Below are positions 1-40,423 of a DNA stretch of 40,423 nt, piece by piece. Position 1 is the stretch's first letter; each line of letters starts with the position of its first letter. Below the pieces are notes generated by a model that saw only the letters and a program-made list of their open reading frames with translations, was not told the DNA's origin and made no database searches. The translations under genes and the position numbers were made by a program. This DNA comes from Chitinophaga pinensis (lineage in GTDB: Bacteria; Bacteroidota; Bacteroidia; UBA4408), in NCBI GenBank assembly GCA_945872355.1, contig CAMBZU010000024.1, positions 1 to 40,423 on the forward strand, read 5' to 3'.

Positions 1-843
1 GAGAAAAAAATAATGGTTTCTGCAACCAATTTGCAACGTATCCCTTCTTTTGTGAAAGTCAAAAATCCACAATTAATAAACTTTGAGAAACATGATGATA
101 ACATTGCTGACTTATCGCTACACCATGTAATATCTGAAGACAAAGACAAGTTGAATACACTTTTTAATTTGATATGTAACCTTAAAAATGAAGCAGCCTT
201 AATATTTTGCAACCATAGAGATGCCTGTGAAAGAACTGTTACTTTTTTAAAGGCAAAAGGAATATTTGCAACTGTTTATCATGGTGGTATGGAGCAAGCA
301 GAAAGAGAAAAGGCTTTGGTTCAATTTAGAAATGGGAGTGTAAGTTACTTGGTAACTACCGACCTTGCCGCAAGAGGACTTGATATCCCTGCTATGAAAC
401 ATGTTATACATTATCAAATGTCGATACATGAAAATGAGTTTGTACACCGAAATGGCAGAACTGCGCGCATGCAGGCAAAAGGAAATGCTTATTTATTATT
501 GTCGAAAGATGAAAAAAAACCACATTTTATTAAAACTGATTTGCCTATTTTTTCATTGAAATCAAATGTTAGCTTGCCAACTAAACCAGTATTTGCAACC
601 GTTAGCATTAGTGGAGGTAAAAAAAATAAAATAAACAAAGTGGATATTGCAGGCGCCTTTATCCAAAAAGGAAATTTAGCAAAGGATGATATTGGTTTAA
701 TTGAAGTGAAAGACTTTAATTCTTTTGTTGCCATTAATGCTGCCAAAGTAAATGATTTTTTACGATTGATTAAAGATCAAAAAATTAAGGGAAACAAATA
801 CAAAATTGAGATTGCAAAAGATCAAATTGAATATGTGAAATAA
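1..843 (+). CDS. dbpA: DEAD-box ATP-dependent RNA helicase, DbpA-like (5' end cut off by window)
   Basis: This is the C-terminal part of a DEAD-box RNA helicase, an enzyme that remodels structured RNA; DbpA-type members act on 23S rRNA during large-subunit assembly. The frame is open back to base 1, so the gene starts outside the window and the ATG at 13 is internal. Seen here: the end of domain 1 with motif III (SAT, codons 7-9); then helicase domain 2 with a motif IV-like IFCNH segment, motif V (TTDLAARGLDIP, near codons 118-130) and motif VI (HRNGRTAR, from codon 149). The last 70 or so codons fit the DbpA RNA-binding domain (a small RRM-like fold), including an ISGGKKNKINKVDIAGAF start like the domain's usual glycine/lysine-rich opening. 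Motif VI has Ala where HRIGRTGR is usual. The gene symbol rests on this C-terminal domain; a CsdA/RhlE-type name is less likely. Confidence 0.85.
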   Translation, partial: EKKIMVSATNLQRIPSFVKVKNPQLINFEKHDDNIADLSLHHVISEDKDKLNTLFNLICNLKNEAALIFCNHRDACERTVTFLKAKGIFATVYHGGMEQAEREKALVQFRNGSVSYLVTTDLAARGLDIPAMKHVIHYQMSIHENEFVHRNGRTARMQAKGNAYLLLSKDEKKPHFIKTDLPIFSLKSNVSLPTKPVFATVSISGGKKNKINKVDIAGAFIQKGNLAKDDIGLIEVKDFNSFVAINAAKVNDFLRLIKDQKIKGNKYKIEIAKDQIEYVK

Positions 844-935
844 CACTTTTTACAAGCTGTTTAATTTTAGAATTACATCAACAACATAAATTTTTGCGAA
901 CAAAAATTATATCTTTATCAGCGTAAAAATATCTT

Positions 936-2495
936 ATGAAAATACCCTTTGCCCTTTTTTTTATGCTTGCCATAAATGTGTTGTTGGCACAAAATAGATT
1001 TACCAATGACGCAACATTACGACAAATTTATGGCTACGAATATGAACGTAAAATCGATTCATTAATTCCTTATTTATCAAGCAAAAATAATCTTTATCGC
1101 TTTGCTGCTATTCAAAGTATGTCTTCTGTTCAAGATACTAATGCAGTGCCATTTTTATTGCAAATGTTGGCCTTAGAAAAAGTAGATTCGTGCAAGTTGG
1201 CATTGATTTTTAGTATAAGTCAACAAGATTGTGATACTGCTTTTAAAGGCTTAATAAATTACTATAAAAACTGCAGCCAAGCTGCAATAAAAATAGTTTG
1301 TTTGGAAGCAATAGGTAAAGTTTCAAAAAAAGATGTTACTGCATTATTTGCGCAAAGTTTTGCATTAACTAATAAACCAAACGATACTTTTCTGCACCAT
1401 TGGCTCAGAGGCGTATACCTTGCCAAAAGGAGAAAAAATATCGATTTAAATAAAGAGAAAGAGCAATTGAGTAAATGCTTAGAAACTATCTTGCAAAATA
1501 ACACAGGCGCCACCGATGAAATAAATTATTACTATTCAAAAATCATGAATCAAGCTTCCGTAGCTGCGCCAGAAATAGTAAAAATATCACTAAAAAGTAT
1601 GTTGGATATTGATGTGCAACTGCAATCATTAAAAACACCTTATTTACAATTAACATTATTAGAAAAGTATGAGTTATCTGCAAATGCTTGTCGCGAATTT
1701 TTTACATCAAACTATCATTCATTAATTAAATATTATGCTTTAGATGTTTATCTCCAAAAGCATACCTGGAATAATAAAGTTGACCAAGTTTTTATAGAAT
1801 CAATTTTTGATCAAAATGATGTGGCTTTAATCTCTAGCATATGCGAATATATTATTGAGCAAAATCAAAATAATAAAACTGTAGATCTTAGAATTGATAT
1901 ATTGCAAAATACACAACGGCAACTTTTTTTACCGCGCGATTTTGAAACATGGATAGATTTACAAAAGGCAATATTAAGCTTTCAAGGCAAGGCATATCAA
2001 TATAAGTCTTGTTTCGAAACGGGCTATCAAAATGCAATCGATTGGAATTATATTCTAAAAATTGATGCGCAACAAAAAGTGAAAATTACTACCAACAAAG
2101 GCACAATGGTGTTGCTGCTTAAAGTCAATGAAGCGCCATCGTCGGTAGCAAATTTTTTAAAATTAGTTGATGAGGGATATTATAATGGTAAATATTTTCA
2201 TAGAATGGTGCCTAATTTTGTTGTGCAGGGAGGTTGCCCTAGAGGCAATGGATGGGGCGCTTTAGAGTGGAATCAAAGAAGCGAATTGTCTAGCAATTTA
2301 AGATATAAAAAAGGAAGTGTTGGATTGGCTTCTGTTGGTAAAGATTCAGAAGGCGTTCAGTTTTTTATTAGTCACAATTATGCGCCACATTTAGATGGTA
2401 GGTACACTATTTTTGCTGAAGTAATCAAAGGCCTTGATGTAATTGGTAATTTGGTTGTAGGTGATCAAATGTTATCATTGGAGCGCATTCCTTAA
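936..2495 (+). CDS. Secreted HEAT-repeat / cyclophilin-type peptidyl-prolyl isomerase
   Basis: A 519-residue exported protein that probably speeds proline isomerisation during folding in the periplasm. Residues 1-18 form a signal peptide ending LLAQ. Residues about 40-350 are helical; the first part (about 45-150) looks like HEAT repeats (one reads YRFAAIQSMSSVQDTNAVPFLLQML). Residues about 378-515 are a cyclophilin domain: the active-site segment FHRMVPNFVVQGG contains His422-Arg423 with the expected Phe and Gln; later VQFFIS and LDGRYTIFAEV match the conserved QFFI and LDGxxxVFG stretches. The usual active-site Trp position reads Tyr in LDGRYTIF, as in some bacterial members. It follows the helicase by 92 bases on the same strand but looks functionally separate. 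No clear promoter: TATCTTTA at 910-917 is one base off the -7 consensus and lacks a well-placed -33 element. Confidence 0.85.
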   Translation: MKIPFALFFMLAINVLLAQNRFTNDATLRQIYGYEYERKIDSLIPYLSSKNNLYRFAAIQSMSSVQDTNAVPFLLQMLALEKVDSCKLALIFSISQQDCDTAFKGLINYYKNCSQAAIKIVCLEAIGKVSKKDVTALFAQSFALTNKPNDTFLHHWLRGVYLAKRRKNIDLNKEKEQLSKCLETILQNNTGATDEINYYYSKIMNQASVAAPEIVKISLKSMLDIDVQLQSLKTPYLQLTLLEKYELSANACREFFTSNYHSLIKYYALDVYLQKHTWNNKVDQVFIESIFDQNDVALISSICEYIIEQNQNNKTVDLRIDILQNTQRQLFLPRDFETWIDLQKAILSFQGKAYQYKSCFETGYQNAIDWNYILKIDAQQKVKITTNKGTMVLLLKVNEAPSSVANFLKLVDEGYYNGKYFHRMVPNFVVQGGCPRGNGWGALEWNQRSELSSNLRYKKGSVGLASVGKDSEGVQFFISHNYAPHLDGRYTIFAEVIKGLDVIGNLVVGDQMLSLERIP

Positions 2496-2650
2496 AGCGC
2501 GTCTTTTGAAATTTTTTGTTGAGTTGCCAAGGCAATATATATGACTGAGCTTTTTTCATATTTTATGTGAAAGTATCTTAATTTATGCGCTTGCAACTAA
2601 ATTTTAATTATTTTAGTTTTATTAAACACACGCTTTTGCCACAAAAAAAA

Positions 2651-4624
2651 ATGGTATTTAAGAGATATTTATACGTATTTATTTGCTTCATATTTTGCAA
2701 CTATACTTATGCAAAGGAAGTGTCTATTGATGATTCCTTGCGTATTTCAGAATTCTATGCGATATACAGCGATGAGGCTAAAATGAATTGGCTATTAAAT
2801 AATAATTTGGAGGATGTAAACAATTTCGTTAAGAAACATCAAAAAGTTTACGATGATTTTTCAAGTAAGATACTTAAAAGTAATAATGAACGGCTCAACT
2901 ACCATTTAAGTTTGATGGATGCTTTGTTAAGTTATCAGCAAAATCATTATCAAAAGGCAGTACCATTATTTTTAAACATATTAAATCAAAAAAAATTTGT
3001 TACTCAACTCGATTCAGTTGCTGTAATTATTAATTTAAAAACTTGCTTTGTAAGACTGCTCAATTATCCTAAGGCATTTGAAATGCATCAGTTATTAATG
3101 GAAATAGCCAAAAGAAATCCTAAAATAAATGAACGTGATTTAGGATTGCCATTGAGCCATGTTTATATAAGTATGGGCTTAATTTCAGAAGGTATAAAAT
3201 ATTTAAAAGCCGAATATTATAGCAATAGCAAAATTTCAAATGAATATTCTGAAGCTAATTTTTTCAATAATTTGGGTGTGGTATGGCAAAAAGGAAAGGA
3301 ACCAGATAGTGCCATCTACTATTATACAAAATCTCAAAATATTATTAAAGAATTTTTAAAAGCTAAACCTAAGGACAAATATTGTATCTTTTTTGATGGT
3401 TTACTTTCCGGAAATATTGGTCAAACACTTATGGATAAAAACCAAATTACTGATGCAATTCCATTGTTAAAAAAGGATATTTATTGTAGCAAGTTTACTG
3501 GAAATATTCAAAATGCAGCAATTAGTTTTAATGATTTGGCGCATTGTTATTTTATAAGCAAACAATTTAAAATAGCAGAAATTTATTTAGACTCCTCGCT
3601 CGCTATTTTAAAGGATATGGATCTGCCTCAAGAGTATTTAAAAAATCTGAAATTAAGAGCAGAATTATTAGCATCAACGGGCAGGTATGAGCAAGCCGCG
3701 CTCATTTATCAAAAATATAATACCTTAAATGATACTATTGCAGCAAATGATAAAGAGTTGTTATTGTTGAACCAACAAATTTCCTATCAAACAAATAAAT
3801 TGCAAGAAAAAATTGATAGACAAGAAAAGGAAATGAACACAAGTTTGCTGTTGGAAGAAAAGAGAAATACACAGCGAACATTATTGTTTATAATGCTATT
3901 GGCATTGCTTTCAATATTAATTTATGGATATTTTTCTTACAATAAAAGTAAGAAAAGAGAAAAACTACTTTATGATAAAAATGAAGAAATAACTGTAAAA
4001 AGTGCTATGCTAAGTGCCGCACTAAAAGAAAAAGAATTGCTAATTAAAGAGGTTCATCATCGTGTAAAAAATAACATGCAAATTATTATAAGTTTGCTAA
4101 AACTCCAATCGCATAAAATTAATGATGAAAGGGTAGAAGTGTATTTTTATGAAGCATGCAGTAGAATACAATCAATGGCGTTAATTCATGAATTTCTTTA
4201 CAAAAAAGAGAAGATGGATTTTTTACAAATGAATAAATATATTGAGCAATTAACCACAGAAATAAAGAATTCTTATACGCAACCAAACCATCAAATAGAA
4301 TTAGTTACTAATTGCGATGAAATTTTACTTGATTTTGACACAGCAATTCCACTAGGTTTAATAGTGAACGAATTGGTCTCCAATGCCTATAAACATGCAT
4401 TCCCCAATGGGGTGGGTAAAATAATTGTATCACTTAAAAACGCTGCTAATAAATATGTTTTAAATATTAAAGACGATGGAGTTGGAACACCTGAAAATTT
4501 TCAACAAAAGAAAGAAAACACCCTTGGAATGGAACTTATTGCATTACTCTCAAATCAAATAAATGCAACAGTTGAAATGAAACACCTTGATAGTTTTGAA
4601 GTTAATATTTCTTTCCCCCAATAG
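2651..4624 (+). CDS. TPR-containing sensor histidine kinase, HisKA_2 type
   Basis: A 657-residue signalling kinase. I place the start at ATG 2651 rather than the in-frame ATG 2585, because a signal peptide begins there (MVFKRYLYVFICFIFC...YAKE). Residues about 25-400 are tetratricopeptide-like helical repeats in the periplasm (one reads SEANFFNNLGVVWQKGKEPDSA within a longer unit), followed by a short coiled coil. A single membrane helix lies at about 414-433. The cytoplasmic part has the HisKA_2 phospho-acceptor motif EVHHRVKNNMQ with His469/His470, and a HATPase domain with the N box (NELVSNAYKHAF, from residue 573) and a G box (DDGVGTP). HisKA_2 kinases often signal to atypical response regulators. 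No regulator gene is adjacent; it faces recG tail to tail with 30 bases between. The ligand cannot be inferred. Confidence 0.85.
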   Translation: MVFKRYLYVFICFIFCNYTYAKEVSIDDSLRISEFYAIYSDEAKMNWLLNNNLEDVNNFVKKHQKVYDDFSSKILKSNNERLNYHLSLMDALLSYQQNHYQKAVPLFLNILNQKKFVTQLDSVAVIINLKTCFVRLLNYPKAFEMHQLLMEIAKRNPKINERDLGLPLSHVYISMGLISEGIKYLKAEYYSNSKISNEYSEANFFNNLGVVWQKGKEPDSAIYYYTKSQNIIKEFLKAKPKDKYCIFFDGLLSGNIGQTLMDKNQITDAIPLLKKDIYCSKFTGNIQNAAISFNDLAHCYFISKQFKIAEIYLDSSLAILKDMDLPQEYLKNLKLRAELLASTGRYEQAALIYQKYNTLNDTIAANDKELLLLNQQISYQTNKLQEKIDRQEKEMNTSLLLEEKRNTQRTLLFIMLLALLSILIYGYFSYNKSKKREKLLYDKNEEITVKSAMLSAALKEKELLIKEVHHRVKNNMQIIISLLKLQSHKINDERVEVYFYEACSRIQSMALIHEFLYKKEKMDFLQMNKYIEQLTTEIKNSYTQPNHQIELVTNCDEILLDFDTAIPLGLIVNELVSNAYKHAFPNGVGKIIVSLKNAANKYVLNIKDDGVGTPENFQQKKENTLGMELIALLSNQINATVEMKHLDSFEVNISFPQ

Positions 4625-4654
4625 CACTGCTGCAAATCATACCAATATTTTGGT

Positions 4655-6766
4655 TTAACTTATCCTGCTCCAATTCGATTTCGATTTGCTATTTTGCCTT
4701 AAAAATAACAACAAATCGGCATGTTCGGGCAATGCTAAATTGACATCTTTTTCAATAAAATACTGCGCTGCATGCCGCGCTAACTCAATAATTTCTTGGT
4801 CTTGCGCAATATTGGTAAGCTTTAAATCCATCAAGCCACTTTGCTGCGTGCCTTCAATATTACCGGGCCCACGTAGTTTTAAATCAACTTCAGCAATTTC
4901 AAAACCATCGTTTGTGCGCACCATGGTATCTAAGCGTAAACGCGCTTCCCTACTTAGTTTATGCGAGCTCATTAATATACAATAGGATTGCGCTGCACCA
5001 CGCCCAACTCTGCCACGCAACTGATGCAATTGCGACAAACCAAAACGCTCTACACTTTCAATCAACATAATACTTGCATTGGGCACATTCACACCTACTT
5101 CAATCACAGTTGTGGCAACCATAATTTGTGTGGTGCCATTCACAAAGCGCTGCATTTCCCAATCTTTGGTTTTGGCTTTCATTCTGCCATGCACAATACT
5201 AATTTGGTATCGAGGAATGGGAAATTGATACAAAACCATATCATAGCCTTCTTCCAAATTTTTATAATCTAATTTTTCTGATTCCTCAATTAATGGATAA
5301 ACAATATAGGCTTGTCTGCCAAGTTCAATTTGACTTCTAATAAATTCATAAACATCAAGTCGCTTATCGTCAAAGCGATGTACAGTTAAGATAGGTTTTC
5401 TGCCAGGCGGCAACTCATCAATAATTGAAATATCTAAATCGCCATAAACGGTCATGGCAAGTGTTCTTGGAATGGGTGTGGCAGTCATTACCAAAACATG
5501 CGGCACATATTGTTGGCTTTTGTTCCACAATTTACTGCGCTGCTCTACACCAAAACGATGTTGCTCATCAATCACCACAAATCCTAAATTTTGAAATTGC
5601 ACATTATCTTCTATAAGTGCATGTGTACCTATTAAAATATGTAGCTCTCCGTTTAATAAAGTTTCAAATAAAATGGCTCTTTGTTTTTTTCCTGTTGAGC
5701 CTGTAAGCAGTCCAACTTTTATAGGCATATCTTTGAGCAATTCCGTAATGGTGGTAAAATGTTGGTTCGCTAATATTTCGGTGGGAGCCATTAAACAACT
5801 TTGATAACTGTTGTCTAAAGAAATAAGCATGCAAATTAATGATACTACTGTTTTTCCACTTCCAACATCGCCTTGTAATAAACGGTTCATTTGCTTGCCA
5901 CTGCCCATATCGGCTCTAATTTCTTTTACTACTCTTTTTTGTGCGCCGGTTAATTCGTATGGTAAATAATCGTTGTAAAAAGTATTAAAGTAATTTCCCA
6001 CTTTGCCAAATACCATGCCTTTATAGCTGAGGTTGCGCTTCGTTTTTAGCTTAAGCAATCGCATTTGAATGATGAATAACTCTTCGAATTTTAATCGAAA
6101 TTCTGCTGCCTTTAAATCGTTTGTGTTTGCAGGAATATGTATGTCTTTCCATGCTGTTTCGCGCGGTACAAAATTATTTTGTTCAATTAAACTCAAAGGC
6201 AAAAACTCAGGTAATTCTCCTTGCAGCTGGCTTAACAATTGACGCATTAATTTTAATATGCCTTTGCTATCGAGGCCATAATTTTTTAACCTTTCTGTAC
6301 TTGAATAAATGCCGTGCAAGCCTTCAGTGCCCATTTGTATGTATTGCTCATACAATTCAATTTCAGGATGATTAAAAGAAAATTTCCCTTTAAAATCAGC
6401 GGGCTTTCCAAAAACTACATATTGCTCCCCCGCTTTAACTAATTCACTGATCCATTTCATGCCTTGAAACCAAACCAACTCAATGCTGCCCGTTTGATCT
6501 TTTAATGTGGCTACTAATCTTTTGGTTCTTTTTTCGCCAACAACTTCAGTTTTTATAATGTGCCCTTTTATTTGAATGTAGGCTAAGGTGTCATTTACTT
6601 CTGAAATAGTATAAAATTTACTTCTGTCTACGTAACGAAAAGGAAAATGCTGTAATAACGTTTCGAAATTGCTTATTTGTAATTCAGTTTTGAGCAGCTG
6701 GGCGCGCTGAGGACCTACTCCTTTTAAAAACTCAATAGGCGTTTCTAAGATGTTATTGCTGCTCAT
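4655..6766 (-). CDS. recG: ATP-dependent DNA helicase RecG
   Basis: RecG is a branched-DNA translocase that remodels stalled forks, Holliday junctions and R-loops. The 703-residue length fits the family (about 690). The N-terminal wedge domain (about 1-150, with an OB-fold region near 60-140) starts with the usual opening that places the protein at GVGPQRA. Helicase motifs follow: Walker A GDVGSGKT at 299-306, MAPTEILA, DEQHRFG at 400-406, the TATPIPRTLAM motif at 428-438, and LRGRVGRG in domain 2. The C-terminal TRG region carries the LRGPGNIEGTQQSG signature used to couple ATP hydrolysis to translocation. It is the last gene of a minus-strand operon, 39 bases after pabB. All key residues are present. 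Confidence 0.97.
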   Translation of the reverse strand: MSSNNILETPIEFLKGVGPQRAQLLKTELQISNFETLLQHFPFRYVDRSKFYTISEVNDTLAYIQIKGHIIKTEVVGEKRTKRLVATLKDQTGSIELVWFQGMKWISELVKAGEQYVVFGKPADFKGKFSFNHPEIELYEQYIQMGTEGLHGIYSSTERLKNYGLDSKGILKLMRQLLSQLQGELPEFLPLSLIEQNNFVPRETAWKDIHIPANTNDLKAAEFRLKFEELFIIQMRLLKLKTKRNLSYKGMVFGKVGNYFNTFYNDYLPYELTGAQKRVVKEIRADMGSGKQMNRLLQGDVGSGKTVVSLICMLISLDNSYQSCLMAPTEILANQHFTTITELLKDMPIKVGLLTGSTGKKQRAILFETLLNGELHILIGTHALIEDNVQFQNLGFVVIDEQHRFGVEQRSKLWNKSQQYVPHVLVMTATPIPRTLAMTVYGDLDISIIDELPPGRKPILTVHRFDDKRLDVYEFIRSQIELGRQAYIVYPLIEESEKLDYKNLEEGYDMVLYQFPIPRYQISIVHGRMKAKTKDWEMQRFVNGTTQIMVATTVIEVGVNVPNASIMLIESVERFGLSQLHQLRGRVGRGAAQSYCILMSSHKLSREARLRLDTMVRTNDGFEIAEVDLKLRGPGNIEGTQQSGLMDLKLTNIAQDQEIIELARHAAQYFIEKDVNLALPEHADLLLFLRQNSKSKSNWSRIS

Positions 6767-6805
6767 TGCTCTTTTTACAATTCTTTGGGCTTAAAAGTAA
6801 GTATA

Positions 6806-8098
6806 TTATAATAATACCTTAAAAAGGGCTTCAGCCTTTAATAAACATTCTTCATACTCAGCATTTGCATTGGCTTGAGATGTAATAGCGCTGCCTACAC
6901 AAAATTGCGCCTTACTTGTTGTTTGATTAATGATGATGCTTCTGATAAGCACATTAAAATCATAATTATTGTTTGGATCAAGATAACCTAAAGCCCCTGA
7001 ATAAAAACCGCGTTTCATTTGTTCGTGCTGTTCAATTAATTGCATGGCCATAATTTTTGGTGCGCCTGTCATAGAGCCCATAGGAAATGCATCTTTAATA
7101 GCATTCATATAATTTAATTCATCATTTAAAGTAGCCGTAACTGTTGTTATCATTTGATGCACCTGTTTAAAAGAGTAGATGCCAAAAAGTTCTTCAACTT
7201 GCACTGAATTGCGCGCAGCATGTTTACTTAAATCGTTGCGCACTAAATCAGTTATCATTACATTCTCACTGCGTTCCTTCGCATTATTATGCAGCTCATT
7301 TTTTTGATGTTCATCTTCAATTGCGTTTTGTCCACGTTTGGCAGTGCCTTTTATAGGTTGTGAAATTAATTTTTTGCCTTCCTTTTTTATAAATCGCTCA
7401 GGGCTTGCACTTATAATTACTGCTTGGCCAACTTTTACATAGGCAGAAAATGGGGCCTTGCTAATGTTATTTAAGGCCGAATAAAGACCTATCCAATTTT
7501 GATGATGCACCTCCGTTTCAAAGGCAATGCAATAGTTAACTTCATAAATATTTCCATAAGCAATTTGTTGCTGAAGTTTCTCAAATGTATGAATGTAATT
7601 TTCTTTTGAAGTTTGATGTTGAATAGTGCATGAATGTTTGAATTCATCAATTTGAGCACTTACGCTTTGCAAAGCATCAGCAATCTTTTGCTCTTCCAAT
7701 TTTTTATCTATCACAATCACTTCCATCTTATTGCCTAAAATAGCAATGACCAGCTGTGGTTCAATAAAATGAGCCAAAGGCAGTGCAAGTAAATCCTCAT
7801 TGTGAGAGAATAAATCTTCTATTTCATTTTTTAAATCATACGATAAATAACCAAAAAGCCATGTATGATTCGTATTTTGAAAATCTGCTAAATTGTTAAA
7901 ATGTTGCCCCGCCTCAAATTTTATGGTTTTATTTGTGCCCAAGGCTACTAGTAAATCATAGCTTCTATAGGATAAAGCACTTGCTATGTTTAGCTCTGCG
8001 TTGCTATCATAAAAAAAGCAGGTATCAAATTGCTGACTAAAATTGAGCAATTTATTTCTGATTTCTTCGAGATTTATTTCAACACTAAATTGCGGCAT
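6806..8098 (-). CDS. pabB: Aminodeoxychorismate synthase component I (PabB)
   Basis: This 430-residue chorismate-binding enzyme should convert chorismate plus ammonia to 4-amino-4-deoxychorismate for p-aminobenzoate and folate synthesis. The decisive clue is PIKGT at 248-252: the lysine (Lys250 here, Lys274 in E. coli PabB) is typical of aminodeoxychorismate synthases, while anthranilate synthases have PIAGT. Other family motifs: SPERF at 232-236, ITDLVRNDL at 282-290, GSMTGAPK at 341-348 and FYSGALGYL near 365-373. The first 160 residues are the variable N-terminal half. The glutaminase partner PabA is not in the window. The start is 11 bases after the hemH stop, so the two are almost surely co-transcribed. 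An isochorismate synthase or TrpE role is less likely given PIKGT. Confidence 0.9.
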   Translation of the reverse strand: MPQFSVEINLEEIRNKLLNFSQQFDTCFFYDSNAELNIASALSYRSYDLLVALGTNKTIKFEAGQHFNNLADFQNTNHTWLFGYLSYDLKNEIEDLFSHNEDLLALPLAHFIEPQLVIAILGNKMEVIVIDKKLEEQKIADALQSVSAQIDEFKHSCTIQHQTSKENYIHTFEKLQQQIAYGNIYEVNYCIAFETEVHHQNWIGLYSALNNISKAPFSAYVKVGQAVIISASPERFIKKEGKKLISQPIKGTAKRGQNAIEDEHQKNELHNNAKERSENVMITDLVRNDLSKHAARNSVQVEELFGIYSFKQVHQMITTVTATLNDELNYMNAIKDAFPMGSMTGAPKIMAMQLIEQHEQMKRGFYSGALGYLDPNNNYDFNVLIRSIIINQTTSKAQFCVGSAITSQANANAEYEECLLKAEALFKVLL

Positions 8099-8109
8099 AC
8101 ATAAATTTG

Positions 8110-9123
8110 CTAAAGGCGTTCAAGAACCATTTTTTCGAGTGTATTAATCCATATAGGATGGTCGTTCAAACTCTCTACCAATTGTAAATGTTGGCCTCCG
8201 TGTTCTTCAAAAATTTCTTTGTATTCCATACCAATTTCAATAGTAGTTTCAAGGCAATCGGCAGTAAAGGCCGGACTAAAAACTAATAATTTCTTTACAC
8301 CTTTTTTTGCTAGTTCTTCTACTACTTTATCACTAAAAGGCTCTAACCAATTTTTATCTAAACGCGATTGAAAGGCTACTGTGTATTTTTCTTTAGGGAT
8401 GTTAAGTCTTGAGGCAATTTGACGGGTTGTTTCATAGCATGCTGCTTTGTAGCAAAAGGCATTTTCTTCGTCAATATGGTCTTCGCAATGATGATCAGCA
8501 CAAGGCCCTTTTTCATAAACCTTATCTACCTGTCGCACAGGCAAACCATGATAGCTGAATAATACATGTTCATAGTTCTCAGTGATATGTTTTTTACCAC
8601 GTTCTGCAAATGCATCTAAATAACCCGCTTCATCATAATATTGGCTCACCATGGTAATTTCTGGAATCACCCACCATTTACTTACAATTTGCATTACTTT
8701 TTCAAGCGTAGAGCCAGTGCTACTTGAAGCATATTGTGGATACAGTGGAATGACAATTATTTTGGAGTAATTCTCTATTCGGATTTCTTCTAACACCGAA
8801 TCAATGCTTGGATTTTGATAACGCATGGCAAAAAATACATCAGCCTTTGATACTAATTTTTCTTGCAATTTATGTGTTACACTTTTTCCGTGTATTAGAA
8901 GCGGAGATCCATTTTCAGTCCAAAGTTCTTGATAAATTTTGGCAGATTTTGGTGCACGAAAAGGCACAATAATCAAGTTCACCAAAATGGCTCTCAACAA
9001 CCAAGGAATATCAATTACGCGCGGGTCGTTTAAAAATTGAAATAAATACTTGCGCACGTCACCCACAGATGGGCTATCTGGCGTGCCAAGATTAATGAGT
9101 AATACAGCAGTTTTCTTTTTCAC
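8110..9123 (-). CDS. hemH: Ferrochelatase
   Basis: Inserts ferrous iron into protoporphyrin IX (or, in coproporphyrin-route bacteria, coproporphyrin III) in the last steps of heme synthesis. The 337-residue protein opens with the family's LLINLGTPDSP. The active-site histidine lies in SYHGLP (His192), and the acidic metal-site segment is FTADCLETTIEIG (Glu292 and Glu296, near residues equivalent to the conserved Glu). The AFQSRLDKNWLEPFSD stretch matches the usual QSR...WLEP block. Odd: between residues 203 and 231 there is an insert compared with E. coli HemH, carrying Cys208, Cys213, Cys224 and Cys229 (see findings). It is the first gene of the hemH-pabB-recG operon and diverges from atpB across a 240-base gap. 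Heme made here would serve the heme A synthase encoded at 15573. Confidence 0.95.
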   Translation of the reverse strand: MKKKTAVLLINLGTPDSPSVGDVRKYLFQFLNDPRVIDIPWLLRAILVNLIIVPFRAPKSAKIYQELWTENGSPLLIHGKSVTHKLQEKLVSKADVFFAMRYQNPSIDSVLEEIRIENYSKIIVIPLYPQYASSSTGSTLEKVMQIVSKWWVIPEITMVSQYYDEAGYLDAFAERGKKHITENYEHVLFSYHGLPVRQVDKVYEKGPCADHHCEDHIDEENAFCYKAACYETTRQIASRLNIPKEKYTVAFQSRLDKNWLEPFSDKVVEELAKKGVKKLLVFSPAFTADCLETTIEIGMEYKEIFEEHGGQHLQLVESLNDHPIWINTLEKMVLERL

Positions 9124-9214
9124 AAAGTTTTATTAATATTGAATAGATGTAACATTCTTTATTGAAAATAGTTGGTTAAAAAATTTCTTTTATTGAAATG
9201 GATAAATTTTTCTG

Positions 9215-9222
9215 CAAAACTA
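9215..9222 (-). promoter_or_regulatory. Possible -7 element for the hemH operon
   Basis: On the minus strand this reads TAGTTTTG, a full match to the Bacteroidota -7 consensus TAnnTTTG. I see no convincing TTG at the expected distance upstream. It would give a leader of roughly 85 bases before hemH. Support is from one element only. Confidence 0.35.
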
Positions 9223-9296
9223 ATGAATTACGTGAAATTTATTCATGCTGTATATTTTGAAGCAAATAATTACACATTAATTGTTAGTAATAATTT

Positions 9297-9326
9297 TTTG
9301 AATCCACAAAAATAGTGTAACTTTGC
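9297..9326 (+). promoter_or_regulatory. Promoter of the ATP synthase operon
   Basis: TTTG at 9297-9300, then 18 bases, then TAACTTTG at 9319-9326, matching both parts of the Bacteroidota sigma factor consensus (TTTG near -33, TAnnTTTG near -7). Transcription would begin near 9331-9334. This argues that the TTG codon at 9334 is not the atpB start and that ATG 9364 is, with a leader of about 30 bases. The best promoter match in the window. Confidence 0.7.
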
Positions 9327-9363
9327 GCCCGAATTGAAAAAATACGTGTCGAAAAATAACGAA

Positions 9364-10536
9364 ATGCTCAATAAAATCAACACTTTAAGAATAGTTTTTA
9401 GCCTTTTCCTTACAGGAATATTTTTGTTAGGTGCTAATACAACGTTTGCAGATGATAGTTTAGCAACACCTGCGGCTACTCAACATGCAGTCGAGGCTGC
9501 TGAATCTCATGATGCTACTCATCAAAATCAGGAAGCTCATGGAGAAGAAAAGTTTAATGCAGGTAAAATGATATTAGAGCACGTTGGCGATGCTCATGAT
9601 TGGCACATTGCAGGACATTTATCTATTCCATTGCCAGTAATTATTTATTCTGAATCGGGTTTAGATATCTTTTCAAGCAGCAGGTTTGAACATGGCCATG
9701 CAGCTTATGAATCAGAAAAAACTGGAATTATTTATAAAATTCACGAAAATAAAGTTATTGCTGTTGATTTTAATGGCAATGAAAACAAGGCATTAACTGA
9801 AACGTTTTATGATATTTCCATTACAAAAAATGTAGCTTCTTTACTTTTTAGCGTTACCTTGCTATGTTGGATATTTATTTCTGTTGCAAAGGCTTACACC
9901 AGAAATCCAGGTAAAGCGCCAAAAGGGTTGCAATCTTTTGTAGAACCAATCATTATCTTTATTAGAGATGATGTGGCTAAGGCAAGTATTGGCGAAAAAA
10001 AGTACAAAAAGTTTATGCCATATTTATTAACTGTTTTCTTTTTTATATGGATCAATAATTTGATGGGCTTAATTCCAATTGCACCATTCGGAGCAAATCT
10101 TACTGGAAATGTTGCTGTAACATTAACATTGGCAACCATTACTTTTATTATTACCACAATCAGCGCCAATGGCCATTATTGGCGTCATATTTTTGCAATG
10201 CCTGGTGTTCCTGCATGGGTATTGGTTTTATTAACACCTATTGAAATTTTGGGTTTGTTTTTAAGACCTTTTGTATTGATGGTCCGATTGTTTGCGAATA
10301 TCACAGCAGGACATATTATCGCTTTATCTTTCTTTAGTTTGATATTTATCTTTGGTGAAATGAATACAGGTGCTGGTTTAGGATTTTCATTATTCTCAAC
10401 TGCATTTACTGTATTTATGATGGTGATGGAATTGCTAGTTGCTTTCTTACAAGCTTATGTGTTTACTTTATTAAGCGCTGTTTATTTTGGTGCAGCTGTA
10501 GAGGAAGGACATCATGAAGAGGCACATGCACATTAA
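9364..10536 (+). CDS. atpB: ATP synthase F0 subunit a, with long histidine-rich N-terminal extension
   Basis: Subunit a forms the proton half-channels next to the c-ring. I choose ATG 9364 (390 residues) over the in-frame TTG at 9334, because the promoter's likely start site lies at the TTG and a signal peptide follows the ATG (IVFSLFLTGIFLLGA...TFA). After it comes an exported extension to about residue 155, rich in His, Glu and Ala, before the first conserved membrane helix (VASLLFSVTLLCWIF). The essential arginine is in MVRLFANITAGH (Arg308, equivalent to E. coli Arg210). The C-terminal tail is again His-rich (EEGHHEEAHAH). E. coli subunit a is 271 residues, so this one is over 100 longer; an extended, exported N terminus is, as far as I know, usual in Bacteroidota. 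First gene of the atp cluster. Confidence 0.93.
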   Translation: MLNKINTLRIVFSLFLTGIFLLGANTTFADDSLATPAATQHAVEAAESHDATHQNQEAHGEEKFNAGKMILEHVGDAHDWHIAGHLSIPLPVIIYSESGLDIFSSSRFEHGHAAYESEKTGIIYKIHENKVIAVDFNGNENKALTETFYDISITKNVASLLFSVTLLCWIFISVAKAYTRNPGKAPKGLQSFVEPIIIFIRDDVAKASIGEKKYKKFMPYLLTVFFFIWINNLMGLIPIAPFGANLTGNVAVTLTLATITFIITTISANGHYWRHIFAMPGVPAWVLVLLTPIEILGLFLRPFVLMVRLFANITAGHIIALSFFSLIFIFGEMNTGAGLGFSLFSTAFTVFMMVMELLVAFLQAYVFTLLSAVYFGAAVEEGHHEEAHAH

Positions 10537-10565
10537 TAAATTTTAATAATAATAAATAACAATAT

Positions 10566-10587
10566 TCCCGTGTAACGGGCATTTTTT
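10566..10587 (+). terminator. Hairpin with T-tract between atpB and atpE
   Basis: CCCGT (10567-10571), loop GTA, ACGGG (10575-10579), followed after CA by six T. A short but GC-rich stem in the 71-base gap between atpB and atpE. It looks like a weak intrinsic terminator or an mRNA processing or stability element; it cannot be a full stop, since the downstream genes need transcription unless they have their own promoter. Confidence 0.5.
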
Positions 10588-10601
10588 AACCCTCAAAATA
10601 A

Positions 10602-10868
<267 letters not shown>

Positions 10869-10889
10869 TTTTATTACAGCAAAAAATTT

Positions 10890-10927
10890 CCAATTAGTGC
10901 AGGGATTGCCTGCATTAATTGGTTTTT
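10890..10927 (+). terminator. Strong intrinsic terminator-like hairpin after atpE
   Basis: A 14-base-pair stem: left arm 10890-10903 (CCAATTAGTGCAGG), loop GATTG, right arm 10909-10922 (CCTGCATTAATTGG), one G-U pair, then five T. It lies in the atpE-atpF gap, inside the operon. No promoter consensus is visible between it and atpF at 10965, so partial read-through is likely, with extra atpE transcript as the result. Confidence 0.7.
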
Positions 10928-10964
10928 AAAAACAAAAATTTTAATCCATTTCAATACATAAACA

Positions 10965-11459
10965 ATGAATTTAGTAAAACCGGAATTTGGTCTTATCTTT
11001 TGGATGACGGTAACCTTCCTAATTGTATTTTTCTTAATGAAGAAATTTGCATGGGGTCCAATTCTTAAAATGATTCAAGAAAGAGAAGAATCTATTGAAA
11101 GTGCCTTAAATTCTGCTCAAAAAGCCAAGGATGAAATGGCTGAATTACAAAATAACAACGAAAAATTGTTAGCAGAAGCGCGTTTAGAAAAAGACAAAAT
11201 GCTAAAGGAAGCACGCGAAATTAAAGACACCATGATTAGCGATGCAAAAGATGCTGCGCAAAAAGAAGCACTAAGAATTATGGCAGATGCACGTAACACC
11301 ATACAAAATGAAAAAATGGCTGCTATCAATGAATTGAAAAATCAAGTTGCTTTAATGTCGGTTGATATTGCTGAGAAAATAATTCGCAAGGATTTATCTA
11401 AAGATGAAAGCCAAAAAACGTTGGTGGCTTCTCTTATTAATGATGTTAAACTTAACTAA
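10965..11459 (+). CDS. atpF: ATP synthase F0 subunit b
   Basis: The 164-residue peripheral-stalk subunit that holds F1 against the rotor torque. One membrane helix near residues 7-27 (GLIFWMTVTFLIVFFLM) is followed by FAWGPILKMIQEREESI, the usual motif where the helix leaves the membrane, and then by a long charged coiled coil rich in Ala, Lys and Glu to residue 140. The size fits bacterial b subunits (about 156-170). A single copy is present, without a b' gene. Stops 20 bases before atpH. Confidence 0.95.
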   Translation: MNLVKPEFGLIFWMTVTFLIVFFLMKKFAWGPILKMIQEREESIESALNSAQKAKDEMAELQNNNEKLLAEARLEKDKMLKEAREIKDTMISDAKDAAQKEALRIMADARNTIQNEKMAAINELKNQVALMSVDIAEKIIRKDLSKDESQKTLVASLINDVKLN

Positions 11460-11479
11460 TCATACCCTAAAAGGCTAAC

Positions 11480-12022
11480 ATGAAAGGAAATAAGATTGCA
11501 AAAAGGTATGCCTTAGCTTTGTTTAGTTTAGCAAAAAATGATGCTGAGTTAGAGAAGTTGAAAATGGATGTTAACCTTATTGAAGAAATTTGCAAAAATC
11601 GCGATTTCAGAGCAATGCTTGGTAGTCCAGTAATTAAACCGGCAATTAAAAGAGCTATTTTTAAAGAAATTTTCGAAGGTGGTGTTGATAATCAAACCAT
11701 TCTTTATTTAAACATGCTTCTTGAAAATCATCGCGAAGCTTTGTTAGTAGAAATTTGCTGGAGTTTTACTGAACTTTATAATAAGCACAAACATATTGTA
11801 AATGTATTTGTAACTTCAGCCGTTAAATTAAGCGATGCTGAGCGCAATAAAATTACGCAATTGGTAAAAGATGCCACAAAATGCGATGTAATACTTAATG
11901 AAACTATTAATGAGGCCCTTATTGGCGGCTTTATATTAAGATACGAAGATACACAAGTTGATAGCAGTGTATCTACCCAATTACTAAAAGTGAAACAACA
12001 ATTAACACAAAGAATTCAATAA
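11480..12022 (+). CDS. atpH: ATP synthase F1 subunit delta
   Basis: The 180-residue stalk subunit (OSCP type) that links subunit b to the top of F1. The N-terminal helical domain opens with [14 protein letters not shown], a typical start. The C-terminal part contains the family's moderately conserved [15 protein letters not shown] segment and ends with a [15 protein letters not shown] stretch, matching the usual GG-hydrophobic-(I/R)-x-D-x-x-(I/V)-D-x-S motif. Placed between atpF and atpA, 10 bases before atpA, as expected. Confidence 0.95.
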
Positions 12023-12032
12023 TAAAATTACA

Positions 12033-13613
12033 ATGGCAGAAGTAAAATCAGCAGAAGTATCTGCAATTTTAAGACAACAATTGGCAGGGTTTCGTTCAGA
12101 AACTGAACTACAAGAAGTAGGCACCGTGTTGCAAGTAGGTGATGGTATAGCCCGCATCTATGGTTTGTCGAACGTACAATCGGGTGAATTGATTGAGTTT
12201 GAAACCGGTTTAAAAGGAATTGTACTAAATCTGGAAGAAGATAACGTAGGCGCCGTATTACTTGGTTCTGCTGAAGGAATTAAAGAAGGTGCTGTGGTTA
12301 AACGTACACGTAAAATTGCTTCCATCAATGTGGGTGAAGGTATGTTAGGGCGTGTGGTTGATACTTTAGGTACTCCAATAGATGGCAAAGGTCCTATTAC
12401 TGGCGTTACATACGAAATGCCAATCGAAAGAAAAGCACCAGGTGTAATTTATCGTCAACCGGTTAATGAGCCATTGCAAACTGGTTTGAAAGCTATCGAT
12501 GCGATGATTCCAATTGGTCGTGGCCAACGTGAGTTAATTATTGGCGACCGTCAAACAGGTAAAACTGCGGTTGCAATTGATACTATTATTAATCAAAAAG
12601 AATTTTACGAAGCAGGTAACCCTGTTTATTGTATATATGTAGCTATTGGACAAAAAGGTTCAACGGTTGCTAACGTATTGCGTGTATTAGAAGAAAGAGG
12701 CGCAATGCCTTACACAGTGATTGTTTCGGCAACTGCTTCTGATCCTGCTCCTATGCAGTTTTACGCGCCGTTTGCTGGGGCAGCTATTGGTGAATTTTTT
12801 AGAGATACTGGTCGTCCTGCGCTAATCATTTATGATGATTTATCTAAGCAAGCTGTTGCTTACCGTGAGGTGTCGTTATTGTTGCGTAGACCTCCAGGTC
12901 GTGAGGCTTATCCAGGTGACGTGTTTTATTTACATAGCCGTTTGCTTGAAAGAGCTGCTAAAATCAATGCTTCTGACGAAATCGCAAAGAACATGAACGA
13001 TTTGCCAGATTCAATTAAAAGTATTGTCAAAGGTGGTGGCTCATTAACTGCATTGCCAATTATTGAAACTCAAGCAGGTGACGTTTCTGCATATATTCCA
13101 ACCAATGTAATTTCAATTACCGATGGTCAGATATTCTTAGAATCTAACTTGTTTAACTCTGGTGTGCGTCCTGCAATTAACGTTGGTATTTCGGTATCTC
13201 GTGTGGGTGGTAATGCGCAGATAAAATCAATGAAAAAAGTATCTGGTACTTTAAAATTGGATCAAGCACAATACCGCGAATTAGAGGCTTTTTCAAAGTT
13301 TGGTTCTGACTTAGATGCTGCAACTAAATCTGTATTAGATAAGGGAGCTAGAAACGTGGAAATTTTGAAACAAGGTCAGTTCTCACCTTTGCGCGTTGAA
13401 CAACAAACTGCAATCATATACGTAGGCACTAAGGGTTTATTAAGTATTGTGCCAATAAACAAAGTAAGAGAGTTTGAAGCTGATTTCTTGAGTATTTTAG
13501 AGGCTAAGCATAAAAATGTGCTTAATGATTTAAAAGCTGGTAAATTAACAGATGAAATTACTGCTATTTTAGATAATGAAGCTAAGGAATTAGCAAAAAG
13601 ATTTAAAATATAA
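12033..13613 (+). CDS. atpA: ATP synthase F1 subunit alpha
   Basis: The non-catalytic nucleotide-binding subunit of the F1 hexamer, 526 residues. Beta-barrel domain at about 25-100, then the nucleotide-binding domain with Walker A GDRQTGKT at 171-178, a Walker B-like [11 protein letters not shown], the [22 protein letters not shown] segment split across the catalytic interface region, and the arginine finger in SVSRVGG (Arg390). The C-terminal helical bundle is complete. Codons here are more uniform and slightly GC-richer (many CGT) than in the flanking genes, as for highly expressed genes. The beta subunit (atpD) and epsilon (atpC) are not in the window. Confidence 0.98.
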
Positions 13614-13677
13614 TTACATCAACACACAAGTATTCAGTAAAATAATTAATTGATTATCCCATTGAATTAAAAGTAAA

Positions 13678-14565
13678 ATGGCTAACTTAAAAGAAGTACG
13701 TAATAGAATTGTTTCCATCACTTCTACGCAACAAATCACCAAAGCTATGAAAATGGTTTCGGCAGCTAAGTTGCGTAGAGCACAGGATGCCATTATTCAA
13801 ATGCGCCCTTATGCCAACAAATTGCAAGAAATATTGCAAAATGTAAGTGGTAGTGTTGATGCCTCAGAAGGTGGTCAATTTTCTACAGTAAGAGATGTAA
13901 AAAGTGTGCTTATTGTTGTGGTTACTTCTAACAGAGGTTTGTGTGGCGCTTTTAATATGAATGTTATTAAAAGAGCTAATCACCTGGCAAAAAACGAATA
14001 CAAAAATTGCAAAGTAAGTGTGCTTTGTGTTGGTAAAAAAGCAAACGATTTCTTCAAGAAAACAGAATACAATATTGTAGGTACTGATTTGCCAAAAAGA
14101 TTACACGAATTATATGATAGCTTAACTTTTGATAATGTAGCTCCGGTTGCTGAAATGGTAATGAAAGCTTTTGCAGATGCACAATTTGATAAAGTTGAAA
14201 TTATTTATAACAAGTTTAAAAATGCTGCAGTGCAGGAAGTGGTAATTGAACAATTTTTACCAGTGGCTCCGCCAAAAAATAACGGCACAACAAAACAAGC
14301 CAATCTCGATTTTATTTTTGAACCTAATCAAGCAGCTATTGTACGCGATTTAATTCCTAAATCATTAAAGGTGCAGTTTTATAAAACATTACTAGACTCT
14401 CACGCCTCAGAGCATGGTGCGCGTATGACATCGATGCATAAAGCAACTGATAATGCAGGAGCGTTGATTAAAGAGTTGAAATTAAGCTATAACAAAGCAC
14501 GTCAGGCTGCTATTACTAATGAAATATTAGAGATTGTTGGCGGTGCTGAAGCCCTGAAAGGATAA
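13678..14565 (+). CDS. atpG: ATP synthase F1 subunit gamma
   Basis: The central rotor shaft, 295 residues. The N-terminal helix carries the conserved opening RNRIVSITSTQQITKAMKMVS, here shown in parts: ITSTQQITKAMKMVSAAKLR is the hallmark of the family. The Rossmann-like middle has VTSNRGLCGAFN, and the C-terminal helix has the RMTSMHKATDNA and YNKARQAAITNEILEIVGGAEAL segments that pair with the first helix. It ends the cluster; an intrinsic terminator begins 22 bases after the stop. Confidence 0.97.
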   Translation: MANLKEVRNRIVSITSTQQITKAMKMVSAAKLRRAQDAIIQMRPYANKLQEILQNVSGSVDASEGGQFSTVRDVKSVLIVVVTSNRGLCGAFNMNVIKRANHLAKNEYKNCKVSVLCVGKKANDFFKKTEYNIVGTDLPKRLHELYDSLTFDNVAPVAEMVMKAFADAQFDKVEIIYNKFKNAAVQEVVIEQFLPVAPPKNNGTTKQANLDFIFEPNQAAIVRDLIPKSLKVQFYKTLLDSHASEHGARMTSMHKATDNAGALIKELKLSYNKARQAAITNEILEIVGGAEALKG

Positions 14566-14586
14566 ATTAGTAAGCATTTTGATAGA

Positions 14587-14619
14587 AACCCGGTAAGTGA
14601 TTATCGGGTTTTTTGTTTT
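14587..14619 (+). terminator. Intrinsic terminator of the atp operon
   Basis: Ten-base-pair stem AACCCGGTAA (14587-14596), loop GTGA, TTATCGGGTT (14601-14610) with one G-U pair, followed by TTTTG and four more T. It lies 22 bases past the atpG stop. Confidence 0.85.
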
Positions 14620-14630
14620 ACATAAGTTTT

Positions 14631-14720
14631 ATGGCGGAACGAGCAAGTTGCACGCGCCAGTTTATGCTTGAGGACTTCAAATTCAACATGATTTCGGCCT
14701 TGAGCCACACCACGAAGTAG
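14631..14720. other. GC-rich island, possible conserved intergenic repeat
   Basis: A segment visibly richer in G and C than its surroundings, beginning GGCGGAACGAGC and running to a CACCACGAAG. It contains a 29-codon open frame (ATG 14631 to TAG 14718), which I do not call as a gene. It looks like a dispersed repeat or relic; there is no second copy in this window. Confidence 0.35.
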
Positions 14721-14793
14721 CATCAACACCAATAAATAACTAAAAGTTGATAATCATTCAATCACGCATTATGCATTGAAAGTACAATGGAAG

Positions 14794-14814
14794 ATTGCGG
14801 GTCGAGCCCGCAAT
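14794..14814. repeat. GC-rich palindrome (REP-like)
   Basis: ATTGCGGG, loop TCGAG, CCCGCAAT: a perfect 8-base-pair stem in AT-rich surroundings, not followed by a T-tract. Short palindromes of this kind occur as dispersed repeats in many bacterial genomes. Confidence 0.5.
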
Positions 14815-14899
14815 GACGATAGTAGTAGCTTCCTTTATAGAAAAAGCCTATTGCTGAACTCAATAACATTAGATTCGTCCTTAAAGAGCCGGATGTAAA

Positions 14900-15030
14900 T
14901 TATACCAATAGCATTTATTTTTTAGGCCAACTAAAAAATAAATTTACAATGGTTAATGCCGATACAACTTGAAACTAGTACAATAAGGCTTGGCCGCAAT
15001 TGGACTAAATTGAAAGTGTAATCGGTATAA
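14900..15030. repeat. 131-bp interspersed repeat, copy A (inverted ends, MITE-like)
   Basis: Begins TTATACCAAT and ends AATCGGTATAA, which are imperfect inverted repeats. A perfect 13-base-pair hairpin lies inside near the left end (arms 14913-14925 and 14931-14943), and TTAGTCCAA-like sequence recurs inverted near the right end (ATTGGACTAA). Copy B at 40246-40376 is exactly the same length and about 90 percent identical by eye, in the same orientation. No coding capacity. Confidence 0.8.
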
Positions 15031-15233
15031 TCAATTATTATGCTCAATTTAGTTCCTAAGCCCCTTCCAATTTTATTAAGCAGCTTCAAAGTGCTTTTCA
15101 ATTATTGGAAATTAGTCCTTTTTTAGTAACTCGCTACAAAAATATTAGCTCTTTAAACCCAAATTAATCAATAGGAGATTTAAAAAATAGAACTACTTGA
15201 TTTAGTTGGGTTAATCCCGATTTAGAAAATGTT

Positions 15234-15291
15234 ATCAGATTTGTAAAAATCTGATTTACAATTTCTTTATCGTTTACGCATTTCTAATGCG
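15234..15291. repeat. Pair of neighbouring palindromes
   Basis: First ATCAGATTT, loop GTAA, AAATCTGAT (15234-15255, 9-bp stem); then CGCATT, loop TCT, AATGCG (15277-15291, 6-bp stem). The pair resembles the double-palindrome arrangement of REP sequences, but no REP-associated transposase gene is in the window. Confidence 0.45.
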
Positions 15292-15572
15292 CAATCTGGG
15301 TTAAATTTAAGAAAGTTTTCCTTTAGATTATTCTTTGTTATTGATGAGAAATAATTTACAGTAAGGATTTTAGCTTGTGTTCACAATAAAAGAAGTCCAA
15401 GTAGAAGGCCTTAGTTGTGTAATTAAGCTTCAGCTAACAAAAAAAATTTATAGTTGCTGTTGTGCTTGCGCTAGGTTTTTGTAATTTGACTAAAATTATA
15501 TTTATGGCTAAAAGTTTATTTTTTTTAAGGGCTTAATATCAGTTACTTTGTAGTGTTATAACGACTTTAAAA

Positions 15573-16613
15573 ATGGAAAATAAAATTACCTTTTTTGTAA
15601 AATTTACAGTACTTACTTTAGGGTTACTTTATATATTAATTGCCGCAGGCAGCATTGTTCGTTCTACCGGCAGTGGCATGGGTTGCCCCGATTGGCCAAA
15701 ATGTTTTGGTTATTTGGTTCCTCCAACAGCTATTAGTACACTCACCTATACCCAAGGAAGAGCTTTTGAAAAAGGGCAAATGGTAATTGCTAATGATACC
15801 CTTTGGGTAGCCACCAGCAAAGTAATTGCAGGAACAAGCATCGACAGAAATATATGGATTAAATACCCTAAACACGATTACTCAACCTTTAATGCCAAGC
15901 ACACCTGGATTGAATACATCAATAGATTGATTGGCGCTTTAACAGGTTTATTTGTTTTTGCTATGTTTTTACTTGCGGTAAGATTGAAAAACAGGAAATT
16001 AATTATAGCCTCTTTGGTTGTGGTATTGTTTACCGGTTTTCAAGCCTGGCTTGGCGCAAAGGTGGTGGCAAGTAATTTAGCGCCGCTAAAAATTACAACA
16101 CATATGGCTATGGCTTTTGTAATCTTATTACTGATAGTTTACATATTGTTTACTTTAAAAAATCTTTTGAAGAAAGGAATGCAATCGACAGATGTATTTA
16201 TTAAAAAAGCGAGTATCGGACTTTTAGTTTTTACATTTCTGCAAATGATTGTTGGAACGCAGGTAAGACAGGATATAGATAGATTTTCTCATTTATTGGC
16301 CAACCAACCGCGCCAAACTTGGATTGATGGACTAGGCTTACTTTTTATAGGGCATAAAAATATGGCGCTACTCTTAACCATTGCTACATTCTGGTTACTC
16401 AAAAAAATGAAGCATGCAGGGATGGAAGTTTCTTTTCCGTTTAATGCGCTTTTAGCGATAACTGTTACAGAGATATTTATTGGCTTAGCCCTCAATTTTT
16501 TAGGTTTGCCATGGTTCTTACAACCTGCCCATTTGGTTTTGGCAGGTATGATTTTAAGTATTCAGTTTTATTTGGTGTTGCAATTACAAATAAAGTCAAC
16601 TATTAAAGAATAG
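15573..16613 (+). CDS. ctaA: Heme A synthase (CtaA/COX15 family)
   Basis: Oxidises the C8 methyl of heme O to a formyl group, giving heme A for cytochrome oxidases. The 346-residue protein has eight predicted membrane helices in two related halves. The first outer loop has the conserved cysteine pair in GMGCPDWPKCFG (Cys38, Cys44). The catalytic glutamate is Glu114 in WIEYINR; histidine ligands are His177 (ITTHMAM), His261 (FIGHKN) and His320 (QPAHLV). The first heme-ligand position, usually His three residues after the Glu, is Asn117 here. The loop between helices 1 and 2 (about 48-110) is long. No ctaB or oxidase genes are adjacent. ferrochelatase (hemH) lies 6.5 kb upstream on the other strand. 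Confidence 0.9.
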   Translation: MENKITFFVKFTVLTLGLLYILIAAGSIVRSTGSGMGCPDWPKCFGYLVPPTAISTLTYTQGRAFEKGQMVIANDTLWVATSKVIAGTSIDRNIWIKYPKHDYSTFNAKHTWIEYINRLIGALTGLFVFAMFLLAVRLKNRKLIIASLVVVLFTGFQAWLGAKVVASNLAPLKITTHMAMAFVILLLIVYILFTLKNLLKKGMQSTDVFIKKASIGLLVFTFLQMIVGTQVRQDIDRFSHLLANQPRQTWIDGLGLLFIGHKNMALLLTIATFWLLKKMKHAGMEVSFPFNALLAITVTEIFIGLALNFLGLPWFLQPAHLVLAGMILSIQFYLVLQLQIKSTIKE

Positions 16614-16714
16614 CTTATAAATTATTGCCACGATTTTTTAGCAAAGATTTATTTTAAATTGAATATTAATTTTAACAAATAAAATATATAAAAATCAATA
16701 TTTTATTTATTAAG

Positions 16715-16742
16715 TTTGTTGTCACTCTTCTGGTTAACTTTA
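16715..16742 (+). promoter_or_regulatory. Possible promoter for the T9SS cargo gene at 16788
   Basis: TTTG at 16715-16718, 16 bases, then TAACTTTA at 16735-16742. The -7 element misses only the last base of TAnnTTTG, and the spacing is a little short. It would give a leader of about 40 bases. Confidence 0.4.
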
Positions 16743-16787
16743 AAATAGATTTATGATAGAAGAGCATAAATCTAAAATTCAAAAAAT

Positions 16788-17960
16788 ATGAAAAAAATAT
16801 ACTTATTAGCGGTTTCAATCGCTTTCGCAGCCGGTGTTAAGGCACAAGGTTTGCCAAAACCATCCGAAAGTCAAAGATTAAGTAAGGAAGAAGTGCTTGG
16901 TCAAAGACATCATGCTGCAGGCGCTGTAGACCGTTCACAATCTTTTTACATGGATCATAGTACTGCAAATTTTGATGATGATTTCTTCTTATGGAGAATG
17001 TGCTCAAACTATACTGCAGCAGACACATCTTTAAATTTTATTGGATTATCATTAAATAAAATTGCCGGTTACACAGATCCAGCTGATCCTGCTGGAACAA
17101 TTTGCGATTCATCTTTATTTGGCTTTACTTCATCTTATCCAACAGATATTGGGATAAGAATTGACAGTATTTTTACTCAAATTACACATGAAAACAATAG
17201 TGGTAATTATGATAAAATTACAATGCAAATTGTTAAGTTAAATGCTCAGGGAGCTCCAGCAAGTACTGCGGGAGTTTCAACGGTTTTATGGGAGCAAACA
17301 GATAGTAGCAATGTAGCGTTAAGCGGAAGTGGAAATTGGTTAGGTACAGGCGCTGCAGTAGTTCTTTCCTACACACCATATCCAAATTTTATTGGAACAT
17401 CTCCTGGTAGTACATTAGGTTTGGTATTCAAATATGAAGATGCAAGTAAAAGCGATACGCTTGGTATGATTGCAGGATATATGATTGATCCTCTTGATGC
17501 TACAAAAGCTTTACAAAGTGAAATTAAAACTTCATATATGAGATATCCTCCCTATATCCCTAATGTAACTAAAAATTCAGGTGTAGGTTATGGTACACCA
17601 GTTGGTAGTGGCGGTTGGTTTTTTGCTCAAAACTGGGGCATGTGGGCTTATGTTACTGTAGGTACAGATGTATCAGGATTTGGTCAAAATTCTGCCAATG
17701 GTTTCAGAGTGCTAGAGTCATATCCTAACCCAACAAATACTGTAACAAATGTACGTTATGCTTTAGGCGTAGCAAGTGATGTAACAGTTGTTGTAACTGA
17801 TATTACTGGAAAAGTTGTTTATAAAACAGCTGCTTCTCAACAAGGTGCTGGCGAATACAGCATTAGCCTTGGCACAGAAAACTTAAGCAATGGTGTTTAT
17901 ACTTATACTTTAAACGCAAATAACGCTGCTGTAAGTAAAAGATTTGTAGTTCAACATTAA
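16788..17960 (+). CDS. Secreted protein of unknown function with T9SS type A sorting domain
   Basis: A 390-residue protein I do not recognise beyond its export signals. Residues 1-19 are a signal peptide (MKKIYLLAVSIAFAAGVKA). The body, about 20-300, is rich in Ser, Thr, Gly and aromatic residues, as in beta-sheet surface proteins, and has few charges. The last 80 residues form a T9SS type A sorting domain: it starts ESYPNPTN, continues with a VTDITGKVVY core, and ends with LSNGVYTYTL and KRFVVQH. Such domains direct passage through the outer membrane by the type IX system and are then usually cleaved. It has its own likely promoter and a strong terminator, so it is probably a single-gene unit. 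Confidence 0.85.
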   Translation: MKKIYLLAVSIAFAAGVKAQGLPKPSESQRLSKEEVLGQRHHAAGAVDRSQSFYMDHSTANFDDDFFLWRMCSNYTAADTSLNFIGLSLNKIAGYTDPADPAGTICDSSLFGFTSSYPTDIGIRIDSIFTQITHENNSGNYDKITMQIVKLNAQGAPASTAGVSTVLWEQTDSSNVALSGSGNWLGTGAAVVLSYTPYPNFIGTSPGSTLGLVFKYEDASKSDTLGMIAGYMIDPLDATKALQSEIKTSYMRYPPYIPNVTKNSGVGYGTPVGSGGWFFAQNWGMWAYVTVGTDVSGFGQNSANGFRVLESYPNPTNTVTNVRYALGVASDVTVVVTDITGKVVYKTAASQQGAGEYSISLGTENLSNGVYTYTLNANNAAVSKRFVVQH

Positions 17961-17970
17961 TAAATAAATT

Positions 17971-18011
17971 AAAAAAGAGGGGTTAACTTTATTAGTTAGC
18001 CCCTCTTTTTT
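17971..18011. terminator. Bidirectional intrinsic terminator
   Basis: An 18-base-pair stem: left arm 17971-17988 begins AAAAAAGAGGGG, loop TTATT, right arm 17994-18011 ends CCCCTCTTTTTT, with one G-U pair. The A-tract on one side and T-tract on the other let it end transcription from both the cargo gene (+) and the convergent mlaE-mlaF operon (-). Confidence 0.85.
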
Positions 18012-18130
18012 GTATGTAATAATACAAAAAAATATTAAAGGATACACTCAAAACATGGTACTTGGATTACAGTAATCTATTGATTAATGCAAAATAATTT
18101 GAGTAAATTGCTGATACTGAATTATTAGGG

Positions 18131-18898
18131 TTAATCACCATGGTGGGTTAAACGCTGCTTCAGTTTTTTCATAAATTCCGATGCATATACAAAGTTGTTG
18201 AGTTCCTCGCTATTGGTGCGCATTACTTCATCTCTGTGCCCTTGCCAATTAATTTGGCCTTTGTATAAAAAAGAAATATTATCACCAATTTCCATCACAG
18301 AATTCATGTCATGGGTAATTACTATAGTAGTTATGTTTAATTCAGAAGTTAATTCATAAATAAGGTTATCAATCAAGATTGAAGTCTTAGGATCTAACCC
18401 TGAATTGGGCTCATCGCAAAACAAGTACTTTGGATTCATAGAAATAGCCCTGGCAATAGCTACACGCTTTTTCATGCCACCACTAATTTCTGCTGGATAT
18501 AATTTATGCGCTGTTTGTAAATTCACTCTTGTTAAACAAAAATCAGCCCTATCACGTTGTTCAGCTAAAGTCATATTGGTGAACATACTTAAAGGAAACA
18601 TTACATTTTCTTCTACTGTTAGTGAATCAAACAAGGCGCCTCCTTGAAAAAGCATGCCTATTTCTTTTCTTATTTCTTTACGATCATCAAAATTAAGTTT
18701 GTTGAAATTTTTTCCTTCGTAAATGATATCACCACTATCTGCAGTAAATAGGCCAACCATAGTTTTCATGAGCACAGTTTTACCTGAACCACTTTCGCCA
18801 ATAATTAAGTTAGTTTTACCTTTTTCAAAAACAATATTGATGTCATTTAAAATCGATTTGCCATTAAAGGATTTACAAATATTCTTTACCTCTATCAT
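18131..18898 (-). CDS. mlaF: Phospholipid-transport ABC ATPase (MlaF-like)
   Basis: The ATPase of an MCE-type ABC transporter that moves phospholipids between the inner and outer membranes. The 255-residue protein has Walker A GESGSGKT at 34-41, a Q-loop in MLFQGGALFDSL (the GGALFDSLTV run is typical of Mla/Mkl ATPases), the signature ISGGMKKRVAIARA (Ile for the usual Leu) and Walker B LFCDEP followed by NSGLDP. The start overlaps the stop of mlaE in an ATGA, so translation is coupled. It is the second gene of a two-gene operon and ends near a shared terminator. The MCE substrate-binding protein (MlaD) is not beside it. Confidence 0.9.
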   Translation of the reverse strand: MIEVKNICKSFNGKSILNDINIVFEKGKTNLIIGESGSGKTVLMKTMVGLFTADSGDIIYEGKNFNKLNFDDRKEIRKEIGMLFQGGALFDSLTVEENVMFPLSMFTNMTLAEQRDRADFCLTRVNLQTAHKLYPAEISGGMKKRVAIARAISMNPKYLFCDEPNSGLDPKTSILIDNLIYELTSELNITTIVITHDMNSVMEIGDNISFLYKGQINWQGHRDEVMRTNSEELNNFVYASEFMKKLKQRLTHHGD

Positions 18899-19635
18899 GA
18901 CAATAAAATTTGAGTAAGAATAAAATTAAACAACAATATTACAATACTGCTATAAACTACTGCATTGGTACTACTTTTACCTACTTCGAGCGATCCGCCT
19001 TGGGTATAATAGCCATGATAAGCACTCACAGATGTAATAATAAATGCAAAAAACAAAGTTTTGATTAAGGCATAAGTAACATTAAAAGGCCTAAAATCAT
19101 ATTGTATGCCGTATATAAACTCATAAGGAGTTACCGCACCAGTCATTAAACCTGCAGTTAATCCACCAAGCAATGCTAAAAACATGCTAATCACAATCAA
19201 AAAAGGATTGATAAAAACGGCTGCAGCAATTTTAGGTAAAATAAGGTATGCTTTTGAGTTAATGCCCATAATTTCAAGTGCATCTATTTGCTCGGTTACG
19301 CGCATTGTGCCAATTTCTGAAGCGATGCTTGATCCTACTTTTCCGGCTAAAATTAAACTAACAATGGTAGGAGAAAATTCTAAAACTATTGAATCGCGAG
19401 ATGCAACACCAACAGCGTAAAGTGGAATCCAAGGACTTTCAAAACCGAAGGCAGATTGTATAGTAATTACTGCTCCCATAAAAATGGAAATAATAACTAC
19501 AATACCCAAAGAGCCTAATCCTAAGTTGTCAATTTCTTTTATAAATTGCTTACGATAAATGCTCCATTTTTCGGGTTTGCTAAAAACCCTACTCATCATA
19601 ATGTAATAACGGCCGATGTGGAAAAACCAATTCAT
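18895..19635 (-). CDS. mlaE: Phospholipid-transport ABC permease (MlaE-like)
   Basis: The 246-residue membrane partner of the MlaF-like ATPase. Several membrane helices are visible: a first one after residue 40 (LGIVVIISIFMGAVITIQ), others near 140-165 and 225-245. Family hallmarks are the SIFMGAVITIQSAF stretch, SPTIVSLILAGKVGSSIASEIGTM split into its LAGKVGSSIASEIGTMRVTE core, and EQIDALEIMGINS, which forms the coupling helix. Length fits MlaE (about 260). The minus-strand -7 element at 19644 lies only eight bases upstream, so the leader would be extremely short or the true start may be a little further in. Confidence 0.92.
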   Translation of the reverse strand: MNWFFHIGRYYIMMSRVFSKPEKWSIYRKQFIKEIDNLGLGSLGIVVIISIFMGAVITIQSAFGFESPWIPLYAVGVASRDSIVLEFSPTIVSLILAGKVGSSIASEIGTMRVTEQIDALEIMGINSKAYLILPKIAAAVFINPFLIVISMFLALLGGLTAGLMTGAVTPYEFIYGIQYDFRPFNVTYALIKTLFFAFIITSVSAYHGYYTQGGSLEVGKSSTNAVVYSSIVILLFNFILTQILLS

Positions 19636-19643
19636 ATAGTGGT

Positions 19644-19651
19644 CAAATTTA
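19644..19651 (-). promoter_or_regulatory. Possible -7 element for mlaE-mlaF
   Basis: Reads TAAATTTG on the minus strand, a full match to TAnnTTTG, but I see no TTG at a proper distance upstream. Its right edge is only eight bases from the mlaE ATG. Confidence 0.3.
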
Positions 19652-19747
19652 ATGAAATATTCAGAGGCGGGTAAAAAATATCAGCTAATTTTTAGAATTA
19701 TGTAAACAACACAATTAAAGTTAATCCATTACGTTATTTCATTATTG

Positions 19748-20968
19748 ATGAAAACAAGCTCCCTATTTGCTATTTTAATTGCAATGTTCAATTGCTGTAC
19801 TGCCAAAGCACAATGGTTGCAGGTTGCCGATTTTGGTGGTACTGAAAGAGATGATTTAGTTGCTTTTACTTGTCAAAATAGAGCTTTTGCTGGAACTGGA
19901 ATGGAAATTGGCTATCAAGTTACCAATGATTTTTATGAATATAAGGCAGACATAAATCAATGGATCGGAGTGGCTCCCCTGCCCGGTGTTGCGCGCCAGT
20001 ATGCATTTAGTTTTTCCTTTCCAAATTTAGCTTGTGTTTATGCAGGCATCAATCAAAATTCAAACGATTTGAAAGATGGATATGCTTTTAACCCATCGCA
20101 GCAACTTTGGACTAGCATTGCAAATTATCCTGGCGCTGGCGCTCGCGGCTGCGCTGCTGCAAGTATAGGTAATTTAGGCTTTGCTGGCTTAGGCCGAGAT
20201 GCAAATAACTTAATGCACAATGATTGGTGGCAATATAATTTAGATAGCAATACTTGGCAACAAAAATCAAATTTCCCAGGGGCAGCCCGCAATTTAACTG
20301 CATGTTTCGAAAGCAATGGATTTATTTATGTGATAGGCGGTATTGGCATCAATGACCTGGCGTATGATGATATATGGCAATATGACCCAACAAATGATAG
20401 TTGGTTGGGGCTACCAATAGGCTTAGCTCAACCCATTGCCAGCTCTGCATTTTGTAAGGTGAAATATTCTGGTGTAATGGTGAGTGGATATGATGGACAA
20501 TCACTTTACACTGACAATGCGCTTGTTTTTGATGGGTTTAATCTTACAATGAATAATATTCCTTCAATTCCAATTGATGGACAAAGGAAAGGCGCTAAAG
20601 CCTTTTCTTTAAATGATGAACTTTATGTTACTTGCGGCATTACGTCAAATAATGTAAGATTAAAAAGTACTTGGAAATACAATCAGATCAATAAGATTGT
20701 TAACTTAAATGATATTTCAGAAGCAATTCAAATTTATCCCAATCCTGCAAAAGAAGACTTTCTCATTTTATTTAATCTTGATGATGAAAATAGGTTTTCA
20801 AATTATAGTATTTATAATTTGGATGGAATTGAAGTTCAAAAAGGTAATGTTACACTTCAGAATAAACCAATACCTATTGATGTCAAAGGGTTATGCGCAG
20901 GTTACTACCTTTTAAAAGTTTATTATTTGGATCATGTATTTGTTCAAAAGGTATTAGTCAATCATTAA
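19748..20968 (+). CDS. Kelch-repeat secreted protein with T9SS type A sorting domain
   Basis: A 406-residue exported protein. I take ATG 19748; the preceding TTG codon at 19745 adds nothing. A signal peptide (residues 1-22, ending TAKAQ) is followed by at least five kelch-type blade units in about 25-315. They show the recurring pattern of a Gly pair, an aromatic pair such as DDIWQYD or NDWWQYN, and a tryptophan such as DSWLGL or NTWQQK. Kelch propellers usually bind proteins or sugars; without catalytic residues of galactose oxidase I would not claim an enzyme. The last 80 residues are a T9SS sorting domain (IYPNPAKEDF, IYNLDGIEV, LCAGYYLLKVYY, KVLVNH). A single-gene unit with no clear promoter. 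Confidence 0.85.
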   Translation: MKTSSLFAILIAMFNCCTAKAQWLQVADFGGTERDDLVAFTCQNRAFAGTGMEIGYQVTNDFYEYKADINQWIGVAPLPGVARQYAFSFSFPNLACVYAGINQNSNDLKDGYAFNPSQQLWTSIANYPGAGARGCAAASIGNLGFAGLGRDANNLMHNDWWQYNLDSNTWQQKSNFPGAARNLTACFESNGFIYVIGGIGINDLAYDDIWQYDPTNDSWLGLPIGLAQPIASSAFCKVKYSGVMVSGYDGQSLYTDNALVFDGFNLTMNNIPSIPIDGQRKGAKAFSLNDELYVTCGITSNNVRLKSTWKYNQINKIVNLNDISEAIQIYPNPAKEDFLILFNLDDENRFSNYSIYNLDGIEVQKGNVTLQNKPIPIDVKGLCAGYYLLKVYYLDHVFVQKVLVNH

Positions 20969-21081
20969 AGTTTATTTTTTTCATTGTATGAATTGACCAA
21001 TCGGCATTTTATTTTTACTTTCTCAACAACTTAATTTTGATAAATAAAAATTATATAAAGTAAGTAAGCAATATCATGCAG

Positions 21082-21089
21082 TAAATTTG
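21082..21089 (+). promoter_or_regulatory. -7 element of the GH3/beta-lactamase fusion gene
   Basis: TAAATTTG, a full match to TAnnTTTG, 12 bases before the ATG at 21102. No clear -33 TTTG is found at the right distance. It overlaps the TTG codon at 21087, which therefore cannot be a start if this is the promoter. Confidence 0.4.
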
Positions 21090-21101
21090 AAGATTACTTG
21101 T

Positions 21102-24100
21102 ATGATGTTAAGAAATAAAAATATTAAACTTTTATCTGTCACTGTATTGATACTGTTAGCGCTCTTTCATTTAGAGAGTTGTCGCATTTTTTCGGGTAAA
21201 AAATCGCATAAAGAAAACACTGGCAAAAGTAAAAGAGTGCGCAAATCATTTAATTTAGCCTACGATTCACTCACCACACCTGATGCTGCTCCTCCTGAAA
21301 AAAAGTTTTGGGGTGAAGGAAAAATGAGTTGGTCTGATAGTGTTTTTAAAAGCATGAATGATGATGAAAAAATAGGACAACTTTTTATGGTAGCCGCCTA
21401 TAGCAATAGAGATAAAAAACATATTTCAGAAATTGATTCACTTATAATTAAACATAAAATTGGTGGATTGATATTTTTTCAAGGAGGCCCAGCCCGCCAA
21501 GCTGCACAGAGCAATCACTATCAATTGTTGTCGAAAACGCCGCTATTTATGGCCATTGATGGCGAATGGGGATTAAACATGCGCTTAGATAGTACCATAG
21601 CTTATCCTAAACAGATGACTTTAGGTGCCATTCAAGATAACAAACTCATTTATCAAATGGGCGTAAATATTGCAAACGAATGTAAACGTGTTGGTTTGCA
21701 GATTAACTTTGCGCCAGATGCTGATATCAATAGCAACGGTTTAAACCCAGTAATTGGTTACAGGGCCTTCAGCGAAAGCAAAACAGAGGTTACACAAAAG
21801 AGTATTATGTATATGAAAGGTATGCAAGACAACCAAATTATGGCTTGCGGCAAACACTTTCCAGGCCATGGTGATACTGATGTTGATTCACATGCAGATA
21901 TGCCAAAAATAAATCATTCTTATGAAAGACTTGATAGCCTTGAGCTGTATCCTTTTAGAGCACTTATCAATAAAGGCATAAAAAGTATGATGGTTGCTCA
22001 TATTGAAATCCCAAGTTTAGATACCAATAAACATGTGAGTGCTTCTATTTCTAAAAATGTGATCAAAGGTTTATTGCAAGATTCAATGCAGTTTCATGGT
22101 CTTGTTTTTACCGATGCTTTAAACATGAAAGGTGTTGCAAAGTATTATAAATCGGGAGAGTTAGAGGTTAAAGCCTTAAAAGCAGGAAATGATATTTTGC
22201 TTTTTAGTGAAAATATTCCTTTGGCCATAGTTGCAATTAAAGAGGCAATTAATAATGGAGAACTTTTGATGAAGGACATTGAAAATAGTTGTAAAAAAAT
22301 ATTGATGGCAAAAGAATGGGCTGGCTTAGACACTTTAAACATGGTTAATCTAGCTCATATTGTTAGTGATATTAATAATCCAACCTTAGAAGCCTTTAAT
22401 CATAAACTATTTGATGCGGCTTTTACAGTGCTTCAAAATAAAGAAAATATACTTCCGCTAAAAAGGTTAGATACGCTTCAAATAGCTACTTTATGTATTG
22501 GTGAAAAAGAAATGGGTGCTTTTCAAAATACGGTGAACTTATATGCGCAAGCAGATCACTTTAACTTAAAAAATCCTGCCCAAAAATCGGCTGTGGATAC
22601 TTTAATGGAATCATTAAAAATGTACAATTTAGTATTGATAAGTTTAGAAAATGTAACTAAGAAGTCGGATAAAAATTTCGGCATCACACCCGAAACAATT
22701 GCGCTCATTAATAATATAAAATCTTGCAGTAAAGTGATCATCAATTTACCCGGCAATCCTTACGCATTATTAAAGTTTGATGGCATTGAGCTTATTGATG
22801 GTATTGTGCTTACTTATGAAAGAAATGCTTACACCTTACAAAAAGGTGCTGAGTTGATTTTTGGAGGCATTAATTCTTTTGGAAGATTACCTGTAAGTAT
22901 TTTAGGGAAGTACAAAGCTGGTGATGGTATTACTTTGGGCAATCCAATCCGCATGAGATATGTAAGTCCCGAAGATATTGGACTCAACAGTAACATATTG
23001 CAAAAGGCAGACAGTATTGCATTGCAAGCAATTGCAGATCATGCAACACCTGGTTGTCAAATTTTTGCAGCTAAAAATGGGCAAGTTTTTTATCATAAAG
23101 CATTTGGTAATTATACCTATGAAAAGTCTGAACCAGTTGGTATAAATACAATATATGACATTGCATCTATCACAAAAATAAGTGCAACTTTATTTGCTGC
23201 GATGCAGTTGTACGATTTAAAAAAATACAATCCAGCGCAAGCGCTTAAAGATGTGCTCCCTGCATCAATAAATACAAATAAGGGCGATTTAATTATTAAA
23301 GATATATTGCTTCATCAGGCCGGCCTAAAACCATTTATTCCTTTTTACGAGAGCACTTTAGAGCATGGGAAACTGAATGCTAAAATTTACAATAACACAA
23401 AAAGCAGCGGCTATTCCATTCCTGTAGCTGATAGTATTTTTATGGTGAAAACATATACTGATACTATTTACAATAAAATAATGCAATCGAGTGTTAAAGG
23501 TGCAGCAAAATATGTTTATAGCGATTTAAGTTTTTATCTCACAAAGATGTTTTGCGAACATTTAAGTGGAAGAAGTATTGACCAATACATGGGTCCAATA
23601 TACCGAAAAATTGGTGCACATAACATGGGCTACTTGCCTTTATCACGTTTCCCAAAAAATAGTATTGCGCCAACTGAAAACGATAAATTATTCAGAAATC
23701 AAATAGTACAAGGCTATGTTCACGATCCAGGTGCTGCCATGCTTGGCGGTGTTGCGGGTCATGCAGGCGTTTTTAGTACTGCCAACGATTTAGCAAAAAT
23801 AATGTCATTATATCTCAACAAAGGAAATTATGGAGGAGAACAATACATCAGCAGCAATACAATCAGTTACTTTACATCATGCATAGCTTGCGCAGATGGC
23901 AATAGAAGAGGGCTAGGATTTGATAAGCCTGAGCCAAATAAAACAAAGGAAGGACCAACTTGTGCAAGTGCTTCCTTAAGCAGTTTTGGTCATACCGGGT
24001 TTACCGGCACCTACGCTTGGGCTGATCCTGAAAATGGATTGATTTATATTTTTCTTTCAAACCGCGTTTATCCTGATGCTGAGAATAAAAAGTTAGCTAA

Positions 24101-24164
24101 ACTAAATACCAGAACAAATATACATCAGGTGTTTTATGATGCATTGAAGGTGAGTAAAAAATAG
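21102..24164 (+). CDS. GH3 beta-N-acetylhexosaminidase fused to a class C beta-lactamase-like serine hydrolase; probable lipoprotein
   Basis: A 1020-residue two-enzyme protein. I use ATG 21102; the frame's earlier TTG lies within a promoter element. A hydrophobic segment ends in LESC, a possible lipobox (Cys near residue 27; Glu at -2 is unusual). Residues about 70-400 are a family 3 glycoside hydrolase of NagZ type: KHFPGHGDTDVDSH at 251-264, with the Asp-His dyad that acts as acid/base, and nucleophile Asp338 in FTDALNMKG. A GH3 C-terminal domain lies at about 420-610. Residues about 635-1020 are a serine beta-lactamase/PBP4-like fold: Ser689-x-x-Lys692 (SITK), a Tyr-Ser-Asp motif (VYSDLS) and GHTGFTGT. 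NagZ-type enzymes cut N-acetylglucosamine from muropeptides, so a role in peptidoglycan turnover is plausible. Such fusions are known in Bacteroidota. Confidence 0.88.
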   Translation: MMLRNKNIKLLSVTVLILLALFHLESCRIFSGKKSHKENTGKSKRVRKSFNLAYDSLTTPDAAPPEKKFWGEGKMSWSDSVFKSMNDDEKIGQLFMVAAYSNRDKKHISEIDSLIIKHKIGGLIFFQGGPARQAAQSNHYQLLSKTPLFMAIDGEWGLNMRLDSTIAYPKQMTLGAIQDNKLIYQMGVNIANECKRVGLQINFAPDADINSNGLNPVIGYRAFSESKTEVTQKSIMYMKGMQDNQIMACGKHFPGHGDTDVDSHADMPKINHSYERLDSLELYPFRALINKGIKSMMVAHIEIPSLDTNKHVSASISKNVIKGLLQDSMQFHGLVFTDALNMKGVAKYYKSGELEVKALKAGNDILLFSENIPLAIVAIKEAINNGELLMKDIENSCKKILMAKEWAGLDTLNMVNLAHIVSDINNPTLEAFNHKLFDAAFTVLQNKENILPLKRLDTLQIATLCIGEKEMGAFQNTVNLYAQADHFNLKNPAQKSAVDTLMESLKMYNLVLISLENVTKKSDKNFGITPETIALINNIKSCSKVIINLPGNPYALLKFDGIELIDGIVLTYERNAYTLQKGAELIFGGINSFGRLPVSILGKYKAGDGITLGNPIRMRYVSPEDIGLNSNILQKADSIALQAIADHATPGCQIFAAKNGQVFYHKAFGNYTYEKSEPVGINTIYDIASITKISATLFAAMQLYDLKKYNPAQALKDVLPASINTNKGDLIIKDILLHQAGLKPFIPFYESTLEHGKLNAKIYNNTKSSGYSIPVADSIFMVKTYTDTIYNKIMQSSVKGAAKYVYSDLSFYLTKMFCEHLSGRSIDQYMGPIYRKIGAHNMGYLPLSRFPKNSIAPTENDKLFRNQIVQGYVHDPGAAMLGGVAGHAGVFSTANDLAKIMSLYLNKGNYGGEQYISSNTISYFTSCIACADGNRRGLGFDKPEPNKTKEGPTCASASLSSFGHTGFTGTYAWADPENGLIYIFLSNRVYPDAENKKLAKLNTRTNIHQVFYDALKVSKK

Positions 24165-24180
24165 TAACTAAATTTATTTT

Positions 24181-24212
24181 GTATAATCGGTATTATTTCA
24201 CATCGGTATAAT
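24181..24212. repeat. Short relative of the interspersed repeat (ends only)
   Basis: Contains ATCGGTATTAT and ATCGGTATAAT, both like the right end of the 131-bp repeat, separated by TTCAC. A similar arrangement, inverted, occurs at 40170-40203. Lies between the GH3 fusion gene and the SpoIIE gene. Confidence 0.5.
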
Positions 24213-24253
24213 TTATAAGTTCAATTCTTTTTCTTTGCTTATCTTTATTGCCT

Positions 24254-26398
24254 ATGTACAATAAATTTATAATTGCTTTTCTTTTATTGCTCATTCATAC
24301 TAAGGTCTTTAGTAAAGAAATTAGCATTGCCTTAAAAGATGATGTTCATAACTCATTTAAAATAGCATACAGTCTTTATATTTTAACTGACTCAAATGCA
24401 ACTATACAATTCCAAGAAGCACAAGCAAGCAATCAATTTAAACTACATCAGAAAAGTATTGCACCCAATTTAGGTTTTACCTCAGCTAATTATTGGTTTA
24501 AATTTATTATTACCAACACCCAAACCAAACAGCATAGGGTTTTAGAATTTGCCTATCCTTTCTTTAATCAGTTAGATGTGTATATCCCTAACATGAGTGG
24601 GCAGTATAAAAAAATTGCTGTAGGTGATCATCTTCCATTTGAAGCAAGACCAATAATCCATAAAAATTTTCTTTTCGACTTAAATTTTGAAAGCGGGGAA
24701 ACCAAAATTGTATATGCCTATTTGCATTGCAATGGTGAAGCCACCAGTTTTCCTGTAAAAGTGTGGACACAAGATGACTATTTGCGAAATAATTATGATG
24801 AGCAACTTGCTTTAGGTATCTATTATGGCATTATATTATTTGTGTTTTTCTTCTCAGCATTTTTGTGGTTCATTGTTAAGGAACGCTATCAATTGTATTA
24901 TTTTTTATACATCATTGGCGTTGCTATTTTTCAGTTTTCTTTAGATGGTTTTGCCTTCGAATATTTTTGGCCTCATAGTATTTGGTTTGCTAACCACATT
25001 ATTCCATTGAGTGGTTCATTTACAATAATGGCCTTAATATTATTTGTTGTTTCGCTATTAAAAACAAAAATACACACCCCTATTATTCATAAAATTTTAA
25101 TCACATTGTTGTATATTGATGTGTTGTTTTTTGTGATGTCGTTTTTCGCTAATCCCTATTACTGTATAGCTTTAATGGGGCTTAATTTTATTGCTGTTCC
25201 AATTAATATTTTAATACTTGCTTCTGCTATTATTTTATACCAAAGAGGTATTGCAACTGGCAAATATTTTTTAGTTGCTTTCTCCTTATTGATAATAGGA
25301 ATATTAGCAGCTTTATTTAAAAACTTTGGCATTTTACCACGCGTTTTTTTAACAGAGTACAGTATTCAGATAGGTTCTGCAATTGAGCTTATCATGCTTT
25401 CTTTGGCACTTGCAGAAAACGTAAAACTTTTGAAGGCAGAAAAAGAAGAAGCTCAGTTATTGCTTTTTGAAGAGTTAAAAGAAAAAAGCAAATTACAGGA
25501 AGTTGCTAATATTGAATTGGAAAAAAAGGTGAAGGAAAGAACGGCTGAAATTCAATTTCAAAAAGCACTAATTGAAGAAAAAAACAAAGATATTACAGCA
25601 AGTATAAATTATGCACTAAGGATACAAGAAGCAATACTTCCGCCATATGAAGAACTAAAAAGTTCATTTGGCGAATACTTTGTGCTTTATAAACCGCGTG
25701 ATATTATTAGCGGTGATTTTTATTGGTTTTCGAAAAGAGATGATATTTTATTTATTGCTGCTGCCGATTGCACCGGGCATGGTGTACCAGGTGCTTTAAT
25801 GAGTATGCTTGGCAATTCTTTTTTGAATGAAATTGTAAATGAATATAACATTTATAACCCTGCAAAAATTTTAGATTTATTGCGCGCAAAAGTTATCAAA
25901 ACACTTAGGCAAAAAGAAACCAATACAAAGGATGGTATGGATATTTCGATATGTGCAATTAATACCAAATTGCGTGAAATTAATTATGCAGGTGCATTTA
26001 ATCCGGTATACATTACAACAGATGCCGAAATAAACGAAGCGTCAAACTTTGATGTTTACACGAATGAATTAATTCCTGATAAAGTATTAAAAATTATTCC
26101 TGCCGACCGCTTTCCCATAGGTATTGTTGAAGATCAAAACAATGATATGTTTACGAATAAAAAGTATCATTATAAAGCTGGTGATTGTTTGTATTTATTT
26201 AGCGATGGTTTGGCCGATCAATTTGGCGGATTAAATGGTAAAAAATATAGAACAAAGCAGTTAAAGGATTTACTACTTAAGCTTGCTAAACACGATATGG
26301 AATATCAACATTTAAGCATTGCCGAAGATTTTGAAAAATGGAAAGGTACGCATGAGCAGGTTGATGATATTTTAATGGTTGGAATTAAGTTGACTTAA
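24254..26398 (+). CDS. 7TM-DISM receptor with cytoplasmic SpoIIE-type (PP2C) phosphatase
   Basis: A 714-residue membrane protein that probably senses an extracytoplasmic ligand and controls a phosphoprotein. ATG 24254 is preferred to the upstream TTG 24248. Order of parts: signal peptide (1-20); a periplasmic 7TMR-DISMED2 carbohydrate-binding-like domain (about 25-180, with NYWFKFIITN and LEFAYPFFNQLDVYI); seven membrane helices (about 188-395); a coiled coil (395-450); and a SpoIIE/PP2C-like phosphatase (about 465-714). The phosphatase has the metal-binding aspartates in IISGDFYW (near 485) and AADCTGHGVPGALMS (near 503-516), and LFSDGLADQ near the end. SpoIIE phosphatases commonly act on anti-anti-sigma proteins, but no STAS or anti-sigma gene is next to it. 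It is likely transcribed alone; the ABC exporter downstream faces the other way. Confidence 0.88.
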   Translation: MYNKFIIAFLLLLIHTKVFSKEISIALKDDVHNSFKIAYSLYILTDSNATIQFQEAQASNQFKLHQKSIAPNLGFTSANYWFKFIITNTQTKQHRVLEFAYPFFNQLDVYIPNMSGQYKKIAVGDHLPFEARPIIHKNFLFDLNFESGETKIVYAYLHCNGEATSFPVKVWTQDDYLRNNYDEQLALGIYYGIILFVFFFSAFLWFIVKERYQLYYFLYIIGVAIFQFSLDGFAFEYFWPHSIWFANHIIPLSGSFTIMALILFVVSLLKTKIHTPIIHKILITLLYIDVLFFVMSFFANPYYCIALMGLNFIAVPINILILASAIILYQRGIATGKYFLVAFSLLIIGILAALFKNFGILPRVFLTEYSIQIGSAIELIMLSLALAENVKLLKAEKEEAQLLLFEELKEKSKLQEVANIELEKKVKERTAEIQFQKALIEEKNKDITASINYALRIQEAILPPYEELKSSFGEYFVLYKPRDIISGDFYWFSKRDDILFIAAADCTGHGVPGALMSMLGNSFLNEIVNEYNIYNPAKILDLLRAKVIKTLRQKETNTKDGMDISICAINTKLREINYAGAFNPVYITTDAEINEASNFDVYTNELIPDKVLKIIPADRFPIGIVEDQNNDMFTNKKYHYKAGDCLYLFSDGLADQFGGLNGKKYRTKQLKDLLLKLAKHDMEYQHLSIAEDFEKWKGTHEQVDDILMVGIKLT

Positions 26399-26539
26399 GC
26401 ATTGATATTCATGGATTATATTAAAAATTAATTCAGTGTAACGTTCAAAAACACAGGTGCAGGAATAGTGCAATTCTATTGTTTTTGCTTAAATTTTACT
26501 TTGATCTATTTAATAAATACAAATGGGATAAGCCGCCAC

Positions 26540-28354
26540 TTAACCTATGAATTGATGCTGCATCTGCAATTTATTTAAACTTTGATAAAGTCCACCTTCT
26601 AAAGCCATTAAACTTTCATGGGTGCCACTTTCAACCACATTTCCATTATCAATTACCATAATTTTATCGGCCTTGCGAATGGTAGAAAGGCGGTGGGCAA
26701 TAACAAATGAAGTGCGCCCTACCATTAATTTATCTAATGCTTCTTGCACCACGCTCTCTGATGCTGAATCTAAAGAACTGGTGGCTTCATCAAGTATTAA
26801 AATTGCTGGATCTTTTAAAACTGCTCTGGCAATGGCAATGCGTTGTCTTTGTCCGCCCGATAATTTTATACCGCGCTCTCCTACCAGCGTATCAAATTTT
26901 TCAGGAAAACTTTCAATAAAATCAAAGGCATTGGCTTTTTTGGCAGCTTCCTCAATTTCTTCGATGCTGGCGTTTGGTTTTCCATAAGCAATATTTTCTT
27001 TAATGCTTCCGCCAAAAAGCAACACATCTTGAGGCACTATAGCCATATTATTACGCAAATCTGTCAAGTTGTAGCTTTCACATTCTTTGTCGTCTATTAA
27101 AATTTTACCACTTTCAACATTATAAAACCTAAGGAGTAAACCAACCAGTGTGCTTTTCCCTGAACCGCTTGGGCCAACAATGGCAATAGTTTCCCCTTTT
27201 TTTCCTTCAAAAGATATATTCTTTAGCACTTGAATTTCTTTTCGAGATGGGTAAGTAAAAGCCACATTTTCAAATACAACTTTTCCTTCAATTCTGTTTT
27301 TTATGCCTTGTGGCGCTGAAATATCAAGTACTTCAGCTTCTTCATCTAAAATTTCAAACACTCTTTCTACGGCGCCAACAGCTTTTTGTATTTGTGCATA
27401 TAATTCGGCAATGCCGCCAAAAGAAGCGCCAACAAAGGCCGAGTATAAAATAAATGAAATTAAATCGCCAATCAATAATTGGTTTTGTGAGGCCAACACA
27501 ACACCATACCAAATAACCGCTACAATAGCGCCAAACAAACAGAATATAATGAATGATGCAAATGCACCACGGTATTTACCACCCAAAATGCCAATTTTAA
27601 CAATTTCTTCGGTACTGCTGCGATATCTTTTATTCTCAAAAAACTCATTGGCAAAGGCTTTTACATTTGTAATGCCTTGCAAAGTTTCTTCAATAATGGT
27701 ATTCGATTCAGCAATTTTTTCTTGCACTTGGCGTGATGTTTTTCTTATAAAGCGACCAAATATTACTGCTGCAACGGCAACTACAGGCACAATGGCCAAC
27801 ATCATTAAAGTTAATTTTGGAGAAATAAAAACCAATAAAATGATGCCTCCAATCACTAAAATAAATTGTCTTAAAAACTCAGCAATAGTTGTAGTTAATG
27901 TATCTTGTATTTGCGCAATATCTGCCGACATTCTTGAGTTTAAATCGCCCACTCTTTTTTGCACAAAAAAACTCATAGGTAAAGTAATTAAATGTGCATA
28001 AACAGCTTGACGCAATGAGGCCAGCGTATTTTCAGTATAATTTACAAATAAATATACCCTAAAATAGGAACAGATACTTTGGCCTGTAAGCACTAAAATG
28101 AGTAATAATCCAATATGATTTATTTCTTCAAAATTCTTGTTTTCAATGGTTTTTACTAATTGACCCAACAGCATTGGGAACAACAATGCAGTTCCGCCAG
28201 TAAGAAGTAAAAAAAATAAACCTAAATATAACTTCCATTTATGTTCACCAATATAGGTAAACAACCGTTTGGTTTTTTGTATCGACGCCTTATTTATTTT
28301 TGCTTTGGGTAAATCTTCAGTATCCTCTGCATTAAATCCACGCTTTTTAGCCAT
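26540..28354 (-). CDS. ABC exporter, ATP-binding/permease half-transporter (MsbA/LmrA-like)
   Basis: A 604-residue half-transporter that works as a homodimer, with the membrane domain first. The leader (1-35) is charged; six membrane helices fill about 38-335. The ATPase domain (about 350-600) has Walker A GPSGSGKST, Q-loop VPQDVLLFGGSI, signature LSGGQRQRIAIARA, Walker B ILILDEATSSLD and the switch histidine in IAHRLST. All catalytic residues are present. The substrate cannot be read from the sequence: lipid A/phospholipid (MsbA) and multidrug exporters share this layout. The two neighbouring genes are on the other strand, so it forms its own unit with the promoter element at 28373. Confidence 0.9.
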   Translation of the reverse strand: MAKKRGFNAEDTEDLPKAKINKASIQKTKRLFTYIGEHKWKLYLGLFFLLLTGGTALLFPMLLGQLVKTIENKNFEEINHIGLLLILVLTGQSICSYFRVYLFVNYTENTLASLRQAVYAHLITLPMSFFVQKRVGDLNSRMSADIAQIQDTLTTTIAEFLRQFILVIGGIILLVFISPKLTLMMLAIVPVVAVAAVIFGRFIRKTSRQVQEKIAESNTIIEETLQGITNVKAFANEFFENKRYRSSTEEIVKIGILGGKYRGAFASFIIFCLFGAIVAVIWYGVVLASQNQLLIGDLISFILYSAFVGASFGGIAELYAQIQKAVGAVERVFEILDEEAEVLDISAPQGIKNRIEGKVVFENVAFTYPSRKEIQVLKNISFEGKKGETIAIVGPSGSGKSTLVGLLLRFYNVESGKILIDDKECESYNLTDLRNNMAIVPQDVLLFGGSIKENIAYGKPNASIEEIEEAAKKANAFDFIESFPEKFDTLVGERGIKLSGGQRQRIAIARAVLKDPAILILDEATSSLDSASESVVQEALDKLMVGRTSFVIAHRLSTIRKADKIMVIDNGNVVESGTHESLMALEGGLYQSLNKLQMQHQFIG

Positions 28355-28372
28355 AAATTAATTTTAAGGTTG

Positions 28373-28380
28373 CAAAGGTA
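28373..28380 (-). promoter_or_regulatory. -7 element of the ABC exporter gene
   Basis: Reads TACCTTTG (followed by CAAC) on the minus strand, a full TAnnTTTG match 18 bases before the ATG at 28354. A TTTG lies 15 bases upstream (28396-28399), slightly short of the usual spacing. Confidence 0.5.
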
Positions 28381-28451
28381 TGTTATTCATCAAAGCAAAT
28401 GTCACGAAAACGTTAATCCACTTATATTTATTAAGTAGCCCAAAGCTATGT

Positions 28452-28535
28452 AATAAATATACAATGGATAATGCCGAAATAACAAAATATAGTTCAATAA
28501 AATTGGACTAACTATTTTGTATAATCTTTATTAAA
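28452..28535. repeat. 131-bp interspersed repeat, decayed copy C
   Basis: Shares AAATATACAATGG, TAATGCCGA, a central AGTTCAA and AATTGGACTAA with copies A and B in the same order and orientation. The left end is lost and the middle is shortened, while the right end (TATAATCTTTAT) has drifted from AATCGGTATAA. Confidence 0.6.
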
Positions 28536-28710
28536 GTGCTTTATACCGCTATTTTTTCTCTCCTTATTTTTCAAAATTTCTTTTCATTTTAGTTCAATTT
28601 TTAAAATTAGGGGAGTTTTATAGTGAAAAACTTTTCAAAATAAATTATTTTAACTAACATTGTCAATTATAAATCCGTAATAATTAGCATACAACGTATT
28701 TAATATCGTA

Positions 28711-31422
28711 ATGAAATCTACCAATCAAAAGTTTTTTACTTCCATCATATTTTTTTTATTTTTAGTTTATACCAATAGTGCCAACGCACAATTTTGGACA
28801 GAAGATTTTGTACCTGTTAATACAGTTCCTGCTGCCGAAGCCAATGGTTATATTGGAGTTAATCCAGGTGCTTGGAGCGTGACCAATTTGGCCGGCAATT
28901 TTGGCACTGATCCTAATGTATGGTATATCAGTTGCCAAGAAGCGAGTGTGTCGCCAAATAATTGTGGTGCAACATGCGGTGCCGGTCCATTTCCCCCGCC
29001 AACACCAGTAATAGGGCAAAGTTTACATATCGGATCTAATGGTAGTTTTTTTGGTGATAATGGTGCTCTATATATAGAGGGTGGAGGAATTATTCCGAAT
29101 ACTTTTGATACAGAACTGCGTGCAGAAAGTCCTACTATAATTTGTACTGGGCAGTCAAACATAGTTTTATCTTTTAATTATATTGAGTTCGGTGAAGGTT
29201 CAAATGACAACGCACAAGTTTGGTATTTTGATGGGGTTACTTGGTCATTATTGGCTGATATGCCTAAAACTTCTTGTGGCGATGCTGTTGGTCCTTGCAA
29301 TGTTGCACCATGTACAGGCTCAGAGCAAGGCTATTGGACAGCCCTTTCAATCGCATTGCCTGCTTCTGCAAATAATAATGCAAATGTAAAAATAGGTTTC
29401 TATTGGCAAAATATTGATGATGGTATAGCTACAGATCCTTCAGTTGCTATCGGAAGAATTCAATTAAGTACTGCCGCAGCAAATACTATAACTGCGGGTA
29501 ATTTATTTGGCCCATTTTGCGCTGGAGCAACTGCTAGTTTGCCATTTGTAAGTACAGGTCTATTTGCGGCGGGTAATATTTACACGGCTCAGTTAAGTGA
29601 TGCAGCAGGTAGTTTTGCAAGTCCGGTTAGTTTGGGCTCTTTCACAAGTACTGCCAATGTTGGCAATATTGGACTTACCATACCAACCAATACACCAAGC
29701 GGTGCAGGCTATATGATTCAAATTGTATCAAGCGCGCCTAATGCTGCTTCCACTGCCATTGGACCATTTACAATTACTGCTTTAGCGCCTTTAAGTGTTA
29801 CCGTTACCGCTGATCCTGGCACAGCTATTTGCCCAGGGGAATGCATAACTTTTAACACTGCAGTTACAAATGGAGGTTTAGCACCTACTTATCAATGGCA
29901 GATTAATGGTATAAATGCGCCTGCACCATCAACTCTTGATTCTTTAAACGTATGTACGCTTTTGGCTGGCGATATTGTTAGTGTAATTGTAACATCAAAT
30001 TTAACCTGTGTTTCTAACTCTCCTGCGGATACTTCAGCGCCTGCAATAACCAATGTAATTTCACAGCCATTTAGTGTAACATTACAAACAACGCCAAATC
30101 CTTTAGTTATATGCGCAGGGCAGCCCATTGCGTTAACTGCAAATACAGTTAATGGCGGGCTTACACCAACCTATGCTTGGACAATTAATAATACCTTGTT
30201 GCCAGGCATTTCAACACAAACCTTAAATTACACCGGAATACCTATTCCTGTTGCTGACGGTTCAATCGTATGTGTTATTGCGGCTTCTTCTATAGTAGGT
30301 TGTGTAACAAATTCGCCCGATACAGTTTGTACAACAGTTTCAGTAACTCCAAGTGTTACACCTACTGCAATTATAGTTGCTGACACAACTACAATTTGTG
30401 TTGGGGGCACAATAAATTTTACATCTTTTATTACAAATGGCGGTTTAAATCCTACCTACCAATGGTATGTTGGTGCCAATGCAGTGCCAGCGCCAGCAGG
30501 AACATCTAGTAGTTTTACCAGCAGTTCTTTAGTACCTGGAGATAATGTAAGTTTAGTAATGACTTCAAATGCAATTTGTTTAGCTAGTCCAACTGATACT
30601 TCAAATACTATTGCTATAAATGTGTTGCCTATTGAAAGCCCAACTATAATTATTGCTCCAAATTCTGGGGTTTGTCCTGGGCAGGGTGTTACGTTTAATT
30701 CTAGTCAAACAGGCGGAGGAACTAATCCTCAATATTTTTGGTATTTGAATGATACTGTTTTATTAGGAACAGCTGCTAATCTTACAGTAAATTCATCCAT
30801 TTTTGCAAATGGCGATACCTTGACATGTACAATGGTAAGTAATTATCCTTGCTTGTTAAATGATACTGCAATTTCAAACATTTACACCATACAATTGCTT
30901 GCACCTGCCACTTTAGATCTTGGTCCCGATGTGTCAATTTATTATGGTGAAACTTATAAGACAGATCCAGCAATAAATGGTTTAGTATCAGCAGGATTTT
31001 ATTTATGGACGCCAGATAGCACTTTGAGTTGCAATACTTGTTTTAGTCCAATAGCTGTCCCTACGGTTACTACAGAATATGTGTTGGTATACAAAAACCC
31101 TAGTGGATGTGTTGCAAAAGACACTATTAAAGTAGATGTGCTGCCTAATTATGAAGTATTTATACCAAGTGCTTTTTCGCCTAACGGAGATAATATTAAC
31201 GATGTGTTTTATGTGAGAGGCCCATACATTAGGTCTTCCACAATGAAAATATGGGATAGAATTGGCGGATTAATTTTTGAATCGCCCTATTTGGTTTATG
31301 GTTGGGATGGGACAAAGAATTTTAATGATGTAAATACAGGTGTTTTCATTTACTACATTACTGTTGAATTTTTAGATGGTGTTCAAAAAGAATTTAAAGG
31401 CAATATAAACTTATCACGATAA
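28711..31422 (+). CDS. Large surface protein with Ig-like repeats and type B (CHU_C) T9SS sorting domain
   Basis: A 903-residue exported protein, probably an adhesin or surface-layer component. Signal peptide at 1-26 (ending ANAQ). Residues about 27-255 look like a jelly-roll or MAM-like beta-sandwich with several cysteines. Then a segment with CAGATASLPF and NIYTAQLSDAAGSFASP is shared with the 1529-residue protein at 32611. From about 355 to 735 come Ig-like units of about 95 residues, each with a CxG motif near its start (AICPGECITF, VICAGQPIAL, TICVGGTINF, GVCPGQGVTF) and a later YQWQI or YAWTI tryptophan. The end (about 815-903) is the gliding-motility-associated C-terminal domain: IPSAFSPNGDNINDVFYVRG, KIWDRIGGLIFES and GVFIYYI. 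This type is exported by T9SS and often needs a PorP/SprF protein, which is the next gene, 29 bases downstream. Confidence 0.88.
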   Translation: MKSTNQKFFTSIIFFLFLVYTNSANAQFWTEDFVPVNTVPAAEANGYIGVNPGAWSVTNLAGNFGTDPNVWYISCQEASVSPNNCGATCGAGPFPPPTPVIGQSLHIGSNGSFFGDNGALYIEGGGIIPNTFDTELRAESPTIICTGQSNIVLSFNYIEFGEGSNDNAQVWYFDGVTWSLLADMPKTSCGDAVGPCNVAPCTGSEQGYWTALSIALPASANNNANVKIGFYWQNIDDGIATDPSVAIGRIQLSTAAANTITAGNLFGPFCAGATASLPFVSTGLFAAGNIYTAQLSDAAGSFASPVSLGSFTSTANVGNIGLTIPTNTPSGAGYMIQIVSSAPNAASTAIGPFTITALAPLSVTVTADPGTAICPGECITFNTAVTNGGLAPTYQWQINGINAPAPSTLDSLNVCTLLAGDIVSVIVTSNLTCVSNSPADTSAPAITNVISQPFSVTLQTTPNPLVICAGQPIALTANTVNGGLTPTYAWTINNTLLPGISTQTLNYTGIPIPVADGSIVCVIAASSIVGCVTNSPDTVCTTVSVTPSVTPTAIIVADTTTICVGGTINFTSFITNGGLNPTYQWYVGANAVPAPAGTSSSFTSSSLVPGDNVSLVMTSNAICLASPTDTSNTIAINVLPIESPTIIIAPNSGVCPGQGVTFNSSQTGGGTNPQYFWYLNDTVLLGTAANLTVNSSIFANGDTLTCTMVSNYPCLLNDTAISNIYTIQLLAPATLDLGPDVSIYYGETYKTDPAINGLVSAGFYLWTPDSTLSCNTCFSPIAVPTVTTEYVLVYKNPSGCVAKDTIKVDVLPNYEVFIPSAFSPNGDNINDVFYVRGPYIRSSTMKIWDRIGGLIFESPYLVYGWDGTKNFNDVNTGVFIYYITVEFLDGVQKEFKGNINLSR

Positions 31423-31451
31423 TAGAATAATAAATTTACAACTACTCAAAT

Positions 31452-32501
31452 ATGAAAAAGATAGTTACTCTTGTATTTTCATCGATGCTTTTTTGGGGCA
31501 GTGCTTATGCTCAAGATATGCACTTTTCGCAATACTTAACTTCGCCATTAAATTTAAACCCTGCATTAACAGGGGTGATGAATGAAGATATTCGTATTGC
31601 AAGTAATTATAGAAACCAATGGAAAAGCGTAAGTGCCGAGCCCTACAGAACTATTTCGGTTGGTGTTGATGGTACTTTACCTCCAAAAAGAAAAACAAGT
31701 GACTTTTTTGGTTTAGGACTTGTTGTTAATAGTGATAAGGCCGGTGCCTCTCAATTGTCTACCAATCAGGCCAATCTTTCTTTAAGCTATAATAAAATGC
31801 TTTCACCTAACAATGGCGGAATGCTTTCTATGGGTTTTCAAGGTGGCGTTGGTCAAAGAAGTATGACCTACGATGCCCTTACTTGGGATAAACAATACAA
31901 TGGTGTAAGATATGACCCAGCCCTTTCTTCTGGCGAAAGCCCAATTGGAAGTAGTTTGGTGTATTTAGATTTATCTTTTGGTGTTAATTGGAGTCAAAGA
32001 ATTGGAAATGATTTCAGATTAAGCACAGGTGCATCTTTATGGCATATAAATAAACCAAGTATTTCTTTATCAAAAATAGCCAATGATCCTTTATACATGA
32101 AAGTTGGCTTTAATGCGGTAGGTCAATATACCTTGCCTTCTCGCCCAGGTACTTCAATTATGCCTAGTATAGTTTATTTTCAGCAAGGAACACAACGTTT
32201 ATTAAATGTAGGAGCTGCATGGAGATATAGATTGGTTGAGCAATCAAGGTACACAGGTTGGGTATCAGAAACAGCGCTTGTTGCAGGCATATATTATCGT
32301 TTAAAAGATGCCACATTTATCAATCTTAGGATTGATTATTTAGATTTTTCATTTGGTGTTAATTATGATTTCAACGTATCTAGTTTACAAGTAGCAAGCA
32401 GCAGCCGCGGTGGTATGGAGTTTTGTTTAATGTACAAAAAAGCCCTTCTGCAAAAACAAAAATATAACCCTAAAAATGGGTTGAAGTTTGTGCAGTATTA
32501 A
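31452..32501 (+). CDS. Type IX secretion system membrane protein, PorP/SprF family
   Basis: A 349-residue outer-membrane beta-barrel protein. Signal peptide at 1-20 (ending AYAQ). The mature start, DMHFSQYLTSPLNLNPALTG, is the family signature: the SQY...PLNLNPALTG block opens most PorP/SprF proteins. Repeated amphipathic strands such as LSLSYNKML, MLSMGFQGGVGQ and FRLSTGASLWH fill the rest. In Flavobacterium johnsoniae, SprF is needed for surface delivery of the adhesin SprB, and later work ties PorP/SprF proteins to anchoring type B cargo. Its place between two type B cargo genes fits that role. Co-transcription with the upstream adhesin is likely (29-base gap). Confidence 0.92.
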   Translation: MKKIVTLVFSSMLFWGSAYAQDMHFSQYLTSPLNLNPALTGVMNEDIRIASNYRNQWKSVSAEPYRTISVGVDGTLPPKRKTSDFFGLGLVVNSDKAGASQLSTNQANLSLSYNKMLSPNNGGMLSMGFQGGVGQRSMTYDALTWDKQYNGVRYDPALSSGESPIGSSLVYLDLSFGVNWSQRIGNDFRLSTGASLWHINKPSISLSKIANDPLYMKVGFNAVGQYTLPSRPGTSIMPSIVYFQQGTQRLLNVGAAWRYRLVEQSRYTGWVSETALVAGIYYRLKDATFINLRIDYLDFSFGVNYDFNVSSLQVASSSRGGMEFCLMYKKALLQKQKYNPKNGLKFVQY

Positions 32502-32610
32502 GTTTGAATACTCTGGTTTAAAATCGGAATAAATTTTATTCAATTATAGATTTCAAATAATCAAGTTAATTCTTGTAAAGGAATTTTTTTACCCCAAAAA
32601 AAATAAGTGT

Positions 32611-35600
32611 ATGAAAAATAAAGTGTTGATTTTCATTCTTTTTACTTTCATAATATCATTTTCAGCAATTGCACAATGTGATTTTGGAAATGGTTTAGTA
32701 GGCTCAAATAATGCGCCTTTTGCATTAGGATCTGCAGCAGTTACAGTTGTTGGAAATGATGTAACTGTAACTTCAAACGTTTCAATGACTTCAGGAATTT
32801 ATAATTTTAATAATTTTACAGTTAACGCAGGAGTTGTTATTATAGTAACAGCAGGTGTTGGACCGCTAATATTAAAATGTACAGGTACAGCAGCCATCAA
32901 TGGAGTAATAAGATCTGATGGTGGTAATGGTGGAAATGGAACACTAGGTACATTTTCTGGTGGGATAGGGGGTGCTGGAGGAATAGGAGCAGCTGGTTGG
33001 GGAACTGATGGTGGATTAGGAGGCTCGGTGGGATTAGGTGTAAATGGGAATGCTGGTTTATCCTTTGGTTCATCTTTGGGCGCAGGTTCTGGTGGCGTTG
33101 GAAATTCGTCTTCAGGGCCATGGAGCGCTGGAGCAGGAGGTGGTGCAGGATATTCAATAAATGGGACTGTTGGTAACACTACTGATGGAGGTGCTGGAGG
33201 AGCTGCTGGTTTTGTTTATGGAGATGCTGCACTAACAACAATGATGACACAATCTGCTGTAAGTAGTAATTTATTAGGAGGATCTGGAGGAGGCGGTGGA
33301 GGAAACCGAGGAAATATATCAAGAGCTGCCGGAGGCGGTGGTGGTGGAGGCGGTGGTGCAATTCAAATAACTGCCACAAATTTAACTTTTAGTCCAACTG
33401 GCCTTATTTCTGTTAAAGCTGGTAATGGCGGTACCTCGACAAATAATGGAGGTGCTTATGGTGGTTCAGGTGGTGGAGGAAGTGGAGGTACAATTAATTT
33501 AAAATCGAGTAATATTACAGGTTTTATATTAGCTGCAAATGCTGATGCTTCTGGAGGAACAGGAGGTGCTACAAGTGGAAATAATGGCGGGCCAGCCACA
33601 GGTGGCAATGGGGCAGCAGGTAGAATTTTGACAGAGCAATGTACTCCTTTATCAAACACAATTACAACAGGAATAATTTCAGGAAGCCCTTTTTGTGCAG
33701 GCAGTACCTTTAATGTGCCATTTACTTCAATAGGAACTTTTACAGCTGGTAACATTTACACTGCGCAATTAAGTGATGCATTAGGTAGTTTTGCTTCACC
33801 AATAAATATAGGAACACTAAATAGCACTGCTAATGCAGGTTCAATCTCAGTTACAATTCCAGGTGGAACTGCAACTGGAAGTGGCTATCTTATAAGAGTA
33901 ATTTCAAGTAATCCTGCAATTACAGGTGCAGCGTCACTTACTTTTACTGTTAACGCAACAGTTAGCACAACTTTTAATGCTGTTGCCAACGTTTGTCAAA
34001 ATTCAACTGCGCCAGTTTTACCAACGAGTTCAATCAACGTTCCGCCAATTACAGGCGCTTGGAATGTACCAGTGAGCACAGCCAATGCAGGCACCACAAT
34101 TTACACTTTTACGCCTGATGCTGGTCAATGTGCTAGTATTGCCACTTTGAGCATCACTATTGATCCAGCAATTAGCACAACTTTTAATACTGTTGCCAAC
34201 CTTTGTCAAAATTCAACAGCGCCAGTTTTACCAACGAGTTCAACCAACGTTCCGCCAATTACCGGCGCTTGGAATGCACCAGTGAACACAGCCAATGCAG
34301 GCACCACAATTTACACTTTTACGCCTGATGCTGGTCAATGTGCTAGTATTGCTACTTTGAGTATCAGTGTTGATCCAACAATTAGCACAACTTTTAATGC
34401 TGTTGCCAACGTTTGTCAAAATTCAACTGCGCCAGTTTTACCAACGAGTTCAACCAACGTTCCGCCAATTACCGGCGCTTGGAATGTACCAGTGAGCACA
34501 GCCAATGCAGGTACCACGATTTACACTTTTACGCCTGATGCAGGTCAATGTGCTAGTATTGCTACTTTGAGTATTACTGTTGATCCAACAATTAGCACAA
34601 CTTTTAATGCTGTTGCCAACCTTTGTCAAAATGCAACTGCGCCAGTTTTACCAACGAGTTCAACCAACGTACCGCCAATTACAGGCGCTTGGAATGCAAC
34701 AGTGAGCACAGCCAATGCAGGCACCACGATTTACACTTTTACGCCTGATGCTGGTCAATGTGCTAGTACAACAACTTTAAGTATAACAGTTAATGCTCCT
34801 GTTGTTCCAACATTTACAGGCATTGGACCATTGTGTTTAAATGCTGCAGCGCCCGTTTTAAGTTTAAGTTCCACAAATAGTTCACCTATTACAGGTACAT
34901 GGAGTTCAGCAGTGGTAAATACTTCAACCGTTGGCATAACAACCTATACATTTACACCAGATGCAGGCCAATGTGCTACCACAGCAGCAATGGATATTGA
35001 AATTACAAATTCTATAACACCAATTTTTGCAGCCTTTGGGCCTTTTTGTCAAAATTCACCTACAGTATTATTGCCACAAAGTTCATCTAATGTGCCTTCA
35101 ATAGCTGGTACTTGGACACCTTTTCTTAGTGTAAATACTTCCACGATAGGAACAAGTACTTATACATTTACACCTGATGCTGGCCAATGTGCTTCGTTAA
35201 CAACCGTGGATATTGTAATTGCTGCACCATCAATTACACCAACTTTTAATCAATTTGGTCCATTGTGTTTAAATGCTGTTGCACCAACTTTATCATTAGT
35301 TTCTGCTAATGCCACACCAATAACGGGTGGATGGAGCCCGAACATTATTAATACTTCTGTTGCAGGTATTGTTATCTATACATTTACGCCTGATGCTGGC
35401 CAATGCGCTACCACAGCCACTATGGATATTGAAATTACCACAGCTATCGTTCCCACATTTGCAAGCATAGGGCCACTTTGTGTTGGAAACATAGCGCCAA
35501 GTTTACCATTAAGTTCTACAAATACAATTGCAATAACTGGTTTATGGAGTCCATCAACAATAAACACTACAAGCATTGGTACATTTACATTTAACTTTAC

Positions 35601-37200
35601 TGCCGATGCCAATCAATGTGCAGCTAATACAAGTATTAATATAGATGTTACAAATAGTATAACGCCAACATTTGCAGCAATTGCTCCTTTATGTCAAGGT
35701 GCTGTTGCGCCCACATTGCCATTAAGCTCTGCAAATATTCCGGCCATTACAGGCACTTGGAATCCAACTACAATTAACACAACAACAACAGGTATTGTTA
35801 CCTATACATTTACGCCTGATGCAGGCCAATGTGGAGCAACTGTAACTTTAGATGTTGAAGTAATTTCAGTGCCTCCAGCCCCAGCAATAACAATTGCAGC
35901 AAGTTCCACAACAATATGTGCTGGGCAATCTATTGATTTTACAGCAATTCCAAATTCAACAAATACAGGAGATATAATTCAGTGGTTTATTAATGGAAAT
36001 TTAGTAGTAGGAGGAACTGGTTTATTATTTAGTTCAAATACTTTAAATAACAATGATCAAGTTACAGCAATGTTTACGCCATCTTCCAGTTGTTTAACAG
36101 GACAAACGGCTACATCTAATTTGGTAATCATTACAGTAAATCCTTCAGTAGTGCCCAGCATTTCAATTAATGCAACATCTACACAAATATGTGTAGGCAA
36201 CAACATAACATTTAATACAACTATTAGCGGAGGAGGGAGCAATCCGCAAGTGCAATGGTTTATTAATGGAAATTCAGTTGCAGGCGCAACAGCCGCAACA
36301 TTCAGTTCCACCACATTGTCAAACAATGATTTGGTAAGTGCTCAATTAATAAGCAATGCACCTTGTGCCACGCCAAGTATTTTACTATCAAACTCATTAT
36401 CTATTTCAATATTACCTTATGGAACGCCAACAATTACAATTACTTCAGATAATAATGTAATATGTGTTGGTCAGCAGGTAGTAATTAATGCAGCTTTTGA
36501 ATTTGGAGGTGCTTCGCCTCAATTTAATTGGCAAGTTGGCGGAAGTATTATTACAACAGTAACGCCAAGCTTCACTGCAATTGGTTTAAGTGCATCAGCA
36601 AGTGTAACCTGCACTTTAATTAGTGATTATGCTTGTTTAACAAGTCCTAGTGCAATTTCAAATAATATTGATATTCAATTGAATCCTACACCAACAGTAG
36701 TTTTGAGCGAAAATGTTACTATACAAGAAGGTGAGTCAACTACTTTAACTGCCACTGCAACACCAGGAATGACTTATTTATGGACCCCATCTGAAAGCTT
36801 ATCTTGTAACGATTGTTTATTGCCAACTGCAAGTCCGGTTGAAACAACTGTTTATACTTTTAGTGTAATTGATCCCGCAACAACTTGCGTTGCAAGTGAT
36901 TCATTAGCAGTAACGGTAATTAGAAATTATGATATATGGGTGCCAACGGCATTCAGTCCTAATGGCGATAGCAATAATGATTTCTTTTTTGTGAGAGGAA
37001 ATAACGTAAAAGAATTTTCCATACGTATTTTCGATAAATGGGGGGCGCAACTTTATGAAAGCGCTAATTTAGCTGAAGGTTGGAATGGTGAGTTTAAGAA
37101 CAAAAAGATTAATACAGGCGTGTTGGTATATATACTCGATTTTACTTTAAATGACGGCACTGCAGGATCAAGAAAAGGAAATATTAGCGTTTCGAACTAA
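32611..37200 (+). CDS. Giant repeat-rich surface adhesin with type B (CHU_C) T9SS sorting domain
   Basis: A 1529-residue exported protein. Signal peptide at 1-21 (ending AIAQ). Parts in order: a short beta-region; a glycine-rich block at about 97-343 with runs such as GGSGGGGGG; a segment shared with the 903-residue protein (CAGSTFNVPF, NIYTAQLSDALGSFASP; about 358-450); nine tandem units of about 70 residues at 451-1087, each with a CQN or CLN motif, a TW or AW and an FTPDAGQCA motif, so two cysteines per unit; three Ig-like units with CxG starts at about 1090-1370; and a type B sorting domain at about 1445-1529 (VPTAFSPNGDSNNDFFFVRG, IFDKWGAQLYES, GVLVYIL). The first four 70-residue units are nearly identical. 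The PorP/SprF gene lies 109 bases upstream. I expect a long, extended surface protein for adhesion or gliding; the binding partner is unknown. Confidence 0.88.
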   Translation: MKNKVLIFILFTFIISFSAIAQCDFGNGLVGSNNAPFALGSAAVTVVGNDVTVTSNVSMTSGIYNFNNFTVNAGVVIIVTAGVGPLILKCTGTAAINGVIRSDGGNGGNGTLGTFSGGIGGAGGIGAAGWGTDGGLGGSVGLGVNGNAGLSFGSSLGAGSGGVGNSSSGPWSAGAGGGAGYSINGTVGNTTDGGAGGAAGFVYGDAALTTMMTQSAVSSNLLGGSGGGGGGNRGNISRAAGGGGGGGGGAIQITATNLTFSPTGLISVKAGNGGTSTNNGGAYGGSGGGGSGGTINLKSSNITGFILAANADASGGTGGATSGNNGGPATGGNGAAGRILTEQCTPLSNTITTGIISGSPFCAGSTFNVPFTSIGTFTAGNIYTAQLSDALGSFASPINIGTLNSTANAGSISVTIPGGTATGSGYLIRVISSNPAITGAASLTFTVNATVSTTFNAVANVCQNSTAPVLPTSSINVPPITGAWNVPVSTANAGTTIYTFTPDAGQCASIATLSITIDPAISTTFNTVANLCQNSTAPVLPTSSTNVPPITGAWNAPVNTANAGTTIYTFTPDAGQCASIATLSISVDPTISTTFNAVANVCQNSTAPVLPTSSTNVPPITGAWNVPVSTANAGTTIYTFTPDAGQCASIATLSITVDPTISTTFNAVANLCQNATAPVLPTSSTNVPPITGAWNATVSTANAGTTIYTFTPDAGQCASTTTLSITVNAPVVPTFTGIGPLCLNAAAPVLSLSSTNSSPITGTWSSAVVNTSTVGITTYTFTPDAGQCATTAAMDIEITNSITPIFAAFGPFCQNSPTVLLPQSSSNVPSIAGTWTPFLSVNTSTIGTSTYTFTPDAGQCASLTTVDIVIAAPSITPTFNQFGPLCLNAVAPTLSLVSANATPITGGWSPNIINTSVAGIVIYTFTPDAGQCATTATMDIEITTAIVPTFASIGPLCVGNIAPSLPLSSTNTIAITGLWSPSTINTTSIGTFTFNFTADANQCAANTSINIDVTNSITPTFAAIAPLCQGAVAPTLPLSSANIPAITGTWNPTTINTTTTGIVTYTFTPDAGQCGATVTLDVEVISVPPAPAITIAASSTTICAGQSIDFTAIPNSTNTGDIIQWFINGNLVVGGTGLLFSSNTLNNNDQVTAMFTPSSSCLTGQTATSNLVIITVNPSVVPSISINATSTQICVGNNITFNTTISGGGSNPQVQWFINGNSVAGATAATFSSTTLSNNDLVSAQLISNAPCATPSILLSNSLSISILPYGTPTITITSDNNVICVGQQVVINAAFEFGGASPQFNWQVGGSIITTVTPSFTAIGLSASASVTCTLISDYACLTSPSAISNNIDIQLNPTPTVVLSENVTIQEGESTTLTATATPGMTYLWTPSESLSCNDCLLPTASPVETTVYTFSVIDPATTCVASDSLAVTVIRNYDIWVPTAFSPNGDSNNDFFFVRGNNVKEFSIRIFDKWGAQLYESANLAEGWNGEFKNKKINTGVLVYILDFTLNDGTAGSRKGNISVSN
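33961..35870 (+). repeat. Nine tandem coding repeats of about 210 bp
   Basis: Units start at 33961, 34171, 34381 and 34591 with exact 210-base spacing and near-identical sequence, followed by five more diverged units (from about 34801, 35014, 35236, 35448 and 35658). Each encodes about 70 residues containing FTPDAGQCA or a close form of it. In frame with the giant adhesin throughout. Confidence 0.9.
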
Positions 37201-37219
37201 ATAAAAAATTAAATCTTTA

Positions 37220-37253
37220 AAAGGAGCATCAATATATTTGATGCTCCTTTTTT
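37220..37253 (+). terminator. Intrinsic terminator of the adhesin cluster
   Basis: A 13-base-pair perfect stem, AAAGGAGCATCAA (37220-37232), loop TATAT, TTGATGCTCCTTT (37238-37250), continuing into T. It starts 20 bases after the giant adhesin's stop. Confidence 0.88.
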
Positions 37254-37324
37254 ATTTGGCTGCTTTTAACAGCTATAGGTTAATATGTATCGTACAAGTT
37301 AGTCTTATTTCACTAATTGTAAAA

Positions 37325-37332
37325 TAACTTTG
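37325..37332 (+). promoter_or_regulatory. -7 element of the AsmA-like gene, almost touching its start codon
   Basis: TAACTTTG, followed by CGCCC, the same ten bases that follow at the atpB promoter. Its last base is only eight bases before the ATG at 37341, so the transcript would have almost no leader. No clear TTTG is seen 17-20 bases upstream (TTAG at 37299 is the nearest). Confidence 0.45.
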
Positions 37333-37340
37333 CGCCCATC

Positions 37341-40010
37341 ATGTTAAAGAAAATTTTAATTGCATTAGGTGTTTTTACGTTGCTGCTTGCTGCAGCATTC
37401 ATTACCATTGCTTTGGTTTATGAAAAGCAAGTAAAAAAAATCATTGTGGGTGAAATTAATAAACAGTTGATTTCACCGGTGCAAGTAGGCAATATTGAGT
37501 TTTCCTTAATTAAAAATTTCCCTAAGGCTTCACTCAGTTTTTATAATGTAAAAGCCCAATCTGTTTATCATGGTTTAGATAATAATCATTGCCCCAAAAA
37601 TATCTTAACAGCAAAAGAAATAAGTCTTCAATTTAATATAAAAGATGTGTTTAATGGCAACTACACCATCAATAAAGTTACCTTAAAGGGCATCAACCTA
37701 AATGTTTTTATTGATGCGCTAAATAAAGACAATTATCATTGTTGGCGATCAGATACAGCATCAAATAGCGCTGAGGTGAAGTTTAAAATGAATCAAATAG
37801 CTATCAATAATTTTGATGTTACTTACAATGATTTGCAAAAAGAACTAAATTTCGACTTGTTGTTTAATGATGGGGAGATGCAGGGTGAAGTGTTCGCGAA
37901 TGATTTTGCGCTTATTATCCGATCTAAACTCATTGTGAAAGGTTTTGAATATGAGAAGCATAAATATTTAACCAATAAAAAACTTGTTTTAAATTTTGGT
38001 TTATTAAAGAAAAATGAAGTAGTTAGTTTTAACAATGCAAGCGCTGCCTTAGAAAAGTTGACACTGAATTTATCAGGCTCTTTTGGGAGAGATGATATTA
38101 ACTTTGAAGCCAAAGGGAATAAACTAGATATACAATCATTTATTTCATTATTGCCTGAGCATTTGAGTCAGAAGTTTGCTGAATACAATAGTCAAGGGCT
38201 TTTTGCTTTTCATTTAAAAGTGAAGGGAAATCAAAAGCAGCCAGCCATAAGAGCAAGTTTTGATATTGTAAACGCCACACTTGGTCAAAATTCGAGCAAG
38301 GTGGAGTTAAGAAAGCTTAATTTAAAGGGCTATTACAGCAACGGCAGGTCGCAGAATATGCATACTTCGGGTTTGTATGTGAATGCATTTAATGCATCTT
38401 TAAATAAAAGTCCAATTGAAGGAAAATTTTCGATAGTTGATTTTACAGAACCATTTATTGATGGAAATATAAAAGCATCATTTAAGTTAAATGAGCTAAA
38501 AGAAATATTGCAATTAGATACCTTTAATTTGTTAGAAGGAAATGCCGATTTAGTATTACGTATTTCTTGCCCAATAGCGCAGTTAAAACAAAAGGATATT
38601 ACAAAAGCAAAACAGGGTGAACTTGCTGGTTCATTGCAGTTAAAAAATGGCAGTTTTATTTTCAAAAACGACGTAATGAAATACGAAAATATTGAGGCTA
38701 ATTTATATGCAGATGACAACTATATTTTAGTGAAAAATCTCAGTTTTATGCACGGAAAGTCAGAAATAGAGCTGCAAGGAGAGCTCTCTAATTTTCAAGC
38801 TCTATTAAATAATAACCAAGAGAAGGCAGTGTTGAGGGCCTACTTAAATTCAAGCAATTTTGAATTAGAAGATTGGTTGCCAAAGCATCAAGCTAAAGCC
38901 GATAATAGCAGAAAAAGTGATGAAATATATTTGAACAGCATTGATTTAAAATTAAAAACAAAAATAGAACGCTTTAAGTTCGATAATTTTAGGGCCTCTA
39001 ATTTGTCGAGCAATATTTATTTTAAAGAAAAGCAATTTAGATTTGATTCACTAAAGTTTAATAGTATGGATGGCAAAGCTACTGCTAACGGGGCTATATA
39101 CTTGCAGGCGAATGGTGGATTTGATTTAAAATGTGATGCAAAGCTTTCAAAAATAAGTATCAATAAACTATTTGAACAACTCAATAACTTTGGGCAAAAA
39201 ACCTTAACAGATAAGCATATTGCAGGAAAATTATCAGCAGAAATAGTATATAAAAGTAGTTGGAGTGATATGAATACAATTATTCCTGAAAGTATTTTGG
39301 CAGACGCAACAGTGCTGATAACAGATGGGCAATTGAACAATTTTACCCCATTAAACAAGCTGTCTAAATTTGTTGCAGTGAGCGAATTAGGTCATATAAA
39401 ATTTAACGAATTGGCCAATAATATTAGCATTAGCAACAAAAAAATATATGTGCCACAATTTCAAATAAAGTCGTCGGCAATGAATTTATATTGCAGTGGC
39501 ACACATGATTTTAATAATAATATTGATTATCATTTTAAAGTAACTTTAAATGAACTGTTAAGTAAAAAAAGAAAGCGCGAAGTGCCTAAAAACAATGATT
39601 TTGACGAAATTGAAGAAAGTGAAGATGGTAAAACAACACTGTTTATTAGCATGACAGGAAATATAGATAATCCCCAAATAAAATTTGATAAAAAAGAGTT
39701 GAAGCAGTTTGTGAAAGATGAAATTAAGAGCGAGAAGCAAGCAGTAAAACAGCTCTTAAAAGATGAATTTGGTTTCTTTAAAAAGGATAAAAGTTTGAAT
39801 CAAAAGGTAGAAATAAAAGGAGCTAAGCAAAAAGATTTTGAAATAGAGTGGGAAGAAGATCCAAAATTATCGCCTAAGGAAACAAATCAAACAACACAAA
39901 AAAAGAGCAATAAAATACTTGGAGGGGAAAATAAGCCTGAGAAAAAAGCCGAAAAATCAAAAGAGAAAGTGAAGCCCCAGAAAGAAGAAAATAGCGATGA
40001 CTTTTTGTAG
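37341..40010 (+). CDS. AsmA-like inner-membrane-anchored protein
   Basis: An 889-residue member of the AsmA/TamB-related group, proteins with one N-terminal membrane helix and a long periplasmic beta-groove thought to carry lipids to the outer membrane. Residues 5-27 are the membrane helix (ILIALGVFTLLLAAAFITIAL). The next stretch, with ISPVQVGNIEFSLIKNFPKASLSF shown here in part, is the classic AsmA opening (IKNFPKASLSFYNV). A long middle of alternating strands (such as LNLSGSFGRDDINFEAKG) follows. Near 660-780 lies the AsmA C-terminal conserved part (ADATVLITDGQLNNFTPL, LCSGTHDFNNNIDYHFKV in pieces). The last 110 residues are a lysine- and glutamate-rich tail that is probably disordered. 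Transcribed alone between terminator 37220 and the gap at the window end. Confidence 0.85.
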   Translation: MLKKILIALGVFTLLLAAAFITIALVYEKQVKKIIVGEINKQLISPVQVGNIEFSLIKNFPKASLSFYNVKAQSVYHGLDNNHCPKNILTAKEISLQFNIKDVFNGNYTINKVTLKGINLNVFIDALNKDNYHCWRSDTASNSAEVKFKMNQIAINNFDVTYNDLQKELNFDLLFNDGEMQGEVFANDFALIIRSKLIVKGFEYEKHKYLTNKKLVLNFGLLKKNEVVSFNNASAALEKLTLNLSGSFGRDDINFEAKGNKLDIQSFISLLPEHLSQKFAEYNSQGLFAFHLKVKGNQKQPAIRASFDIVNATLGQNSSKVELRKLNLKGYYSNGRSQNMHTSGLYVNAFNASLNKSPIEGKFSIVDFTEPFIDGNIKASFKLNELKEILQLDTFNLLEGNADLVLRISCPIAQLKQKDITKAKQGELAGSLQLKNGSFIFKNDVMKYENIEANLYADDNYILVKNLSFMHGKSEIELQGELSNFQALLNNNQEKAVLRAYLNSSNFELEDWLPKHQAKADNSRKSDEIYLNSIDLKLKTKIERFKFDNFRASNLSSNIYFKEKQFRFDSLKFNSMDGKATANGAIYLQANGGFDLKCDAKLSKISINKLFEQLNNFGQKTLTDKHIAGKLSAEIVYKSSWSDMNTIIPESILADATVLITDGQLNNFTPLNKLSKFVAVSELGHIKFNELANNISISNKKIYVPQFQIKSSAMNLYCSGTHDFNNNIDYHFKVTLNELLSKKRKREVPKNNDFDEIEESEDGKTTLFISMTGNIDNPQIKFDKKELKQFVKDEIKSEKQAVKQLLKDEFGFFKKDKSLNQKVEIKGAKQKDFEIEWEEDPKLSPKETNQTTQKKSNKILGGENKPEKKAEKSKEKVKPQKEENSDDFL

Positions 40011-40037
40011 TTTTTTAAGTAAAAAAACAATAATAAT

Positions 40038-40145
40038 ATGGGCGGGTCACTCGGAAAGAGTGAGCGGGCTTTCACTTATATCTTTTTTGCAGCTCCATTA
40101 CCAGCGTTAAAAAGGATATTCCGTTCTATCCCTCCCGCAGCTTTT
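40038..40145. other. GC-rich island, possible dispersed intergenic repeat
   Basis: Starts GGGCGGGTCACTC, loops through a small hairpin (TCACTC, GGAAA, GAGTGA at 40046-40062 or so), and ends CTATCCCTCCCGCAGC. The composition and boundaries stand out from the AT-rich surroundings. A 53-codon open frame (ATG 40038 to TAA near 40199) crosses it, but runs on into the flanking repeat and looks accidental. Confidence 0.4.
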
Positions 40146-40169
40146 AACATTGATTTGAATTATACAATA

Positions 40170-40203
40170 TTTAATACCGAAGTGAAATTATTGGCATAAT
40201 TTA
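40170..40203. repeat. Short relative of the interspersed repeat
   Basis: TAATACCGAAGTGAAATTATTGGCATAATTTA matches, in reverse complement, the segment at 24181-24212 around the shared TTTCAC and TCGGTAT words. It lies about 45 bases before the full copy B. Confidence 0.45.
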
Positions 40204-40245
40204 TAAATCACATTGTTTTAACCCATATTGGGCATTAGAAGTATG

Positions 40246-40376
40246 TAATACCAATTGTATTTATTTTTTAGTCCAACTAAAAAATAAATATACAATGGTT
40301 AATGCCGATACTACTTGAAATTAGTACAACAAGGTAATGCTGCAATTGGACTAAATTGAAAGTGTAATCGGTATAA
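40246..40376. repeat. 131-bp interspersed repeat, copy B
   Basis: Begins TAATACCAAT and ends AATCGGTATAA, the same end words as copy A, with the same internal 12 to 13-bp hairpin (TTTATTTTTTAG, loop TCCAA, CTAAAAAATAAA) and the same inverted ATTGGACTAA near the right end. About 13-14 differences from copy A over 131 bases, counted by eye. Confidence 0.8.
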
Positions 40377-40423
40377 ATTGGGTTAAAGTTTATAAATTTT
40401 TAAAATACAAATTTGATTATATA

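Follow-up and report, generated by a model that had tools for sequence, protein, structure and literature searches.

A two-hairpin MITE family with three-base target duplications in Bacteroidia and its probable IS630-like mobiliser

RUP of Streptococcus pneumoniae, a 107 bp intergenic repeat also inserted in mobile elements, targets TA and has ends like those of IS630-Spn1, its proposed mover, while the CIR repeats of Caulobacter and Brucella consist of two arms and a linker and are conserved between the genera (passages of PMC2229807). The Correia or NEMIS elements of Neisseria are described there as short structured MITEs with target duplications and TA at their tips. For MITECca01 of Cardinium, which is about 240 bp long, the proposed mover is an intact insertion sequence of the IS982 family (passages of PMC9769881). 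BrickBuilt, which contains 23-nt tandem repeats, and other MITEs of Porphyromonas gingivalis have ends that match the IS5 family (GAGACC...; passages of PMC4596501).

The repeat described here, MITE1, is a short, strongly folding intergenic element found in a draft genome of Bacteroidota (133 contigs, 3,402,753 bases; the host). Two copies lie in the window, the whole stretch of 40,423 nucleotides that was analysed.

Copies, sister families and target duplications

A sequence-only reading of the window had reported two copies of exactly 131 bp, about 90% identical and intergenic, with inverted end words and a perfect internal hairpin, and had taken them for a MITE or a structured repeat family. 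The repeat observation is confirmed. Each 131-bp unit is a 125-bp element with a 3-bp flank per side, the copies are 90.4% identical over 125 bp, both are intergenic and their end words are as first described. The flanks form a duplication that is exact in copy 2 and inexact in copy 1 (Table 1). The hairpin is real, and the folds of the two copies beat shuffles (plus-strand z −4.70 for copy 1 and −5.10 for copy 2, with 0 of 200 dinucleotide shuffles equal, RNA parameters), folding being strong on either strand. The evidence backs MITE and structured repeat family together. What had been read as a decayed copy at 28452–28535 is instead a member of a sister family, MITE3.

Table 1. Features of the MITE families in the window (positions of the whole stretch)
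Feature	Position	Strand	Remark
MITE1 copy 1, 125 bp	14903..15027	+	left end TACCAAT, right end ATCGGTA
Left flank triplet TTA of copy 1	14900..14902	.	mismatch to right triplet TAA
Right flank triplet TAA of copy 1	15028..15030	.	
Hairpin 1 of copy 1	14904..14953	+	contains 13-bp perfect AT-rich stem
Core GGTTAATGCCGA of copy 1	14951..14962	+	overlaps feet of both hairpins
Hairpin 2 of copy 1	14958..15026	+	
MITE1 copy 2, 125 bp	40249..40373	+	
Target-site duplication TAA, left of copy 2	40246..40248	.	
Target-site duplication TAA, right of copy 2	40374..40376	.	
Hairpin 1 of copy 2	40250..40299	+	
Core GGTTAATGCCGA of copy 2	40297..40308	+	
Hairpin 2 of copy 2	40304..40372	+	
MITE3, eroded ends (115 bp when whole)	28418..28526	+	89.9% over 109 bp to the copy nested in L034
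MITE2 remnant, 31 bp	40185..40215	−	100% identity to the L062 element
Possible solo right ends, back to back	24172..24208	+	short matches, E 3e-4 and 0.004
MITE3 solo left-end fragment	26499..26526	−	96.4% over 28 bp to the L060 copy, E 4e-8

A search of the host genome with copy 1 revealed at least 30 near-full MITE1 places at 81–100% identity, on many contigs, and ten more with partial or split copies (by row count), numbers that are a lower bound because 40 of 138 candidate places were scored. Similarity running past the ends, named by the sequence-only reading as evidence of a longer duplicated segment, was seen in a single pair (L014 and L017): in the 30 aligned copies the similarity stops at the ends and the flanks are otherwise unrelated. 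The pair is probably a segmental duplication, so that the 17 TTA/TTA copies below would include a single event twice. Mean pairwise identity of the 30 copies was 86.5%, and the best was 98.4% identical to their consensus. The element encodes no gene, its commonest length is 125 bp, and its uniform length and high copy number are those of a MITE.

At least three related families are present in the host: MITE1, MITE2 (124 bp, for example in L062) and MITE3 (for example inside L034). They have the end boxes and the core in common and differ in their stems; MITE3 shares hairpin 1 and core with MITE1 and has a different hairpin 2. Within the possible pair of solo right ends, the MITE3 end would occupy 24172–24192 and the MITE2 end 24193–24208. 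Chimeras with part of one family inside another were observed in L038 (about 220–403), L050 (294–477) and L053 (about 1430–1650), the partners joining at or near the shared core, and may have arisen by insertion and then recombination at that core. L038 and L050 are similar in make-up, so such a chimera may itself have moved.

The tabulation of left and right triplets beside TACC...GGTA covers 47 copies, drawn from the host genome, from relatives of the host and from named records; the pairs are TAA/TAA in 18, TTA/TTA in 17, TTA/TAA in three (window copy 1 among them), TAA/TTA in two and other combinations in seven. The Fisher test was restricted to the 40 copies with TWA in both flanks, leaving out the seven others; triplets match in 35 of the 40 (p 3.4e-6; 4.1e-7 without the nested L042 row). 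As the left and right triplets covary, TWA is neither part of the element nor a fixed one-sided target. Four nested insertions were tested. Removal of the inner element and one TAA from L036 restored a continuous MITE1 (TAA/TAA), and removal of the inner element and one triplet from L046 restored continuous sequence (TTA/TTA); L034 fits with one changed base (TAG/TAA) and L042 is a mismatch (TAA/TTA). L042, 153 bp long with two ends from different elements, was kept in the 47-row table and left out of the 46-sequence alignment used below. The sequence-only reading had proposed a look for target duplications, which were seen, and for empty sites in sister strains; the empty sites seen here lie inside other copies. 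Judged from sequence, by its copy number, inverted ends, 3-bp duplications, nesting and ends shared with insertion sequences, MITE1 is a MITE.

An unrelated 143-bp repeat was noted at 15158–15300 of the window (CCCAAATTAATC...AATCTGGG), with TTAAA on both flanks and more copies in L003, L022, L035, L045, L046 and L049. It lies inside MITE1 in L035 and inside MITE2 in L046, with apparent 5-bp duplications (TTCAA, ATAAT), and is probably another MITE with a different transposase. The ten window reading frames scanned were ordinary (ATP synthase subunits, COX15/CtaA-like, ABC transporters, type IX secretion domains), and together with the named records they indicate Bacteroidota as the phylum of the host. 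One 1529-aa protein, which has a type IX secretion sorting domain, contains tandem repeats (about 210–216 bp, in frame) at 33948–35862.

Spread of the end motif and the two-hairpin architecture

The ends of MITE1, MITE2 and MITE3 carry a bipartite motif, TACCRAT followed after 14 variable bp by roughly DGYCCAA, which reads inward from both ends as in a terminal inverted repeat. The exact pattern occurs 51 + 49 times in the host and 17 + 21 times in G002, with 0 + 0 for the backward control in each. Preceded by TWA, it was detected in 35 of 395 Bacteroidia genomes (backward control, three of 395), several of which hold many copies, and it was rare in close relatives of the host (none in G003, of the same genus, and one in G001). 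Sequence matches to MITE1 were found in five of 60 genomes, the host included: G002 has full copies, G036 one full (76%) and one partial copy, G017 has a single copy at 75%, and the G012 match covers just 34 bp. Seventeen stretches from named records of uncultured genomes contain the exact core region; the labels of these genomes are Saprospiraceae, Flavobacteriaceae, Bacteroidales, Sphingobacteriaceae or Bacteroidia. Plasmid and phage collections yielded no MITE copy and three short weak matches (Paenibacillus, Jeotgalibacillus and a Clostridioides phage). The patchy distribution suggests horizontal spread.

Two hairpins joined by the core GGTWAATGCCGA were found in elements from at least seven Bacteroidia families, in which the stems diverge and the pairing is kept. 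The RNAalifold consensus of 46 aligned copies was weak (−6.2 kcal/mol), with the right half folded differently, and pairs were therefore counted on the two-hairpin structure, which had been named beforehand from single-copy folds. Paired cells made up 94.7% across the 46 copies, against 91.3% in column shuffles and 34–44% when the structure was slid along the alignment. Eleven of the 42 pairs had changed on both sides, nine of them in hairpin 1 (helices 1 and 2), compared with 5.7 in shuffles (one of 500 as high) and 13 for the +1 slide. Doubly changed cells numbered 52 against at most 38 in slid controls, a count that overstates the events since the double changes stem from few ancestral stem types. 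The covariation score was 0.113 (at most 0.063 in slid controls), and the level of further pair types was reached by 18 of 500 shuffles. The pair count favours the two-hairpin structure over the slid controls.

The 16 representatives of the cross-family comparison were selected by eye and are not a random sample: 14 have the core and two lack it. The 14, from seven coded families and one uncoded record (five from the host, three from G048 and one each from G036, G352, G377, G340, G012 and the Bacteroidales record L078), were folded with DNA parameters. A hairpin formed on each side of the core in 12 of them, and hairpin 2 alone formed in L195 and L199. The representatives gave z values of −2.3 to −12.4, with at most five of 200 shuffles as good; the value of −12.4 belongs to the G352 element, which has long stems of wholly different sequence and higher G+C. 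L197 and L198, with the same ends and without the core, fold into one long hairpin. The core was exact in nine of the 14 and had up to three mismatches in five.

Of 20 stretches from other genomes, eight are among the representatives (six with the core, two without) and the other 12 were folded separately: seven had a hairpin next to a core-like word with 0 to 3 mismatches, mostly without a clean second half, three had no core and two were insertion-sequence ends. A core-like word was thus present in 13 of the 18 other-genome stretches that are not insertion-sequence ends and absent in five, so the double hairpin is one common design and not a property of the ends alone. The 14 core-bearing representatives would form one lineage, an assignment that rests on the core, the box order and the length of 103–138 bp.

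The core holds two outward-facing altered end boxes, TGCC for TACC and GGTTA or GGTAA for GGTA. At the foot of hairpin 2, the G of TGCC (43 of 46 copies) faces a partner T (45 of 46) in a G-T wobble; both letters are kept, so the wobble has been retained and not corrected. TGCC was present in 13 of the 14 representatives, L206 having TACC. Separately, a MITE1 copy in L066 (6941–7036) has lost hairpin 1 between its arms while its flanks are still TAA/TAA, a loss that extrusion of the hairpin during replication would be expected to produce.

Insertion sequences with related ends

The transposase with matching ends that the sequence-only reading had suggested seeking was located in IS630-like elements of G012, G260, G367 and G172, with no intact one in the host. 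Many contig ends in G012 have the end pattern about 110–140 bp away, which is how assembly would break up a longer element present in many copies; one element end opens into a start codon and a helix-turn-helix-like N-terminus, and another encodes a C-terminus. These two transposase fragments gave only sub-threshold matches in Pfam and nothing in NCBIfam. The query was a related 161-aa fragment from G067, which matches the IS630 profile at E 9.6e-11 without reaching the cut-off; it found matches in 16 of 395 genomes, three of them being places in the host. Two of the host relatives are contig-edge fragments that closely resemble each other, and the third has three stops; a 63-aa host fragment had no match in Pfam or NCBIfam.

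G260 and G367 each yielded a full-length element (1162 bp and 1161 bp) that has the right ends and contains two frames that overlap. Their second frames scored 115.6 and 119.1 bits respectively against the IS630 profile NF033545, above its cut-off of 100, and matched DDE_3 (8.7e-19 and 5.2e-24), while the first frames scored 57.1 and 46.2 bits, below that cut-off. The sole solved relative was Sleeping Beauty (E 0.0037, in a search at E up to 1), which is consistent with the Tc1/mariner-IS630 superfamily.

Elements of the IS630 family target TA and produce a 2-bp duplication. Here the same 3-bp TWA was present on both sides in six of the seven elements with both ends in hand (three with variant ends), and the group is named IS630-like because its target differs from TA. 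The duplication was seen in all four elements with TACC left tips (G260, G367, G172 and G377, of which the last two are shortened with altered right tips) and in two of three from G350 (tips TACG); L194 has TAA/TTA and L188 contains masked bases.

Of 28 positions compared with the G367 right end, the TTAAATAG variant of the MITE1 left end matches at 25 and the majority left end at 23; the MITE1 right end agrees with any insertion-sequence end at no more than 21 of 28. The host's own relative has different ends, TACTAAA...AGACCAA, which agree with MITE1 ends at 18, 19 and 15 of 28 positions and with MITE2 at 21 and 19 of 28, no worse than other insertion sequences. An intact insertion sequence with TACC...AGTCCAA ends was detected neither in the host, where the protein query gave contig-edge or decayed pieces only, nor in G002, the other genome with many copies, where it gave nothing. 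No transposase with these ends was returned by PF01609, PF13586 or PF13358 in the host and G002 or by PF13359 in the host. Across 11 genomes PF13358 (DDE_3) matched only in G012, at four places, and the end pattern was absent from these loci with up to three mismatches allowed. From the sequence comparisons, the IS630-like group (about 1.16 kb) is the probable mobiliser of MITE1. The exact partner in the host, not found there, may have been lost, left unbinned or collapsed in assembly.

In the leaders of these insertion sequences, the end minus its tip recurs in inverted orientation between left tip and start codon. In single-base shuffles of the AT-rich sequence, nine of ten leaders were equalled by 0 or 1 of 500 shuffles and G012a by 16 of 500; as exceptions, the G350 match lies off the expected place and the inner box of G172 is degenerate. 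Several IS630-like left ends also show a short hairpin and then a T-rich run (CCAATAT...ATATTGGTTTTTTT) just inside, for example L162 at about 190–272 (minus strand) and L159 at 1406–1485, which could stop outside transcription entering the transposase gene. A further insertion sequence in the host (L062 1013–2081, contig C47), with ends AACCTGAGTTCGATTA and an open DDE_Tnp_1 transposase, adjoins a MITE2 copy; it looks IS982-like.

Proposed mechanism, alternatives and comparison with known systems

We consider it highly probable that MITE1 is a gene-less MITE built of two hairpin halves and moved into TWA by a foreign transposase, most likely an IS630-like one. A transposase made elsewhere would cut and insert the element; its source would be the IS630-like group with the same boxes, a TACCRAT tip and AGTCCAA 14 bp further in, and insertion at TWA (TTA or TAA) would duplicate those 3 bp. 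In each half, one end would pair with an altered version of itself in inverted orientation to form a hairpin, and the halves would meet at the conserved core. A MITE half resembles an insertion-sequence leader, so the MITE may derive from two such modules, with an altered tip added, joined back to back. We infer that an IS630-like enzyme moves MITE1, that the fold matters for movement and that the leader modules gave rise to it. More tentatively, MITE1 may be a long-lived non-autonomous lineage spread across many Bacteroidia families with a selected DNA fold, in which each hairpin would pair a working end with a defective inner copy (TGCC for TACC); the defective copies would block halving of the element, the fold would join the true ends, and the lineage would depend on a TWA-targeting IS630-like group.

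That the stems were kept by a copying bias, namely template switching between arms, and not by selection is a doubtful reading of the same MITE, yet one to be taken seriously. Hairpin arms are hot spots of template-switch correction, and the L066 copy without hairpin 1 between its arms fits such events; full correction would, however, erase the G-T wobble of hairpin 2, whose two letters are retained at the frequencies given above, as is TGCC among the representatives. Shared ancestry could also explain the wobble letters. The 3-bp TWA duplication itself could point to another enzyme, as IS5-type transposases (IS1031/PIF-Harbinger-like) duplicate TNA or TWA. Movement by such an enzyme appears improbable: PF01609 gave two matches in the host and PF13359 one, where the open C47 transposase has other ends and C42, cut by a contig edge, has no such end visible. 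PF01609 gave seven matches in eight copy-bearing genomes and PF13586 13 in nine, with no TACCRAT end pair around any returned locus, several of them contig-edge-cut, whereas IS630-like elements do have the right ends and TWA duplications. MITE1 was not assigned to the IS5-derived MITEs, since no IS5-type transposase with these ends was among the loci returned.

A structured RNA family that spread by duplication and serves the host as a regulator, terminator or processing site would agree with the presence of both hairpins in most of the chosen core representatives across divergent families and with the intergenic position of both window copies. No Rfam match was found in the window, and the target duplications, mutual nesting and ends shared with insertion sequences indicate mobile DNA, which makes this reading very unlikely; MITE1 may still have secondary RNA effects. 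Least credible is a palindromic repeat of REP/REPIN-like or IS200/IS605-derived type with a Y1 single-strand transposase as its mover; the two hairpins per element and the strong folding on both strands might have pointed that way. REPINs and IS200/IS605 derivatives are not known to make target duplications, whereas the MITE1 triplets match in 35 of 40 copies and nested insertions duplicate their target; assignment to that class was rejected on the duplications present.

MITE1 offers a testable case for the old question of why bacterial MITEs are so short, length-uniform and strongly structured. Across hosts the stems have diverged while the pairing, the approximate length and the central core were kept, and with a likely enzyme group identified, stem, core and end can each be altered and assayed. 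An IS630-like group whose target is 3 bp long is also indicated, and in draft genomes of Bacteroidota the findings may help to account for contig breaks and for repeats between genes.

Cardinium is placed in the same phylum as the host, and its MITECca01 resembles MITE1, as described, in being a MITE with a proposed insertion-sequence mover; it differs in its length of about 240 bp and its IS982 parent. BrickBuilt is likewise a Bacteroidota MITE with ends that match an insertion sequence, and differs, from its description, in its IS5-family ends and tandem repeats. The Correia or NEMIS elements are short, structured and target-duplicating like MITE1, but are depicted as one stem-loop formed from both ends, in contrast to two hairpins. 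CIR shares the two-arm design, a likeness of described architecture only; unlike MITE1, it carries a GANTC motif and its mobiliser is unnamed in the passages of PMC2229807. RUP is similarly short and intergenic, has IS630-type ends and also occurs inside mobile elements, but its target is given as TA where MITE1 duplicates the 3-bp TWA, and passages of PMC2229807 do not describe it as two hairpins with a conserved core. Two-arm repeats (CIR) and IS630-linked MITEs (RUP) are therefore already known. Neither the MITE1 family nor a TWA-targeting IS630 group was found in the literature covered, an absence that is weak given that most subscription journals lay outside it; the MITE1 family, its two-hairpin design and the 3-base landing site look undescribed. 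What is distinctive is the two-hairpin fold and core recurring in divergent hosts, together with the TWA target of the IS630-like group.
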